Below, piece by piece: positions 1-64,000 of a stretch of 64,000 nucleotides of DNA; position 1 is the stretch's first letter; every line of letters starts with the position of its first letter. The notes under the pieces were generated by a model. It saw only the letters and a program-made list of their open reading frames with translations, was not told the DNA's origin and searched no databases. The position numbers and the translations under genes were made by a program. The stretch is from positions 22,206-86,205 of the forward strand of contig CACXXO010000009.1 in NCBI GenBank assembly GCA_902771735.1, in the 5' to 3' direction. Source of the stretch: an uncultured Bacteroidota bacterium. Lineage in GTDB: Bacteria > Bacteroidota > Bacteroidia > Bacteroidales > P3.

Positions 1-1206
1 ATTCCCGCCGAAAGCCTTGCGTACCTCCTCGGGATCGAGAGGCGGCAGTTTCTTGAGTTGCAGTGCATGCTGGCTGAAATAGACATAGCGCACATCGGCC
101 TCGTCCATCGAGTGGGCATACTGCTGCAGGAACTCCTGCGTCAGCGAGCTGAAGGTGTGCAGTTCCATGCAGGCTACCAACTTGCGGTCGGGGTACTGCT
201 CACGCATGGCGTGGATGGTAGCGCGGAGCTTCGACGGCGCATGGGCGAAGTCCTTATAGACAGCGCAGGTGTCGCTCTTCTTCACCAGCTCAAGACGTTT
301 GCTGGCACCCTCAAAAGTGCTGATAGCCTCGTCGAACTGCTCGTCGGTGACTCCCACCTGACGGCAGGCCAATCGTGCGGCGGTGAGATTTAATAGATTG
401 TGGTGGCCGAACACCTGCAACGCGGTATTGCCAATATAGGTAATGCCATTCTCCACACGGTGCTCCGGGCATACATACGGCAGCTTCTGTATGTCGGTGC
501 GCTGGTTTTCAACAGCCACACGGTGTACCTCGGCATCCTCGTCGCAGTAAATCAGCGTACCCTTCGGTTCGATGAGGTTGATGAACTGCGCGAACTGGTC
601 GCGGTAGATGTCGAACGTCGGGAAGACATTGATGTGGTCCCACTCGATGCCGGTAATGATGGCCACATTGGGCTTGTAGAGGTGGAACTTGGGGCGGCGG
701 TCGATGGGCGAGGTCAGGTACTCGTCGCCCTCGATGACCATCACCTTGGCGGTGTGGCTCAGGCGCACCATCACCTCGAAGCCCTTCAACTGCGCGCCAA
801 CCATATAGTCGGCCTCAATGCCGCAATGCGCCAGCACGTGCAGTATCATCGCCGTAGTAGTCGTCTTGCCGTGTGAGCCGCCCACCACGATGCGCAATTT
901 GTCCTTCGATTGCTCATAGAGGTATTCGGGGTAGCTGTAAATCTTCAGTCCCAGTTCCTGTGCCCGCAGCAACTCGGGATTGTCGATGCGAGCGTGCATA
1001 CCCAGCACCACAGCGTCGAGGTCTTTGGTTATTCTCTCCGGATGCCAGCCGAACTCTTCCGGCAGCAAGCCGTACTTCTCCAACCGACTCTTCGCCGGGT
1101 CGAATATCTCGTCATCGGAACCCGTGACGGTGATGCCCTTCTGACAGAGGGCTATGGCAAGATTGTGCATGGCGGAACCGCCTATAGCAATGAAATGTAC
1201 CTTCAT
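1..1206 (-). CDS. mpl: UDP-N-acetylmuramate:L-Ala-gamma-D-Glu-meso-DAP ligase (3' end outside window)
   Basis: Cytoplasmic Mur ligase of cell-wall recycling: it joins the recovered tripeptide L-Ala-gamma-D-Glu-meso-DAP to UDP-MurNAc using ATP. The 402 codons in the window begin MKVHFIAIGGSAMHNLA, a nucleotide-binding start typical of Mpl/MurC, and contain the P-loop GGSHGKTTTT near residue 110. A later EGDEY and HINVF stretch fits the central Mur ligase domain. The C-terminus runs off the window. The start ATG shares ATGA with the stop of the upstream HD gene, so the two are probably translationally coupled. Mpl rather than MurC is favoured by the N-terminal signature. The dapF gene at 51 kb agrees with meso-DAP peptidoglycan. 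Confidence 0.88.
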   Translation of the reverse strand, partial: MKVHFIAIGGSAMHNLAIALCQKGITVTGSDDEIFDPAKSRLEKYGLLPEEFGWHPERITKDLDAVVLGMHARIDNPELLRAQELGLKIYSYPEYLYEQSKDKLRIVVGGSHGKTTTTAMILHVLAHCGIEADYMVGAQLKGFEVMVRLSHTAKVMVIEGDEYLTSPIDRRPKFHLYKPNVAIITGIEWDHINVFPTFDIYRDQFAQFINLIEPKGTLIYCDEDAEVHRVAVENQRTDIQKLPYVCPEHRVENGITYIGNTALQVFGHHNLLNLTAARLACRQVGVTDEQFDEAISTFEGASKRLELVKKSDTCAVYKDFAHAPSKLRATIHAMREQYPDRKLVACMELHTFSSLTQEFLQQYAHSMDEADVRYVYFSQHALQLKKLPPLDPEEVRKAFGGN

Positions 1207-2315
1207 AATTCTTTGGGATAAAAATGATAATATTTGGTTACTTGTTTCTCCAAGAAATGCCTGTCGAGCTGGTCGCTGGCCTCGCTGATGGGCAGGCAGC
1301 GGCCGTCCTTGTAGAGGACTTTTATCTCCTGGTCGTTAAAGTCGTAGCTACGGTTGGCCAATTTACCAGTGCCCTCGAAATAAGTCGAATGGATGTCTGT
1401 AAATGGCTCGTTGCTAAAACGTATAGCCGGCAGGCGGCGGTTGACCATATTCTTACATAAAGTGCTGAGTATCTCGTCGTCGCTGTGCTGCCAATGCTTG
1501 ACAGCCACCATGATGTCGTCGTCGTCCACCTCGGCGAAGCGGTCGAGGTCGAAGGTCGAAAGGCTGAAGGCGAAAGGAGAATGGTTCAACTCTTTTGCAC
1601 GCCGAAGAATGGATAGCAGCAGCTGGTCGGCGGCAATGACGGTCTTGTGCATATACACTTGCCAGTACATCAGACGGCGGCTGATGATGAACTTCTCCAC
1701 ACTGTAGATACCTTTCTCGTCAATCACCAATTCATCATCATGCACATTAAGCATCGAGATGATGCGGTCGGTGCCCACGATGCCCTCGCTGACGCCGGTG
1801 AAGAACGAGTCGCGCCCAAGGTAGTCGAGGCGGTCCATATCAAGCTGGCTACTCACTAACTGATGCAGGAAGTGTTTGTGGTAACGATTGGCAAAGATGG
1901 AAATAGCAAGGTCGAGAGTTCCTTCCATCTCCTGATTGATGCGCTGCATCATGAGAAGTGTGATTTCCTCATGGGGTAGGTCGATGAGTAGACGCTCGGT
2001 GGTGTGGGAGAATGGGCCGTGGCCAATGTCGTGGAGGAGGATGGCGAGCTTGGCGCCACATATTTCTTCGTCGGTGATGGGAACGCCTTTGGAACGAAGG
2101 ACGTCGAGGGCACGTCCCATAAGATTGAGTGCTCCGAGCATGTGGGAGAAACGGGTGTGGGTGGCTCCGGGATAGACAAGGGAAGTGAGTCCGAGCTGCT
2201 TGATGCGGCGCTGCCTCTGAAAGAAAGGATGTTCGATGACTTGGAGTATGACGGGATCGTCGATGGTAAGGAAACCGTCGTAGACCGGGTCATTGATAAT
2301 TTTGCGTTTGGGCAT
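1203..2315 (-). CDS. HD-domain phosphohydrolase (COG1078-type)
   Basis: A 370-residue protein of the HD superfamily that resembles dNTP triphosphohydrolase/SAMHD1-like enzymes. Metal-binding residues are visible in TRFSHMLGA, in LLHDIGHGPFSH (the HD pair) and in DMDRLDYLGRD. The likely activity is metal-dependent phosphate ester hydrolysis, possibly on nucleotides; the substrate cannot be read from the sequence. I chose the ATG at 2315 (MPKRKIINDP), which fits the usual family N-terminus. A GTG five codons upstream (2330) is also possible. The gene lies close behind the ATP-grasp gene, and its stop overlaps the mpl start by 4 bp, so the three probably form one transcript. Confidence 0.85.
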   Translation of the reverse strand: MPKRKIINDPVYDGFLTIDDPVILQVIEHPFFQRQRRIKQLGLTSLVYPGATHTRFSHMLGALNLMGRALDVLRSKGVPITDEEICGAKLAILLHDIGHGPFSHTTERLLIDLPHEEITLLMMQRINQEMEGTLDLAISIFANRYHKHFLHQLVSSQLDMDRLDYLGRDSFFTGVSEGIVGTDRIISMLNVHDDELVIDEKGIYSVEKFIISRRLMYWQVYMHKTVIAADQLLLSILRRAKELNHSPFAFSLSTFDLDRFAEVDDDDIMVAVKHWQHSDDEILSTLCKNMVNRRLPAIRFSNEPFTDIHSTYFEGTGKLANRSYDFNDQEIKVLYKDGRCLPISEASDQLDRHFLEKQVTKYYHFYPKEL

Positions 2316-2333
2316 AGGTTTAACAATCACAGG

Positions 2334-3395
2334 TTAATGGTTTATGATGGAGGTGATGACTTCGTCGGTGAAGGAACCGAGAGGCGTTTGCCCGGTGAAA
2401 TGAAAGAAATAGGTGGTAAATCCGCCAAGGTTGTATTCGATGAGTATGGGGCGGAGGGAGGGGTCGACAGTGATGTCGAAGGCAATGAGATGATGGTCAG
2501 TGATGCGTAAAGAGGCATCAAGGGCAAGGTCGACAATGGACTGCCAGGCCGGGACGAATAGTTTTTCTTCGCCGAGGTCGACACCGTTCCACTGCGAGGA
2601 GCGCTCGCCGTAGCGAGCAATGAATGTGGAGCCTAAGCGACCGGTGACAGGGTCGATTGCGACGAAGCGTCCACCAGCGCTGATGTTGTCGACATGAGAG
2701 CCTGCAGGTCCTACACGAAGGATGGCAGCGGTGACATGCGGCCGGCTGTCGACGACAGAACGATAGACAGCGAGTCGGACAGTGCTGACGGCCGTGGGGC
2801 TAAGACGGGCAAAGAAGGGGTGCTGGACAATTCCCTGCTGGAGGTTCCAGTTGGCGGCATAGCGCATCATGAAGATATCGGAAAGGATAGTGCCGTCAGC
2901 GGCAACATATCGGTCGCCGCAACGGTCGAAGCGAAGTATGCCGTCACCGCAGGAAGCGTCGAGAGAGGGCTTGAGAAACAGAGTTTGATAAGGACAGTCG
3001 CTCAAAGGGACGAGTTGTTGGACGGGGCCACCGTTTTTGCGCATGGCAACAGTGGCAGGAAGTATGGAGGGATCAAGGAAGGAGGCGAAGTTGTTCTTGT
3101 CCTCATAGAGGTCCCACAAGGCAGGGGGATTAAGATACCGCTCTACAATGTCGTGCATGATGTCCTCGGGAATGATGTTGCTGTCGGCTCCGCAATAACG
3201 GGAGAAGAGGCGGTAGGAATAAGGTTCAACGAGTGGGGAGAGTTGGCGCCACTTGGCGACATAGGACTCCTCGCCCTGGACTCTCCGGTTGGGGAAACCG
3301 TTGTGGTGCAAGAGCCATCGATAGTGGCGACGATAGAGGAGGTGGCTATAAAGCCGATGTCCAAGGAGGGTCCTTATGAGTGGCTTGAGAATCAC
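2334..3395 (-). CDS. Sugar-transfer-associated ATP-grasp protein
   Basis: This 353-residue protein resembles the ATP-grasp family found in polysaccharide and sugar-transfer loci. Visible signs are LFLKPSLDASCGDGI in the position of the ATP-grasp lysine and glycine loop, SHVDNISAGG, and IAFDITVDPSLRPILIEYN near the C-terminus, where metal-binding D/E/N residues are expected. ATP-grasp enzymes couple ATP to formation of a carboxylate-amine or carboxylate-thiol bond; the substrate here is unknown. The start is a GTG at 3395, nine bases after the porin-like gene stop, with no in-frame ATG nearby. It is transcribed with the HD gene downstream. Confidence 0.7.
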   Translation of the reverse strand: MILKPLIRTLLGHRLYSHLLYRRHYRWLLHHNGFPNRRVQGEESYVAKWRQLSPLVEPYSYRLFSRYCGADSNIIPEDIMHDIVERYLNPPALWDLYEDKNNFASFLDPSILPATVAMRKNGGPVQQLVPLSDCPYQTLFLKPSLDASCGDGILRFDRCGDRYVAADGTILSDIFMMRYAANWNLQQGIVQHPFFARLSPTAVSTVRLAVYRSVVDSRPHVTAAILRVGPAGSHVDNISAGGRFVAIDPVTGRLGSTFIARYGERSSQWNGVDLGEEKLFVPAWQSIVDLALDASLRITDHHLIAFDITVDPSLRPILIEYNLGGFTTYFFHFTGQTPLGSFTDEVITSIINH

Positions 3396-3404
3396 TGGAA
3401 AAAA

Positions 3405-4694
3405 TCAGAAGTTATATTTGACAAGGGCACAAAGACGATGATTGAAGATACCATTGAGGTTGGCATTAGCGGTGCCGTCGGATGCGAGATTGCCATAGTA
3501 GGCAGCGGTGGCTTCATATTCGATACCGAAGTTGAAGGATTCAAGGTTGTAGCTGACCGAGGGGGCAAGACGGACAACACTGTGGAGGTGGGTGAATTCC
3601 TCGCCACCCTTCATGTATATATGGTAACTGTTTGTGGCGGGATCGAGCCAGAGGTCCTCCCCTGCCCCGAGATTCTGCATGTATCCGAGGAAGAGGTTAT
3701 AGCGTACTTTTGAACCGAAAGCAATGTTAATATAGCCGATAGCGGCACGAAGGGGCGCATAGTTCCACGAACCGTCGCTGTTGACGGAGGTGACGCCGTA
3801 GCCCACGAGCTGGTTCAGGTGGCTGGTGTTTTGGGCAAGAAGGGCGCGGAATTTGACGCTCAGATCCTTGGTAACATATTGTGCATAGAGCGTCGGGGTG
3901 AACGAGCTGACGGTTTCGTTGACCTTCTTGGTGACACCACCCACCAAAGCATGGGTGCGAGGGCGAAGGCTCTGTATGTCGACACCTATCTGGGCATACC
4001 AAGGTCCCTGCTTGAAGTTGAATCCAAGGAACACTTCGGGAATCAGTGAGTTGTTGGCGAAGTCTATGCTGTTGGTGCTCGTCGGGTCGCTGGCAGACTT
4101 CGGGCCGTTGTTCATGTATTGCAGCTGCCAAAGCAGCGCGGCGGTGTAGCCGAAAGAACCCAGATACATGGAAGCGCGTACCTGCGGCGTGCGACTGTGG
4201 GGACGGAATGGCGCACCAGCGGCCATACCCAACACCTCGGGCATGATGTCGCCACTCAGAGGGTGCCAGTCCTGACCCACGAGCAATTCCGCATTCCACA
4301 CACTTTGTTCGGCTCTTAGTTTTAAATAGGCCAAACGCAGACGCAACACCATGTTGTTGGTGCCGAAGCCACCGAAGTCGCCTTCCAGCTTTCCACTGCT
4401 CTTCACTTGTCCAAAACTGGGACCTGTGATATTTAAACCAAAACGCGAAGTCAACGCCTGCAGCTGCATCGATGACACAGCGTTCAGGTCCTCACTATGG
4501 TCTTCGTTCCACTTCTCGTCGAAGGGAATCATGTTGTACTCACCACCGACGACAGTATAGGTCTTGCGGCTGTCGAAAGTGAGGTAGTTGCGCACAAAGC
4601 CGTAAAGCTTCACAGATACCTTATTAGTGTCCTGCGCCTGAACAAAAGGCAGCGATACGGAAAGCATCGCTGCCATAAGAACTATTTTCTTCAT
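3405..4694 (-). CDS. Outer-membrane beta-barrel, porin-like (DcaP-like)
   Basis: A 429-residue protein with a clear signal peptide (MKKIVLMAAMLSVSLPFVQAQ) followed by SVKLYGFVRNYLTFDSRKT and many alternating strands rich in aromatic residues, ending in KYNF, an outer-membrane barrel C-terminus. It resembles DcaP-type trimeric porins of Bacteroidota. It probably lets small negatively charged solutes through the outer membrane. The ATG at 4694 overlaps the stop of the upstream inner-membrane transporter by 4 bp (ATGA), which suggests that porin and transporter serve the same substrate. The frame stays open upstream to 4949, but that stretch is a shadow of the transporter gene and has no signal sequence. 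Confidence 0.75.
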   Translation of the reverse strand: MKKIVLMAAMLSVSLPFVQAQDTNKVSVKLYGFVRNYLTFDSRKTYTVVGGEYNMIPFDEKWNEDHSEDLNAVSSMQLQALTSRFGLNITGPSFGQVKSSGKLEGDFGGFGTNNMVLRLRLAYLKLRAEQSVWNAELLVGQDWHPLSGDIMPEVLGMAAGAPFRPHSRTPQVRASMYLGSFGYTAALLWQLQYMNNGPKSASDPTSTNSIDFANNSLIPEVFLGFNFKQGPWYAQIGVDIQSLRPRTHALVGGVTKKVNETVSSFTPTLYAQYVTKDLSVKFRALLAQNTSHLNQLVGYGVTSVNSDGSWNYAPLRAAIGYINIAFGSKVRYNLFLGYMQNLGAGEDLWLDPATNSYHIYMKGGEEFTHLHSVVRLAPSVSYNLESFNFGIEYEATAAYYGNLASDGTANANLNGIFNHRLCALVKYNF

Positions 4695-5869
4695 GCCATC
4701 AAAACCAATAGTTGCGCGGAGAAGATGCGCAGGAACATCGTCAAGGGATAGACAGTGGCATAGCCGGTGTTGGGCAGCTTGCAGCCCTCGGGAGCCACGG
4801 TGTTGGCAAAAGCCAGCGTCGGCGGGTCGGTGTGGCTGCCGCCAATGAAGCCCATGAGGGTGTAGTAGTTCATCTTCAGCACGATGCGGCCGAAACCGGC
4901 CACCAGCAACGGCGGCACCATGGTGATGATGACACCGTAGACAACCCACATATAGTGAACGCTGACATTGGCCACAAAATCACCTCCAGCGCCCAGACCC
5001 ACTGCGGCGAGGAAAAGGGCGATGCCCACTTCGCGCATCATGTGGACACCTTGACCATCAGTGAAGTCGGTGCCATACCAGCCCTTCTTCACACCCAGCC
5101 AACCTGCCACCAGGGCCACCACGAGGGGACCGCCGGCAAGACCCAGTTTCACCGGAGCCTTCATGCCCACAGGAATGGGAATGGAGCCCAGAACGATGCC
5201 GAGGGCGATAATGACGAAGATCGGTATCAGCAGGATGCCGCCCTTTTTAATGTTCTTCCCAGTCTGGACGGTAGAGCCGGTAAAGTCAGCCATACTTGTC
5301 GGTTCTGCAGCCAGATTCCTCGGCCGCAGGATGATACAAGCGACAATCATGCCAACCACTGCCAACGGGTAGGTCAGCGCATAGCCTGTAGCCAGTCGAC
5401 CGGCTCCCCCCTCGATGCCGAGGTCGCCCACAGCGGCCTGTGCGGCCGAGAGGCCAGGCGTATTGGTGATGGCTCCCGTATAGACACCCGCCATGTCGGT
5501 CAACTCCTGATTAGCCATCTTGGCGATGAGCACCGTGATGCCCACGCCAAGGGCTACATTGACCAAGGCCATGATGTTCATCGACAGGCCACCTTTCTTG
5601 AACGACTTGAAGAATCCGGGTCCCACCTGCAGGCCTACACCCGTAACAAAGAGTATCAGGCCAAACTCCTTGAGGACATGCAGCATGTCGTGGTTAAGGC
5701 TAACACCACAGGCACTCAGGGCTATACCCACGAAGAGTACCCATGTGATGCCCAGCGTGATGCCGCGCACCTTCAGCTTGCCCAGCAGCAAACCTGCAAA
5801 GATGGAGATGGCCAGCATCAACACTGTGCTGGCCACTCCACTACCTGTAAACAGATTAGTAAACCACAT
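4691..5869 (-). CDS. AspT/YidE-type transporter lacking RCK domains
   Basis: A 392-residue multi-pass membrane protein with the two-fold repeat of the AspT/YidE/YbjL family: an N-terminal half with FGLILFVTGVGLQVGPGFF and GAITNTPGLSAAQ, and a second half with GIALFLAAVGLGAGGDF and GFIGGSHTDPPTL. Full-length relatives usually reach about 550 residues and carry two TrkA_C (RCK) domains between the halves. Here only a short linker around residues 185-210 joins them. AspT exchanges aspartate for alanine; other members have unknown substrates. Sitting between arcB and a porin gene, it may carry citrulline, ornithine or a carbamoyl compound; this is inference. Confidence 0.75.
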   Translation of the reverse strand: MWFTNLFTGSGVASTVLMLAISIFAGLLLGKLKVRGITLGITWVLFVGIALSACGVSLNHDMLHVLKEFGLILFVTGVGLQVGPGFFKSFKKGGLSMNIMALVNVALGVGITVLIAKMANQELTDMAGVYTGAITNTPGLSAAQAAVGDLGIEGGAGRLATGYALTYPLAVVGMIVACIILRPRNLAAEPTSMADFTGSTVQTGKNIKKGGILLIPIFVIIALGIVLGSIPIPVGMKAPVKLGLAGGPLVVALVAGWLGVKKGWYGTDFTDGQGVHMMREVGIALFLAAVGLGAGGDFVANVSVHYMWVVYGVIITMVPPLLVAGFGRIVLKMNYYTLMGFIGGSHTDPPTLAFANTVAPEGCKLPNTGYATVYPLTMFLRIFSAQLLVLMA

Positions 5870-5871
5870 AA

Positions 5872-6873
5872 TTAATCACCTAAGGTGGCAACCATGACGG
5901 CTTTAATCGTGTGCATACGGTTCTCGGCCTCGTCGAAGACGATGCTGTTCTCGCTCTCGAAGACCTCCTCGGTGACCTCGATGCCGTTCAGGCCGAACTT
6001 CTCGTTCACATCGCGGCCGGCTTTGGTCTCAAGGTTGTGGTAGGCGGGCAGGCAGTGCATGAATTTGCACTTCGGGTTGCCGGTCTTCTTCATCAGGGCG
6101 GCGTTGACCTGGTAGGGCATCAGCATCTTGATGCGCTCTTTCCACACGCTGTCGGGTTCGCCCATCGACACCCAGATGTCGGTGTAGATGAAGTCGAGGC
6201 CCTTCACGCCCTTCTCGACGTCGTCGGTGACGGTGAGCTTGGCACCGGTCTCCTTGGCGATCTCCTGGCACTTCTTGACCAGCTCCTTGGCGGGCTGCAG
6301 TTTCTTGGGGGCGATGATGCGGATGTCCATACCCATCTTCACGCCGCCGACCATCAGGCTGTTACCCATGTTGTAGCGGGCATCGCCAATGTAGGCAAAC
6401 TTCACCTGGTTGAGAGGCTTGTCGGTGTGCTCCTGAATGGTCAGGAAGTCGGCCAGGATCTGGGTGGGGTGAGCCTCAGCGGTGAGACCGTTCCACACGG
6501 GCACGCCGGCGTATTTGGCCAGCTCCTCGACGGTGGCCTGGTCAAAGCCACGGTACTCGATGCCGTCGAACATGCGACCCAGCACGCGGGCGGTGTCCTT
6601 CATGCTCTCCTTGATGCCGATCTGGCTGCCGGTGGGACCGAGATAGGTCACGTGGGCACCCTGGTCGTGGGCACCAACCTCAAAGGCGCAGCGGGTGCGG
6701 GTCGAGGTCTTCTCGAAGATAAGGGCAATGTTCTTGCCTTTCAGACGGGGCTGCTCGCAGCCGGCATACTTGGCGCGCTTCAGGTCGCGGGCCAGGTCAA
6801 GCAGATAGTTGAGCTCCTTCGGCGAAAAGTCGAGGATCTTCAGGAAATTGCGGTTTCTTAAATTGTAAGCCAT
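5872..6873 (-). CDS. arcB: Ornithine carbamoyltransferase
   Basis: Cytoplasmic enzyme of 333 residues interconverting citrulline plus phosphate with ornithine plus carbamoyl phosphate. Carbamoyl-phosphate binding motifs [13 protein letters not shown] and HPTQ are present, and HCLPAYH supplies the ornithine-site cysteine and the HCLP signature. Length and wording match true OTCases rather than the N-acetyl or N-succinylornithine variants of Bacteroidota. With carbamate kinase two genes upstream in the same operon, the likely direction is catabolic: phosphorolysis of citrulline followed by ATP formation. No arginine deiminase gene lies in the window. The stop is three bases from the transporter start. 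Confidence 0.93.
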
Positions 6874-6885
6874 GTTGTTATTGTT

Positions 6886-7335
6886 TTAAAATGTTAATAA
6901 ATCTTCTTTTTTTATCTCTTCATAGATATTCTTGCGAGTCCGGAAATACAAAAACCATCCGATGGCACTGATTGTCAAGCCTACGATGCCAACAATCAGA
7001 TTGTCGATGCCTCCCGGCCAGTGCATTATCTTAAACAGCAAGCCCATGATGGCCACTGCCAGCGAGATGCCGGTGAGCAGCATGGCAAACTTCCATAGCC
7101 CACGACCTCTCTCATCGGGACAGGGAAAAAGCCGACCAAGGAATAGCGCCACGATAGACAGCGTGCCCATACCAATGATGAGCAAAGTATTTCCTTGCTG
7201 CAAACCCCGTAATTTCAGCACCAATGCGACCAGCGTAAGCACAACGGCCATCAAAGCCAACTTCTTCATGAAAGGCTTAAACTGGGGCGAACTGGTAATC
7301 TGATCTAACGGAGATGCCATAAACCTTAAACCCAT
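6886..7335 (-). CDS. Small GldL-like integral membrane protein
   Basis: A protein of about 149 residues with four hydrophobic segments (roughly residues 25-45, 53-68, 85-104 and 112-131). The stretch LLFKIMHWPGG closely resembles the KIMHWPG motif in the membrane part of GldL, the T9SS/gliding motor protein, but the long cytoplasmic tail of GldL is missing. Function unknown. It sits between arcC and arcB in one operon; the arcC stop codon directly abuts the first ATG (TAAATG). A second ATG at 7320 (MASPLDQ), preceded by TAAGG, may be the true start. Confidence 0.62.
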   Translation of the reverse strand: MGLRFMASPLDQITSSPQFKPFMKKLALMAVVLTLVALVLKLRGLQQGNTLLIIGMGTLSIVALFLGRLFPCPDERGRGLWKFAMLLTGISLAVAIMGLLFKIMHWPGGIDNLIVGIVGLTISAIGWFLYFRTRKNIYEEIKKEDLLTF

Positions 7336-8271
7336 TTATCTCACTATGCGGGTGCCGCAGCTGGGATTGTCCAACTGGCCAGCCTCGGTGATGATGCACT
7401 CCTTGCCGCCATGCTCGACAAACATGATGGCGGCTCTCACCTTGGGAGCCATCGAGCCTTCGGCAAACTGACCCTCTTCAAGGTACTGCTTGGCCTGGGC
7501 CACAGTGATGGTATCGAGCGCCTGCTCGTTCTCCTTGCGGAAGTTGATATATACCTTGGGCACATCGGTGAGGATGTAGAACTCGTCGGCGCCAATCTCT
7601 ACGGCGCAGAGGGCGCTGGCAAGGTCCTTGTCGATAACGGCCTCGACACCACGCACATAGTCACTCTCCTCCACCACAGGGATGCCGCCGCCACCCACGG
7701 TGACGACGATGTGGCCGGCCGTAGCCAACTGCTTCACAATCTTGATATTGTTGATGCGCACAGGCTTCGGCGAGGCCACCACCTTGCGCCATCCGTTACC
7801 CTTCGGGTCCTCCTTGTACTTCGCACCCGTCTCGCGGGCAAACTCTTCGGCCTGCTCCTTGGTATAGTAGGGTCCCACAGGCTTGGTGGGGTTCTGGAAC
7901 ATGGGGTCGAGTTTGTTGACAGCCACCTGGGTCACCAGGGTCACCACATCGCGCTGGATGTCGTTGCGGGCCATCACGTTGCGGAGACCCATCTCGATGA
8001 GATAGGCAATGGAGCCCTGCGTCTCGGCGACACAGAAGTCCATCGGCATGGCCTCCACACCCGTCAGCTTGCCGGCCTCGTGCTGCAACATCACGTTGCC
8101 CACCTGCGGGCCATTTCCATGCCCGATAACGATATTATAGTTCCGCTTCAGCAGTGCGCAGAGACTCTCACAAGTGTTCTCCACATTCTCAATCTGCTCG
8201 CGATAAGTGCCTTTCTGGCCGCTTCGCAGGAGCGCATTCCCCCCGAAAGCAACAACAGCTAACTTTCTCAT
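7336..8271 (-). CDS. arcC: Carbamate kinase
   Basis: Amino acid kinase family enzyme of 311 residues making ATP, CO2 and ammonia from carbamoyl phosphate and ADP. Family marks include VVAFGGNALL at the N-terminus, IGHGNGPQVGN, VTVGGGGIPV, EAVIDKDLASALCA and SMAPKVRAAI. It is the first gene of the arcC / GldL-like / arcB / transporter / porin operon, read from the promoter at 8332-8339, and with arcB would complete citrulline-to-ATP conversion. Leader length from the promoter is about 50 bases. Confidence 0.94.
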   Translation of the reverse strand: MRKLAVVAFGGNALLRSGQKGTYREQIENVENTCESLCALLKRNYNIVIGHGNGPQVGNVMLQHEAGKLTGVEAMPMDFCVAETQGSIAYLIEMGLRNVMARNDIQRDVVTLVTQVAVNKLDPMFQNPTKPVGPYYTKEQAEEFARETGAKYKEDPKGNGWRKVVASPKPVRINNIKIVKQLATAGHIVVTVGGGGIPVVEESDYVRGVEAVIDKDLASALCAVEIGADEFYILTDVPKVYINFRKENEQALDTITVAQAKQYLEEGQFAEGSMAPKVRAAIMFVEHGGKECIITEAGQLDNPSCGTRIVR

Positions 8272-8331
8272 TCTATCCTATTTTCTTTATTTTCAGGTTA
8301 TTAATACACTATCCACCTCTGGTGGAAAATG

Positions 8332-8339
8332 CAAAAGTA
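8332..8339 (-). promoter_or_regulatory. -7 box upstream of arcC
   Basis: TACTTTTG on the minus strand matches the Bacteroidota -7 consensus TAnnTTTG and lies about 60 bases before the arcC start. No clear TTTG -33 box was found at the ideal spacing. Confidence 0.6.
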
Positions 8340-8400
8340 CGAAAAAAAAATGACATCCCGCAATAAATTATTGTTTTATTATAAATATATGGTAGCCCCG

Positions 8401-8495
8401 AACCACCTACCATCACCCTACCATCCCCCTACCAACACCCTACCAACTCCTACCGTGGTAGGAGTTGGTTAGGAGATGGTAGGGCGTTGGTAACT
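8401..8495. repeat. 11-bp-period palindromic repeat, copy 1
   Basis: Runs of CTACCAACACC/CTACCAACTCC units on the left face their reverse complement on the right around a GT centre: CCAACTCCTACC (8443-8454) pairs perfectly with GGTAGGAGTTGG (8457-8468). The outer units are imperfect because of an extra segment on the right. It lies downstream of the M28 peptidase and upstream of the arcC promoter. Other copies are at 17448, 25801, 42475 and, in diverged form, at 53881. Confidence 0.8.
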
Positions 8496-8549
8496 GGTTT
8501 ATAGGTATTTGTACGCAAGCGTACCGAAAGCCGTTTTCGACCCATTCTG

Positions 8550-8598
8550 TAGAGACGCGGCCTGCCGCGTCTCCCTCCTCAGCCTGCCGCATCTCCGC
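8550..8598. repeat. GAGACGCGG palindromic repeat, copy 1
   Basis: GAGACGCGG-CCTG-CCGCGTCTC forms a perfect hairpin (8552-8573), followed by a diverged half copy. It ends just before the M28 peptidase stop codon, so it sits in that gene's 3' UTR. Related copies are at 25927 and inside the dnaX linker at 52519-52593. Confidence 0.75.
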
Positions 8599-8600
8599 GT

Positions 8601-9533
8601 TTAAAGGTGTTCAAGAAAACTCTTCAAAAGGGTCATGAAGTTCATGTAATTGCCTAATCCACAGCCATCGCAGGTGTCGGTGGGGCTGTGGTAGCCGCCG
8701 TAGGGGCCTCCGAGGGTGTAGATGAAGATGGCGGGGCAATCCTGGCTGAGGTAGTAGTGGTCGCTGTTGCGCGCGTTGTCGCGGCGGCCGATCTTGGCGG
8801 CGTAGTGGCGCTGCTCGTTCAGCTGTTCCAGCAGGTCGACATAGGGCTTGGTCTCCTTGGCGTTGGCATTGACCACCATCAGTCCCTCGTCGCCGCCGCA
8901 GAAGAGGTCGATATTGACCAACAGCTTGACTTTGTTCATCTTGATGAGCGGCATGTCGGCAAAATAGCCGCTGCCGATGAGGCCGCTCTCCTCGCCGCCG
9001 AAGAAGAGGAAGACGTAGGTGTAGCGGCCGCGCTGCTGGTTGCACATCCGGGCCAGGTCGAGGACGGCGGCGGTACCGCTGGCATTGTCGTGGGCACCGA
9101 AGAAGATGGTGTCACCGTGCATGCCAAGGTGCTCATAGTGAGCCGTAAAGACAATCATCGAGTCCGTCTCACCGGGAATGTATCCGCAGACATTCTGCGA
9201 GCGGTAGCCGGCCTTCACAATGGGCGGCCGTGAGGTGGTGTTGGGGAAGCGGAAATACTGGAAGAATTCGTCCTTGGCGCCAATGCCGCGTGCCCCCACA
9301 CTCACACCCGGCAAGGGTTTCACGCCCAGCGCACGAAGTTCCTGTCGCAGGTATTCGGCGGCGATGGAGTCGCCACGGTGCTGCATGCCGCGCCCATACA
9401 TCTCCGGCGACGACAGGTCGCGGATAATGCGGCGAGCATAGCTGCTGTCCTGAGCGGTGGCTGAATTGAAAATTGAAAATTGAAAATTGAGAATTATGCC
9501 GATAACCAGCAGTAGTTTTGTTATGCATGCCAT
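8601..9533 (-). CDS. Secreted M28-family zinc aminopeptidase
   Basis: A 310-residue exported metallopeptidase. Zinc ligands of the M28 fold are visible in AHYEHLG, GAHDNASGTAAVLDLAR, FFGGEESGLIGSGYF, VNIDLF and GGYHSPTDTC. These enzymes remove N-terminal residues from peptides in the periplasm or outside the cell. The ATG at 9533 (MACITKLLLVIG) starts a good signal peptide ending ...SATAQ. An ATG at 9572 and an open frame up to 9662 also exist but would put a non-hydrophobic stretch first. The hydrophobic part of the signal peptide is encoded by a seven-base tandem repeat (see 9463-9495). It is probably transcribed alone. Confidence 0.85.
   Translation of the reverse strand: MACITKLLLVIGIILNFQFSIFNSATAQDSSYARRIIRDLSSPEMYGRGMQHRGDSIAAEYLRQELRALGVKPLPGVSVGARGIGAKDEFFQYFRFPNTTSRPPIVKAGYRSQNVCGYIPGETDSMIVFTAHYEHLGMHGDTIFFGAHDNASGTAAVLDLARMCNQQRGRYTYVFLFFGGEESGLIGSGYFADMPLIKMNKVKLLVNIDLFCGGDEGLMVVNANAKETKPYVDLLEQLNEQRHYAAKIGRRDNARNSDHYYLSQDCPAIFIYTLGGPYGGYHSPTDTCDGCGLGNYMNFMTLLKSFLEHL
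9463..9495. repeat. Heptanucleotide repeat inside a signal-peptide region
   Basis: Three perfect AAAATTG units (plus strand) flanked by partial units. Read on the minus strand they encode LNFQFSIFN of the M28 peptidase signal peptide. Because the unit is seven bases, gain or loss of one copy would shift the frame. Confidence 0.8.
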
Positions 9534-9608
9534 ATTGTTATGGCTGTCTGTCGGATGGTCAATTATTTGCATGATACAAGTCTTTCTATCGTTATATAAT
9601 TCAAAATG

Positions 9609-9616
9609 CAAAGATA
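9609..9616 (-). promoter_or_regulatory. -7 box upstream of M28 peptidase gene
   Basis: TATCTTTG on the minus strand is an exact TAnnTTTG match, 76 bases before the chosen ATG. Confidence 0.65.
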
Positions 9617-9693
9617 CACAATTTTTCACTTTTGCGAAAGCGGATTTTACATTATTTCTCACTTTTTGTTTTGAAAAGTGAATTACCTTTGGA

Positions 9694-10596
9694 TTAGACT
9701 TTCCAATGCCATTTCACATCTTCACATCGGAACTCCACTTGGCGCTTGCAGTCGGGACATACTGACATGTGTCCAATATAAGAGATGCCCGTTTCCGGGT
9801 CGGGCTTCGATTCAAAATGGATCCATTTCAGTTCATGACTCAATTTCCCACACTCCATACAGAACATACCTCCTCCATTATAATATTGGGTATCAACGTT
9901 CCCCAGCCAAGGTTCTATTTCCTCCCATTCAAACGGAGTGCTACTCGGCGAAAAACAATATCTGCCCCAAACAATAGCATGCCTGGCGATACGGTCCACT
10001 TTCCCATTCGCATTTGTGCGGATATAAAAGACTGAACGCAATATGCTATTTTTATTATCGGGGAAATACCACTCCGTCAACATGCCATATCGCTCACTGG
10101 CTATCAATGACACCTGCCTATCCTCTCCGGGATGGAAAACGCTTGTAAACCATTCATAAGCTTCTTCTTTTCCTTGTCTGCATTTTCTATCCATAAAATT
10201 AACAAGAACAACATTGTCATCAAGCATCGGATAGAAAAGGCCAAAATCTCGTTGTTTGGAAGCTGTGTAAAACGCCTGCTGCGCTTTGCTCAGAAAGGTA
10301 TTCTTTTGTTTTGAAATAACCTTGTGCAAACGAATTGGCTTGGGCAATAGTTGAATATGCATGTCTGGATGGCTTAGTGCCCTATTGCACCATTCCAATG
10401 CTCCTTTCTCATCTTTGTCACAACCAATCCCATAATAAAGACGATAAGCCAAATCAGCCTGAGCCAATAATACATTATAATCTGCTGCTTGCCGAAGCAA
10501 TTCAAGCCCTTTTTTATATTGTCCTATGTTCCTTTGGGGACTATCCAACAAATGACTTGCTTTCACCCAAAGATCTCTCCTATCCGTCTTTTCCAT
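9694..10596 (-). CDS. Sel1-like repeat / zinc-ribbon protein of unknown function
   Basis: About 300 residues with three visible parts. The N-terminal third reads like a Sel1/TPR helical repeat (GLELLRQAADYNVLLAQADL, AYRLYYGIGC). A central region around YTASKQRDFGLFYPMLDDNV suggests a SnoaL/NTF2-like fold. The C-terminus has paired cysteines in FCMECGK and SVCPDCKRQ that would make a zinc ribbon. No signal peptide, so probably cytoplasmic. I chose the ATG at 10596 (MEKTDRRDL) over a TTG at 10608. Last gene of the AT-rich operon behind the leader at 11582-11699. Its base composition is lower in GC than the flanking core genes, which suggests acquisition. Confidence 0.65.
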   Translation of the reverse strand: MEKTDRRDLWVKASHLLDSPQRNIGQYKKGLELLRQAADYNVLLAQADLAYRLYYGIGCDKDEKGALEWCNRALSHPDMHIQLLPKPIRLHKVISKQKNTFLSKAQQAFYTASKQRDFGLFYPMLDDNVVLVNFMDRKCRQGKEEAYEWFTSVFHPGEDRQVSLIASERYGMLTEWYFPDNKNSILRSVFYIRTNANGKVDRIARHAIVWGRYCFSPSSTPFEWEEIEPWLGNVDTQYYNGGGMFCMECGKLSHELKWIHFESKPDPETGISYIGHMSVCPDCKRQVEFRCEDVKWHWKV

Positions 10597-10626
10597 GTTA
10601 TGATACAATTAATTGGATATTCCTCA

Positions 10627-11268
10627 TTAATATCCCATTACGTCATCAACTATGTTTTGAGGATAGTTCATTATTAACACGCTAGGAGTTTCATCTGTCA
10701 TTGCCATAAATGTCCAATTTTTTCCCTTGTTATGAGAGACCCCGAGTGTCAAACTCGGCGATATAGTATGTAAATAAACCAAAGAGTCATTTTTATAGCC
10801 TTCCATCCTTCCGTGAACTCCAAACACGTATAAATAATCCTCATTATATACCACCTTTCTCAGAATATCACCGACATACAAACTAACATATATACCGGCC
10901 TCCTCCAGTTTCGACAACTTTTCATTATGGTCAGCAGAAACTTCAGACAAGAATTCATCTAGAATTTCCTCATCACTATACAACGGATAATACTTCTTAA
11001 AATAAGTTATCGATTCTCTGTAAAAAAATCTTTTCACCTCACTTACATTGCCTTTTATCAAAGCTTGATCATAAGTTTTGTGTTGTGCAATTAAGTTTTC
11101 CTCTGCTTTATTTAAAGGAGAATAATCGGATCCTTCCCCTAATTCCCACCCAGTTGGAACATTCACACCAATACCTGTATCAGTTTCCAAATCTTGTTTT
11201 CCATTGCCACTATTATTGCATGCACTTAGCGACATGAACATTACAAATAAATAGACTATTCTTTTCAT
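10627..11268 (-). CDS. Predicted lipoprotein of unknown function
   Basis: A protein of 213 residues starting MKRIVYLFVMFMSLSACNN, a lipoprotein signal peptide with lipobox LSAC, so probably membrane-anchored in the envelope. The rest shows no motif I recognise; a helical segment with YDQALIKGNVSEVKRFFYRE and a C-terminal strand-rich part (YLYVFGVHGRMEGYKND) are seen. The ATG at 11268 is chosen because it makes the signal peptide; an upstream in-frame start at 11292 would overlap the preceding gene. It lies five bases after the small membrane protein gene, in the same AT-rich operon. Confidence 0.65.
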   Translation of the reverse strand: MKRIVYLFVMFMSLSACNNSGNGKQDLETDTGIGVNVPTGWELGEGSDYSPLNKAEENLIAQHKTYDQALIKGNVSEVKRFFYRESITYFKKYYPLYSDEEILDEFLSEVSADHNEKLSKLEEAGIYVSLYVGDILRKVVYNEDYLYVFGVHGRMEGYKNDSLVYLHTISPSLTLGVSHNKGKNWTFMAMTDETPSVLIMNYPQNIVDDVMGY

Positions 11269-11273
11269 AGTAA

Positions 11274-11456
11274 TTATATAAAGAAAAACCATAGAATACC
11301 TTTAATCTCGGCCCATATTGGACCCAGAAAAACAATCTTCAAAACAGAATCCCATTCTTTACATAAATCAATAAAAAAGATGACAGTCATAATCTGACTA
11401 ACAATCAGGTAACAAACTAATGCAATTCCCCAAAAGGAAGTTTTTTTCTCGCTCAT
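11274..11456 (-). CDS. Small two-helix membrane protein
   Basis: A 60-residue protein with two hydrophobic segments (about residues 9-29 and 38-59) and a charged N-terminus MSEKKTSF. Not recognised. First gene of the AT-rich operon, with the structured element 11582-11699 and a promoter at 11806-11837 upstream on the same strand. The short length lowers confidence, but the tight spacing to the next gene (five bases) and the long organised leader support it. Confidence 0.5.
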   Translation of the reverse strand: MSEKKTSFWGIALVCYLIVSQIMTVIFFIDLCKEWDSVLKIVFLGPIWAEIKGILWFFFI

Positions 11457-11581
11457 AGATTTAGATTTTTTTATTTATATTTGATTTTAATCGGTTTTTT
11501 CAATTATATTTTTAACTCTTCACCTTCTTTTTTTATATAAAAGAAAAAGGACGTGGAATTATTCTTTTGTGCTCCTTATTT
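11457..11581. other. Leader between structured RNA and operon start
   Basis: AT-rich, without an open frame of interest. It holds an imperfect palindrome (about 11522-11551, CCTTCTTTTTTTATATAAAAG core) that could weakly pair. No SD-like purine block directly precedes the ATG at 11456. Confidence 0.4.
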
Positions 11582-11699
11582 GTCGTAGTGGCTCTGGACT
11601 GCCATGTGTATTAATAAGGTGCGAATAATTCACGCCCAAGGCGTGAACTCCCGCGAGCTTATTCTCATACACAATGGAATTGTCCAGATTCCTACGACG
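11582..11699 (-). ncRNA. Rod-shaped structured leader RNA, copy A
   Basis: On the minus strand the 118 bases fold back on themselves. GTCGTAG (11698-11692) pairs with CTACGAC (11588-11582). After an internal loop, TCTGGAC pairs with GTCCAGA, then further paired blocks (ATTCCATTGTGTAT region with ATACACATGGCA) lead to a terminal hairpin TTCACGCC-TTG-GGCGTGAA. The element at 59226-59337 has the same plan and shares CTGG...CCAGAGCC next to the outer stem, plus a TCACG...CGTGA tip. It lies about 100 bases after its promoter and 126 bases before the first gene of the AT-rich operon. It could be a cis-acting leader or a free small RNA; I do not recognise an Rfam family with certainty. Confidence 0.62.
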
Positions 11700-11805
11700 A
11701 GAACTATGGGCGGTTAGCTCAATATGATTGCTCTATCTTTTTTTACATGTTTCTATTTGTTTAAATTGCTACAGCAATAGTTGTTTCCTATTGGTTTCCA
11801 AACTG

Positions 11806-11837
11806 CAAAATTACGAATAAAATTCCAATCCACCAAA
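11806..11837 (-). promoter_or_regulatory. Promoter of the AT-rich operon at 9.7-11.5 kb
   Basis: Minus strand TTTG (11837-11834), 20 bases, then TAATTTTG (11813-11806), one base longer than the usual 19-base spacing. Confidence 0.65.
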
Positions 11838-11931
11838 AAAACTTTGCCACCGGTGGAAAACAGACAACCGTTTCAGGAAAAGGGCATAAAAATGTCAACC
11901 AAAATCAGGAAAAGACAACCAGCGTTTCAGT

Positions 11932-12090
11932 TGTTTCAGTTTCAGTTCGAAATTTGAAGGTCGGTTGTTTTTCTATCTTTTCCTCTATATCATATAACTA
12001 TCTAATAATAAATATTATATATAGAATAACTAAAAAAAAGAAAAAAAGACACCCTTCAAAAAACAACTGAAACAACTGAAACTGAAACGC
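11932..12090. repeat. Imperfect inverted repeat with GTTTCAG units
   Basis: Left arm GCGTTTCAGTTGTTTCAG... followed by TTTGAAGG (11932-11973) faces a right arm ending ...AACTGAAACTGAAACGC (12050-12090), with an AT-only centre. Each arm carries short direct repeats of TTTCAGTT. It resembles a small non-autonomous mobile element or a large hairpin. No gene is inside. Confidence 0.55.
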
Positions 12091-12311
12091 CCAATTCTCT
12101 CGAAGTTCAGCTAAAAAGCAGATTATCAGATTGCGACCGTAGTAGAGCAAACTGCTGTGGATCTAATTAACGACTAATAATACGATAATTCGTGTTAAAG
12201 AAAGAGTCAACTCTGTGTCAACCCCGAGTCAACTCCGAGAAATTAACATTTGTCCAAAAAATCTTAACATTCAAACAATGTACTGCGTCAGCTTCGAGTA
12301 ATTGGTCCTAG
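12091..12311. repeat. Intergenic region with an 11-bp tandem repeat
   Basis: No gene seen. At 12205-12241, units GAGTCAACTCT, GTGTCAACCCC and GAGTCAACTCC follow each other with an 11-base period. On the minus strand the core reads GGAGTTGA, as in the palindromic repeats elsewhere in the window. Confidence 0.6.
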
Positions 12312-13718
12312 TCAAAATCCCGGCAGGTTGAGCCAGAGGGTGGGCAGCATCAGGAGGAAGCCGATGGCGATGAGGGCGAGGATAAATTTCCAGACCCATT
12401 TGAGCCAGGTGCCGTAGGGGATACGGGCCATGCCGAGGACGCCGATGAGGACTCCGCTGGTGGGGGTGAGCATGTTGGTGAATCCGTCGCCGAACTGGAA
12501 GGCCAGGACCGTGGTCTGGCGCGAGACATCCATCAGGTCGGCGAACTGCGCCATGATGGGCATAGTGAGGGCCGCCTTGGCCGAGCCACTGGGCATCACG
12601 ACGTTGAGCAGGGTCTGGAAGAGATACATCACGCCGAGCGAGGCCACCTCGCCCAGCTGCGAGAGCGAGCGCGTGAGTCCGTAGAGGATGGTGTCGATAA
12701 TGTGGCCGTCCTTGAGGATGAAGATGATGCCGCTGGCTAGTCCCACCACCAAGGCGGCGGAGAGGATGTCCTTGCAGCCGGCAAGGAAGAGCTTGGCAAT
12801 GTCGTCGGCACCCTGTTTATCTACAATGCCACAAAGGATACCCATGGCGAGGAAGAGGGCCGAAATCTCGGTGATGTACCAGCCGAATTCCAGCACACCC
12901 ACCACCAAGGCGACGATGGTGAGCAGGAGGATGACGAGGATGATGCCCTGACGGACGGTGAGGGTAGACTGGGCGGAAGATTCCACACGCTGGCGCCAGT
13001 AGTCGTCGAGTTTGTAGACGGGACTGCGCTCGGGCTTGGCCTTCACCCTGTGGGCGTACCACAGAACGAAGGCGATGCCTACGACAGTCAATACCACCCA
13101 GCAGAAGACCCTGTACTCGAGTCCTGAGAAGAGCGGCAGGTCGGCGATGCCCTGGGCGATGCCTATGGTGAAGGGGTTGAGCATGGCACCCGCAAAGCCC
13201 ACATGGGCAGCAACATAGCACATGCAGACACCTACCAATGAGTCATATCCCATCTGGATGGCCAGCGGGATGAAGACCACCACGAAGGCGATGGTCTCCT
13301 CGCTCATGCCGAAGATGGCTCCAAAGAGACTGAACAATATCATCACCAGCGTGATGATAATATTTTCCACACCGAGTTTCTGTATCAACTTATAGCGGCT
13401 CAGCCGTCGGATTCTCCTCAGAAACGACATGACGCCGACGTCGATGGCGTGGCTGTTGTTGAGAATCCAGAAAGCGCCGCCGACCATTAGGATGAAGATA
13501 ATGATGTCGGCCTTGTCGACAAAGCCGTTGAAGAACGCCGAGAAGATCTGCCAGGTCTGTGGGGCGCGGTCGACATAGTGGAACGAGCCGTTGACCACCA
13601 CCTCGCGCCCACCCACGGTCTCACGGAGGAACTCGCCAGCGGGAATGAACCACGTCATGACCGCCGCCAACACAATGAGGGCGAAGACGATGGTGAAGGT
13701 ATGGGGAATCTTTTTCAA
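12312..13718 (-). CDS. YfcC/DcuC-family transporter
   Basis: A 468-residue inner-membrane protein with about twelve hydrophobic segments. The N-terminus MKKIPHTFTIVFALIVLAAV and the pattern TWFIPAGEF, GMSEETIAF and PSGSAKAALTMPIMAQ are typical of the YfcC group of the DcuC (C4-dicarboxylate/basic amino acid) family. The substrate is not certain; relatives are predicted to move arginine/ornithine or dicarboxylates. Last gene of a minus-strand series (DUF3822, rsmD, purC, CYTH, yfcC) with a 15-base gap to the CYTH gene. If it handles ornithine it could work with the arc genes at 5-8 kb, but no direct evidence is present. Confidence 0.82.
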   Translation of the reverse strand: MKKIPHTFTIVFALIVLAAVMTWFIPAGEFLRETVGGREVVVNGSFHYVDRAPQTWQIFSAFFNGFVDKADIIIFILMVGGAFWILNNSHAIDVGVMSFLRRIRRLSRYKLIQKLGVENIIITLVMILFSLFGAIFGMSEETIAFVVVFIPLAIQMGYDSLVGVCMCYVAAHVGFAGAMLNPFTIGIAQGIADLPLFSGLEYRVFCWVVLTVVGIAFVLWYAHRVKAKPERSPVYKLDDYWRQRVESSAQSTLTVRQGIILVILLLTIVALVVGVLEFGWYITEISALFLAMGILCGIVDKQGADDIAKLFLAGCKDILSAALVVGLASGIIFILKDGHIIDTILYGLTRSLSQLGEVASLGVMYLFQTLLNVVMPSGSAKAALTMPIMAQFADLMDVSRQTTVLAFQFGDGFTNMLTPTSGVLIGVLGMARIPYGTWLKWVWKFILALIAIGFLLMLPTLWLNLPGF

Positions 13719-13733
13719 GTTAAGAGATAAAAG

Positions 13734-14192
13734 TTAAGAGTTATGGGCGAGGTAACTATTGCGGTAACGGGGGTCTTCGCTGACATCCTGGCCGAACCAT
13801 GTCGGAGGGACGAAGGCGTCGGCGGCATCGACAGAAGGGAATTCAACTTCAACAAGGAGCAAGCCTTCATAGCGACCGTGGAAGATGTCCAGCTCGGCGG
13901 TATAGTCACCGACGGGAATGCGGTAGCGGGTCTTCTCCACCATGCTGCCGTCACACTTAGCTTTCAGACGGGCGTAGGAGTCGGGCGACATGGCGAACTC
14001 CTCCTCACGGTTGACGATGGCGGAGGTGGCGGAACGCACCTTCTCCTTGACGGTGAGGATAAAAGAATCGCCCATCCTGCGGATACGCAGGGTGGGCGAT
14101 GTGCATAAATATCCTTGTTCTATCTCCTCATGAGGACAGGAATCCAAATTCTCAGGAAGAGAACTTACAAGATATTTCCGTTCTATCTCCAT
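13734..14192 (-). CDS. CYTH-domain triphosphate-binding protein
   Basis: A 152-residue cytoplasmic protein starting MEIERKYLV, the ExExK signature of the CYTH/triphosphate tunnel metalloenzyme superfamily. Further basic and acidic residues on alternating strands (LRIRRMGDSFILTVKEK, EKTRYRIP, AELDIFHG, LVEVEF) line the predicted tunnel. Short bacterial members hydrolyse tripolyphosphate or related compounds; the substrate here is unknown. Its ATG overlaps the purC stop by one base (TGATG), so translation is probably coupled. Confidence 0.85.
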   Translation of the reverse strand: MEIERKYLVSSLPENLDSCPHEEIEQGYLCTSPTLRIRRMGDSFILTVKEKVRSATSAIVNREEEFAMSPDSYARLKAKCDGSMVEKTRYRIPVGDYTAELDIFHGRYEGLLLVEVEFPSVDAADAFVPPTWFGQDVSEDPRYRNSYLAHNS

Positions 14193-15148
14193 CAGAGGGT
14201 GGCAAGATAGTTGGTGACGTTTTTCTCGATGCGGGCGGCGACATCGGCGCAGTCGTCGGCCTTCTGGAATTTCTCACCGGTGATGTGCTCATAGAGCTCT
14301 ATGTAACGGTCGGAGATGGAGTTGACGATTTCCTCGGTCATCTCGGGCACCTTCTGGCCTTCCTTGCCCTGGAAGCCGTTGTCCATGAGCCATTCGCGGA
14401 CAAACTCCTTACTGAGCTGGCGCTGGTGCTCGCCCTTGGCGAGGCGCTCCTCGTAGCCGTCGGCATAGAAATAGCGGCTGCTGTCGGGAGTGTGAATCTC
14501 GTCGATGAGGTAAATCTTGCCGTCGCGCTTGCCGAATTCGTACTTGGTGTCGACCAGGATGAGACCTTTCTGGGCAGCCATCTCGGTGCCGCGCTGGAAG
14601 AGAGCCAGTGCGTAACGCTCAAGCTGGTCGTAATCCTCCTTGCTGACGAGGCCGGTGCGGATAATCTCCTCGCGGCTGATGTTCTCGTCGTGTCCCTCGT
14701 CGGCCTTAGTGGTGGGGGTAACGATGGGTGTGGGGAACTTCTGGTTCTCGACCATGCCTTCGGGCAGCTGGACACCGCAGAGGGTGCGGGCACCGGCCTT
14801 GTATTCGCGCCAGGCGCTACCGGCGAGGTATCCACGCACAATCATCTCCACACGGAAGCCCTCGCACTTGAGGCCCACGGTAACCATGGGGTCGGGGGTG
14901 GCGAGTTTCCAGTTGGGCAGGATGTCGGCGGTGGCATCGAGGAACTTGGCGGCAATCTGGTTCAGCACCTGTCCTTTGTAGGGGATGCCTTTCGGCAAAA
15001 CAACGTCGAAGGCCGAGATGCGGTCGCTGACCACCATGGCCATATACTTGTCGTCGATGTTGTACACATCGCGCACTTTGCCCACATAGAGGCTTTTCTG
15101 CTTCGGGAAATTGAAGTTGGTTTTTACGATTGCGTTCATATTATTCAT
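14192..15148 (-). CDS. purC: Phosphoribosylaminoimidazole-succinocarboxamide synthase
   Basis: Purine biosynthesis enzyme (SAICAR synthetase) of 318 residues joining aspartate to CAIR with ATP. Signatures include [49 protein letters not shown] and [11 protein letters not shown], the last close to the PurC consensus [10 protein letters not shown]. The length matches the Bacteroidota form. The start could be 15148 (MNNMNAIV), which overlaps the rsmD stop by eight bases, or 15139 (MNAIV), which follows it directly. It is read with rsmD upstream and the CYTH gene downstream. Confidence 0.95.
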
Positions 15149-15686
15149 CTAATTTATTTGCAAAGAAAGTGAAGTTGACCTTGCCGTAATTGCGGTGCTG
15201 CCAAAAATGGGGGTGTTCGGCGAAATCATATTCGCGCGGATGCTCGAGGATGAAGATGCCGTCGTCGGTAAGCACCTGGCGTTCAAAGACAAGGTCGGGC
15301 AGCTTGTCCAACCCCTCGATGGCATAGGGCGGGTCGGCAAAGACGATGTCGAACTTGCGGTTGGCTCGCTTCAGGAGGTCGAAGACATCGGCGCGAACCA
15401 CATGCAGGTTCTTCAGGTCAAGACGCGAAGCCTCGCTTTTGACATACTCCGTGCAGGCATTGTTGATGTCGATGGCTGTGACCTCGCGCACACCGCGCGA
15501 GATGAACTCCACAGCCACGGCGCCGGTGCCGGTGAAGAGGTCCATCACGGAACAATCCTCATAATCGACATAGTTGTTGAGGATATTGAAGAGACCCTCG
15601 CGCGCCATGTCGGTGGTGGGGCGCACGGGCAGGTTGGCAGGAGGATTGAGTCGACGACCTTTGAGGCTTCCGGAGATGATTCGCAT
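15141..15686 (-). CDS. rsmD: 16S rRNA (guanine966-N2)-methyltransferase
   Basis: A 181-residue SAM-dependent methyltransferase that modifies 16S rRNA in the small-subunit head. It starts [13 protein letters not shown], has the SAM-binding [19 protein letters not shown] and the catalytic [10 protein letters not shown] motif near residue 118. The genomic pairing with a DUF3822 gene just upstream is usual in Bacteroidota. The stop overlaps the purC start region. Confidence 0.92.
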
Positions 15687-15712
15687 TAAAGGTTAAGTTT
15701 AAAGGTTAACAT
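15687..15712. repeat. Short TTAAACC-type heptamer repeat
   Basis: Consecutive TAAAGGTTAA / GTTTAAAGGTTAA units fill the 26-base gap between the DUF3822 and rsmD genes. Longer stretches of the same kind are at 43861-43938 and 52010-52064. Confidence 0.5.
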
Positions 15713-16528
15713 TTAAAGAATCAAAGCATTTTTATAGGTATGGAGTGTCTTGAAGGCGGGATTGAGGAAGGATGTGTGGGTACCGGTATAGAGCGATGCC
15801 ACGGGGAAATAAGGACGCAGGAGGGCAAAACGCTCGCGTCCCACCTCGCCGCACATCAACAACTCGGTGTTGGTATTTTCCAGACCGAAACTCTTCAGCA
15901 CCTCGACGGTATGGAACTGTGCCTCACTGTCGGAGCCGAAAGACACGGTATTGCCGTAGGTATAACGGCCGTCGCGGAAGGCGGCGAAATCGATGACGTC
16001 CACTCTCCAATGGGTGACCAGCAAAGGATGCTGCATGCTGCGTTGCTCCAAACCCATGGTTGCCAACTTGACGTGCTGGTTGATCACCGACAGACCGGGC
16101 AAAGCCACTTTGAAAGCCGTTGCCAACGACTCGGAAGCCACATAGACCGCCGTGGAGCCCAACTGTTTGCACGGTGTGGCCATAACGGTAGCGGCCGAAC
16201 TGCCCACCAGCTTCAGATATTGGCGGTTGGCCGAGGGCGAATAGAGCTCGTCGGGCACCCATACGTTCTCGTCGCTCAGCACTATGAGTTCCATCGAGGC
16301 GTAGCCCAACGGACGGATACCCACGGAGGCAAAGAAAGCTTTGACGTCGGCCATCACGCCGGTCATCGACGTGGCATGCATGCCCTCTGCCTCGCCAAAG
16401 GTGAGGAGCACGCCCGAGAGGCTCACTTCCGAAAAAGAAAATCCATTTGACCGAAGGCAAATGGACAATCTTTTTTCGCTGGAAGCAAACTCTTTCTCGG
16501 TAACTATCAGAGTTTTGCAGCGATACAT
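15713..16528 (-). CDS. DUF3822-family protein
   Basis: A 271-residue protein of the Bacteroidota-specific DUF3822 family, recognised by its position just upstream of rsmD and by its overall plan, an actin/ASKHA-like two-domain layout (SICLRSNGFSFSEVS near the N-terminus; LLMCGEVGRERFALL near the C-terminus). Biochemical function is unknown. No signal peptide, so cytoplasmic. Eight bases separate it from the membrane-anchored gene upstream. Confidence 0.75.
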   Translation of the reverse strand: MYRCKTLIVTEKEFASSEKRLSICLRSNGFSFSEVSLSGVLLTFGEAEGMHATSMTGVMADVKAFFASVGIRPLGYASMELIVLSDENVWVPDELYSPSANRQYLKLVGSSAATVMATPCKQLGSTAVYVASESLATAFKVALPGLSVINQHVKLATMGLEQRSMQHPLLVTHWRVDVIDFAAFRDGRYTYGNTVSFGSDSEAQFHTVEVLKSFGLENTNTELLMCGEVGRERFALLRPYFPVASLYTGTHTSFLNPAFKTLHTYKNALIL

Positions 16529-16536
16529 ATTAATTA

Positions 16537-17238
16537 TTATTCAAAGTTACCATCGGTGACAGCCTGGGTCATGTCGCCAACTTTCCAACCGGCGTAGCGG
16601 TCCTTGACCTCATGGATCTCAGCAATCTTGTTGACGACCAACTGATTGTCAAGGTCTTTCAGCAGCACCTCGAGAGGCACCTTGCATTCGAAGACGGCAA
16701 CCATGAAACCACTCTTCTCAAGCTGGCCAGCCTGGAGCTCGAACTCGTTCTTCTCTCCCTTGGGATAGGGGACATAACGGAGGTTCTTGATTTCTTCGTC
16801 GGTGAGTTGGCGCTTCTTGCCGGTGGCGGCATCGATGATGGGCAGTTTGCCATCCTCGCGGAGTTTGGCGATGGGGTTCACCAACACTTCGCCACGGGTA
16901 ATCCAGCCGTTCTTGACGGCCTCGCTCTCAGGGACCTCGTTGATGTCGACGTCGGCGGGGATGCGGTCGCGGTTAATCTGCTTGCTGACCACTTTCATGC
17001 TGTCTTCGGTCATCAGGCGGTTGATGAGGGTGTCGAAGCTGCCAGTGTAAGTGCCATAGGTCAGCTTGTAGGCTTCTTCGAGAGTGCGGATAGATTTGAG
17101 TTTCTCGGCGCAGGCATCACGACGGTGGGTATACTCGTCGGCAAAACGCATGGGCTTCTGAATGCTGTTGTAGACCAAGTAGGCCAAACCGACAATGACG
17201 ACGGCCAGCACAATCTGAATGATAGTTCTAACTTTCAT
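16537..17238 (-). CDS. Conserved single-helix membrane-anchored protein
   Basis: A 233-residue protein with one N-terminal transmembrane helix (about residues 6-25, IIQIVLAVVIVGLAYLVYN) and a charged periplasmic remainder. The stretch CAEKLKSIRTLEEAYKLTYGTYTGSFDTLI recalls the post-helix region of type IV pilin-like proteins, but no prepilin cleavage motif is present. Function unknown. First gene of the operon running to yfcC, with a promoter at 17286-17293, about 50 bases upstream. Confidence 0.65.
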   Translation of the reverse strand: MKVRTIIQIVLAVVIVGLAYLVYNSIQKPMRFADEYTHRRDACAEKLKSIRTLEEAYKLTYGTYTGSFDTLINRLMTEDSMKVVSKQINRDRIPADVDINEVPESEAVKNGWITRGEVLVNPIAKLREDGKLPIIDAATGKKRQLTDEEIKNLRYVPYPKGEKNEFELQAGQLEKSGFMVAVFECKVPLEVLLKDLDNQLVVNKIAEIHEVKDRYAGWKVGDMTQAVTDGNFE

Positions 17239-17285
17239 ATTGTTATATACTTTTTTGTTTCTCTTTTATAATATAAATTCGAGTG

Positions 17286-17293
17286 CAAAGATA
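17286..17293 (-). promoter_or_regulatory. -7 box for the 17.2-12.3 kb operon
   Basis: TATCTTTG on the minus strand, an exact TAnnTTTG match, preceded by an AT-rich stretch. Confidence 0.65.
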
Positions 17294-17447
17294 CGAAAAA
17301 ATTGCCAAACTGCAATCATAAACTTATAAAAATTTTGTACAGTACCTGCCAATCGCAATACAACAGACAATGAATCAGCGATTTGACCATTGTATTTTTT
17401 ATTACCGACGACGAAGTGGGAAAGTCGTCCGAACGACCTATCAAATA

Positions 17448-17503
17448 CCTGTCAACGCCCTACCAACTCCTACCGTGGTAGGAGTTGGTAGGGCGTTGAC
17501 AGG
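17448..17503. repeat. 11-bp-period palindromic repeat, copy 2
   Basis: A perfect 27-base inverted repeat around a GT centre (17448-17474 with 17477-17503), built from GTCAACGCC / CTACCAACTCC / TACC units. It lies between the yebC terminator and the promoter of the downstream gene. Confidence 0.85.
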
Positions 17504-17559
17504 GTGTTCGTAGGCAGATAATACTGACCTACAGCCTATTAAACCCATACAAACAGCAA

Positions 17560-17593
17560 AAGCGGCACTTAACCATTTGGTTAAGTGCCGCTT
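17560..17593 (-). terminator. Terminator downstream of yebC
   Basis: A perfect 16-bp stem AAGCGGCACTTAACCA with a two-base centre, followed on the minus strand by TTTTGCTGTTTG. Confidence 0.8.
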
Positions 17594-17612
17594 AGATGGT
17601 AAAAAAGCCAAT

Positions 17613-18323
17613 TTAGGCCATGTTGTGGAAAACGTTGACAACGTCGTCGTCGTTCTCGAGGCGCTCGAGGAGGCCGTTGACGTCTTCCTGTTCCTCATCG
17701 GAGAGCTCGCGCACTGTGAGCGGAATGCGTTCAAACTTGAAGCTCTTGATTTCAAGCCCCTTGTCTTCGAGAAATTTGGAGATGGGACCATAGTTGGCAA
17801 AGTCGGCGTAGATGAGGATTTCGTCCTCATCGCGGAACACCTCGTCGATGTCGCAGTCGATGAGTTCGAGTTCGAGCTCGTCCATATCGATGTCGTCGCG
17901 CCAGGCAACGACAAAGGAGCATTTACGCTCAAAGAGGAAATCGTTCATGCCCATGGTGCCCAACTCACCTTTGCCGCGGACGAAGGCTGCACGGAGGTTG
18001 GCGACGGTGCGTGTGGGGTTGTCGGTGGCGGTTTCGACGACGATAGCTACGCCATGGGGGCCTTTGCCGTCGTAGACAACCTCTTTGTAGGCCGACTTGT
18101 CCTTTTCTGTGGCACGCTTGATGGCGCGCTCGACATTTTCCTTGGGCATCGACTCGCTCTTGGCGGTCTGCATGAGCAGGCGGAGACGGAGGTTGCTCGA
18201 GGGGTCGGGGCCGCCGGCGAGGACAGCCAGCTCGATTTCTTTGCCAATCTTGGTGAAGGTGCGGGCCATATGGCCCCAACGTTTCAATTTTCTTGCTTTG
18301 CGATATTCAAATGCGCGACCCAT
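17613..18323 (-). CDS. yebC: YebC/PmpR-family protein
   Basis: A 236-residue cytoplasmic protein with the family start MGRAFEYRKARKLKRWGHMA and the signature GGPDPSSNLRLRLLMQ, followed by PKENVERAIKRA. The family was annotated as a transcription regulator; recent work links members to relief of ribosome stalling. The C-terminus (EEQEDVNGLLERLENDDDVV) is typical. Gene order sulP-yebC with a 15-base gap suggests shared transcription, ended by the hairpin at 17560-17593. Confidence 0.92.
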   Translation of the reverse strand: MGRAFEYRKARKLKRWGHMARTFTKIGKEIELAVLAGGPDPSSNLRLRLLMQTAKSESMPKENVERAIKRATEKDKSAYKEVVYDGKGPHGVAIVVETATDNPTRTVANLRAAFVRGKGELGTMGMNDFLFERKCSFVVAWRDDIDMDELELELIDCDIDEVFRDEDEILIYADFANYGPISKFLEDKGLEIKSFKFERIPLTVRELSDEEQEDVNGLLERLENDDDVVNVFHNMA

Positions 18324-18338
18324 AGTATAAATGTTTTT

Positions 18339-20027
18339 TTAATTTAATTGTTTCTTTAAATAATCGGTACATGCCTCAAAGGTGGGGAAGGTGTGTTCTT
18401 GCGGAACGATGTCGGGGATGAGGTTCATCTTGGTGAGCATGTACAAAGGCTGCGGCTGGATGATGGTCATGAGCACCTGTGCGCCGCGAGCCTGGATATC
18501 CTTGATGGCTTCCTCCATTGCGTAGAGACCGCTTTGGTCCATAAAGGAGACGAGGCGCATGCGGATGATGACGATTTTGGCGTCGGCGGGGACAGTCTGC
18601 ATCACCTCCTTGAACTTGTTGATGGTGCCGAAGAAGATGGGTCCGTTCAGACGCTGGATGTAGATCTTGTGCGCCACGGCGTCGGGCATGCCGCCCTCGT
18701 CAGCCCAAGGGCTTTCCTTGTCGAAGTTGGTCATTTCCTGGCTGCTGTAGCCACCTTCGACGAGGTCGGAGGCGCGTTTCATGAAGAGCACGCAAGCGAT
18801 GACCATGCCAATGCCGACAGCTGTGAGGAGGTCGACGAAGACAGTGATGAAGAAGACGGCAATGAGCACCACTGCGTCGGCACGCGGAATCTTGACGAGG
18901 TCCTTGAAGCCTTTGAAGTCGATGATGCCCCAACCCACGGTGAGCAGGATACCGGCGAGGACCGACAGCGGCACATACTTGACCACGGAACCCAGGCCAA
19001 GCATGATGGCCAGCAGCAAAACGGCATGCACCATGCCAGAGAGTTGGGTGCGGCCACCGCTCTTGACATTGACGACGGTGCGCATGGTGGCGCCGGCGCC
19101 GGGCAAACCGCAGAAGAGGCCGGCCACAGCATTGCCTATGCCCTGCCCTATCAGCTCCCGGTTGCTGTTGTGCTTGGTCTTGGTGATATTGTCGGCCACA
19201 ACAGAGGTGAGCAGCGTATCGATGGAGCCAAGGCCTGCGAGGGTAAGTCCGGGGATAATGGCAGCGGTGATGATGGCGCCCCAGTCGAGGCCTGCCAACG
19301 TCACAGCACTATTAGCAAAGAAAGGCATGGGGAGTCCCGAGGGTATCTCGCCGATGGTGGGCACATCTTTCATATCGATGAAGAGCGACACCACAGTGAC
19401 CACGATAAGGGCCACGAGAGTCGAGGGTACTTTCTTGGTAACCAAAGGGAAGAGGTAGATGATTGCCACAGTGGCGAGACCCAGCAGCAACGCCGTTACC
19501 GACAGGCTGCCGAAAGCCTCGGGGAGTCCGGCCAGAAGATTGATCATAGAGCCGCTGCCACTCTTGCCCACCAGGGGATAAAGCTGTTGCAGGATGATGA
19601 TGACGCCGATGCCGCTCATGAAACCGCTCAATACGGGATATGGGATGTAGCGTACATACTTGCCCAACTTGATGAGACCGAAAAGAATCTGGAACAGGCC
19701 GCAGAAGATGCCGGCCAGGGCCATGCTAACCAACACGGCGGAGAGGCTGCCGCCAGGAGCCGTGAATGCTCCGGTGACCAAGGTGGCGGTGATGACCGTC
19801 ATGGGACCCGTGGGGCCACTGATTTGCGAATGTGTACCACCGAACATGGCAGCGAAGAAACCCAGCAGTGTGGCACCCACCAAGCCGGCATAGGCGCCCA
19901 ACGAAGCCCCTTCGGCACCAATGCCGCTGAAAGCCTGAATGCCGAAAGCCAACGCCAACGGTAACGCGACGATGCCAGCAGTCACTCCACCGAACAAATC
20001 GCCTTTCAAATTGTTGAACTTTATCAT
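18339..20027 (-). CDS. SulP-family anion transporter with STAS domain
   Basis: A 562-residue inner-membrane transporter. The first 415 residues hold about 12-14 hydrophobic segments, with the SulP pattern GIVALPLALAFGIQ, SGPTGPMTVI and AGLFCGLPGAGATMRTV. The C-terminal STAS domain (about 440-560) includes IIRMRLVSFMDQSGLYAMEE. SulP proteins move sulfate, bicarbonate, dicarboxylates or other anions by symport or exchange; the substrate is not readable here. It follows the PAP2 gene with a 30-base gap. Confidence 0.92.
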   Translation of the reverse strand: MIKFNNLKGDLFGGVTAGIVALPLALAFGIQAFSGIGAEGASLGAYAGLVGATLLGFFAAMFGGTHSQISGPTGPMTVITATLVTGAFTAPGGSLSAVLVSMALAGIFCGLFQILFGLIKLGKYVRYIPYPVLSGFMSGIGVIIILQQLYPLVGKSGSGSMINLLAGLPEAFGSLSVTALLLGLATVAIIYLFPLVTKKVPSTLVALIVVTVVSLFIDMKDVPTIGEIPSGLPMPFFANSAVTLAGLDWGAIITAAIIPGLTLAGLGSIDTLLTSVVADNITKTKHNSNRELIGQGIGNAVAGLFCGLPGAGATMRTVVNVKSGGRTQLSGMVHAVLLLAIMLGLGSVVKYVPLSVLAGILLTVGWGIIDFKGFKDLVKIPRADAVVLIAVFFITVFVDLLTAVGIGMVIACVLFMKRASDLVEGGYSSQEMTNFDKESPWADEGGMPDAVAHKIYIQRLNGPIFFGTINKFKEVMQTVPADAKIVIIRMRLVSFMDQSGLYAMEEAIKDIQARGAQVLMTIIQPQPLYMLTKMNLIPDIVPQEHTFPTFEACTDYLKKQLN

Positions 20028-20057
20028 AACTATTATCTTTTAAATCTTATCTATTAT

Positions 20058-20699
20058 CTAATCAAGGACCCAATACACCAGCGTGGTACTCAGTATTCCC
20101 AATCCCGCGCCGGCAAGCACGTCGCCGGCCCAATGGCGGTTGTTGTAGATACGCATCACTCCCACCAACGTGGCGACGGCATAGCCAGCCACCGCAATCC
20201 AGGGATATTCCTTGCCATATTCCCGGCGCAGTATCTCGGCACCCACAAAAGCCGTGAATGTATGTCCACTGGGAAAGCTGTTCTTTGTCGAGTTGTCGGG
20301 GCGTTCCTTGGCGAAACCGTATTTGAAGGCATTGAGCCAGCCGGCACCCAGCAGGTAACTACCGCCTTCAAGAAGCAACAGATGCTTGAAGTCGTGACGG
20401 CCCTTCATCCCGCAAAGGTTGAGCACTGCGGGAGTGATGGCCGGGAGATACTGCAGCTGGTTGTCGAAAGAAAGTTTTGGCGGGTTGTGATACACCACTT
20501 CATCCCTGAGGTGAACAGCCCAATTGTTGACATCGGGCTGATAGGCTGCCAACAATCCCAACCCTATCAGCCCCGTGGAAGTAGCCGCCATGGTAATGTT
20601 CTCGCAAAGCGTGGAACGGTTGCCCGTCGTGTCCCACTGTGCCCTCGCGGGCATCAGGGTGCAAAATGCAAGCATCACTATGACAAGCCTTTTCTTCAT
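20058..20699 (-). CDS. Secreted/membrane PAP2-family phosphatase
   Basis: A 213-residue protein with a signal peptide (MKKRLVIVMLAFCTLMPARA) and the three PAP2 motifs: KYGFAKERPDN, FPSGHTF and RIYNNRHWAGD, giving the catalytic histidines and the conserved aspartate. It probably dephosphorylates lipid pyrophosphates (undecaprenyl-PP or lipid A) at the periplasmic face. The ATG at 20699 overlaps the comB stop by four bases (ATGA); the open frame upstream to 20855 is a comB shadow. Confidence 0.85.
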   Translation of the reverse strand: MKKRLVIVMLAFCTLMPARAQWDTTGNRSTLCENITMAATSTGLIGLGLLAAYQPDVNNWAVHLRDEVVYHNPPKLSFDNQLQYLPAITPAVLNLCGMKGRHDFKHLLLLEGGSYLLGAGWLNAFKYGFAKERPDNSTKNSFPSGHTFTAFVGAEILRREYGKEYPWIAVAGYAVATLVGVMRIYNNRHWAGDVLAGAGLGILSTTLVYWVLD

Positions 20700-21388
20700 A
20701 TCGAGAGTTTTCCGTCTTTCAACACCGGTACCACAGGGCAGGTGTTGAGTTTGAATGCAAATTCTATGTCGGCTTGGGCGCCAAAGCCCTGCAGACGATG
20801 CACATGAGAAGCGTCGCGACAGTAGTCGAAAGGATTCCGTTCGGCCTGCTTCCACAAGGCCAACGCCATGTGGGCGGCATCACCGAAGCCCTCCCCCACT
20901 CTGTCGATGATGGCGCCAGCCACCAAAGTGTCCTCTATGCAAAAGTCGTTCTGCCAACCACTGCACAGCAGCACCGTGTCCCGGTTCTCCTGCCGCAGTC
21001 TTTCACACAGAGCATCGATATTGGCGAAAGCTCCCACCAGCGTCAGTGAAGCGTCGGCACCGCGCAGGATGCTCACCGTGCCGTTGGTGGTGCTGTAGGC
21101 CAGGCGCACACCACTCATGTCCTTGCTCATGTATTCCGTGGGCGAATTGCCGTAGTCCGAGCCCTGCAGTTTCTTACCCCCACGCTCGGCAGCCAGCGAA
21201 TAGCCCAACTGGCGGTATCCCGCCAAAGCCTCCAGGCTGTCCAGCGGCACCACTTCGCAACACCCCGCCTGGAAGGCGGCACAGACAGCCGTGGTGGCAC
21301 GCAGCACATCAATGGCCACGGTGATATGGTTATCCCGAATGATTCGATGAGGATAAAGAGCCGGCGTGAGCGATACTTCGATTTTCAT
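20696..21388 (-). CDS. comB: 2-phosphosulfolactate phosphatase-like protein (ComB family)
   Basis: A 230-residue protein that resembles ComB along its length: VAIDVLRATTAVCAAFQAG near the N-terminus, AERGGKKLQGSDYGNSP, LAYSTTNGTVSI and LCSGWQNDFCIEDTLVAGA. ComB removes phosphate from 2-phosphosulfolactate in coenzyme M synthesis in methanogens; homologues are common in bacteria without coenzyme M, where the sulfolactate product or another substrate may be used. No other sulfolactate genes are next to it. The operon continues into PAP2 and SulP. Confidence 0.82.
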   Translation of the reverse strand: MKIEVSLTPALYPHRIIRDNHITVAIDVLRATTAVCAAFQAGCCEVVPLDSLEALAGYRQLGYSLAAERGGKKLQGSDYGNSPTEYMSKDMSGVRLAYSTTNGTVSILRGADASLTLVGAFANIDALCERLRQENRDTVLLCSGWQNDFCIEDTLVAGAIIDRVGEGFGDAAHMALALWKQAERNPFDYCRDASHVHRLQGFGAQADIEFAFKLNTCPVVPVLKDGKLSI

Positions 21389-21401
21389 GTCTCGTGGAAG
21401 T

Positions 21402-22184
21402 TCAGTCTTGTTCGGTCAACTCGGTATACATCTCGCTCTGCTGCATCTGCACACTGCCGTCGGGGAAAATGACGAGGTTGAAATACTCGGGATGCGAACG
21501 AATGTATCGTTCGGTGCTGTGCTCGCGGGCACGCTTGCCGGCAGGCAGGTCTTTGAGGACATATTTGTTCAGAGTCTCCACCAGGCGGCAACGTTGAGCA
21601 GTCTCCAGGTCGCAGCCATATTTCAAAGCGAAAGCCTCGTCGTCACGCAACGGCAGCGGGTTCCCCTTGAAGTCGGTGGGAAGAATCTTTTTTGCGGCTA
21701 CAGAGACATGCAACAACTCATTGTTGCTCACCGTCGAGCGCAACACATACTCTGCCTCCACGGTCCAACTGTTCGATGTATTGGCCCATTTGTAAATGGT
21801 GATGAAGAGTATGGCGTCGATGCCGAGGACACTTTTGTAGTCGCTGATATCCTCGTTACGAAGTTGCTTTCCTGTGCGCCATTCAGTGGCTGCAATCTGG
21901 GCCGACGCCAACGGCCCCGGCACATAGTAGCCGTTGTATACCAGCGGGTCGGTGGCGGTGAGGAAGAGCTGTTGGGCCGCGATGTTGAGCGAGAGGTTGT
22001 AGAGAGAGTCTTCGGGAGTGCGGAGGGCCATACGGGGCGAAAGATCGTTGAGCGGCGCCACATAAATCACCGTCGGACGCTCCTTGTAGATGTCGCTGTA
22101 CGACTCGAGTTTCTTCTCGCTCTTGCACGACACCGTCAGCAGCATCAACGCCGACATCACCATTATGGACACGTTCTTCCTCAT
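21402..22184 (-). CDS. GNA1162-like lipoprotein (DUF799)
   Basis: A 260-residue lipoprotein: signal peptide MRKNVSIMVMSALMLLTVSCK with lipobox TVSC. The body (PTVIYVAPLNDLSPRMALR, VLGIDAILFITIYKW, VEAEYVLRSTVSNNELL) matches the GNA1162/DUF799 family, which has a CsgG/TolB-N-like fold and is usually encoded beside a DUF4810 lipoprotein and a CsgG-like lipoprotein. The DUF4810 partner is directly upstream with an ATGA overlap; the CsgG-like partner is not seen. Probably outer-membrane-associated on the periplasmic side. Confidence 0.78.
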   Translation of the reverse strand: MRKNVSIMVMSALMLLTVSCKSEKKLESYSDIYKERPTVIYVAPLNDLSPRMALRTPEDSLYNLSLNIAAQQLFLTATDPLVYNGYYVPGPLASAQIAATEWRTGKQLRNEDISDYKSVLGIDAILFITIYKWANTSNSWTVEAEYVLRSTVSNNELLHVSVAAKKILPTDFKGNPLPLRDDEAFALKYGCDLETAQRCRLVETLNKYVLKDLPAGKRAREHSTERYIRSHPEYFNLVIFPDGSVQMQQSEMYTELTEQD

Positions 22185-23062
22185 TGCTTGTTTTTCTTTG
22201 CTTCCTCGCGGGCTTTCTTTTCGGCCTCGCGAGCAGCCTCCTTGGCTTTCTTCTCTTCTTTGCGCTGTGCCGCCTTCTGCTTGCGGTCGGCCTCGCGCTG
22301 TGCCTCGCGGGCTTTCTTCTCGGCCTTGCGGGCCTGTTCCTTCTCTTTCTTGGCCTGCTCCCGGTCGGCCTTGGCCTGGTTGCGGGCATCGATGACAGCC
22401 TGCTTGGCGGCGGCTATCGAGTCGGCCACCGCTTGCTGTCTCAGGGCCTCCTCGGCCTGCTGTTTTTCCAGCATCTGACGTTTTTCAGTGGCAGAAAGCT
22501 CGATGGGTATCTTCACTGAGTCGATGGGGGTCTGCTTGCTGATCCAGGCCGTGTCGGTGCTGTCGATCACCGGAGCCACATAAGGCAAGGGTTGTAAAGC
22601 TTTCAGCGAGTCGTAGGCCCACTCGGCGAGTTGCGCCATATTGGCTGTATCGCCATAGGGCGACGACAGTGTATCGTCGAGCATGTCGGGCATCAGGCGC
22701 TGTTTGATTCTATACACCAGCCCGCGGCTCTCGGGGAAAGCCCTGACCTCGGCGTTGAGCATGCGGCAGGCGGTACCGGTATGTCCCATCAGGGCCAGTG
22801 TGACGCCATATTCGACATACATGCCGGGGTGCAACGTGTCGGCATAAATAGCCTTGTTGAGCGCCTCGCCATAGGAAGTGGCCAAGGCGTGCAGGCCTCC
22901 ATAGGTGGGGAATGTCTGGTAGTTCAACACTTCGGCTCTCGGCATACCCACATATTCACCCGAGCATCCTTCCAAAAAGAAGAATGCAAAGACAAGAATG
23001 AAGAATCGGCTGGCGCGATGAGCCAGCGATTCCTTGCCCGACCATATAAACCAATTCTTCAT
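22181..23062 (-). CDS. DUF4810-like lipoprotein with long charged C-terminal helix
   Basis: A 293-residue protein whose hydrophobic segment and FFFLEGCSGEY lipobox (cysteine near residue 34) mark a lipoprotein with an unusually long N-terminal region. Residues 35-155 fit the DUF4810 pattern (YGEALNKAIYAD, YGVTLALMGHTGTACRMLN). The last ~100 residues are almost only K, E, A, R and Q and should form one long coiled-coil helix, an addition to the usual family length of about 120-150. It probably partners the GNA1162-like protein. First gene of the 23.1-17.6 kb series. Confidence 0.7.
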   Translation of the reverse strand: MKNWFIWSGKESLAHRASRFFILVFAFFFLEGCSGEYVGMPRAEVLNYQTFPTYGGLHALATSYGEALNKAIYADTLHPGMYVEYGVTLALMGHTGTACRMLNAEVRAFPESRGLVYRIKQRLMPDMLDDTLSSPYGDTANMAQLAEWAYDSLKALQPLPYVAPVIDSTDTAWISKQTPIDSVKIPIELSATEKRQMLEKQQAEEALRQQAVADSIAAAKQAVIDARNQAKADREQAKKEKEQARKAEKKAREAQREADRKQKAAQRKEEKKAKEAAREAEKKAREEAKKNKQ

Positions 23063-23095
23063 TCTTTATTCCACATTCTTTATTTCAAAAAAAAA

Positions 23096-23469
23096 TAGCA
23101 TGGGTCTGTAAGCCGGGTTCTGTCGTGTTCTATCATCAATCTATGACCGCCGTCACCGACGGCCTCTATCAACCTACCCCCCAATAATGCAGGCGAGCCT
23201 GCCCGCTGCCCGAAGGCTTATTGGTATATTTGGTCTTTCAGCCCATGAGGCTTGCCATCGTGCGCGTCACCGCGTCACGTCGTGGGCTCTTACCCCGCGT
23301 TTTCACCCTTGCCTTTTTTATTCTCGAAAGGCGGTTTCTTTTCTGTGGCGCTTTCTGTAGCCCTGCCCTTACGGACAAAACCCCTTCCCGTTAGGAAGCA
23401 TGGTGGCTCGAGCTGCCCGGACTTTCCTCTCGGCATCGCTGCCCAGCGATAGAACGGCCCTTGCTATTT
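23096..23469 (-). ncRNA. rnpB: RNase P RNA (bacterial class A)
   Basis: The minus strand carries the hallmark GAGGAAAGTCCGGGC near the 5' end and AGAACCCGGCTTACAGACCC at the 3' end, with the expected P4-forming halves about 320 bases apart. The ends pair (ATAGCA with TGCTAT), followed by a run of nine T. It processes the 5' ends of tRNA precursors. Ends are given to within a few bases. Confidence 0.94.
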
Positions 23470-23476
23470 TGGGATG

Positions 23477-23484
23477 CAAAAATA
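23477..23484 (-). promoter_or_regulatory. -7 box of rnpB
   Basis: TATTTTTG on the minus strand, a TAnnTTTG match about eight bases before the predicted RNA 5' end. Confidence 0.65.
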
Positions 23485-23616
23485 CGAATTTTTCTTCAAT
23501 TATAAAGCGAAAAGTGATATTCAACCCACAACTTATTGATAGTCAGCCGGGCTCTTTCTTCGAAAGGGTCCGGCCGATTGTTTTATTTTTTCTATTCTCA
23601 ATTCCTATTTTCCATT

Positions 23617-24438
23617 TTAGCGTATGATGGTCACAGTGCCTCTCTCTTGACAGGCACGACCGTCGGTGTCGCGATATTTGGCCACCCACACATAGGCGCC
23701 CTGCGGCATGGCGGTGCCGTTGCTTGTGCCGTCCCACTCAAACGACGGGTTCTCGCTCTTGAACACCTGGCGTCCGCCACGGTTGTAGATATAGATATGG
23801 AAGTCGCTGACGGCAGAGTTGAACTTGAGCTTGAAGCGGCGGTTCTCGTCAACTTCGCCGTTGGGGACAATGACATTGGGTGCCCACATCAGGTTGTCGG
23901 TATGCTCCACGGGTCCTTTCGCCACGCCGGCATTCTCTCCGGCCGAGGCCTCGGTCACCGGTACCTCGGCTGCTGCGGGCTCTTCGTCCAAGACGGCAAG
24001 CGTTTGCGGCTCGGCAGCGGCAGTCTTGGCAGGGGCGCTCGGCGAGACACTGGGCTGCACAATCGCAGCCGCCGTCGTTGTCATCCCATTCTCTTCTGCC
24101 GGTTTCGCTTCGGCCGCTACCGAGGGAGTCTCCACCGGGCGGACGCTGCAGTTGGGGACCTCTTCCTTGAAGGAAACAACCTCCACATCGGGCTTCTTCT
24201 GAATCGAGTCCCGACTTGCAACCTGCTGCACGGCAGGAGCCTCAGCCGCCTTGGCCACCGTTGCCTGCGGCGCTGCCTCGGGTTCTCTGCCCGTAGCGGC
24301 CAGCACCACGACGACACCCACCACGCACAACGCGACAAATTCGCCTCCGATACGCATCCAGCGGCGACGCACCAGGCGTTTCTCTATCTTCTCATAGAGG
24401 CCCTCGTCGGGCTGCACTTTGTATTCTTTCAGATTCAT
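23617..24438 (-). CDS. Membrane protein with CHU_C/T9SS type B-like C-terminal domain, ECF sigma partner
   Basis: A 273-residue protein. The N-terminal ~30 residues are cytoplasmic and charged (EYKVQPDEGLYEKIEKRLVRR), a single helix spans about 33-48, then comes a long Ala/Pro/Glu-rich linker to about residue 185. The C-terminal ~88 residues (WAPNVIVPNGEVDENRRF, IYIYNRGGRQVFK, GTAMPQGAYVWVAKY) match the gliding-motility C-terminal/T9SS type B sorting domain. It lies 13 bases after an ECF sigma gene, the place of an anti-sigma factor. It may sense envelope or secretion status; this is inference. No N-terminal zinc anti-sigma motif is seen. Confidence 0.72.
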   Translation of the reverse strand: MNLKEYKVQPDEGLYEKIEKRLVRRRWMRIGGEFVALCVVGVVVVLAATGREPEAAPQATVAKAAEAPAVQQVASRDSIQKKPDVEVVSFKEEVPNCSVRPVETPSVAAEAKPAEENGMTTTAAAIVQPSVSPSAPAKTAAAEPQTLAVLDEEPAAAEVPVTEASAGENAGVAKGPVEHTDNLMWAPNVIVPNGEVDENRRFKLKFNSAVSDFHIYIYNRGGRQVFKSENPSFEWDGTSNGTAMPQGAYVWVAKYRDTDGRACQERGTVTIIR

Positions 24439-24451
24439 TTCGTTATATATT

Positions 24452-24964
24452 TCATTTCGTTAGCATATCTCTCAACATTCGCTTCGCCCGCGACATCAAC
24501 GTCCTCACATTGCCCACCGATGTCTTCAGCCGTGCGGCGGCCTCCTCTTCGGTCAACTCCTCCACTTCCAGCATGTTGAACACCGCTCTGGGACGCGGCG
24601 GAAGCAGCTGCAGTTTCATCACCACCTCTTCTCCGGCAAAAGTGTCGGGCTGGAACACCTCAGGTTCCGTCACCATCTCTTCGATATATTCCGTCCGCTT
24701 GGCACGTTTGCAGCGGTTGATACATTCGTTGACCATCACCTGATACACCCAGGCCATCACCTTCGAGGGGTCCCTCAACTTCCCGATGCCTTCATACACC
24801 TTGATATATCCCTCCTGCATCAGATCCTGCGCCGCATCGCGGTCGTGGCTGTAGCGCATACACACTCCCATGGCCATGGGTGCCGTCAGATCATAGAGCC
24901 GCTTCATCGCCCGGCGCTCGCGGTTCTTACATCCCTCGACCAGTTGTGTATATTCTTCGCTCAT
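24452..24964 (-). CDS. ECF RNA polymerase sigma factor
   Basis: A 170-residue sigma-70 family protein with region 2 (AAQDLMQEGYIKVYEGIGK and MAWVYQVMVNECINR) and region 4 (LPPRPRAVFNMLEVEELTEEEAAARLKT..NVRTLMSRAKRML). It directs RNA polymerase to a small set of promoters, probably under control of the membrane protein encoded just downstream. No -7 box of the housekeeping type stands out upstream, so it may autoregulate. Confidence 0.9.
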   Translation of the reverse strand: MSEEYTQLVEGCKNRERRAMKRLYDLTAPMAMGVCMRYSHDRDAAQDLMQEGYIKVYEGIGKLRDPSKVMAWVYQVMVNECINRCKRAKRTEYIEEMVTEPEVFQPDTFAGEEVVMKLQLLPPRPRAVFNMLEVEELTEEEAAARLKTSVGNVRTLMSRAKRMLRDMLTK

Positions 24965-25083
24965 TTATCTTTATAGACACAATAGCGTGCCGGAAATTTC
25001 ATCATTAACAAAATTTAACAGTCCATGCAGGCAATACCAACGTAAACTACACGGAAACAAAACACCCCGGACAACAGTCACCC

Positions 25084-25797
25084 CTACACTGCCGACAGGC
25101 CGACAATCACCGCCGCGCCGTCGACCACACGGAATTTCACCTCTCTGTCGCCAAACAGCATGCCGTATTCCCGCCCGGGGTCGTCCTGATAGTGCGGCCG
25201 GGGATCCTGGGCCAAGGCTTTCCTCAGCGCATCGGCCTCGCCATCAGGCATTCCCGACAAGCATCCTTCCGGATCGCTCACCGTCAGCAACTCGCGCGGT
25301 GCCTCGGCGGCAAACCCGCTGCGGGCGTCCTCATGGCTGTCGGCATAGGCGACATAGGGCTTGATGTCGAAAATGGGCGTACCGTCGACGAGGTCGGCGC
25401 CGGCCACCGTGAGCACAGGCCCGAGCCCCGGCTCCGTGCCGACATGCAACAGCCTCACCGACGACAAGCCTATGGGATTGGGTCTGAAGGGACTCCGCGA
25501 GGCGAAGACCCCCACCCTTTTGTTGCCGCCCAGGCGCGGCGGACGCACCGTGGGACTCCAAGACTCCTCAGTTTTTATACTCTTGGACTTTTCATCTTTT
25601 TGACCATTTAAATGGAACCCCCAGAGGAGCCACACAAAGTCGAAACCCTCCAGTCCGCGGACCGCCTCCGCCACCCTGTATCCGGGTTCGAAAACCACCC
25701 TGCAGGGCACCTCTAAGAGCCCTGCCTGACGCGGAACACCGAATTTCGTCTTAAACGGCGTCTCAATGTGTGCTATTTGCTTAAGTTCGAGTACCAT
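25084..25797 (-). CDS. trmO: tRNA (adenine37-N6)-methyltransferase TrmO-like
   Basis: A protein of about 237 residues of the YaeB/TrmO family, which methylates t6A37 of tRNA-Thr(GGU) using SAM. Visible features are IAHIETPFKTKFGVPRQ, LEGFDFVWLLWGFH, GVFASRSPFRPNPIGLSSV and VDGTPIFDIKPYV, all typical. The start at 25797 (MVLELKQIAHIE) is chosen; an in-frame ATG at 25812 lies inside the palindromic repeat that ends right at this gene. A 24-residue stretch rich in K and S (about 71-85) lies between strands. Confidence 0.87.
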   Translation of the reverse strand: MVLELKQIAHIETPFKTKFGVPRQAGLLEVPCRVVFEPGYRVAEAVRGLEGFDFVWLLWGFHLNGQKDEKSKSIKTEESWSPTVRPPRLGGNKRVGVFASRSPFRPNPIGLSSVRLLHVGTEPGLGPVLTVAGADLVDGTPIFDIKPYVAYADSHEDARSGFAAEAPRELLTVSDPEGCLSGMPDGEADALRKALAQDPRPHYQDDPGREYGMLFGDREVKFRVVDGAAVIVGLSAV

Positions 25798-25800
25798 ACA

Positions 25801-25887
25801 TCTACCTACCATCTACCTACCAACACCCTACCAACTCCTACCATGGTAGGAGTTGGTAGGGTGTTGGTAGGGGGTTGGTAGGGGGTT
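25801..25887. repeat. 11-bp-period palindromic repeat, copy 3
   Basis: A perfect 56-bp palindrome (25816-25871) centred on CCATGG, with extra GGGGGTTGGTA units to the right and CTACCATCTAC units to the left. It starts three bases from the trmO ATG, so it is in the trmO leader, and also follows the aldo/keto reductase gene. Confidence 0.88.
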
Positions 25888-25926
25888 TATATTAACATTA
25901 TTCCTTTCATTTGTCCTCTTCCGGGA

Positions 25927-25944
25927 GACGCGGCAGGCCGCGTC
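25927..25944. repeat. GAGACGCGG palindromic repeat, copy 2
   Basis: GACGCGGC-AG-GCCGCGTC, a perfect 8-bp stem, ten bases from the stop of the aldo/keto reductase gene. Confidence 0.65.
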
Positions 25945-25954
25945 ACAGGTGGGG

Positions 25955-26977
25955 TTATTTTGCCCTGTTTTTCCAGAAGGTCATGAAATCGTCCTTGTTG
26001 CGGACCAGCAGGTTGGGGGTGTCGAGGCCGTAGGGGCATTTCTGGACACACTGGTTGCAATGGAGGCAGCCGTCGATTTTTTCCATCTCGTGAAGCCATT
26101 CCTCTGTGAGGTAGACGCTGTGGGGGGCGCGGCGGAGGAAGAGCGACATGCGGTTGCAGTCCTGAATCTGGATGCCGGCGGGGCACGGCTGGCAGTAGCC
26201 GCAACCCCGGCAGAAGTCGCCGCTGAGCTCGCGACGGTCTTTCTCTATCACCTCCTGCATCGCGGGTGTGAGACGCGGCGGGTTGTCCTGGTAGGAGAGC
26301 CACTCGTCGAGCTCGCTCTCTTTCTGGATACCCCAGATGGGGGCCACGTGGGGATACTGGGCCAGGAAGGCATAGGCCACGGCGGAATGGGTGATGAGGC
26401 CGCCGCTGAGGCCTTTCATGGCTATGAAGCCCATATTGGCCTGGCGCGTGCGCTCCACAATGTCGAGGTCGGCGTCGGAGGCCAGGTAGGAGAAGGGGTA
26501 TTGGAGGGTCTCGTAGAGGCCGCTCTCGATGGCCTCGACGGCCACAAACTGGCGGTGGTTGGTGATGCCGACATGCAGCACCTTGCCTTGACGAACAGCC
26601 TCCTGCATGGCCTCATAGAGGCCGGAGCCGTCGCCGGGCTTGGGGCAGAACGAGGGGTTGTGGAACTGGTAGAGGTCCACATAGTCGGTCTTGAGGAGGC
26701 GAAGGCTGGTCTCGAGGTCGCGCCAGAAGGCGTCGGCGGTGGTGGCGCCGGTCTTGGTGCTGATGACAACCTCCTTGCGGCGGCCCTGGAGGGCCACGCC
26801 GAGTTTTTCTTCGCTGTCGGTATAGAAACGGGCGGTGTCGAAATAGTACATGCCGCCGTCGAGGGCACGGCGCACGAGGCGCACGGCGTCGGCCTCGCTG
26901 ATGCGCTGGATGGGCAGGGCGCCGAAGCCGTTGCGCGGCACCACGAGTCCGCTGCGTCCGAGGGTGATGGTTTCCAT
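25955..26977 (-). CDS. Aldo/keto reductase fused to a ferredoxin domain
   Basis: A 340-residue cytoplasmic protein. Residues 1-230 form an aldo/keto reductase barrel (METITLGRSGLVVPRNGFGA, DTARFYTDSEEKLG, VVISTKTGA, YVDLYQFHN). The C-terminal ~100 residues contain two iron-sulfur type cysteine groups: CRGCGYCQPCPAGI and CLHCNQCVQKCPYG. Such fusions are common in anaerobes and are thought to pass electrons between NAD(P)H, an unknown carbonyl substrate and the clusters. The catalytic Asp and Tyr of DTARFY are present. Transcribed alone. Confidence 0.88.
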   Translation of the reverse strand: METITLGRSGLVVPRNGFGALPIQRISEADAVRLVRRALDGGMYYFDTARFYTDSEEKLGVALQGRRKEVVISTKTGATTADAFWRDLETSLRLLKTDYVDLYQFHNPSFCPKPGDGSGLYEAMQEAVRQGKVLHVGITNHRQFVAVEAIESGLYETLQYPFSYLASDADLDIVERTRQANMGFIAMKGLSGGLITHSAVAYAFLAQYPHVAPIWGIQKESELDEWLSYQDNPPRLTPAMQEVIEKDRRELSGDFCRGCGYCQPCPAGIQIQDCNRMSLFLRRAPHSVYLTEEWLHEMEKIDGCLHCNQCVQKCPYGLDTPNLLVRNKDDFMTFWKNRAK

Positions 26978-27062
26978 GATGAATCGGTTTTTTTCGTTAT
27001 AACGCTATTAACGATAATATTAATGATTTATTATATATATTAATGAAAGGGCAAGCAAAAAA

Positions 27063-27812
27063 TCAACATGCTTTGGGGGTGCGGGGGATGATGCTGAGGA
27101 GCCAGCGCTGCTGCTCCACGCTGCGGAGGATGCCGTGTTCGAGGCGGCTGTAGGTGAAGGCACGTCCTTGGCGGTCGACAAAGAGGCTGGCGGCGGTGAC
27201 CCAGCAGCCCGGGGCGCCGTCGGCGACACGCACCAGGGGCTCGCGACCGCCGAGCATGGCGGCGACCCAGAAATGGAGTGCGTTCTGTCCGCGGAGCCAC
27301 CGTGCCGTGCGGCGGCGCCGCACGGGGTCCTCGCCAGGGAGCAGGTAGCCCAGCCCCTGCCGCAGGTCGCGCGCCACATCGCCATGCTGCTCCACATAGC
27401 TCTCGGCGACGAGGCGCAGCACCATCTCCTCGACGGCTGCTGCGCTGTCGTCGTCGACGGCGCGGGCGGCGGCAAAACGTAGGTCGGCATACACGGCGCC
27501 GGCCTGCCACCCCTTGTTTTTCGACACACCGGAATGACAATTTCGCACCGGCCGGTCGTCGTAGGCAGCACGGCGACGGAGGAAGGTGTCGAGGCGGTCG
27601 ACCTGGTCGAGGCAGGCGTTGCCGAAGGCCAGGTCGCAGTGGTGCTCGGTGGCCTGAAGGAGGATATGTCGCTGCTCGCCATAGTCCTTGCCGGCATCGA
27701 CGAGGCTCTGGCACAGCGCCGCCGCCAGGACGGCGCCGTCCCGGAAGGTGGCGGCATCGAGGTGGATGCCGCAGTCGCGCTTCAACCAGTCTATCAGTAA
27801 CATAATCTTCAT
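27063..27812 (-). CDS. Protein of unknown function, divergent from an HTH gene
   Basis: A 249-residue protein that I do not recognise. It starts MKIMLLIDWLKRDCG and is rich in Arg and Ala, with a well-formed helix-rich middle (AAVEEMVLRLVAESYVEQH), a loop RQGLGYLLPGEDPVRRR and a strand-rich C-terminal part (PLVRVADGAPGCWVTAASL). No signal peptide or membrane helix. The ATG at 27812 is chosen because the promoter -7 box at 27845-27852 lies about 33 bases upstream; an ATG at 27803 is also possible. The frame stays open beyond the promoter and so gives no upstream limit. Confidence 0.6.
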   Translation of the reverse strand: MKIMLLIDWLKRDCGIHLDAATFRDGAVLAAALCQSLVDAGKDYGEQRHILLQATEHHCDLAFGNACLDQVDRLDTFLRRRAAYDDRPVRNCHSGVSKNKGWQAGAVYADLRFAAARAVDDDSAAAVEEMVLRLVAESYVEQHGDVARDLRQGLGYLLPGEDPVRRRRTARWLRGQNALHFWVAAMLGGREPLVRVADGAPGCWVTAASLFVDRQGRAFTYSRLEHGILRSVEQQRWLLSIIPRTPKAC

Positions 27813-27844
27813 ACCCACCCTTTGGAGGAAAGGTTTCCAATGTG

Positions 27845-27852
27845 CAAAGATA
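27845..27852 (-). promoter_or_regulatory. -7 box for the unknown gene at 27.1-27.8 kb
   Basis: TATCTTTG on the minus strand, an exact TAnnTTTG match. Confidence 0.6.
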
Positions 27853-27970
27853 GAAAATAAAACACAATAATGCAACCAAAATATCATCATAATAACACCA
27901 AAACGACACCATCGACCCCACCGGTATGACACCTCTCCTGCCCCACCCCGCCGGACAACGGTATAGGGAG

Positions 27971-27978
27971 TACTTTTG
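27971..27978 (+). promoter_or_regulatory. -7 box for the HTH gene
   Basis: TACTTTTG, matching TAnnTTTG, 33 bases before the ATG at 28011; AAAGGAG just before the ATG is a rare clear SD-like site in this window. Confidence 0.65.
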
Positions 27979-28010
27979 CCGCCGTAAACCCAAAAAGAAA
28001 GGAGAAAAAA

Positions 28011-28457
28011 ATGACAAAAGAAGCTTTGCAGGAGATCCTGCATGTATTGGAACTGGACTACGAGGCTGAACCTACGCTGGTCTATGTCTTCTATGCCACG
28101 CCCGACGGACGTGTGAACAACTTCAGCATCAGCGTGCGCCACGGCAGCACGATGAGCCGCAAGAAACTGGAAGAGCTGATGCGCCGCGAGTACCCAGCCA
28201 CACGCGAGGGCACGGTGGTAGCCGTGGAGAAGCCCACAGACTGGCGTCCCATGGTGGAGTGGCTCGATACCGCCGAGGTCTGCCGTCTGCTGCACATCTC
28301 GAGAAAGACACTCTGGAAATGGACACGGAACGGGATGCTGACGCCGTCGAAGGTCAACAACGGACGTGTCTACTTCGACCGCAAGGAGATTGACAGGATG
28401 ATACAGTCAAACGCCATCTGCGAAAACGGCCGACTCGACAAGACGGCAAAGAGGTAA
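28011..28457 (+). CDS. Helix-turn-helix (excisionase-like) protein
   Basis: A 148-residue protein. The C-terminal half is an HTH_17/MerR-like DNA-binding domain: WLDTAEVCRLLHISRKTLWK, followed by a wing NGMLTPSKVNNGRVYF and DRKEIDRMI. The N-terminal ~80 residues are a small alpha/beta region without a recognised family. Domains of this kind are typical of mobile-element excisionases and small regulators. An SD-like AAAGGAG lies seven bases upstream of the ATG. A DUF6266 gene follows on the same strand. Confidence 0.8.
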   Translation: MTKEALQEILHVLELDYEAEPTLVYVFYATPDGRVNNFSISVRHGSTMSRKKLEELMRREYPATREGTVVAVEKPTDWRPMVEWLDTAEVCRLLHISRKTLWKWTRNGMLTPSKVNNGRVYFDRKEIDRMIQSNAICENGRLDKTAKR

Positions 28458-28683
28458 AGTTTTTCAACGGCGAATTATGCGAATGACGCGAATTAAAAGA
28501 TTCGTATAATTCGCCGTTCCAAAGAAAGGAGAACAGCCGTGTCACCATCCGTTACTTCATGTTACCTTTCGGGGAAAGCTGTTTACTTTTTGCAGGGTAA
28601 CACCTTTCGGACCGTATATTGTCATTGTCGTCGCGACCGACAAAACAAACAAAATTATTAACCTTTTAAAAACATTAAAAATT
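28458..28683. other. Intergenic hairpins between HTH and DUF6266 genes
   Basis: Two foldback units. AACGGCGAATTA (28466-28477) pairs with TAATTCGCCGTT (28507-28518), a likely terminator or repeat for the HTH gene. TGTTACC (28560-28566) pairs with GGTAACA (28596-28602) and encloses CTTTCGGGGAAAG. No coding frame is supported. Confidence 0.6.
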
Positions 28684-29337
28684 ATGGCAACAATCAATCG
28701 TGGAATTCTTGATGGTTTCTTTGGTAAAGTGGGCACCGTTGTGGGCTCGTTCTGGAAAGGCATCCCTGTGATGCGCGCCTATGTCCGTCGCATCCGAGAC
28801 CGCAAAGCCACCCCCCAGCAGCTCGTCCGGGTCCGCTTCGCGACACTCGCCCAGCTGGCCTCGTCCTTCATGGCAGCCATCAACATCGGCCTGCGCAACG
28901 CCGCGGCCAAAAGCAAGAAAACCGAGAGCAACATCTTCATCGACAAGAACTGGGATGCCGTGCAGGCCTCGAATGTCGACTCGGTGAATGTGGGCTATTC
29001 CGACCTGGTGGTGGCCCACGGCTCGCTGACGGGAGTGCAGTTCGGAGCGCCGCAGTTCGACACGCCGCAGACGGTCGAGGTATCGTATGAGACCAATGAG
29101 GAGTGCGCCAAAACGACCCTCGACGACCTGGTGTACCTCTTCGTCTACTGTCCCGATGCCAAGTGCGGTGTCCTGTCGGCCGCTACCAAGCGCAGCGACA
29201 AGAACATCAGCACCCTGGTGCCCACCTATTGGAACGGCATGAAGGTTCATGTCTGGGGGTTCACCGCCGGCGGCGGCATCGACAACCTGGGAGCCATGAG
29301 CAACAGCACCTACATTGGCAGCGGCAACATCGGCTGA
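28684..29337 (+). CDS. DUF6266-family protein
   Basis: A 217-residue protein. The N-terminus MATINRGILDGFFGKVGTVV, followed by GSFWKGIPVMRAYVRRIRDR and RVRFATLAQLASSFMAAINI, is characteristic of the Bacteroidota DUF6266 family. Function unknown. The remainder (VDSVNVGYSDLVVAHGSLTG and a later Gly-rich tail) is predicted beta-rich. No signal peptide. It is followed by a strong terminator shared with the convergent surface-protein gene. Confidence 0.78.
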   Translation: MATINRGILDGFFGKVGTVVGSFWKGIPVMRAYVRRIRDRKATPQQLVRVRFATLAQLASSFMAAINIGLRNAAAKSKKTESNIFIDKNWDAVQASNVDSVNVGYSDLVVAHGSLTGVQFGAPQFDTPQTVEVSYETNEECAKTTLDDLVYLFVYCPDAKCGVLSAATKRSDKNISTLVPTYWNGMKVHVWGFTAGGGIDNLGAMSNSTYIGSGNIG

Positions 29338-29394
29338 TGGGTTTCAGGTGGGTCCATCCCCACCCCTCCCGGAGGGGGAGGCATCCACCAACAA
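29338..29394. repeat. GC-rich foldback repeat
   Basis: CCCCTCCC-GGAGGGGG forms a compact hairpin (about 29362-29378), with outer GGTGG/CCACC pairs. It looks like a dispersed intergenic repeat; a similar CCTCCGAGGAGG unit is at 36522-36545. Confidence 0.5.
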
Positions 29395-29422
29395 GAAAGG
29401 GCGCCTGTCCGGGCGCCCTTTC
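29395..29422. terminator. Bidirectional terminator
   Basis: GAAAGGGCGCC-loop-GGCGCCCTTTC, an 11-bp GC-rich stem between the convergent DUF6266 and surface-protein genes. Confidence 0.82.
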
Positions 29423-29445
29423 ATTGATATTAGCGTATGGTCGTT

Positions 29446-32400
29446 TTAGCGAACGACAACGACTTTGCGGGTGAGGAGGTTGCCAACCTGGACCATATAG
29501 GTGCCGGAGGTGGGCACGTCGATGACAAGCGAGGAGCTGTTGTCGGTCTTGCTCATGAGGAGACGACCGTTGACGTCGAAGAGTTTCACTTCGAGACCGG
29601 CGGCCTCGTTGACAACAATCTGTCCGCGATTGACAAGCACCTCGATGTTGCTGATGACAATAGGATCGAGATCGTGACCGAAACGGCCGAAGGGATCCTG
29701 ACGGGCGAAGTCGTATTCGTCGACGCTTCCGCACTCGCTCCATTCAACCATGAGAGCGGTGAGGGTAATGTTGTTGCCGTCGGTGTAGATGTAGGGGTTC
29801 TGGAAGATGGTGTCGGTGCCGTCGTACCAGCCGAGGAAAGCCCAGCCGGGCTGAATCTCGTTGAGGACAATAGTGGCAGTCTGGCCATTATCGACCTGGG
29901 CAGTCTCGTGGACCTCGTAGTTGTTACCAACCAGAGTCTTGACACCATACTCGGTGGAGGTGCCGTCCTCGCTGAGGACAACATTCACGGTGTAGCTGGT
30001 GGGAACAATCTCGAAGTAGGCGGTCAGGTCAGGATTGACACCCAGAATGTCGATAAACTCGAAGGTGCGGTCGGCTTGGGTGTTGCCATCGCTCCAGCGC
30101 ACGAAGCGGTAGATCTGCGGGTTGGTGCTGACGGCATGGATCTCGGCGACCTCGCCATAGTAGTAGCGGCTGGTGGAGAGGTGCTCGTTGGGAGTGGTGG
30201 AGAGGCAGGTGTAGGCGGTACCCATGGTCTCGTTGTTGGAGGAGACGGTGATGCGGGCGGTGCGGTCCATCAGGGTGCGCTCGTCCTCATAGGTGACCGA
30301 GACATTGTCGACAGCGGCGGCGGGAGCCACGATGTCGTCGTCATCGTCGACGCTCCAGAAGAAGGCCAGACGATACCAGCCAGCTTCCTCGATGCGGATG
30401 ATGCGCTCCTTGTACTGCCAATCGTCGTTCGTAGGATCGAGACCGTAGAGACTGTCGGCCACGAGGATGAGGCCGGGAGTATGAGGATTGAGGTCGATGT
30501 AGTTGCCATCCTCCTTGAAGAGGCCAGCGCTGAGATAGTCGTCGCTTTCGCCGGCGACCATGTAGTTGAAGCGGATACGATAGTACCCCTCGTCGAACTT
30601 GAGTTCGGTGTAGATAGAAGCGTCGGAGGCGGCATCATAGGTGTTGTGGACACCGTTGTCGTTGGAGACATAGAGGCCCTTGCCGTTGCGGCCGAAGTAG
30701 GAGGCGTCGCCGATGACCCACTGGTTGGCACCGGTGGTGGGGCTATACCAGCTGGCGTTGTCCTCGGGGGAGTTGAAGTCGAAGTATTCGGCCACCACCT
30801 CGGAGGCGCTGGGCGAGCGGCCCCAGATGGGCGAAATGGTCATGTCGTCGGTGGTAAGGGTTATGGTGCGGGGGTTGTCGGTGTTGCCGTCGCTCCAGGA
30901 CTGGAAGATGTTGTAGGCGCCGGGAGTGGCAGCGATGGTGTAGGCGTAGGCCACGGAGTTGCAGGTGGGGGCATTGGTGACAGCCACCATACCGCCGGGA
31001 CGCTGCACCACGATGAGCTGAGGCATGTTGCCACCAATGATGTGGGTGAAGCCGGCCCAGGTCATGTTCTCGACATAGTCGGCGCAAGGCACCGAGACGG
31101 TAACCTCATCCTTGTTCACCGACTGGAAGGCAGCGGGATGGACATTGGCGGGCACGCCAAGGAGGTCGATGCGCTGCAAGTTGGTCAGACGGTAGAAAGC
31201 GCTGCTGTCGATGGTGGTGACAGTGGCGGGGATGGTGATATGGGTGATGAGGGTGTCGAAGAAGAAGGCGAAGGCATTGATGTTGGTGGTGCCATCAGGG
31301 ATGTCAAGTTCGGTAAGGATAGTGCCGTTGAGAGCCAGGTTGCGCGAACGCGACATGGGCTGGGCATTGGCGTTGTCGAACTCGATAGCCAGCCAGTCGG
31401 CGAGGGTGCCGTTGAAGCTGGTGAGGACGATATTGTTGGAGTTCTTGAAGCAGTCGGTGCCGAAGGAGGCGTTGCCGGCGTTGAGGGTGACGAAGTGGAG
31501 AGCGGTCATGCCAGAGAAAGCCTGAGCGCCCACGGTGGTCACCGAGGCGGGAACCTCGAGGTTATAGATGTTGCTGCAGCCGTTGAAGGCATAGCTGCCG
31601 ATGGTGGTGACACCGGCGGGGAACTCAACACCCGTCAGCGAGGAGCAACCCTGGAAGAGGCCCTCGGGGATGGTGGTGAGACCAGCGGGGAGGGTCACGG
31701 AGGTCAGCGAGGAGCAGTTGTGGAAGGCATAGGTACCGAGGTTGGTGATACCGTCGTGCAGGGTAACCGAGGTCAGGGCAGTGCAGCCGTCGAAGACATA
31801 GTTGCCGATGGAGGTGACACCTGCGGGGATAGTGATGTCGGTGAGGCTGGTGCAGTTGCGGAAGGCAGCGTTGGCGATAGCGGTGACCGACGAGGGGATG
31901 GTGACGGTGGTGATGCGGCTGCGGTAGGCCTCGATGACACCGGTGACGGTGGTGCGGAGCACGTCGTCGTCATAGGTCAGGTAGTCCTGCATGTCGGGGT
32001 TCTCGGCCACGAAGAAGCAGGCGGTGACGGTGGTGTCGGAGGTGATGGTGACGGTGAGGCTGGGGTTGATGCTGAGAATCGAGGTGCCCGACATCCAAGC
32101 CACGAAGGTGTAGTTGGGGTTGGTACCGGCGTGGGCATAGAGGGTGACAACCTCGCCGTCGGCATATTCACCGGCTGCATTGACGGGCTCCACATGGATA
32201 TTGGGGTCGTTGGCGGGGTTGGTGTTGACGGTCAGCAGGTGCTGAGTAGTCTCGTGGAAGACGGCCTGCACGGTGACATCGGAGGAGATGTTCTCGATGC
32301 GGCAGGTGGCGTTGGTGTTGTCCACGCCGTTGACGACCCACTTCTGGAAGCGCCAGCCGGGGACTTCGTCGTAGTTGATGACGACGGTGCTACCTTCGGC

Positions 32401-34260
32401 GATGCCGGTGGTGGTGCCGGGGATGACAGAGAGCTGGTCGGAACGGATGGAGCCGCTGCCGGTGACGGAGGTGGTGACGCTGTAGTAGCGGGTCATGGCC
32501 TCCATCTGGGCGGTGAGCTCGGTGTTGGCGTTGATGGTGAAGGTGTAGGGGTTCTGGGTGGAGACCTCAGTGTTGGTACCGGCGATGGTCCAACGGAGGA
32601 AGGTGTAGGAGTTGTGGTCGTAGGTGGCTTCGACGGTCACAGGAGCGCCGCTCGTGTAAGAGCCATTGCCGGTGAGGGTCACCGCAGCGTTGGCGGGGTT
32701 CTTGTAGAGCGCCACGGTGTAGACCGGAGTGTAGACGGGCTCGAGGGTGATGTCGTCGGTCAAAGTGCCCTCGTAGGGGTTGACATTGGCGTTGGGATCT
32801 GCGACGCCGTTGACCATCCAGTGCGAGAAGACATGGTTGGCGAGGTTGTCGGCGGTGACAGAGTAGGTGGTATTGTGGTCGTAGCGGCCGCCGTGGGGCG
32901 TAGTGCTGGCGTTGGTGAGGGTGGCATTGGTGAGGCCGATGGTGTGGGTGGCGATGAAGTTGGCCACTATATTATTATAGTTCTTATTAATACTATTAAT
33001 AGTGTAGGGGTTGACCGTGGAGGAGAAGTCGCCGGACCAGTTGGTGAAGCGGTAGCCGTCGTTGGCGGTGGCGGTCAGCACGGGACTGGAACCAGCGTTG
33101 TAAGTGCCCGCGCCGTTGGCGCCGGTGATATTGACGCTACCGGCGACATCGGGATTGACGGTAGCAGCGATGGTGTAGGGCTCGTGGTGGAACTTGGCCG
33201 TAAGGGTACGGTTGCGGTTCACGAAGGAGATGGTGTAGCTCGTAGAGGTGGTAATCTGATGGTCGCTCTCGTCGTACCAGCCATCGAAGACCCAGTTGGC
33301 AGCGGGGGCAGTGGCATAGGTGAACGCGTTACCCACCTGGATGGAAGTGGAGGGGTTGGGGGTCTTGGTGCTGGCGGCCTCGGAGGGGTCGTAGACAGCC
33401 GACATGGTGTAGGAGTCGCTGGCGTTGGCGAAGTTGGCGGTATAGGTGCGGTCGCCAGCGCCGTCGGGCAGGGTGAATGTGTAAACGGCATCAGTGCTGA
33501 CAAGTTCGTCGTTATAGAACCAACCAGCGAAGCTATACTGAGAGCTGGTGGGAGTAGCCGTCAGCGTGAGCTGCGTACGCTCCGCGATAGTCAGAGAAGA
33601 GTTGCTGGTATTGTGCTCATAATCCTCAATCTGGACAGTACCGCGAGAGAGGTTGTTGGAAGCCACCATGATGGTACGGTCCTGAGGGATGTAGCGGAAA
33701 ATAGCGTTATAGGTAAGGTCGGACTGAATATTGGCGACCGTAATCGAAGGTGTAGTACCTTGTTCCACACCAGCCAATTCCCAATGATCAAAAGCATAGG
33801 GATTCGCAGGAATAGCCGTTATCACAGGATTCTCTCCTGCCAATTTCGAACCTGTACCTTGAACAACACAGACGGAGTCGGCTCCAAGGGGCAAAATATT
33901 GGCAGAAAGATTATATCTAACCTGTTGTACCTCATAAACAACATACAATTCAGCATTAGATGTAATCGTAAACACATAGTTTGGCGTGCTACACACCTCG
34001 TCACCATCACCATTAAGCCATACTATAAACTCATATCCAGGATTTGCCACAGCAGTCAATGAAACTGTAGCACCGGAAGCATAAGGACTATTATTTCCTG
34101 TGACATAACCTCTTTCCGGTGTCATATCAAGCGTGGCATAATCAATGGCATATGTGGTAACAGTATACTGAGCTTGTACACCAGAAAATGAGAATAGCAA
34201 TCCTGCAGCAATTAAACATTTTGCTATTTTTTCAAAAAAAAGGAGTCTTTTTGTTTTCAT
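29446..34260 (-). CDS. Giant T9SS-exported repeat surface protein (BspA-like LRR)
   Basis: A 1604-residue secreted protein. The signal peptide (residues 1-30, ...LLFSFSGVQAQ) is followed by about a dozen repeats of 60-75 residues of the InlB-B/Flg_new type (for example NPGYEFIVWLNGDGDEVCST, GWRFQKWVVNGVDNTN). A BspA-type leucine-rich block (about 755-980) has the LRR_5 rhythm TSLTDITIPAGVTSIGNYVF. Jellyroll-like segments follow. The last ~75 residues (VKLFDVNGRLLMSK, GTYMVQVGNLLTRKVVVVR) are a type A T9SS sorting domain, so the protein should cross the outer membrane and be attached at the surface. Probable adhesin or glycan/host contact protein. The last gene of a three-gene operon. Confidence 0.85.
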   Translation of the reverse strand: MKTKRLLFFEKIAKCLIAAGLLFSFSGVQAQYTVTTYAIDYATLDMTPERGYVTGNNSPYASGATVSLTAVANPGYEFIVWLNGDGDEVCSTPNYVFTITSNAELYVVYEVQQVRYNLSANILPLGADSVCVVQGTGSKLAGENPVITAIPANPYAFDHWELAGVEQGTTPSITVANIQSDLTYNAIFRYIPQDRTIMVASNNLSRGTVQIEDYEHNTSNSSLTIAERTQLTLTATPTSSQYSFAGWFYNDELVSTDAVYTFTLPDGAGDRTYTANFANASDSYTMSAVYDPSEAASTKTPNPSTSIQVGNAFTYATAPAANWVFDGWYDESDHQITTSTSYTISFVNRNRTLTAKFHHEPYTIAATVNPDVAGSVNITGANGAGTYNAGSSPVLTATANDGYRFTNWSGDFSSTVNPYTINSINKNYNNIVANFIATHTIGLTNATLTNASTTPHGGRYDHNTTYSVTADNLANHVFSHWMVNGVADPNANVNPYEGTLTDDITLEPVYTPVYTVALYKNPANAAVTLTGNGSYTSGAPVTVEATYDHNSYTFLRWTIAGTNTEVSTQNPYTFTINANTELTAQMEAMTRYYSVTTSVTGSGSIRSDQLSVIPGTTTGIAEGSTVVINYDEVPGWRFQKWVVNGVDNTNATCRIENISSDVTVQAVFHETTQHLLTVNTNPANDPNIHVEPVNAAGEYADGEVVTLYAHAGTNPNYTFVAWMSGTSILSINPSLTVTITSDTTVTACFFVAENPDMQDYLTYDDDVLRTTVTGVIEAYRSRITTVTIPSSVTAIANAAFRNCTSLTDITIPAGVTSIGNYVFDGCTALTSVTLHDGITNLGTYAFHNCSSLTSVTLPAGLTTIPEGLFQGCSSLTGVEFPAGVTTIGSYAFNGCSNIYNLEVPASVTTVGAQAFSGMTALHFVTLNAGNASFGTDCFKNSNNIVLTSFNGTLADWLAIEFDNANAQPMSRSRNLALNGTILTELDIPDGTTNINAFAFFFDTLITHITIPATVTTIDSSAFYRLTNLQRIDLLGVPANVHPAAFQSVNKDEVTVSVPCADYVENMTWAGFTHIIGGNMPQLIVVQRPGGMVAVTNAPTCNSVAYAYTIAATPGAYNIFQSWSDGNTDNPRTITLTTDDMTISPIWGRSPSASEVVAEYFDFNSPEDNASWYSPTTGANQWVIGDASYFGRNGKGLYVSNDNGVHNTYDAASDASIYTELKFDEGYYRIRFNYMVAGESDDYLSAGLFKEDGNYIDLNPHTPGLILVADSLYGLDPTNDDWQYKERIIRIEEAGWYRLAFFWSVDDDDDIVAPAAAVDNVSVTYEDERTLMDRTARITVSSNNETMGTAYTCLSTTPNEHLSTSRYYYGEVAEIHAVSTNPQIYRFVRWSDGNTQADRTFEFIDILGVNPDLTAYFEIVPTSYTVNVVLSEDGTSTEYGVKTLVGNNYEVHETAQVDNGQTATIVLNEIQPGWAFLGWYDGTDTIFQNPYIYTDGNNITLTALMVEWSECGSVDEYDFARQDPFGRFGHDLDPIVISNIEVLVNRGQIVVNEAAGLEVKLFDVNGRLLMSKTDNSSSLVIDVPTSGTYMVQVGNLLTRKVVVVR

Positions 34261-34274
34261 ATCTATTAGTTTTT

Positions 34275-35963
34275 TTATTGGATTTCAATAACTAAACGAA
34301 CTGCCTGTCCTTGTTGTAATTGGTACTGTCCTGTGCTACATGTCGAACCATTAAAAAACTGCGAATAGGCACGGTTTTTCCCTAAAGCAGCAGTTCCAAT
34401 CGACGATGACCAGTAATAGCCACAATCGGTATTGTTAACAGTGGTTTCAGTTCGATTTCCAGTAGCAGGAATGAAAATTGCGCCAGCTGCTTCTAAAGCA
34501 TCCCACTCACTCGCAGTATACGAATTAGTCGTATATCCACCAGCGGATCCAGCAGTAAACGAAGGCCCTGATGGTAACTTTTCGGCATAATTCCAAGGAG
34601 CTCCAACCTCATCGTAGTCGGGAAGAAGAACAACTCCTTTGTAAGTACCGGCTATCGTTGCAAAAGCAACTTTTCCAGATCTGCCCATCAAATACGACCA
34701 TTCGTCCTTTGTTAGAGTTCTCCAATTTTCAGTCGTAACAAGGGTACTTCCATAATAAATACCCGGAGAACTCTTAATAAACCTTCCCCAATCGGAATTC
34801 GTACCATTTATATTACCATTAAAGTAGTCGCTATTTGTAGAAGAAGTCGAATTAGGAGCATAGGCGTTTTGTCCATTGTTAAAACCACTTGTTGCGTAGC
34901 CAAACAAATCAAACCACGAACCATTAACAGTAATATTTGTGCTATTACTACTACCGATAACATCATATTGATGATCGGCAAATCTCCATTTATAAACATA
35001 TGTCGATCCAGAGCGGTATCTCTGTGCCTGTAAATTACCAGCAGAGAACAAAACTTCTTTATTATCTTCAACCAAGAATGAGCAACTCGAAACGCCATTA
35101 TCAGTAAAAGGAGAAACACGGGAAGTACCCAAAGTATAAACATAACCTTTCCTCAGCTCTACTGGAGCCTGGGTTCTATGCTGTACGGTTGTGCTACCAT
35201 CATTCCACTCCAAATAGAGGGTGGTGGTCACGCTGCTGCCTTCGATAGGAATGGCCACATACCAGTAATCATCCTCGCCCGTGGTTGAAGGATTGCTGTA
35301 ACGCATATTCAAGAATTGGCCATAACCACTGGAGGTCACACCGGTCAAATAGTTGGTATTAGTACCAGCGGAAAGGTTTCTATTAGTGACATTGATGGTA
35401 CCCTGCTTGGGAATTGTATTGGCATCAAAACCCACTTTGACATAGTTGTATGATGCACCGGCACCCCGGGTATTGAGGCGGAGGATGGCACAGGCAGGCT
35501 TAAGGGTGATGACATAATCGCCATTATTTTCAGCAACACCGCCCAGGACTATTTTGTTGTGTTGGGAATCTCCAAGGTTTGCATTCAAATTGTAGTGATA
35601 GGTGCCGGCGTTAGAATCGAAAGCACTGACAGCACCATCGGCATAAGCCACGTAGAAAATATGTTTATCGATTCCTTTAACGGGCTCACCATCATTACTA
35701 TTAGCATACCAGATACCCCCATCTTTATTCAACGTGAAGACATGACCATTGATATAAATCTCGTCATCTTCTTCATAGATAAGGCTGGAGGCTATGTCGG
35801 TATACTGCAGATAGACCTTAGTGCCGTTTTCATCGATAAACTGAGGAACTTCCACTTTGAACCTGTTGGCAGAGTAGATCGGGGTGTCGGCTTCCTGTTT
35901 GTCGCACGAGACGGCAAAAAGGCAGGCGAGAGAAGCTAATAAAGCAATACGGATTTTTTTCAT
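34275..35963 (-). CDS. Secreted lipoprotein with repeated beta-rich domains
   Basis: A 562-residue lipoprotein: signal peptide MKKIRIALLASLACLFAVSC with lipobox AVSC. Residues 21-280 look like a fimbrillin-type beta-sandwich pair (VTLKPACAILRLNT-like KPACAILRLN, YWYVAIPIEG). The C-terminal ~270 residues (VLFSAGNLQAQRYRSG, WFDLFGYATSGF, NWRTLTKDEWSYLMGR, VVLLPDYDEVGAPW, CGYYWSSS) match a widespread but unnamed Bacteroidota surface domain. Probably outer-membrane anchored and surface exposed. It lies 14 bases before the giant T9SS protein gene, so the two probably act at the cell surface together. Confidence 0.78.
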   Translation of the reverse strand: MKKIRIALLASLACLFAVSCDKQEADTPIYSANRFKVEVPQFIDENGTKVYLQYTDIASSLIYEEDDEIYINGHVFTLNKDGGIWYANSNDGEPVKGIDKHIFYVAYADGAVSAFDSNAGTYHYNLNANLGDSQHNKIVLGGVAENNGDYVITLKPACAILRLNTRGAGASYNYVKVGFDANTIPKQGTINVTNRNLSAGTNTNYLTGVTSSGYGQFLNMRYSNPSTTGEDDYWYVAIPIEGSSVTTTLYLEWNDGSTTVQHRTQAPVELRKGYVYTLGTSRVSPFTDNGVSSCSFLVEDNKEVLFSAGNLQAQRYRSGSTYVYKWRFADHQYDVIGSSNSTNITVNGSWFDLFGYATSGFNNGQNAYAPNSTSSTNSDYFNGNINGTNSDWGRFIKSSPGIYYGSTLVTTENWRTLTKDEWSYLMGRSGKVAFATIAGTYKGVVLLPDYDEVGAPWNYAEKLPSGPSFTAGSAGGYTTNSYTASEWDALEAAGAIFIPATGNRTETTVNNTDCGYYWSSSIGTAALGKNRAYSQFFNGSTCSTGQYQLQQGQAVRLVIEIQ

Positions 35964-36003
35964 ATCGTAAATTCTCCTTTCTTTTCGCTATTAGACCATG
36001 AGA

Positions 36004-36270
36004 TTAGAACCAGCCGCCGTTGGCATACTGCCAAGCGCTGCTGCTGCCGGCATCAGACATATCGACATTACCATTCATGCTGCTGGCGACTACATTTCCA
36101 TCGTCTGTCTGACCCATTTGCATTTGAATCACTTCATTGGTAATATAACTATCAATAGTCTGTTGCGCCTGGATAAGAAGGGGGTTGTCGGAGCCAGCGA
36201 ACCCTTTTTCCGTGCGGAATTCCACCACAGTGAGCTGTGGCGCCACATAAATCTTTTGATTTTTTTTCAT
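36004..36270 (-). CDS. Small YVAPQ-type peptide of unknown function
   Basis: An 88-residue protein starting MKKNQKIYVAPQLTVVEFRT, then EKGFAGS, and an Asn/Ser/Asp-rich tail ending WQYANGGWF. Small Bacteroidota proteins with the pattern MKK..YVAPQ...V.F..E.GF are frequent next to surface-protein operons; their function is unknown. No normal signal peptide is seen. The ATG at 36270 is preferred over a start at 36285. It heads the operon with the lipoprotein and giant surface protein, about 90 bases after the -7 box at 36361-36368. Confidence 0.6.
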   Translation of the reverse strand: MKKNQKIYVAPQLTVVEFRTEKGFAGSDNPLLIQAQQTIDSYITNEVIQMQMGQTDDGNVVASSMNGNVDMSDAGSSSAWQYANGGWF

Positions 36271-36360
36271 ATCGTTTTTTATCATTTATTTCCTAATTAT
36301 ACTATAAATCAATACAATACATCTATCGAACACACTATGTGCCTATAGTTATACTTGATG

Positions 36361-36368
36361 CAAAGATA
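36361..36368 (-). promoter_or_regulatory. -7 box for the surface-protein operon
   Basis: TATCTTTG on the minus strand, an exact TAnnTTTG match about 90 bases before the first ATG. Confidence 0.65.
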
Positions 36369-36563
36369 CAAAGAATTATTGACATGGCGAAAATTTTTAT
36401 CAACAGCGGTGGAAATTAACAATTTTTAAACATGAAGACCTACGGGCATTAGCCCTTCCTTCCATCCCTTCTATGAGGGGACGGCTGACATGTGGAATGG
36501 GAAAGCAAGAATACCTGTCGCCTACCCCTCCGAGGAGGAGTAGGATGACACAGGCTAAAAGCT
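36369..36563. repeat. Intergenic region with foldback repeats
   Basis: No gene. Palindromic units include CCTACCCCTCC-GAGGAGGAGTAGG (about 36522-36545) and a GGGCATTAGCCC hairpin (36444-36455). They probably end the feoB transcript. Confidence 0.5.
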
Positions 36564-38606
36564 TTAGAATATAAGATTTATCAGGAAGGCGACGAGCCAG
36601 GCGAGGAGGATGGAATTGACGACGGAGAAGGCAGCCCACCCACGGCCAATCTCGCGACGGAGGGTGGCGATGGTGGCGATGCATGGGAAATAGAGCAGGA
36701 CGAACATCATGAACCCGAAAGCTGTGGCAGGAGTGAAGACATGCTGCTCGCGGAGGGTGGTGGCTAAATTGTCGGGCGACTGGGCATCTGCATCATCAAG
36801 TACCTGAGTTGCCCCATCCGTTTGGTCGGCCTGATTTCCAGGCACTTCGTGATAGAGGATAGCCATGGTGCTGACGATAGCTTCCTTGGCAGGGAGGCCT
36901 GTGAGGATGCAAACATTCATCTTCCAGTCGAAGCCCAAAGGAGACATAACAGGATCCATGGCACGTCCGATTTGGGCGAGATAGCTGTTGTCGAGGGCGG
37001 CAGGGGCATTGGTATCGTTCAAGGAGGACTGCTGTTCCGGGCGAGGGAAATAGCTGAGAGCCCAGATGACAACAGACGCCAGGAGGATGACGGTGGAAAT
37101 CTTCTTCAGGTAGTCGGCACAACGTTCCCAAATATGCATGCCGGTGTTGCGGGCTGTGGGGCGCCGGAAGGCCGGCAACTCGCTGACATAGTCTTCATCG
37201 CGGTCCTTGCGGAAGAAGGGCGTGTGTTTCATGATGAGGGCGAAGAGGATGGAGAGGACGATGCCAACGAGATAGAGCGATATCATGACCAGCGCCTTAT
37301 AGGCCGGGAAGAAGGCTGAGACAAGCAACAAGTAGACCGGCAGGCGCGCCGAGCAACTCATGAAAGGTATCATGAGCATGGTGAGGGTGCGGTCCTTGCG
37401 GTTCTGGATATCGCGGGCGGCCATGATGGCCGGCACATTGCAACCGAAGCCCACGAGCATGGGGATGAAGGAGCGGCCGTGGAGACCGACACGGTGCATG
37501 ATGCCGTCCATGAGGTAGGCAGCGCGTGCCATATAGCCCACATCCTCGAGGATGGAGAGGAAGAAGAATAGGATGACGATGTTGGGGAGGAAAGCGAGGA
37601 CGGCCCCGACGCCCTGGACGACGCCGTCGACAAGCATGGAGGAGAACCACCCGTCAGGCAGCACTCCCGAGAGCCATGAACAAAGGGCGTCGATACCGGC
37701 TTGGATCCAGTCCTGCGGATAGGCACCCAGAGTGAAGGTGCACTCGAAAACGACGAAGAGGACAGCCACCAGGATGGGGAAACCGAGGAGACGGTTGGTG
37801 AGGACGGCGTCGATGCGTTGCTGTAGGGTGTGGTCGCTGTCATCACCGCTGTGAGTGAGGGCCGCGGCAAGGGCACCGCTGACGTAGCCATGGCGGGCCT
37901 CGTGGATGATCTCCCCAGGTGAGTGTTTGAGTTCGGCGACAAGGTGGGCGCATTCGCGTTCAACGAGGTTTTTGAGATTCTCATAACAAGGGTCGTCGGC
38001 GAAGAGCGGGAGTGTCTCGGCGGGCCGCTCAAGGAGTCGGATGGCAAGATAGCGCTTGGAAGAGTGGACAAAAGCCTGGGTGGACGGTTGACTGGGAGAC
38101 AATTTGACCGAGTGGTGGGCAAGAAAATTGATGATACGTTTGACGGAGTGCATGACATCCTGACCATAGTCGACATGGACATGGCGAAGGACCTCCACCC
38201 TACCCTCGGCAGCGCTTACCACCTTGTCGGCAAGGTCGTCAACCCCTTCGCCGGTAAGTGGAGAAACGATACGTGCGAGGACACCCATCTGGTGTTCAAG
38301 GCTGGATATGTCGAGGGAATGGCCGGTGGCAAGGAGCTGGTCGTATTTAGTGAATGCCAGGATAATCCGGCGATGCATGTCGATGAGCTGGGGTGTGAAG
38401 ACGAGGCTTTCGTCGAGGTCGGTACAGTCGACCGTTTGGAGGATGATATCGGGGTCGATAGACTCCACTTCCTCGCAGTCGTGAACCTCGGTCCACAGAA
38501 TTTCGATGCCGTCGGCACGACGGGAGACAGCTGCTTCCAAGGCCTGGCATATGGTTGACTTTCCACTACTTGCGCTTCCTACAATAGCTACTTTATATTG
38601 CTTCAT
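36564..38606 (-). CDS. feoB: Ferrous iron transporter B with a degenerate G domain
   Basis: A 680-residue inner-membrane Fe(II) transporter. The membrane part is clear: the Gate motifs LVGFGCNVPAIMAAR (386-397) and GLPAKEAIVSTMAI, and about ten helices. The N-terminal G domain keeps a P-loop (GSASSGKST, 10-18), a modified NKxD (TKYD, 86-89) and a SxxTG-like loop (115-121), but the usual DxPG of G3 is replaced by a VDCTDLDES stretch, and the domain is shorter. No FeoA gene or fusion is present. It stands alone behind its own promoter with a very short leader. Iron transport is likely; GTP control may differ. Confidence 0.88.
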   Translation of the reverse strand: MKQYKVAIVGSASSGKSTICQALEAAVSRRADGIEILWTEVHDCEEVESIDPDIILQTVDCTDLDESLVFTPQLIDMHRRIILAFTKYDQLLATGHSLDISSLEHQMGVLARIVSPLTGEGVDDLADKVVSAAEGRVEVLRHVHVDYGQDVMHSVKRIINFLAHHSVKLSPSQPSTQAFVHSSKRYLAIRLLERPAETLPLFADDPCYENLKNLVERECAHLVAELKHSPGEIIHEARHGYVSGALAAALTHSGDDSDHTLQQRIDAVLTNRLLGFPILVAVLFVVFECTFTLGAYPQDWIQAGIDALCSWLSGVLPDGWFSSMLVDGVVQGVGAVLAFLPNIVILFFFLSILEDVGYMARAAYLMDGIMHRVGLHGRSFIPMLVGFGCNVPAIMAARDIQNRKDRTLTMLMIPFMSCSARLPVYLLLVSAFFPAYKALVMISLYLVGIVLSILFALIMKHTPFFRKDRDEDYVSELPAFRRPTARNTGMHIWERCADYLKKISTVILLASVVIWALSYFPRPEQQSSLNDTNAPAALDNSYLAQIGRAMDPVMSPLGFDWKMNVCILTGLPAKEAIVSTMAILYHEVPGNQADQTDGATQVLDDADAQSPDNLATTLREQHVFTPATAFGFMMFVLLYFPCIATIATLRREIGRGWAAFSVVNSILLAWLVAFLINLIF

Positions 38607-38624
38607 ACAGTTGATTTAGTGGTG

Positions 38625-38632
38625 CAAAGATA
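38625..38632 (-). promoter_or_regulatory. -7 box of feoB
   Basis: TATCTTTG on the minus strand, only 19 bases before the feoB ATG, implying a leader of about ten bases. Confidence 0.62.
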
Positions 38633-38634
38633 GT

Positions 38635-38663
38635 AAAAAATTGGCGACCCGTAGGGTCACCAA
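38635..38663 (-). terminator. Terminator of the threonine aldolase gene
   Basis: TTGGTGACCC-TAC-GGGTCGCCAA followed by a T run on the minus strand. Confidence 0.78.
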
Positions 38664-38687
38664 TTGTGGTGATTTTTTCTATAGGTT

Positions 38688-39710
38688 TTAGGAAAGTAGG
38701 CGTTTCAGGGCTGCAACAAAGTTGCGGATATCATCTTCTGTGGTGTCGAAAGAGCACATCCAGCGGACGACATTGGAGGCCTCGTCCCAATCATAGAAGA
38801 AATACTCTTTTTGCAGGGCGTGCCAGATGTCGGCCGGGAGCTGAACAAAGACGCTGTTGACTTGGACGGGGTACATCACCTTGACGCCCAAGGCACATAC
38901 CTCACGGTAGAGCAACTGCGCCATAGCGTTGCTGTGCTCGGCGTTGCGGCGCCAGAGGTCCGTGGTGAGATAGGCCTCGAACTGGGCCGCCATGAATCGC
39001 ATCTTGCTGCAGAGCTGAGTCATCTGTTTGCGACGGTATTTCATGTCTATGTCGAGCGTGGGATTCAGTATCACGCAGCTTTCGCCCATCAGTAGGCCAT
39101 TCTTGGTACCACCGAACGAGAGACAGTCGACGCCGAGGTCGGTGGTCATCTCCTTGAAAGAGCAGTTCAGGGACACAGCGGCATTGGCCAGACGGGCGCC
39201 ATCCATGTGGAGAAACATATTATATGAGTGGGCCAGGTCGGCGAGGGCACGGATTTCGCCGAGGGTATAGAGGGTACCGAGTTCGGTGCTCTGGGTAATG
39301 CTGATGGCACGGGGCTGCGAGTGATGCTCGAAACCGAAGCCATGGAGACGTGTCTTGACAAGTTCAGGAGTAAGCTTGCCGTCAGGGGTATCTACGGTCA
39401 GCAACCGGCAGCCCACGACACGCTGCGGGGCACCACATTCGTCGACATTGATATGTGCAGTCTCGGCGCACACCACAGCTTCGTGGGAACGGCACATGGC
39501 GTCGATAGAAAGAACGTTGGCCCCCGTACCATTGAAGACAAAATAGACCTTGGCCTGCGGGCCGAAGCAGTCACGGAAAAGAGCTTCCGTGCGAGCACAC
39601 CATTCGTCATCGCCATAGGCCAGAGCATGGTCGGTATTCGCATCGGCGATGGCTTTAAATATTTCCGGGCTTATGCCCGAGTGATTATCTGAACCGAATC
39701 CTCGTTTCAT
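38688..39710 (-). CDS. ltaE: Low-specificity L-threonine aldolase
   Basis: A 340-residue PLP enzyme of the beta-eliminating lyase/threonine aldolase family, splitting threonine (or allo-threonine) into glycine and acetaldehyde. It begins MKRGFGSDNHSGISPEI; the sugar/PLP-binding loop FNGTGANVLSI, the aspartate of HMDGARLANA and the PLP lysine in LSFGGTKNGLL are all present. Transcribed after rho with a 24-base gap, so probably part of the rho transcript. With gcvH and glyA in the window it belongs to glycine/one-carbon metabolism. Confidence 0.88.
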   Translation of the reverse strand: MKRGFGSDNHSGISPEIFKAIADANTDHALAYGDDEWCARTEALFRDCFGPQAKVYFVFNGTGANVLSIDAMCRSHEAVVCAETAHINVDECGAPQRVVGCRLLTVDTPDGKLTPELVKTRLHGFGFEHHSQPRAISITQSTELGTLYTLGEIRALADLAHSYNMFLHMDGARLANAAVSLNCSFKEMTTDLGVDCLSFGGTKNGLLMGESCVILNPTLDIDMKYRRKQMTQLCSKMRFMAAQFEAYLTTDLWRRNAEHSNAMAQLLYREVCALGVKVMYPVQVNSVFVQLPADIWHALQKEYFFYDWDEASNVVRWMCSFDTTEDDIRNFVAALKRLLS

Positions 39711-39734
39711 AATCTTTCATTTAGGGCTTTTTTT

Positions 39735-41624
39735 TTATTTATCCATGGTGTAGAGGAACTCCTCGTTGTTGCTGGTGTTGACCATTTGTTTTTTCAGGAA
39801 TTCCATGGCCTCGATGGGAGTGAGGTCTGTGAGGTGGTTGCGGAGCACGAGCGTACGGCCAAGAATCTCCGGCTGGACCAGCAGGTCGTCACGACGGGTG
39901 GAGGAAGCGGTGAGGTCGATGGCAGGATAGATGCGTTTGTTAGCAAGTTTTCTATCCAACTGAAGTTCCATGTTGCCTGTACCTTTGAACTCCTCGAAGA
40001 TGACGTCATCCATCTTTGAGCCGGTTTCGGTGAGGGCGGTGGCAATGATGGTCAGGGAGCCACCATTCTCAATCTTACGGGCGGCGCCAAAGAAACGCTT
40101 GGGTTTCTGGAGAGCATTGGCCTCTACACCTCCGGAAAGCACTTTCCCGGAAGCGGGCTGCACGGTATTGTAGGCTCTGGCAAGACGGGTGAGTGAGTCG
40201 AGCACGATGACAACATCGTGTCCGCATTCGGTGAGACGTTTGGCTTTTTCAAGGACAATGTTGGCGATGCGTACATGACGGTCGGCAGGCTCATCGAAGG
40301 TGGAGGCTATGACCTCTGCCTTGACGGAACGCTGCATATCTGTAACCTCCTCGGGGCGCTCGTCGATGAGGAGAACCATGAGGTAGACCTCCGGGTGATT
40401 GAAAGCGATGGCATTAGCCACCTCCTTGAGCAGCGTGGTCTTACCTGTCTTTGGCTGTGCCACAATGAGGCCGCGCTGACCTTTTCCAATGGGAGTAAAA
40501 AGGTCGATGATACGGGTGGAGAGTGTTTCCTGGGGATGACCCGTAAGTTTGAACTTCTGGTTAGGGAAGAGCGGAGTCATGCTCTCGAAAGGAATGCGGT
40601 CGCGGATGCGATCTGGCGGAAGACCATTGATCTCCAGTATCTTTACCATGGGGAAGAATTTGTCGCCCTCACGTGGCGGGCGAACGCGGCAACGGATGGT
40701 GTCGCCGGTCTTGAGGCCGTAGTTGCGAATCTGCTGCGGCGAGACATATATGTCATCTGGGGAGGTGAGATAGTTATAGTCGGAGGAACGGAGGAATCCA
40801 TAACCATCGGGAACCATTTCGAGAACGCCCTCGGCCTCGATGACACCCTCCTGTTCGAAACGGTATTCACGACGGGGCTCAGCTTTTTCGTTCCTTTCTG
40901 TCTTGTCGGAAACGCCCGAGGATTCGGAGGAGACAGAGGAATCCTGGTTTTGATTTTTTGCAGAAGGCTGAGAGGGCTCTACAACGGGAGTCTGAGGCTG
41001 TTCCTGCTTGGAGTCAGCCTGCTGCGCCTGGGCATTTTTCTTGGGACGTCCACGTTTCTTTTTGACAGGCTGCTCTGCCTGGGCGACAGTCTCGTCATGA
41101 GCGGAAGCCTCGGAGGCCATTACACGCGGAGCATCCTCTGCCCTGGCCTCGGTGGCAGGAGTGGCTGTAGGCGACGGCGTTTCCTCTCGGTTTACATTAC
41201 GGAAGAGCGGACGTCCCATAGGGCTCAGTACCTCAGGCACCTCGGGCACCGTGGGCAATTCGAAAGAAGACAGTTGGATATTAAAATCCTTGTAATCGGG
41301 CGTCTCCGAGGAAGCCTCGGCATGCTGCGCCTCTTCCACTGGGGCTACAGGTTGGGAGTTGTGTTTCTTACGACTGTTATGCAACTCGGGATTTTTCATC
41401 GTCGATTCGGCCAACAACCTGGGTTTCATATGTTGACGTTTGCGACTTTCGCCCGACATCTGCGGCTGGACAACCTGAGAATCGGGATTAGTGGCCTGAT
41501 GGTCCAAAATTTTGTAGATGAGTTCTTGCGCATCGAGGCGCGTAGCTTTGGCAATGCCCATTTCTTTCGCAATATCTATGAGTTCAATCTGGGCCTTGGC
41601 AGTAAGTTCTGACTTGCTATACAT
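39735..41624 (-). CDS. rho: Transcription termination factor Rho with long insert
   Basis: A 629-residue hexameric RNA helicase that ends transcription. N-terminal Rho_N helices ([20 protein letters not shown]) are followed by a ~180-residue low-complexity insert rich in Q, E, P and S with a basic KKKRGRPKK patch (about 190-200), then the RNA-binding CSD ([16 protein letters not shown]) and the ATPase core with Walker [12 protein letters not shown] and the Q/R-loop region. Similar disordered inserts in Bacteroides Rho are reported to drive phase separation. The promoter is at 41748-41755, leaving a leader of about 115 bases where autoregulation could act. Confidence 0.94.
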
Positions 41625-41747
41625 TTGAATATATTGATACGTTGATAAGTTGAAACGTTAATAAGACAATGGGGAAAAACAATAAAACACTGATTGTCAA
41701 AATACCGCTCAAAGAAAAACACTCTCACTCCTCTGGTTTTGACGATG

Positions 41748-41755
41748 CAAAAATA
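41748..41755 (-). promoter_or_regulatory. -7 box of rho
   Basis: TATTTTTG on the minus strand, matching TAnnTTTG. Confidence 0.55.
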
Positions 41756-41829
41756 AGGCTTTTTTTTCAATTAAAAGAAAAAAATTGAAAAAAATACAAT
41801 CTTTTTTTCTACGGATGGAAAAAAATGTG

Positions 41830-41837
41830 TACTTTTG
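41830..41837 (+). promoter_or_regulatory. -7 box of gcvH
   Basis: TACTTTTG, matching TAnnTTTG, 46 bases before the gcvH ATG. Confidence 0.65.
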
Positions 41838-41882
41838 CACTTTGAAAGAAAATATTATTTATACATTTAATTACATAACAAC

Positions 41883-42260
41883 ATGAACATTCCTGCAAAT
41901 CTGAAGTACACCCAGGACGACGAATGGGTGAGAATTGAAGGCGAATTTGCTTTCGTTGGTATCACTGACTATGCACAGCACGAGCTGGGCGACATCGTCT
42001 TTGTCGACGTCACCTGCGAAGGCGACACCGTCGAGGCTGGCGAGGCCTTCGGTAGCGTCGAGGCCGTGAAGACCGTTGCCGACCTTCTGATGCCCGTCAA
42101 GGGTGAGGTCGTCGAGTTCAACGCCGCCCTCGAGGATGCTTCCGCCATCAACGCCGACCCCTACGGCAATGGCTGGATCATCAAAATCAAACCCGAGAAC
42201 ATGGCCGACATCGACGCCCTCATGGACGCCGCCGCCTACACCGCCAAAATCGGTGCTTGA
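41883..42260 (+). CDS. gcvH: Glycine cleavage system H protein
   Basis: A 125-residue lipoyl-carrier protein that shuttles the aminomethyl group in glycine cleavage. The fold and the lipoylated lysine (about K63, in [13 protein letters not shown]) are clear, as are [10 protein letters not shown] and [13 protein letters not shown]. It is monocistronic here, between its promoter and a strong terminator. The other gcv genes are not in the window. Confidence 0.95.
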
Positions 42261-42323
42261 TCGCGACTGAAGCGGAGCGAACATGCTCCGCAGGTGCCTA
42301 ATCAATATAGGTATTTAAAATGC

Positions 42324-42359
42324 AAGGCCGCACCTCACACGAGGTGCGGCCTTTTTTTT
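42324..42359 (+). terminator. Terminator of gcvH
   Basis: AAGGCCGCACCTC-ACAC-GAGGTGCGGCCTT followed by eight T. Confidence 0.92.
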
Positions 42360-42474
42360 GTCCCAAAAAACTAAAAATCGGAATACACACTTTTTTTCTC
42401 TTTTAATGCAACTTTGATTGTCTCATATTTTTCTTTCAAACCAGGATGCCACATGCTTCGTACAATGTACTTGC

Positions 42475-42541
42475 CAACCCCCTACCAACTCCTAACCAAC
42501 TCCTACCACGGTAGGTGTTGATAGGTGGTTGTCAGGGTGTT
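42475..42541. repeat. 11-bp-period palindromic repeat, copy 4
   Basis: CTACCAACTCC / TAACCAACTCC / TACC units on the left and GGTAGGTGTTG / ATAGGTGGTTG / TCAGGGTGTT units on the right around an AC centre. More diverged than copies 2 and 3. Located between the convergent gcvH and ilvE genes. Confidence 0.75.
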
Positions 42542-42576
42542 AGTATGGTTGTTAATTTTAGTTAAATGCAACAAAA

Positions 42577-42604
42577 AAAAGCCGCTCATACGAGCGGCTT
42601 TTTA
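42577..42604. terminator. Terminator of ilvE (bidirectional)
   Basis: AAGCCGCTC-ATAC-GAGCGGCTT with A/T runs on both sides. Confidence 0.85.
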
Positions 42605-42622
42605 ACATATTTTCTCTGCGGG

Positions 42623-43636
42623 TTAGTCCATGATGGTGTTCCAACCGTGGACATCCTCGGCTTCGCCGAGCTGGATGGCGCGGAGAGCGTTGTAGAGCTT
42701 GGTGCTGTAGGGACCGGGCTCTTTGCCGAAGACATAGCTCTTGCCAGTCTCGGGGTCATCGAGGCGCTCGATGGGGCTGATGACGGCGGCGGTACCGCAG
42801 GCACCGGCCTCCTGGAAGGAGGAAAGTTCCTCGACGTCGATGGGACGACGCTCGACCTTCATGCCCATATCCTCGGCGAGCTGCATAAGGCTCTTGTTAG
42901 TGATGGAGGGCAGGATGGAAGTGCTCTTCGGGGTGATGTAGGCACCGTCCTTGATGCCGAAGAAGTTGGCAGCGCCAGCCTCGTCGACATATTTCTTCTC
43001 TTTGGCATCCAGGTAGAACTCGCAGGCGTACTGGCCACCGTGGCAAGCCTCGACGTGGGCTTTGAGGGAAGCGGCATAGTTACCACCGACTTTGTAGATA
43101 CCGGTGCCGAGGGGGGCACTGCGGTCGTACTTGCGGGTGATGACGTAGGGGTTGGCCTTGAAGCCGCCCTTGAAGTAGGGTCCCACGGGGGTGACGAAGA
43201 TGAGGAAGAGGTATTCGTCGGCAGGTTTCACACCCACGGTGATGCCGGTACCGATGAGCAGGGGACGGAGGTAGAGGCTGGCGCCGGTGCCGTAGGGAGG
43301 AATGAAACGCTCGTTCATCTTGATGACCTTTTTGCACATCTCGACGAATTTCTCGGTAGGCAGCTCGGGCATCATAATGCCGCGGCAGGTGCTCTGGAGG
43401 CGCTCGGCGTTGGCTTCGGGGCGGAAGATGCGGATCTTGCCGTCTTTGCAGCGGTAGGCTTTCAGGCCCTCGAAGGCTTCCTGACCGTAGTGGAGGCTGG
43501 AGGCAGCCATGTGCATTTCGATGTTCTCGGAACTGGAAACTTCGATTTCGCCCCACTGGCCATTACGGAAGTAGCAGCGCACGTTGTAGTCGGTTTTTAC
43601 GTAACCGAAGGGGAGGTTTTGCCAATCTATATTCAT
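42623..43636 (-). CDS. ilvE: Branched-chain amino acid aminotransferase
   Basis: A 337-residue class IV PLP aminotransferase making leucine, isoleucine and valine from their keto acids with glutamate. Family marks are HYGQEAFEGLKAYR, the PLP lysine region VGGNYAASLKAH, KYVDEAGAANFFGI and FQEAGACGTAAVISPI. I chose the ATG at 43636 (MNIDWQNLPFG); a TTG at 43645 is the only upstream alternative. It has its own promoter (43682-43689) and terminator. Confidence 0.95.
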   Translation of the reverse strand: MNIDWQNLPFGYVKTDYNVRCYFRNGQWGEIEVSSSENIEMHMAASSLHYGQEAFEGLKAYRCKDGKIRIFRPEANAERLQSTCRGIMMPELPTEKFVEMCKKVIKMNERFIPPYGTGASLYLRPLLIGTGITVGVKPADEYLFLIFVTPVGPYFKGGFKANPYVITRKYDRSAPLGTGIYKVGGNYAASLKAHVEACHGGQYACEFYLDAKEKKYVDEAGAANFFGIKDGAYITPKSTSILPSITNKSLMQLAEDMGMKVERRPIDVEELSSFQEAGACGTAAVISPIERLDDPETGKSYVFGKEPGPYSTKLYNALRAIQLGEAEDVHGWNTIMD

Positions 43637-43681
43637 GATGTTCAATTTTTTATATTGTTTATTGTTTTAATTTTAATCCGA

Positions 43682-43689
43682 CAAAGATA
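43682..43689 (-). promoter_or_regulatory. -7 box of ilvE
   Basis: TATCTTTG on the minus strand, an exact TAnnTTTG match 46 bases before the ATG. Confidence 0.6.
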
Positions 43690-43742
43690 AGAATAAAATA
43701 TGGATAAATGAAAAAAAATTTTACCATGTCGGAAAAAAGTAG

Positions 43743-43750
43743 TAATTTTG
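43743..43750 (+). promoter_or_regulatory. -7 box of the tRNA gene
   Basis: TAATTTTG, matching TAnnTTTG, about 34 bases before the tRNA 5' end. Confidence 0.65.
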
Positions 43751-43783
43751 CACCCGATTTCAGCGGTAGAAAAACACTGAAAC

Positions 43784-43857
43784 GGCCTCTTAGCTCAGTT
43801 GGTTAGAGCAGCTGACTCATAATCAGCGGGTCCTTGGTTCGAACCCGAGAGGGGCCA
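43784..43857 (+). tRNA. tRNA with CAT anticodon (Met, or Ile2 read with lysidine)
   Basis: A full cloverleaf: acceptor GGCCTCT pairs with AGGGGCC, the D-arm contains AGCTCAGTTGGTTAGAGC, anticodon loop CTCATAA with CAT at 43818-43820, T-arm GGTTCGAACCC. No CCA is encoded (CTA follows the discriminator A). The acceptor stem resembles that of tRNA-Ile2, so elongator Met and lysidine-modified Ile(CAU) are both possible. Confidence 0.93.
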
Positions 43858-43860
43858 CTA

Positions 43861-43938
43861 AAGGTTTAAGGTTTAATGTTTATGGTTTAAGGGTTATGTG
43901 CCCAAACTTTAAACCTTAAACCTTAAATTTTAAACCCC
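43861..43938. repeat. TTAAACC heptamer repeats with inverted halves
   Basis: GGTTTAA-type units (43862-43892) face TTTAAACC-type units (43909-43938), so the region can fold into a long AT-rich hairpin between the tRNA and ruvX. It fills the gap completely. Similar repeats are at 15687 and 52010. Confidence 0.7.
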
Positions 43939-43941
43939 AAA

Positions 43942-44370
43942 ATGATGGGCAGAATAATGGCCATAGACTACGGAAAAGTGCGCACGGGGTTGGCAGTGAC
44001 CGACCCCGTGCGCATTATTGCCACCGCGCTGACAACGGTGGACACCCCTACTCTGCTCCCTTATATTAAAGAATATTGCGCGCGAGAAGAAGTGGACATT
44101 TTTGTTGTGGGAATCGCCAAACATATGGACAACAGCCCCTCGGAGTCGATGCAATATATAGAACCTTTTGTCAAGCAGTTGGCCAAAACTTTCCCTGACA
44201 AGGAGATTGCCCGGGTTGATGAGCGTTTCACTTCGAAGATGGCTTTTCAGACCATGATTGACAGTGGACTGAAGAAAAAGCAGCGGCGCGACAAGGGCAT
44301 GATTGACCAGATTGCCGCGACACTGATTCTGCAAACCTATATGAACACAATAAACAACAGAACGATATGA
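43942..44370 (+). CDS. ruvX: YqgF/RuvX-family putative pre-16S rRNA nuclease
   Basis: A 142-residue RNase H-fold protein, thought to process the 5' end of 16S rRNA or to act as a Holliday junction resolvase-like nuclease. It shows IMAIDYGKVRTGLAVTD, VVGIAKHMDNSPS, RVDERFTSKMA and KGMIDQIAATLIL, giving the usual acidic residues. The start could be 43942 or 43945. The stop overlaps the def start by four bases (ATGA). Confidence 0.88.
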   Translation: MMGRIMAIDYGKVRTGLAVTDPVRIIATALTTVDTPTLLPYIKEYCAREEVDIFVVGIAKHMDNSPSESMQYIEPFVKQLAKTFPDKEIARVDERFTSKMAFQTMIDSGLKKKQRRDKGMIDQIAATLILQTYMNTINNRTI

Positions 44371-44924
44371 TTTTACCCATTGTGGGATATGGGCATCCCA
44401 CGCTGCGCAAAATAGCGCAGCCCATCACCAAAGACTATCCCAACCTCAAGGAGCTCGTTGCCAACATGTACGAGACCATGTATGCCGCCGACGGCGTGGG
44501 ACTTGCCGCCCCACAAGTCGACTTATCCATTCGCGTGGTTGTCATCGGATTTCGCCCCTATGACGAGAAGACCAACACCTATGGTGAGCCCACCGAAGAG
44601 CATACTCTGATCAACCCTGAGATTCTCTCCTTTGGCGAGAAGAAAGACTGGTTCAACGAAGGTTGCCTAAGTGTACCCGAAATCCATGAGGATGTGTTAC
44701 GCCCCACTTCGCTACGCCTGCGTTGGTATGACGAGGACTGGCAGCTGCACGAAGAAGACATCGACGGTTTCTTCGCACGTGTCACCCAACACGAAGTAGA
44801 CCACCTCGACGGCAAGGTCTTCACCGACCGTTTGAGTTCGCTTCGCCGCACCATGCTCAAGCGCCGACTGAACGATATCGCCAATGGCAAGGTGAGGACA
44901 CACTATAAGATGAAGCGGAAGTGA
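44367..44924 (+). CDS. def: Peptide deformylase
   Basis: A 185-residue metalloenzyme that removes the formyl group from new proteins. All three motifs are present: GVGLAAPQ (43-50), EGCLSVP (metal-ligand Cys about 100) and QHEVDHLDG (His about 142 and 146, catalytic Glu 143). Coupled to ruvX by an ATGA overlap and followed by a lipoprotein gene. Confidence 0.96.
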   Translation: MILPIVGYGHPTLRKIAQPITKDYPNLKELVANMYETMYAADGVGLAAPQVDLSIRVVVIGFRPYDEKTNTYGEPTEEHTLINPEILSFGEKKDWFNEGCLSVPEIHEDVLRPTSLRLRWYDEDWQLHEEDIDGFFARVTQHEVDHLDGKVFTDRLSSLRRTMLKRRLNDIANGKVRTHYKMKRK

Positions 44925-44959
44925 TTTCTTAGTTATCGATTAAAGCTTAATAATCATAT

Positions 44960-45478
44960 ATGAAAAAGATTGCTATAATTACCCTTGGTGCATTGATTGC
45001 CCTATCATGTGGCCACAAAGTCGAAACACCCGACCACGACGCCCTTATCGACTCCATCAGCAACGAGGAACAAAACCTGACTCGTTTTGCCGTCGGTACC
45101 GACACAGCCAAGGCCAACCACATTATCGCCCTCTACAATCTGTTTGTCGAAAACTTCCCGGAAGACAGTTTGGCGCCCATTTACATGTTGCGCACCGCCG
45201 AAGTACAAATCAACACCGGCAACTTTGAAGATGGCATCAACTCGCTTGACAGTATCATGGCCCTCTATCCTGGCTTTGAGGACATAGCCATGTGCCAATT
45301 CATGAAAGGGAAAGCCTACGAAGACAACCAGCAATATGACTTGGCACGCGAAGCATACGGAGAGTTCGTGGAGAACTATCCCGACCATGTGCTCGCCGCC
45401 GACACCCGAAAGATGCTCCCGCTCATCGGACTCACCCCTGAAGAACAACTGGAAGCCATACAGGCAAAAAAACGATAA
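44960..45478 (+). CDS. TPR-like lipoprotein
   Basis: A 172-residue protein with a lipoprotein signal (MKKIAIITLGALIALSCGH; cysteine 17) and helical repeats in the rest: HIIALYNLFVENFPEDSLAP, YMLRTAEVQINTGNFEDGIN and QYDLAREAYGEFVENYPDHV, similar to the YbgF/BamD type TPR. Probably periplasmic and bound to the outer or inner membrane. It lies nine bases before the PPDK-like gene, so they may share a role, though this is unproven. Confidence 0.75.
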   Translation: MKKIAIITLGALIALSCGHKVETPDHDALIDSISNEEQNLTRFAVGTDTAKANHIIALYNLFVENFPEDSLAPIYMLRTAEVQINTGNFEDGINSLDSIMALYPGFEDIAMCQFMKGKAYEDNQQYDLAREAYGEFVENYPDHVLAADTRKMLPLIGLTPEEQLEAIQAKKR

Positions 45479-45487
45479 AAAAGAGTC

Positions 45488-48151
45488 ATGGAAATTAGTC
45501 GGTTCCGCATCAGGGCAAGCTACCCTAACTTCTATATGGTGACACTCTATGCCCGCGAGGGCCGAGAAATTTTCGACCACGACAGCGAAGACCCTGCCAA
45601 CAAACTGGAAGGCAACAAGCCCGGCACCGTCATCTATCGTTTGAAAGGCGATGAAGAAACCGCCCGCGAGTTTCCCCCTCGTTGGTACGACATGTACCAA
45701 TTGCTGAAACTGCGTGATGCTGAGCAGGTACGTTTTCTCGAGTTACTTCTCGCCGAACATGACGGACAACTCACCGCTGATGAACGCAACACGTTGGAGG
45801 ATATCCGCGACACTTTCCGCCGCCAATGTATCGACTTTGTTCGGGAGAACCCCTTGTACGACTCCGACGAACTCATCACCACCCTTACCGCAACTGCCGA
45901 CTTTACCGACGAAGCCATCAGCTATAAAGGGCACATGCTCCTCGATTTGACGCGGAACTGCTATCCTGTACCCGATTTTGTTATCCTTACAGCAAAATCA
46001 TTCAACAATCCAGAACACCTGCCCGAACTTCTTCAGAAAGCCATCCACAATCTGGAGATAATGACCAACTGCAAGCTCGGTGACGTACGCAATCCACTTG
46101 TCTTCGCCATCCGCTGCGCCATGCCGCAATATATCCCTGGTTTGATGCCCACATTGCTCAACATCGGAGTAACAAGAACTTCGTATCAAGCTTTGAAAGC
46201 CAATTTCGCCCCAGGGATGGCCAACCGAGTATATCTCAGCACTCTTCACACACTCTGCGAGATGCTGGGACTGGACCATCGATACAATGCCTCTGATATC
46301 AAGCTCTCCGTCGATGACCAACACATACGTATCGCCAAGTTAGAAGGTAAAATTCTTGCCGCCGGCGAAGAAAAACTCATCACTGACGCCCACTACCAAG
46401 CCTTGCGTCTCACCCAGTTTGTACGCCAATTCTACCTCAACAACCCCGACCTTATCCTCACTTTCATGCAGGGAAAGCAAGCCTACCCGAGCCTTATCCT
46501 GCAGCGCATGGTATGGACTATCGGCAACGACGAAAGCTATCCCGGAGTGCTCTATAGCCGACACTCACGCACTGGCGAAGGCAAACAGATAGAAAGTTAT
46601 CGCAATATCTTCGGCGAGGAGATTATGACCGGCGATGTCACCACCGAAGATAGCGCCTATACAAACCGAAACGAAATCCGCAAAAAATTTCCGGCAGTAT
46701 ATCACTTCGACCCTTTGCTGAAGAAATTGGAGAGCAGATACAAGACTCCTGTCACCATTGAGTTTGCTGTCGAAAGCCGTCCTCATGAACTAAGCCTCTT
46801 TTCGGTACTTCAACTCAACGCCTCCGAGATGACCGGTCGTGCAGCCCTTATCTCTGCCATCGACATGCTTGGAGAAGGATTGATTGCCGACCATTATGTC
46901 CTCGACCTCATCAAACCATACCACCTTCGTCAGATAGTATCCGCCTCTATAGACGACAAAACCATCTCGGAACTCGAATTCTTTGGCCACGGATTAAGTG
47001 TGTTGCCACGCACCGCCATTTCGGCACGAATGTGCTTCTCGGTGGCCAAGGCCCACGAATACAAAAGCAAGGGCGAGCGTGTGTGTCTCTGCCAAAGTCA
47101 TTTTGTGCCGCAAGACACCATTACCCTCAACGAACTCGACGCCATACTCTCGATGATGCCCGCCGCCATCCATGTTGTCACCGCCTGTCGCGGCTATGGT
47201 ATTCCCGCTTTCATGGATCTCCAATCCTATGGCATCCACATCAATGGCAACACCATTGTCAATGCCGAAGGTCGCACCATTGCAGAAGGAGAAATGATCA
47301 CTGTTAGTTCCAAACGGCAGAGCATTTATAAAGGACAGGCCGCTTTCAAACCTGCCAGATTCACTAAATATCTTGAAGGCGCCGACGTAGAACTCAATGA
47401 CGAGGAGAAAATTTTCTTCCATCGCATGAAAGAGGCCTACGAGAAATATCAACAGATTGTCACCTCCAACGAGGTATCTTATATCAGCGACATCAGTAAA
47501 CTGGCGCGACTCATCCGATGCAATTTACAGAACCAACCCAAAAAAGCTGCTGCCATCGTCAACACCTGGTTCGAGCAACACCCGGGAGACTACGTTGAAG
47601 GAGTACTGCAAAGTCGCATGGGTGACCATAACGACCAAGGACGCCTTTTCGACCACCTCACCACCAGCAACAAAGTGGAACTCTTCCGTCGCTTATATGC
47701 ACATTGCCGCAAGCGCAACATCTCAGGGCTCACAGCAGGAAGCTTCATGATTGGGCGTTTTGTAGCCCGTCCTCTGCCACGTAAGATGTGGAACAGTCTT
47801 TCCGACACCATCGTGGCTTTCCTCATGAACGAATACGTGCTCTATGAAAAATACCAACAAGTGTTGCAGGAAGTAGGTGAAATCAAACTCGCACGTGCCC
47901 ACTCGCGCATCGAGACCGAAGGCATCGACAACATGGTGGTACGCAACTTCGACATGAATAACTTCGTGCCGCTGCTCTACTCACAGCACGATTGGCAACA
48001 AGTTGCCCATGAATTGGAGCAAATGGAGCATCAAGACAATACACACCTTTTCATTGAGATGCTGAGCCGTCCTGTCGAAGAGATTTTCGACCTGAAAACA
48101 CCGTGGAAAGCCAGCATCATACAAGATATTTTGAAGAAATCGGAGGAATAA
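45488..48151 (+). CDS. PPDK N-terminal-like protein with altered catalytic motifs
   Basis: An 887-residue cytoplasmic protein. Residues about 145-470 follow the ATP-grasp domain of pyruvate phosphate dikinase: TRNCYPVPDFVILTA, GDVRNPLVFAIRCAMPQYIP (PPDK: GDPxNPLLVSVRSGA), PGVLYSRHSRTGEG (GVAFTRNPSTGE) and TIEFAVES. The next segment fits the swivelling domain (HGLSVLPRTAISARM, GERVCLCQSHFVPQDT), but the GGxTSHAAVVAR loop reads MMPAAIHVVTACRGYG, so the phosphohistidine is not in its place; the LQTR motif reads LQLN. The PEP-binding barrel is missing and replaced by about 235 helical residues. Probably binds nucleotide or acts as a scaffold; function unknown. It ends four bases before a convergent gene. 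Confidence 0.65.
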   Translation: MEISRFRIRASYPNFYMVTLYAREGREIFDHDSEDPANKLEGNKPGTVIYRLKGDEETAREFPPRWYDMYQLLKLRDAEQVRFLELLLAEHDGQLTADERNTLEDIRDTFRRQCIDFVRENPLYDSDELITTLTATADFTDEAISYKGHMLLDLTRNCYPVPDFVILTAKSFNNPEHLPELLQKAIHNLEIMTNCKLGDVRNPLVFAIRCAMPQYIPGLMPTLLNIGVTRTSYQALKANFAPGMANRVYLSTLHTLCEMLGLDHRYNASDIKLSVDDQHIRIAKLEGKILAAGEEKLITDAHYQALRLTQFVRQFYLNNPDLILTFMQGKQAYPSLILQRMVWTIGNDESYPGVLYSRHSRTGEGKQIESYRNIFGEEIMTGDVTTEDSAYTNRNEIRKKFPAVYHFDPLLKKLESRYKTPVTIEFAVESRPHELSLFSVLQLNASEMTGRAALISAIDMLGEGLIADHYVLDLIKPYHLRQIVSASIDDKTISELEFFGHGLSVLPRTAISARMCFSVAKAHEYKSKGERVCLCQSHFVPQDTITLNELDAILSMMPAAIHVVTACRGYGIPAFMDLQSYGIHINGNTIVNAEGRTIAEGEMITVSSKRQSIYKGQAAFKPARFTKYLEGADVELNDEEKIFFHRMKEAYEKYQQIVTSNEVSYISDISKLARLIRCNLQNQPKKAAAIVNTWFEQHPGDYVEGVLQSRMGDHNDQGRLFDHLTTSNKVELFRRLYAHCRKRNISGLTAGSFMIGRFVARPLPRKMWNSLSDTIVAFLMNEYVLYEKYQQVLQEVGEIKLARAHSRIETEGIDNMVVRNFDMNNFVPLLYSQHDWQQVAHELEQMEHQDNTHLFIEMLSRPVEEIFDLKTPWKASIIQDILKKSEE

Positions 48152-48154
48152 CCC

Positions 48155-52007
<3,853 letters not shown>

Positions 52008-52009
52008 TT

Positions 52010-52064
52010 TAAACCTTAAACATTAAACCATTAACCCTAAACCTTAAACCCTAAACCTCAAACC
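52010..52064. repeat. TTAAACC heptamer repeats, telomere-like
   Basis: Units ACCTTAA, ACATTAA, CCCTAA, ACCTTAA, ACCCTAA and ACCTCAA follow in near tandem with a seven-base period between the dapF and dnaX 3' parts. Same family as 15687 and 43861. Confidence 0.72.
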
Positions 52065-52065
52065 A

Positions 52066-52506
52066 TCAATAATCAATCATCGGGAACAACTTCCTTAGCT
52101 CCGCAAGCTTCGGATTTTGCTCCACCATGGCGCTATACTTGTCCTCGGGCGAGTATATCACCTCGTCCTTGCTGACAAACAACGGGTTCACCTTGCAATC
52201 CAGCATCTTCATTCCCGTCTTCTCTCGCAGGAACTCCATGACGTCAATCTTGTGCGGCTTGAACTCCTCATGGAACGACACCGATTGCGCGTCGACCTCG
52301 AAACACCCTTGTTTCTCTCCCAAGTGAGGAACTGCTTCCGCCAACAAATCCTGCAGTCCCAGCCTCTCGCCCGCCTCTTGCCAGTACATCGCCAGGTCCT
52401 CTTCTGTCAGCGGTTTCACCTCCACGGCGATGTGATGAACCGGCTCCACCTTGGTCTGCGCCACCTTGATAGAGATGCCGCCCAGCGGCGGCACATTAAG
52501 GTTCAC
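52066..52506 (-). CDS. DnaX tau C-terminal part, separated from dnaX by an in-frame TAG
   Basis: About 146 residues (from the GTG at 52506; the frame is open from 52644). The end KYSAMVEQNPKLAELRKLF and the segment LTEEDLAMYWQEAGERLGLQ resemble the C-terminal end of Bacteroidota DNA polymerase III tau, which binds the polymerase alpha subunit and helicase. The frame is the same as that of the upstream dnaX part; only one TAG (52645-52647) separates them. Without readthrough it could be expressed from the GTG, but there is no ATG. It could also be the decayed end of a pseudogene. Confidence 0.6.
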   Translation of the reverse strand: MNLNVPPLGGISIKVAQTKVEPVHHIAVEVKPLTEEDLAMYWQEAGERLGLQDLLAEAVPHLGEKQGCFEVDAQSVSFHEEFKPHKIDVMEFLREKTGMKMLDCKVNPLFVSKDEVIYSPEDKYSAMVEQNPKLAELRKLFPMIDY

Positions 52507-52518
52507 CTTCGGTGCCTC

Positions 52519-52593
52519 ATGTAGAGACGCAGCCTGCTGCGTCTCCTTGAGGGCAGGTGCCTCTTGCTGAGACGCGGCGGGCCGCGTCTCTAC
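52519..52593. repeat. GAGACGCGG palindromic repeat pair inside the dnaX linker
   Basis: Two foldback copies, GTAGAGACGCAGC..GCTGCGTCTC and GAGACGCGGC..GCCGCGTCTCTAC, lie within the frame joining the dnaX part to its tau-like tail and would be translated as SVETRPAASQQ and KETQQAASLH. Same family as 8550 and 25927. Confidence 0.75.
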
Positions 52594-52644
52594 AGACGTG
52601 TTTTGTGTTGTATCCGTGCCTGCCCTTTCGGGACTTCTTGCAAT

Positions 52645-53748
52645 CTATCCCTGCGTCATCAAGGCCGTGGCCATCTTCATCAGGCACACCTCGACAAACA
52701 AGTTCTTGTTATTCGCCTCGCGAAACCGATACTCATAGTCGGAGGCTGTATTCAACCAGCCCAGCAATGCCGGCAGGCCACATCCTTGCGCCTGTACGCC
52801 GTAGCGCTGTCGCAGTGCCGCGCCGCCGTCGATGAGCTGAAGCGTCATCGGGTCGAGACTGACCATCAGATTCCGCAGGTGCTCACACAGACCCGTCAGG
52901 AAATGCTGCCCACCGAAGCCCTTGCCAATCACCTCCTGATAGAGCAACAGCGCTCCGCTCAGGTTGCCGGCCTTCAGAAAATCGACCAGCTTGAAATAAT
53001 AATCCGAATCCAGCACATTCAGGTTCTCCAGCACCCCCTGATAGGTGAGCTGCCCCTGGGTGAAGTTGACCAACTGGTCGAAAATCGACAGCGCATCGCG
53101 CAGTCCGCCCTCGGCCTTGCGGGCTATCACCTCCAGGGCACCTTCCTCGTATTTCACCCCCTCGCTGTCGGCCACATATTTCAAATGCTTCACAATATCC
53201 TCGTTCTCAATCCGCTTGAAGTCGAACACCTGGCAACGGCTCAGAATCGTGGGAATAATCTTGTGCTTCTCGGTGGTGGCGAGGATAAACTTCGCGTATG
53301 CCGGCGGCTCCTCGAGAGTTTTCAGGAAAGCATTGAATGCCGCCTGGCTCAGCATGTGCACCTCATCGATGATGTAGACCTTGTACTTGCCCGTTTGCGG
53401 CGGGATATACACCTGCTTCACCAGATCTCGCATATTATCCACCGAATTGTTCGAGGCCGCGTCCAGCTCGAAGATGCTCATCGAAGCACCCTCGTTGAAC
53501 GAGCGGCAGCTCTCGCACTCGTTGCATGCCTCGCCGTCCGCCGTCCGATGCTCGCAATTGATTGTCTTTGCCAAAATTCGGGCGCACGTCGTCTTACCCA
53601 CTCCCCTGGGACCGCAAAACAGAAACGCCTGCGGCAGCTGTCCAGTCGCTATCGCGTTCTTCAGCGTCCGCGTGATATGTTCCTGCCCCACAACACTCGC
53701 AAAAGTCGTCGGACGATACTTCCTTGCCGAAACTACAAAATTATCCAT
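52645..53748 (-). CDS. dnaX: DNA polymerase III gamma/tau, clamp-loader part
   Basis: A 367-residue clamp-loader ATPase. Walker A GPRGVGKTT (46-54), four zinc-binding cysteines (C65, C75, C78, C81), Walker B IIDEVHMLS, and the SRC motif ILSRCQVFDF are all present, followed by collar domain III to residue ~365. The frame ends with TAG at 52645-52647, right after domain III (MKMATALMTQG), giving a gamma-sized product, and continues open in the same frame to 52066 with a tau-like end. A promoter -7 box is at 53810-53817. It is unclear whether this is programmed readthrough, a split gene or a nonsense mutation. Confidence 0.9.
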   Translation of the reverse strand: MDNFVVSARKYRPTTFASVVGQEHITRTLKNAIATGQLPQAFLFCGPRGVGKTTCARILAKTINCEHRTADGEACNECESCRSFNEGASMSIFELDAASNNSVDNMRDLVKQVYIPPQTGKYKVYIIDEVHMLSQAAFNAFLKTLEEPPAYAKFILATTEKHKIIPTILSRCQVFDFKRIENEDIVKHLKYVADSEGVKYEEGALEVIARKAEGGLRDALSIFDQLVNFTQGQLTYQGVLENLNVLDSDYYFKLVDFLKAGNLSGALLLYQEVIGKGFGGQHFLTGLCEHLRNLMVSLDPMTLQLIDGGAALRQRYGVQAQGCGLPALLGWLNTASDYEYRFREANNKNLFVEVCLMKMATALMTQG

Positions 53749-53809
53749 CGTTTTTCTAAACTCCTAATTCTTAATTATTAACTCTTTTTTCTCAATTCTT
53801 TTCTTTCTG

Positions 53810-53817
53810 CAAAGATA
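53810..53817 (-). promoter_or_regulatory. -7 box of dnaX
   Basis: TATCTTTG on the minus strand, an exact TAnnTTTG match 62 bases before the ATG. Confidence 0.62.
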
Positions 53818-53880
53818 AACATTTTCTCGGACATGACAAAATAAAAAAAACGTACCACCACCGTACCTTCTCCATATCAT

Positions 53881-53951
53881 CTCCGACCATGGTCGGACAT
53901 GGGTCGGAGTTGATACGGAGTTGGGTCGGAGTTGATACGGAGTTGATACTA
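53881..53951. repeat. 11-bp-period repeat, diverged copy 5
   Basis: A palindrome TCCGACC-AT-GGTCGGA (53882-53897) is followed by units GGTCGGAGTTG, ATACGGAGTTG, GGTCGGAGTTG, ATACGGAGTTG and ATAC: five steps of exactly 11 bases. The core GGAGTTG is shared with the CTACCAACTCC copies. It lies between dnaX and clpB. Confidence 0.82.
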
Positions 53952-54157
53952 ATTATCAGCCAATTACAAATGTTAAAAAAAGCACTTTTTTCCCAAATTT
54001 GCAAAAAAATAATCCAAATCAACAATTTACTAATTATCAATAAATTATATCATTTTTTTTCCAATTCTATTAACAAAAAGGGAGGGTCACTGCTTCCAGA
54101 CAAGTGAAAGGTCAATCAATAGCCAGCCAAGAATAATCAAAGTGGCATATATATGAC
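53952..54157. other. AT-rich intergenic region, nothing recognised
   Basis: No gene or promoter match found; only poly-A/T runs. Confidence 0.5.
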
Positions 54158-54185
54158 GAGGCCCGCGACGAATGTCGCGGGCCTC
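54158..54185 (-). terminator. Hairpin downstream of clpB
   Basis: GAGGCCCGCGAC-loop-GTCGCGGGCCTC, a 12-bp GC-rich stem 26 bases past the clpB stop, but no T run follows, so termination strength is uncertain. Confidence 0.68.
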
Positions 54186-54210
54186 GATGCTTGGGAAGTG
54201 TGTTGATGTT

Positions 54211-56808
54211 TTACGCCTTGTTGTTCGGATTGTAGAAGACGAACTGGCTGTCGATGACATCGATGATGATGGTCTCGTTGCTGTGAATCTTGCCTTCGAG
54301 GAGCTGGCGGGACATCTCGTTGAGTATCTCGCGCTGTATGACACGTTTCACCGGTCGGGCGCCCATGGCGGGATCGTAGCCCACTTCGGCCAAACGGTTG
54401 ACGGCTTCGTCGGTGGCGCTGATGGTGATGTCGTTCTGCTCCAGCATCTTGGCCACTGCGCGCAACTGGATGCGCACGATGTCCTTGATTTGGTTCTGCG
54501 TCAGCGGCTGGAACATGATAATCTCGTCGATACGGTTCAGGAACTCGGGACGTATCCTCTGCTTCAGCATCTCCATGACAGCCTTCTTGGTCTCGTCGAG
54601 GTCATACTGCGAGGGTACACCGTTCTCCAACTTCTCACGGATGATGTCGGAGCCCATGTTCGAGGTCATGATGATGATGGTGTTCTTGAAGTCGCAAGTA
54701 CGGCCCTTGTTGTCGGTCAGGCGGCCGTCTTCGAGCACCTGCAGCAGGATGTTGAACACGTCGGGGTGAGCCTTCTCAATCTCGTCGAACAGCACGATGG
54801 AGTAGGGTTTGCGGCGCACGGCCTCGGTGAGCTGGCCGCTCTCGTCGTAACCCACATACCCTGGAGGTGCTCCGATGAGTCGCGAGACACTGTGGCGCTC
54901 CTGGTATTCAGACATATCGATACGCACCATCATGTTCTCGTCGTCGAACAGCACTTCGGCGAGGGCTTTGGCCAGCTCGGTCTTGCCGACGCCCGTGGTG
55001 CCGAGGAAGATGAAGGAGCCGATGGGGCGCTTGCCGTCGCTGAGGCCCGCACGCGAACGGCGCACAGCATTGGCGATGACACTGATGGCCTCGTCCTGAC
55101 CCACCACACGCTTGTGAAGCTCGTCCTCGAGGTGCAGCAGCCGCTCACGCTCGCTCTGCAGCATACGCGTCACGGGGATGCCGGTCCACTTGGAGACCAC
55201 TTCGGCAATCTGCTCGCTGTCGACCTCCTCGTTGATCATAGCGTTGTCGGCCTGCATCTGCTTGAGCTGTTCCTTGAGGTCGGAGACCTTCTTCTCGGCC
55301 TCCTTGATGCGGCCGTAGCGCAGTTCGGCCACCTTGCCGTAGTCGCCGGCACGCTCGGCTTGCTCGGCCTCGAACTTGTAGCTTTCGATATTCTTCACCT
55401 CGGCCTGGATGGCCTCCACTATCTGTTTCTCGTTCTGCCAGCGGGCTTTCATCTGGTCGCGCTGCTCGCGCAGGGAACCGAGCTCCTTGTCTATCTGGGC
55501 AATCTTGTCCTGGTCGTTCTCGCGCTTGATGGCTTCGCGCTCAATCTCCAACTGACGGATACGGCGCTCGATTTCATCGAGTTCCTCGGGCACCGAATCG
55601 ATTTCGAGACGCAGCTTGGCGGCAGCCTCGTCGATAAGGTCGATGGCCTTGTCGGGGAGGAAACGGTCGGAGATGTAGCGGTGGCTGAGCTCGGCGGCGG
55701 CGATGATGGCCTCGTCCTTGATACGCACGCGGTGGTGCACCTCGTAGCGCTCCTTCAGGCCACGCAGGATGGAGATGGTGTCGGGCACCGAAGGCTCGTC
55801 GATGAGCACGCTCTGGAACCTACGTTCCAAAGCCTTGTCTTTCTCGAAATACTTCTGGTACTCGGCCAACGTGGTGGCGCCGATGGCGCGCAGCTCACCT
55901 CTTGCCAGTGCGGGCTTGAGGATGTTGGCGGCGTCCATGGCGCCCTCTCCCCCACCGGCACCCACGAGGGTGTGGATTTCGTCGATGAAGAGGATGATTT
56001 CGCCGTCGGCCTCGTTGATTTCGCGGATGACGGATTTGAGTCGCTCCTCGAACTCGCCTTTGTACTTGGCGCCAGCGATAAGAGCACCCATGTCGAGGCT
56101 GTAAATAGTCTTGCTCTTCAGGTTCTCAGCCACGTCGCCGCTGACGATACGCTGCGCCAGACCTTCGGCGATAGCCGTCTTACCCACACCGGGCTCGCCG
56201 ATGAGGATGGGGTTGTTCTTGGTTCGGCGCGAGAGAATCTGCAGCACACGGCGTATCTCGTCGTCACGTCCGATGACGGGGTCGAGTTTGCCAGCCTGAG
56301 CCAGTTGGTTAAGGTTCTTGGCGTACTTGTTCAGGGCGTTCATCGTCTGCTCCTGGTTCTGGCTGGTCACCTTGCTGCCCTTGCGGAGATCCTGGATGGC
56401 GGCGAGGAGGGCTTTCTCATTGACGCCGGCATCTTTCAGCAGCTGGGAGACACGGTCTCTTCCGCTGAGGATGCCCAGCAGCAGGTGCTCCACACTGACG
56501 AACTCGTCGTTCATCTTGGTGGCTCGCTGGCTGGCTGCCACAAGGGCCTGGTTGGCGTCGGAACTGAGATAGACTTGGCCGCCGCTGACGCGAGGCATAG
56601 AGTTTAAGATTTCATCCACCTGCTGCGTCAAGCGGGGGATGTTGACCTCCATCTTCTTGAGGAGGTAGGGCGTCACATTCTCGTCTTCCGAGAGGAGCCC
56701 TTTGAGCAGGTGGGCCGTCTCGATGGCGGGGTGCTGCCCTCCGAGGGCAATCTCCTGCGCCTTCTGTACGGCCTCCTGCGCTTTGATTGTGAACTTGTCT
56801 AAGGTCAT
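54211..56808 (-). CDS. clpB: ATP-dependent disaggregase ClpB
   Basis: An 865-residue Hsp100 chaperone that works with DnaK to dissolve protein aggregates. N-terminal Clp_N repeats ([18 protein letters not shown]), first AAA domain with [15 protein letters not shown], the coiled-coil middle domain with long K/E-rich helices, second AAA domain with [18 protein letters not shown] and the D2 region are present. The start ATG at 56808 ([14 protein letters not shown]) is chosen; the frame open up to 56865 gives no family-like sequence. A long antisense frame is just its shadow. Confidence 0.97.
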
Positions 56809-56872
56809 AGTTATTTGGTTTTTAATTTTGTTTTTCAATGACACCCTCGGCAACAACCATACCAAACAGAAA

Positions 56873-56893
56873 GGACTGCCAAAATGGCAGTCC
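56873..56893 (-). terminator. Terminator of adk
   Basis: GGACTGCCA-loop-TGGCAGTCC followed on the minus strand by TTTCTGTTT. Confidence 0.75.
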
Positions 56894-56920
56894 CCGTGTC
56901 AGTTCTTGGGAGAGGTTCAG

Positions 56921-57559
56921 CTATTTCATCCTGGCTTCTATGGCGAGGCCGATGCGATAGTTGGTGTCGGCAATCTGCTCGCTGCCGTCGACGGTCATGA
57001 GGAGGCCGCTGACGCGGTAGTAGTCGAGGACGGGCTTTGTCTGTTCGTCGTAGAGGTCGAGACGGTGGCGGATGACCTCTTCTGTGTCGTCGGCACGGCC
57101 GCTGATGGCGGCACGCTCATGGATGCGGCGCACCAGCTCGTCGCGCGGCACATCGATGGCCACCACGAGGTCTATCCTGCGTTGCAACTTGCGGAACATG
57201 AACTCCAAAGTCTGGGCCTGGCTGACGGTGCGCGGGAAGCCGTCGATGATGCTGCCCTCCGGGCGGTGTGGGGCGCCGTGACGTTCGCGGTCCCAGGGGT
57301 CGATGAGAGAATCGGGATTGGGCGCCGTGGAGCGTTTCTGCAGGGCGCGGTCGAGGAGAGGGACGACGATGTCGTCGCCCACAAGGTCGCCGCGGTTCAT
57401 GATGGCCTGTGCCCGCTGACCCATCGGGGTACCCAATTCCACCTCCTGACGCAGGAGGTCGCCGGTGGAGATGTGCAGGAAGTCGTATTTCTCCGCCAAC
57501 AGCTTGGCTTGTGTTCCTTTGCCGGCGCCCGGGGCGCCGAAGATGACAATATCAATCAT
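56921..57559 (-). CDS. adk: Adenylate kinase with an insertion before the DGFPRT motif
   Basis: A 212-residue enzyme interconverting ATP plus AMP with two ADP. P-loop IFGAPGAGKGTQA, the AMP-binding ISTGDLLR, IIDGFPRT and the LID-region RAAISGRADD are clear; the LID is of the short, zinc-free form. Between DRAL and IIDGFPRT there is an extra ~25 residues (KRSTAPNPDSLIDPWDRERH...) that are absent from ordinary bacterial Adk. Start at 57559 (MIDIVIFG), two bases after the galE stop, so they form an operon. Confidence 0.93.
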   Translation of the reverse strand: MIDIVIFGAPGAGKGTQAKLLAEKYDFLHISTGDLLRQEVELGTPMGQRAQAIMNRGDLVGDDIVVPLLDRALQKRSTAPNPDSLIDPWDRERHGAPHRPEGSIIDGFPRTVSQAQTLEFMFRKLQRRIDLVVAIDVPRDELVRRIHERAAISGRADDTEEVIRHRLDLYDEQTKPVLDYYRVSGLLMTVDGSEQIADTNYRIGLAIEARMK

Positions 57560-57560
57560 A

Positions 57561-58574
57561 TTAATAACCTTCGGGATTTTGTTTTTGCCAATGCCAACTG
57601 TCGCGCACCATGTCGTCGATGCCATATTGGGCTTTCCAGCCGAGTTCGGCGGCGGCTTTGGCTGGGTCGCAATAGCAGGTGGCGATATCGCCTGCACGAC
57701 GCGGCTTGATGCTATAGGGCACGTCGACTCCGTTGACACGGACGAAAGCCTTCACCATATCCAACACGCTATAACCATGTCCGGTACCTATATTATATAT
57801 ACCTATGCCGCAGCGGCGGCCGACGGCCTGCAGGGCGCAGACGTGGGCAGCGGCGAGGTCGACCACGTGGATGTAGTCGCGCACGCCGGTGCCGTCGGGC
57901 GTGGGATAGTCGTTGCCGAAGACACCCAGTTCCTTACGCTTGCCTACGGCCACCTGGGTGATATAGGGCATGAGGTTGTTGGGGATGCCGTTGGGGTTCT
58001 CCCCTATCCTGCCGCTCTGATGCGCTCCCACGGGGTTGAAGTAGCGCAGCAGCACGACATTCCACTCGGGGTCGGCCTTCTGTATATCCATAAGCACCTG
58101 CTCGAGCATGCTCTTCGTCCAGCCATAGGGGTTGGTGCACTGGCCCTTGGGGCAGTTCTCCGTGATGGGTATCTCGGCGGGGTCGCCATAGATGGTGGCG
58201 CTGGAGGAGAAGATGATGTTCTTGCAGCCGTGACGGCGCATCACGTCGACGAGGGTCAGCGTGCCGCCGATGTTGTTCTCATAGTATTCCCATGGTTTCT
58301 CCACACTCTCGCCCACGGCCTTGAGGCCGGCGAAGTGGATGCAGGCATCAAACTTGTGCTCGGAGAATACTTTTTCCAGCCCTTCGCGGTCGCGGATATC
58401 GACCTTGTAGAACGGTATCTCGGGTACACCGATAATCTCAGCCACACGGCGCAGTGACTCAGGGTTGCTGTTGCTCAGGTTGTCGACAACCACGGCGGTG
58501 TGGCCGGCCTTGTAGAGCTCTATCAATGTGTGGGAACCGATGAATCCGGCTCCGCCGGTAACCAGTATGTTCAT
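57561..58574 (-). CDS. galE: UDP-glucose 4-epimerase
   Basis: A 337-residue NAD-dependent short-chain enzyme interconverting UDP-glucose and UDP-galactose for surface polysaccharides. NAD loop MNILVTGGAGFIGSHT, SSSATIYG, the catalytic Y-x3-K in YGWTK and RYFNPVGAHQSG are all present. Followed directly by adk. Confidence 0.95.
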   Translation of the reverse strand: MNILVTGGAGFIGSHTLIELYKAGHTAVVVDNLSNSNPESLRRVAEIIGVPEIPFYKVDIRDREGLEKVFSEHKFDACIHFAGLKAVGESVEKPWEYYENNIGGTLTLVDVMRRHGCKNIIFSSSATIYGDPAEIPITENCPKGQCTNPYGWTKSMLEQVLMDIQKADPEWNVVLLRYFNPVGAHQSGRIGENPNGIPNNLMPYITQVAVGKRKELGVFGNDYPTPDGTGVRDYIHVVDLAAAHVCALQAVGRRCGIGIYNIGTGHGYSVLDMVKAFVRVNGVDVPYSIKPRRAGDIATCYCDPAKAAAELGWKAQYGIDDMVRDSWHWQKQNPEGY

Positions 58575-58593
58575 GTTTATTAATTTTATAATT

Positions 58594-58740
58594 CTATTTC
58601 CTTAGTTTTTTGATACCCAATCTTGCAGCCATCTGCTCGGTGGTGATGCTCGCTTTTTCCGAAATCATGACGAGTTTTTTCTCCGAACTTTTCTGCTTTT
58701 TCTCCGTACTTATTTCCGCTATGGCTACTCCGCTCGCCAT
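58594..58740 (-). pseudogene. Fragment of a wHTH-type protein C-terminus
   Basis: A 48-codon frame (MASGVAIAEIS...) ending ...SITTEQMAARLGIKKLRK. The last part resembles the start of a winged-helix DNA-binding domain but stops after its first helix pair. It sits directly behind the Fic-associated fragment and in another reading frame, so it is most likely the remainder of a decayed gene rather than a functional one. Confidence 0.4.
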
Positions 58741-58772
58741 TTCTTTCCAGCGGATGTGCAGGTAGCGGTTTT

Positions 58773-59015
58773 TCAGTCGGCCTCGTCGGTGCCTTCCTCT
58801 TCGCGACAGCCTTCTTCGGTCTGGTAGTAGGCGGCTATGCGGCGCTCCACCTCGTCGATGCTGATGCGCTCTTCGATGTGGTCCTGCGCCGTCTGCAGCA
58901 GGTAGCGCGACGGCTTCAGCCCGTCCACCGCCTGCAGCCCTATAGCCACCTGCCAGTTCTCAGCGCGTTCTTTGCGCCCCGGTTCTCCTTGTATTATATA
59001 TTGTTCGAACTCCAC
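58773..59015 (-). CDS. Fic-associated antitoxin-like small protein, probably orphaned
   Basis: An 80-residue protein from the GTG at 59015: MEFEQYIIQGEPGRKERAEN, then WQVAIGLQAVDGLKPSRYLL and HIEERISIDEVERRIAAYY. This stretch closely resembles the N-terminal segment that precedes the Fic domain in many Bacteroidota Fic proteins, where it keeps the AMPylation domain in check. Here the frame ends at TGA after EEGTDEAD and no Fic domain follows. A -7 box sits 22 bases upstream. Probably a remnant, or a stand-alone antitoxin. Confidence 0.5.
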   Translation of the reverse strand: MEFEQYIIQGEPGRKERAENWQVAIGLQAVDGLKPSRYLLQTAQDHIEERISIDEVERRIAAYYQTEEGCREEEGTDEAD

Positions 59016-59036
59016 TTCCGTGTCCCAAATATTTTG

Positions 59037-59044
59037 CAAAGATA
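59037..59044 (-). promoter_or_regulatory. -7 box for the Fic-associated gene
   Basis: TATCTTTG on the minus strand, an exact TAnnTTTG match 22 bases before the GTG. Confidence 0.6.
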
Positions 59045-59102
59045 CGAAATTTTCCCGACATAGCCAAATGTTTTTTTGTCTAAAAGGCAACAAAAATAAA
59101 AT

Positions 59103-59133
59103 TTTGCCGAATGAAATAATTGTCGTAATTTTG
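59103..59133 (+). promoter_or_regulatory. Consensus promoter of the 59.4-62.3 kb operon
   Basis: TTTG (59103-59106), exactly 19 bases, TAATTTTG (59126-59133): the best Bacteroidota promoter in the window. Transcription should start near 59140. Confidence 0.82.
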
Positions 59134-59202
59134 CACCGACAAACAAAAATAACAATATATGGCATAAAGACAAAGAGAATAGTAGAAAAATAAAGACATA
59201 TT

Positions 59203-59218
59203 AAAGCGTATTCGCTTT
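59203..59218 (+). other. Small hairpin before the leader rod
   Basis: AAAGCG-TATT-CGCTTT, directly upstream of the rod-shaped RNA. Confidence 0.5.
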
Positions 59219-59225
59219 TCTTTTG

Positions 59226-59337
59226 CGTACGGAAATTCTGGTAAAATTTCTTTATCTTTCAGCACAAGGAAAGGGAAACGCTCACGGCACCGTGAGCTTT
59301 CTTGTTTGCTGAAAGGGTTTACCAGAGCCTCCGTACG
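59226..59337 (+). ncRNA. Rod-shaped structured leader RNA, copy B
   Basis: Five nested stems in 112 bases: CGTACGGA/TCCGTACG (59226-33/59330-37), TCTGGTAAA/TTTACCAGA (59237-45/59318-26), CTTTCAGCA/TGCTGAAAG (59256-64/59307-15), CAAGGAAAG/CTTTCTTG (59265-73/59297-304) and GCTCACG/CGTGAGC (59280-86/59291-97). The sequence around the outer stem (CTGG and CCAGAGCC) and the TCACG tip are also found in the 11582-11699 element. It lies between the promoter at 59103-59133 and the first gene at 59409. The outer stem overlaps an alternative terminator-like hairpin. Confidence 0.72.
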
Positions 59338-59362
59338 AACAGAAATAGTTCACGGTTTTTTT
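59331..59362 (+). terminator. Terminator-like hairpin competing with the leader outer stem
   Basis: CCGTACGAAC (59331-59340) can pair with GTTCACGG (59348-59355, two-base bulge) followed by seven T. It uses the same bases as the 3' half of the outer stem of the leader RNA, so only one can form at a time. Confidence 0.55.
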
Positions 59363-59408
59363 ATTGTCAAAACTAACGATAAAAGTATAACTTATAAAAT
59401 ATAAAATT

Positions 59409-59828
59409 ATGGCAACATTTACACCTCGGTTCAATCCCACAGTCTTTCCAGTTGGATATGACATAATCGTACAATGGCTTCGACAAAACCCTCCAGTATG
59501 GATACCCAAACTTGGTAGGCAATCAAACGACAATAGTTTATGTCACTTTTGGTGCTCTGTCACAAATCAAGGCATGATCCGTGTGTCTGCCAATGAAGAT
59601 GGATCTGGTAGTTCTCATGAGTATACAGAGGCAGAATGGACTCGAATCTGCAACATTATGCAATGGGCAATAGATACTTACAGAAATCCAGAGTTCACTT
59701 ATTGGTACAATAATGATCCTCATCGACAAGAAGTTCCACGTGTACCTAATCGCATTTGGGGTCCCAATGTGCCTGCTATTTGTAGAAGTTATAATGAGTA
59801 TCGACTTGCAAACGGAGAAACACTATAA
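59409..59828 (+). CDS. Unknown protein, first gene of the SPFH operon
   Basis: A 139-residue protein, not recognised. It begins MATFTPRFNPTVFPVGYDII and is rich in aromatic residues and Asn (ICNIMQWAIDTYRNPEFTYW), with no signal peptide or membrane helix. AT-rich coding, like the three genes that follow. Five bases separate it from the SPFH gene, and the strong promoter plus leader lies upstream. Confidence 0.6.
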   Translation: MATFTPRFNPTVFPVGYDIIVQWLRQNPPVWIPKLGRQSNDNSLCHFWCSVTNQGMIRVSANEDGSGSSHEYTEAEWTRICNIMQWAIDTYRNPEFTYWYNNDPHRQEVPRVPNRIWGPNVPAICRSYNEYRLANGETL

Positions 59829-59833
59829 ACAAT

Positions 59834-60943
59834 ATGGCAATAATAGACGTAGTCAAATGCGACATGGTAGAGGGGGAAATATGCCAAAAGTTTCCTTCTG
59901 AGAATCTACGCATCGGCACCCAGCTGGTAGTGTACCCGGCGCAAACTGCATTCTTTGTTAAAGGTGGTGCTGTTTGTGATGAATTCACATCGGGAACATA
60001 CACCATCAAGTCTGCTAACATTCCCATCCTACACAAACTAATTAACATTCCTTTTGGTGGAGATACACCATTCAAGGCAGAAGTATGGTTTGTGAATAAA
60101 ATAGCCAAATTGGATTTGCCTTGGGGTACACCTCAACCGATACAGGTAGAAGACCCTAAATATAAAATCATCGTTCCATTACGGGCACATGGTCAATATG
60201 GTATAACGGTGACAAATCCAAGGGCTTTTCTTGAAATGCTTATTGGGAACCTACCATCATTCTCGTCTGATACGATAGAGAGGTATTTTAAGGGCAGATT
60301 GGTGACATTGCTCAATACCGTTATTGCTAATCAGATTACAGAAAAGGAAGTATCTGTTTTGGATATTAATTCCAAACTATTAGAACTGTCCGATGATTGT
60401 GAACAAACCCTCAACAAACAATTTGAAAAATACGGAATCACACTCACGGAATTTTCCATTATGTCAATTACCGTACCACAAGACGACCCAAGCGTTATCC
60501 GACTAAAAGAGGCGAAAGACTTTGCTGCCCGTTTGGCGGTCACAGGAGTCAATGCCTATCAGATGGAACGTAGTTTCGATGTGCTAGAAAAAGCTGCTGG
60601 TAATGAGGGCGCTGGTGGAATGATGGCATCAATGGGCGCAGGCTTGGGTGTTGGTTTTGGTGTGGGTAATACAGTTGGTGGAATGGCAAGCGGTCTTATA
60701 AATACAAACCCAACAACACCTCCACCTATTCCCAATGGCAAATTGTATTATGTTGTAGTGAATGGCGTGCAAATACCAAATCTTTCTGTCGAACAGATAA
60801 AGCAGCAAATCAATCAAGGTCAGATTACCGCTTCAACACTTGTTTGGACGGCGGGAATACCCAATTGGGTTCCACTAACTGCTGTTCCCGAGTTGGCAAA
60901 TCTTGTTAATCAACAAACACCACCACCAATCCCTAATATTTGA
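59834..60943 (+). CDS. SPFH-domain protein with C-terminal GYF_2 domain
   Basis: A 369-residue protein. Residues 1-250 are an SPFH/band 7 domain of the virion-core/YdjI type: EGEICQKFPSENLRIGTQLV, FFVKGGAVCDEFTSGTYTI, LPWGTPQPIQVEDPKYKIIV and LTEFSIMSITVPQDDPSVI. A Gly-rich hinge follows, and the last ~60 residues (YYVVVNGVQIPNLSVEQIKQ, LVWTAGIPNWVPLTAVPEL) form a GYF_2 domain. SPFH proteins build membrane-microdomain scaffolds and the YdjI type is linked to membrane stress (Psp-like) systems. It probably acts at the inner membrane with the neighbouring gene products. Confidence 0.8.
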   Translation: MAIIDVVKCDMVEGEICQKFPSENLRIGTQLVVYPAQTAFFVKGGAVCDEFTSGTYTIKSANIPILHKLINIPFGGDTPFKAEVWFVNKIAKLDLPWGTPQPIQVEDPKYKIIVPLRAHGQYGITVTNPRAFLEMLIGNLPSFSSDTIERYFKGRLVTLLNTVIANQITEKEVSVLDINSKLLELSDDCEQTLNKQFEKYGITLTEFSIMSITVPQDDPSVIRLKEAKDFAARLAVTGVNAYQMERSFDVLEKAAGNEGAGGMMASMGAGLGVGFGVGNTVGGMASGLINTNPTTPPPIPNGKLYYVVVNGVQIPNLSVEQIKQQINQGQITASTLVWTAGIPNWVPLTAVPELANLVNQQTPPPIPNI

Positions 60944-60947
60944 TGCG

Positions 60948-61292
60948 ATGAAGAAAACTACTGTTTATATTGGATTGTCACTTCTGGCAATAAATATCCT
61001 TTGTTGGCTGTTGCTTTCAAGCTATCATCCATTCAACATGATGGTCAACAGTATTGTGATTGTTGTAACAACCGTTATGATATGGTTACTTTGGATGACG
61101 AAACAAAAAACAGCATTTGCCATATCATTGTCGTTTATCTATTCATTCATAGGCATTGTTCAGATAGTCTTAGGTTGTATGTCAACCGAGTCTATTAAAG
61201 ACAATTGGCGAATTCTGACGATACTAGGCCTACTGGCTTTTGAAATAATCCTGCTCATTATCGTAAATGCAGTTTCTAAAAACGTAAAATAA
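60948..61292 (+). CDS. Small four-helix membrane protein
   Basis: A 114-residue protein with four hydrophobic segments (about 5-25, 31-50, 56-77 and 89-110). Unrecognised. The ATG at 60948 (MKKTTVYIGLSL) is chosen; an in-frame ATG at 60903 would overlap the SPFH gene. It follows that gene by four bases and may be the membrane anchor for the SPFH scaffold; this is inference. Confidence 0.65.
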   Translation: MKKTTVYIGLSLLAINILCWLLLSSYHPFNMMVNSIVIVVTTVMIWLLWMTKQKTAFAISLSFIYSFIGIVQIVLGCMSTESIKDNWRILTILGLLAFEIILLIIVNAVSKNVK

Positions 61293-61300
61293 AGTATATT

Positions 61301-62347
61301 ATGAAAGCATTAACATGTGAAATGTGTGGTAGCACAAATTTAGTCAAGAAAGATGGCGTATTTGTATGCCAGTCTTGTGGCACTCAGTATTCCGTTGAGG
61401 AAGCCAAAAAGATGATGGTTGAAGGTACTGTTGATGTCAAGGGTACCGTAAAAGTTGACACGTCTGATGAGCTTAACAATCTATATGAGATTGCTCGCCG
61501 AGCAAAAGATAGTGGAAACTTTGAAAATGCGGCCAAGTATTATGATATGATACTTGCAAAAGACCCACAAAGTTGGGAAGCCAACTTCTATGTTCCTTAT
61601 GGGAGAATAATGTCATGCAAAAGTGAAGAAGTAAAGACGTGTTCCATAAGTCTAAATAATAGTCTTGCTTTTATTGTTCAGTTAGTTCGTGATGATATGA
61701 CATCACAAGATGAACAGAAAAACATTCTTTTAGAAATTGAGAAAAGATTAACAGAAGCTGAAAAAGCAGTGTCAAATAAAGCCATAAAACTTCTCAAAGT
61801 GGACGAATGTATGAATTACTACGAGGCTCAAAGTGAGGTTTTTAGAATACTGTATGGATTTGGCGATTGTTTAGAAGCATGTTTCGGAGAAAAATATTCA
61901 GAAATAGCCGTCCGTATATGGAAATATGTAATAGAATATGAAACAAGATGTTTTGTTAATAATAAGTATGTAAGAATAGGAACATATTTTGAAAACAAAG
62001 TAAAGAAACACATCAGTGAATATGAAGAAAAAATTCGAAAATATGATAGTAGTTATCAGCCACAGCTAAAATCTTCTGAAGGCTGTTATATTGCCACTGC
62101 CGTGTATGGCTCATACGACTGCCCACAAGTATGGACTCTCCGTCGTTACAGGGACTATTCTCTTGCAAAGACATGGTATGGTCGCAGTTTTATCCGCACA
62201 TACTATGCAATAAGTCCCACATTGGTAAAATGGTTTGGCCATACACAACTGTTTCAATCCATTGGAAGAAATCTTCTCGACAAAAAAGTGCAGCAACTAA
62301 ACGCCAATGGTGTGGAAAACACTCGATATTACGACAAGCAGTGGTAA
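61301..62347 (+). CDS. Zinc-ribbon protein with CFI-box C-terminal domain
   Basis: A 348-residue protein. The N-terminal zinc ribbon has C6/C9/C23/C26 (TCEMCGSTNLVKKDG, FVCQSCGTQY), followed by a coiled or TPR-like helix set (EIARRAKDSGNFENAAKYYD) and a central helical region. The C-terminal part (GCYIATAVYGSYDCPQVWTL, RRYRDYSLAKTWYGRSFIR, YYAISPTLVKWFG) matches the CFI-box C-terminal domain, whose function is unknown. Zinc ribbons of this sort often accompany SPFH/GYF_2 proteins. Last gene of the operon, with a hairpin after the stop. Confidence 0.72.
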   Translation: MKALTCEMCGSTNLVKKDGVFVCQSCGTQYSVEEAKKMMVEGTVDVKGTVKVDTSDELNNLYEIARRAKDSGNFENAAKYYDMILAKDPQSWEANFYVPYGRIMSCKSEEVKTCSISLNNSLAFIVQLVRDDMTSQDEQKNILLEIEKRLTEAEKAVSNKAIKLLKVDECMNYYEAQSEVFRILYGFGDCLEACFGEKYSEIAVRIWKYVIEYETRCFVNNKYVRIGTYFENKVKKHISEYEEKIRKYDSSYQPQLKSSEGCYIATAVYGSYDCPQVWTLRRYRDYSLAKTWYGRSFIRTYYAISPTLVKWFGHTQLFQSIGRNLLDKKVQQLNANGVENTRYYDKQW

Positions 62348-62366
62348 AAAAATGAATTTATGAATT

Positions 62367-62392
62367 GAAGCGAGGTCAGTTGGCCTCGCTTC
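62367..62392 (+). terminator. Hairpin after the SPFH operon
   Basis: GAAGCGAGG-loop-CCTCGCTTC, 9-bp stem, without a strong T run. Confidence 0.6.
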
Positions 62393-62504
62393 GGCACTTC
62401 TTTGTATACGGCACAGAGAAGAACAAGTATAACACACCAAGAGGGCATCAATACTAATGACGAAATTTGTAGAAAAAAAATTTTTCGTCATTATCTCCAA
62501 GAAA

Positions 62505-62760
62505 TTTGAGCCTCAAAAACATCGCCGAAAGACCGTCGAAACATCACCGAAGGCTCTCCGAAGGATCCTTATTGTCACCATATACCGAGGCAATAGGCGA
62601 AACAAAGGAAAGCAAAAGGGGAGCAAAACCAGCAAGGCTTTACTCCCCTCTTTTTGTAGTGATTCTGGCATTGGAACAAAGAGCCCTCCAAGAAGGCACA
62701 AAGAGCTTACCAAGAAGGCATCAATACGGATATGCGGAGAATAATTCGTATATTCGCCGC
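62505..62760. repeat. Intergenic region with 11-bp period repeats and a terminator
   Basis: Units starting GAA or CAA recur every 11 bases (GAAAGACCGTC, GAAACATCACC, GAAGGCTCTCC; then CAAAGAGCCCT/CCAAGAAGGCA twice). AGGGGAG (62617-62623) pairs with CTCCCCT (62643-62649), followed by TTTTT. The open frames that cross it follow the repeat and do not look like genes. Confidence 0.6.
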
Positions 62761-62773
62761 AGGACTTACGTAA

Positions 62774-63280
62774 CTACAGCTCTTTCATGTATTCTTTGGC
62801 GTATTCCACATAGTGCGCCGCGTTGTCCGTCTGCCCGGGGCGGGTGGGCTTGATGTATTTGGCGGGGACGCCGCCCCAGATCTCGTGAGGGGGTATCTTG
62901 GTGCCTTGCAGCACCAGGGCGCCGGCGGCGACGATGGAACCCTCCCCCACCTCGCTGTCGTCGAGGACGGTGGCACCCATACCTATGAGGGCGCCGTCGC
63001 AGATGGTGCAGGCATGGAGGGTGACGTTGTGGCCAATGGTGACATCGCTGCCGATATGAGTCGGCCCGGTGTCATGTGTCACATGGATACAGGAGCCGTC
63101 CTGCACGTTGGTGCGGTCGCCAATGGTGATGGGCGCCACATCGCCACGCACCACAGCGTTGAACCACACCGAGCACTCATCGCCCAGCGTCACGTCGCCC
63201 ACCAGCGTGGCGTTCTCGCTGAAATAGCAGTCCTTGCCCCAGCGAGGCGATTTACCTTTGTATGATTTAATCAGTGCCAT
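62774..63280 (-). CDS. Gamma-class carbonic anhydrase-like protein
   Basis: A 168-residue left-handed beta-helix protein of the YrdA/PaaY type. The hexapeptide repeats (ATLVGDVTLGDECSVWFNAV, ITIGDRTNVQDGSCIHVTHD, VTIGHNVTLHACTI) contain the metal-binding histidines. Such proteins hydrate CO2 or bind metal with unclear activity. Transcribed after glyA; the glyA terminator sits between them. Confidence 0.87.
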   Translation of the reverse strand: MALIKSYKGKSPRWGKDCYFSENATLVGDVTLGDECSVWFNAVVRGDVAPITIGDRTNVQDGSCIHVTHDTGPTHIGSDVTIGHNVTLHACTICDGALIGMGATVLDDSEVGEGSIVAAGALVLQGTKIPPHEIWGGVPAKYIKPTRPGQTDNAAHYVEYAKEYMKEL

Positions 63281-63286
63281 TTCAAA

Positions 63287-63325
63287 GAAAAAAGGTCCTT
63301 AAGGTCACCACGGACTTTAAGGACC
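63287..63325 (-). terminator. Terminator of glyA
   Basis: GGTCCTTAAAGTC-loop-GACCTTAAGGACC followed by T-rich sequence on the minus strand. Confidence 0.75.
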
Positions 63326-63349
63326 ATAAGGACCTATTTTCTAATAATC

Positions 63350-64000
63350 TTACCAGGCGAAGAGCGGACGGTTCTGCATCATCTCGTTGACCTGGCCGGT
63401 GATCTTGGCGCGGACGGCCTCGTCGGTCGGGTTGCAGAGCACGGTGTCGATCATGTCCACGATGACGGGCATGTCGGCCTCCTTCAGGCCACGGGTGGTG
63501 ATGGCGGGCGTTCCGACGCGCAGACCGCTGGTCTTGAAGGCGCTGCGGCTGTCGAAGGGCACCATGTTCTTGTTGACGGTGATGTCGGCGGCCACGAGGG
63601 CGTTCTCGGCTTCCTTACCGGTGAGTTCGGGGAACTTGGTGCGCAGGTCGATGAGCATCAGGTGGTTGTCGGTACCGCCGCTGATGACCTTGTAACCCTT
63701 GTTGACGAAGGCTTCGCACATCACCTTGGCGTTCTTCATCACCTGCTGGATGTACTGGTCGTAGCTGTCGGTGAGAGCCTCGCCGAAGGCGACAGCCTTA
63801 GCGGCGATGACGTGCTCGAGAGGACCGCCCTGGGTGCCAGGGAACACGGCGCTGTCGAGGAGGGCGCTCATCTTCTTGATCTCACCCTTCGGGGTGGTCT
63901 TGCCCCAAGGATTGTCGAAGTCCTGACCCATGAGGATCATACCGCCGCGAGGTCCGCGGAGGGTCTTGTGGGTGGTGGTGGTGACGATGTGGCAATACTT
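63350..64000 (-). CDS. glyA: Serine hydroxymethyltransferase (5' part outside window)
   Basis: The last 216 residues of the PLP enzyme interconverting serine and glycine with tetrahydrofolate. The PLP-lysine motif [15 protein letters not shown] is at the edge of the window, followed by [35 protein letters not shown] and the [15 protein letters not shown] signature. The frame runs off the 64000 end; the first ~200 residues are missing. It provides glycine and one-carbon units with the gcv system. Confidence 0.95.

Follow-up and report, generated by a model that had tools for sequence, protein, structure and literature searches.

The window analysed here, a stretch of 64,000 nt from an uncultured Bacteroidales genome (assembly GCA_902771735.1, contig CACXXO010000009.1, positions 22,206 to 86,205), carries two long rod-shaped elements, each located ahead of a set of AT-rich genes (table 1). 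Both rods fold where the initial annotation had placed them: element 1 reaches -55.4 kcal/mol on the minus strand (z -8.43) and element 2 reaches -50.6 kcal/mol on the plus strand (z -7.51), with none of 200 shuffles as stable in either case. The opposite strands of both elements fold nearly as well (z -7.76 and -7.31, respectively), and so the sense strand is not given by folding alone. The proposed common sequence pattern can be read directly in both elements, which have in common CTGG, CCAGAGCC and a TCACG/CGTGA tip. A TAATTTTG box precedes each rod, at distances roughly matching the 85-100 bases first suggested; we take the box of element 2 to be a Bacteroidota-type -7 promoter box. Around the box of element 1, some 39 bases (11802-11840, minus strand) recur widely in the same and related genomes at up to 95% identity, and this stretch reads as a repeated promoter sequence.

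The genes behind the elements are indeed AT-rich, with a GC content of 38.3% and 39.2% against 53.0% for the window. The zinc-ribbon products that had been ascribed to both operons are weakly supported, by one match in 61301-62347 that falls under the Pfam curated cut-off and by one CxxC...CxxC pair spotted by eye in 9694-10608. Elsewhere in the window, the sole Rfam matches at gathering score are an RNase P class A RNA (23093-23465, minus) and a tRNA (43784-43857, plus).

Table 1. Features of the two elements and of the genes behind them, in window coordinates.
Feature	Position	Strand	Basis or remark
Element 1, rod	11582-11699	minus	fold; model matches (R1 at 11542-11721)
Element 1, full conserved unit	11722-11541	minus	
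Element 1, TAATTTTG promoter box	11806-11813	minus	read in sequence; about 107 nt ahead of rod
Element 1, mini-ORF ATG TAA	11743-11748	minus	57 nt past box, beyond the usual 25
Element 1, alternative hairpin A	11644-11721	minus	folding
Element 1, alternative hairpin B	11550-11637	minus	folding
Element 1, U-rich run TTTTTCTTTT behind hairpin B	11539-11548	minus	read in sequence
Genes behind element 1: 60-aa membrane peptide, 221-aa lipoprotein-like (both by eye), 304-aa with weak Sel1 match	9694-11456	minus	
Element 2, rod, helices P1-P4	59226-59337	plus	fold; covariation across family
Element 2, full conserved unit	59203-59364	plus	
Element 2, TAATTTTG promoter box	59126-59133	plus	read in sequence; about 93 nt ahead of rod
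Element 2, mini-ORF ATG GCA TAA	59159-59167	plus	25 nt past box
Element 2, 5' strand (local hairpin SL1; 5' arm of hairpin A)	59203-59225	plus	folds; AR pairing count
Element 2, alternative hairpin A; apex X, loop CUGGUAA	59205-59282	plus	folding, covariation
Element 2, alternative hairpin B (putative terminator stem T, apex Y; takes rod's 3' strand)	59289-59355	plus	folding, covariation
Element 2, U-run behind hairpin B	59356-59362	plus	read in sequence
Operon behind element 2: 139-aa unknown, SPFH/Band7 + GYF_2, membrane protein, zinc-ribbon/TPR/CFI-box-CTERM	59409-62347	plus	

BLAST searches with element 2 retrieved copies in 27 of 61 genomes, its own included and all of the same genus, the closest other copy in its own genome being 85% identical. 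With element 1, full-length relatives were found in some genomes (the tally of 23 of 61 includes the repeated promoter stretch), and in its own genome it retrieved only itself. When the two sets are aligned separately, compensatory changes are found in 18 of the 26 predicted pairs for element 2 and in 16 of 36 for element 1. A covariance model built solely from element 2 and its relatives (R1) also matches element 1, at 26.5 bits (E 0.0015; 0.0077 in a larger search), in line with the original suggestion of one RNA family. Of the 11 relatives that BLAST gave for element 1, R1 recovers 7 with an E-value no higher than 0.1 and misses 4. A second model (R2), built from 100 copies with both elements among them, scores element 1, a member of its training set, at 85.4 bits. 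The helix order is the same in both elements for both of the folds described below, which supports this reading, and we take elements 1 and 2 to belong to one family.

Alignment A1 holds 32 of the 33 BLAST copies, L004 being excluded as near others. The larger alignment, A4, has 100 rows drawn from 103 model matches and four BLAST relatives of element 1; absent from it are four weak wrong-strand rows (E 0.038-0.042), L252 (the same letters as another row), L152 (the same place as L211) and L201. A separate scan used 97 rows with L201 included, while L204, L206 and L207 lay outside the searched set. As the regions were hand-picked from R1 match lists, they are not a random sample.

At gathering score, a search of Rfam with the window and 20 further loci returned no match for the leader copies, and permissive searches with four copies gave only chance-level matches at the window elements. 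The tested copies thus match no known Rfam family, a point that the initial annotation had put forward for checking. A literature search over titles and the openings of abstracts gave no description of the family, which may nevertheless stand as an unnamed or undeposited motif in earlier RNA surveys; one survey of 2017 reportedly lists 224 candidate RNAs, and a human-microbiome survey is said to have produced thousands of candidate structured RNAs.

The distribution of R1 matches extends well outside the genus. At the family level 147 of 190 genomes and 11 of 12 genera have a match (E 0.001), at the order level 124 of 393 genomes and 77 of 206 genera (E 0.01), and at the phylum level 29 of 395 genomes and 14 of 171 genera (E 0.01), all of these being lower bounds owing to strict filters and to the number of candidates scored in each genome, 15 in the family search and 7 in the order and phylum searches. 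The phylum-level matches come mainly from other families of the class, with one genome labelled as of the same phylum only. Using laxer filters, R2 matches 27 of 37 genomes in all, among the matches listed, and all 23 same-genus genomes (own included), which have 2-29 matches each among those listed, these copy numbers being matches at E 0.01 or better, uninspected individually. The genome of the window has 10 copies at E <1e-4 by R2, an eleventh row being the reverse strand of element 2. Carriers that could be named are uncultured Bacteroidales, many of ruminant origin going by titles. BLAST matches were also found on plasmids of Chryseobacterium shandongense (69% identity) and Rhizosphaericola mali (80% identity over 79% of the query). 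No copy was found in viral contigs searched with two exact patterns, and a phage search with one leader copy gave a single 45-base match.

Copies may also lie close together. In the window's own genome (G000, contig C7), two diverged copies face each other 5 kb apart (156909-157119, plus; 162145-162311, minus), with a BspA-like gene, a ClpP-like gene and a lipoprotein, named by eye, between them. Region L220 has tandem copies at 2212-2378 and 4347-4506, about 2 kb apart, each with its own gene behind it.

The conserved unit exceeds the rod: it starts with a 5' strand about 20 nt ahead of it and runs on to a complementary strand and a U-run behind it. A scan of the 100 copies in A4 for antiparallel helices returned, in rank order, P1, P2, P3, T, P4 and AR. 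P4 is the apical hairpin of the rod; in T, the strand immediately ahead of the U-run pairs with the apical 3' strand of the rod, and in AR, the 5' strand of the rod pairs with the 5' strand of the leader. T and P4 occupy one strand and are mutually exclusive. Thus, the initial annotation had the rod right, but it described a shorter unit and only one of two conserved folds.

Across the 100 copies, 89.7% of the rod's cells are paired and 30 of its 34 pairs have changed on both sides. Covariation, which here counts sequences rather than events, is set against shuffles that ignore relatedness, and is flattered because helices were picked and tested on the same alignment, is 0.584 for the rod (0.185 shuffled, at most 0.108 slid) and 0.323 for the alternative fold overall (0.183 shuffled, at most 0.124 slid), with values of 0.379 for T (0.202 and at most 0.184), 0.326 for AR (0.183 and at most 0.120), 0.237 for X (0.127 and at most 0.106) and 0.272 for Y (0.204 and at most 0.104), none of these four helices being reached by any of 500 shuffles. 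The signal of T may be partly indirect, since it shares a strand with P4. By the count of doubly changed pairs, AR and Y do no better than shuffles, 239 and 448 of 500 reaching them, respectively. Covarying pairs, the check once proposed for this family, are therefore present both in the two separate sets and across the 100 copies. With the helices chosen on the alignment that tests them, the leader has two exclusive conserved structures, one of which ends in a putative terminator stem; straight behind this stem lies a U-run, at least four consecutive U within the last 14 nt, in 94 of the 100 copies. Across the seven best-ranked helices there are 370 G-U against 106 A-C opposites (a count with no composition control), an excess that points to an RNA of the reported strand; 237 of the 370 sit in T and P4, with their shared strand, and P2 shows no excess (6 versus 8).

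Folding calculations are consistent with both structures. Under a penalty on rod pairing, T has 6 or more pairs and AR 8 or more in every one of the 100 copies, with X formed in 84 and Y in 99. The mean energy of the twin hairpin (A + B) is -48.2 versus -55.1 for the rod, with a median difference of 7.8. Folded alone, the 5' half has a mean z of -2.63 (below -2 in 70 of 100 copies) and the 3' half of -4.57 (below -2 in 99), and without the 5' strand or the pre-U strand the halves lose this stability (mean z +0.73 and +0.07 over 100 copies), so the outer strands appear to exist for the self-complementarity of the halves. In element 2, hairpins A and B have z -4.84 and -4.52 (-3.9 and -3.7 with other ends and fewer shuffles); in element 1 the values are -2.41 and -6.15 (-1.6 and -5.6), hairpin A of element 1 being the weakest of the four half-folds.

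In the minimum-energy folds of growing prefixes, hairpin A is present in all 100 copies once the 5' half is out, still in 99 with the second strand of P4 out, and in 3 with the second strand of P3 out. At full length, P4, P3 and P2 are found in 96 of 100 copies and T in 4. Hairpin A is thus calculated to form first and, in most copies, to be displaced later by the rod. Given that the rod is the equilibrium minimum in 96 of 100 copies, read-through would be expected at equilibrium; for termination to occur, kinetics (fast elongation) or a factor holding hairpin A would have to come into play. In element 2, SL1 (59203-59218) and the apical hairpin P4 (59280-59297) each have a T-rich tract behind them and score as terminator-like, and they may be further stop points (possible pause or early stop sites).

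The placement of the family is that of a 5' leader, as the postulated link with downstream genes would have it. Of 135 copies, 121 have their first gene of at least 90 aa on the same strand and 11 on the opposite strand, with none found in 3; the median distance is 51 nt, genes being called by a simple longest-ORF rule and the counts including related genomes. In the 130 nt upstream, the promoter box TAnnTTTG is found in 43 of 61 copies from the genus, where shuffles average 3.7, and in 53 of 72 other copies, against 8.4 when shuffled. Ahead of the structure there is often a mini-ORF, an AUG followed by a stop at once or after one codon, no more than 75 nt away and with a varying middle codon. 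Among same-genus copies 46 of 61 have it, against 13.8 in shuffles (sd 3.1), and among the others 29 of 72, against 15.4 (sd 3.8), mini-ORF and box counts both taking in related genomes with relatedness uncontrolled. Judged from the letters, the leader accordingly lies between a promoter and the first gene of the same transcript. In the 51 copies with both box and mini-ORF, the median distance from box to AUG is 25 nt, with 27 at 24-26 and the others at 2-59. Transcription starts about 7 nt past a -7 box; if so here, an AUG at 25 nt implies a 5' UTR of about 18 nt. This is near the 23 nt reported as usual for Bacteroides thetaiotaomicron (PMC7366714). The mini-ORF AUG lies about 28-46 nt ahead of the structured region (10th-90th percentile of 78). 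The short upstream ORF is conserved, as in leader-peptide attenuators, but no regulatory codons were found at the switching helices; with 0-1 sense codons and an AUG so far ahead, there is no run of regulatory codons for ribosome stalling.

The genes behind the leader are diverse. After removal of near-duplicates the 121 first genes came down to 118 and, with 11 more near-duplicates out, to 107, which were scanned cut at 380 aa, as pooled unrelated proteins rather than as an alignment of homologues. They match 98 Pfam families, none with more than 9 members, the commonest being BspA-type LRR (9) and TonB plug (5); among the PADLOC models with a match are those of type I restriction, ZorA and reverse-transcriptase families. 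Surface, secreted, restriction and defence genes are represented, with no shared function. Given this diversity we reject zinc-ribbon operons as the common target, and the earlier idea that the element marks these or another single type of operon is not supported. The 1.5 kb downstream average 38.7% GC (98 copies). Taken together, the copies make up a set of accessory genes that spans multiple operons.

In L171, from a genome of another class, a reverse transcriptase-like gene (97-1053, minus) lies 447 nt behind a leader copy. In L199, a ZorA-like gene of Zorya defence (655-1794, plus) stands directly behind the leader, a by-eye assignment that leans on PADLOC ZorA matches among the scanned members, the matching member not being named. 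In seven regions from other families of the class (L172, L175, L176, L177, L178, L181, L185), a small opposite-strand gene, helix-turn-helix-like by eye in several, often lies just upstream of the leader, and a TonB-receptor-like gene often lies downstream.

The comparisons support well a real and widespread family of leader RNAs, one that seems to be uncatalogued and has two conserved folds that exclude each other. At the level of sequence, comparison of the copies shows the family, its leader position and the conservation of both folds. We put forward, as the likely function, that each element is a cis-acting transcription attenuator and that the two are members of a single RNA family spanning the Bacteroidota. 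Four strands would pair in two alternative ways. In the first state, the rod (P1-P2-P3-P4) would leave the pre-U-run strand free and RNA polymerase would continue into the operon. In the second, the 5' half would fold into hairpin A, with apex X, and the 3' half into hairpin B, with apex Y; hairpin B and the U-run would then constitute an intrinsic terminator. We infer, in other words, that the rod stands for read-through and hairpin B for termination. The two strands that make up P2 are also the loops of X and Y, and so a loop-loop kiss may form in the twin-hairpin state. Which state is taken would depend on some factor that engages the 5' half as it emerges; this may be a ribosome at the mini-ORF or a protein bound to X/Y.

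A gene for a small RNA would also account for a strong terminal hairpin with a U-run and for the multiple copies: transcription would normally end at the U-run, a 160-220 nt RNA would act in trans, and the downstream gene would be incidental. We consider this quite unlikely, as the same-strand gene behind 121 of 135 copies, at a median of 51 nt, would hardly leave that gene space for its own promoter of the kind observed, and the variable P1 and P3 stems speak against shared targets. A role at the DNA level, as a mobile repeat or cruciform recombination site marking insertion points of accessory operons, is highly improbable in our view. Many copies per genome, AT-rich and variable cargo, and the closeness of several matches to contig ends (no more than a few hundred bases) would fit, but the G-U bias of one strand (370 versus 106), the conserved promoter, the single orientation relative to genes in 121 of 135 copies and the divergence of copies within the own genome (by BLAST, element 1 finds only itself and the next best for element 2 is 85%) argue against it. 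Attenuators of the pT181 kind are controlled by an antisense RNA. Here a counter-transcript might kiss the X or Y loop and shift the fold, which the X loop of about 7 nt, complementary to the Y loop, would allow. We hold such control to be very improbable; the enrichment of opposite-strand promoter boxes shortly downstream is mild, at 19 of 100 versus 11.2 in simple shuffles.

The rod might instead be a processive antitermination element, put- or EAR-like, acting via a factor or on RNA polymerase for full transcription of long AT-rich operons, the terminator being the first gate only. We regard this as unlikely. Targets do include surface-protein, polysaccharide (by eye) and restriction operons, of the kind reported to be served by RfaH, LoaP and UpxY (PMC7819879), and 12 of 13 same-genus genomes of at least 95% completeness have 2-3 NusG-type genes; however, NusG copy number does not visibly track the element in this small sample, where one genome (G028) has 2 NusG and no R1 match, a comparison limited by R1 misses (G015 has none by R1 and 9 by R2), and the conserved 5' strand (AR) and the X/Y pairings would go unexplained. 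Overall, NusG-type genes are found in 54 of 61 genomes, often 2-3 in each. The window's own assembly, 96% complete, has no NusG-domain match, probably an assembly gap. In region L294, from a same-genus genome, a NusG-type gene (1030-1548) lies about 3 kb upstream of a leader at 4181 (plus), with other genes between.

If the elements are attenuators, they offer a testable handle on how Bacteroidota control accessory genes. We know of no common regulator for the operons that the family connects, those for surface proteins, polysaccharides, restriction and other defence. With at least 29 matches in one genome it would be a very abundant leader RNA, of which no tested copy matches Rfam 15, and it seems to provide a case from nature of an RNA whose strands are each under selection for pairing with two partners. 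A bolder version, which we find rather doubtful, is a phylum-wide switch gating the accessory genome, in which ribosome occupancy of the start-stop ORF sets read-through versus termination co-transcriptionally. If true, the translation state of the cell would decide which horizontally exchanged operons are expressed, and up to some 29 operons per cell (surface display, restriction, defence) would share one four-strand leader.

Flavo-1 (RF01705) is likewise a computationally found structured RNA, widespread in Flavobacteriaceae. The scanned leader copies give no match to it; moreover, Flavo-1 matches are reported equally sense and antisense to transcripts (PMC9723704), which sets Flavo-1 apart from the present family. 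Leaders of Bacteroides capsule operons that depend on UpxY undergo premature termination in the 5' leader (PMC7819879), and they resemble our proposal in belonging to Bacteroidales, in serving accessory surface loci and in that termination. In contrast, upxY opens the capsule operons, and here no such gene catches the eye in the list of first genes or in the 25 commonest Pfam families; a shared leader structure, as found here, is not described for UpxY leaders in the available text of that report.

The EAR/epsC, JUMPstart and put RNAs resemble the present family as structured leaders ahead of long operons, and EAR and put RNAs act by antitermination. The tested copies here are without an Rfam match, while epsC and JUMPstart are Rfam families according to a table in PMC2864571, and the core feature here is a conserved alternative terminator-like fold. 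Leader-peptide attenuators have in common with our elements a short ORF soon after the promoter, followed by an alternative terminator; here, in contrast, 0-1 sense codons follow the AUG, the codon varies, and the AUG lies about 28-46 nt ahead of the structure. In design the family also resembles terminator/antiterminator attenuators and transcriptional riboswitches of the strand-displacement type, with exclusive helices in a 5' leader and one terminator-like hairpin with a U-run. The present family differs from them in being without a known aptamer or ligand and without a single downstream pathway; moreover, both halves of its long rod are self-complementary, and genomes of the genus have 2-29 matches each, among the matches listed.
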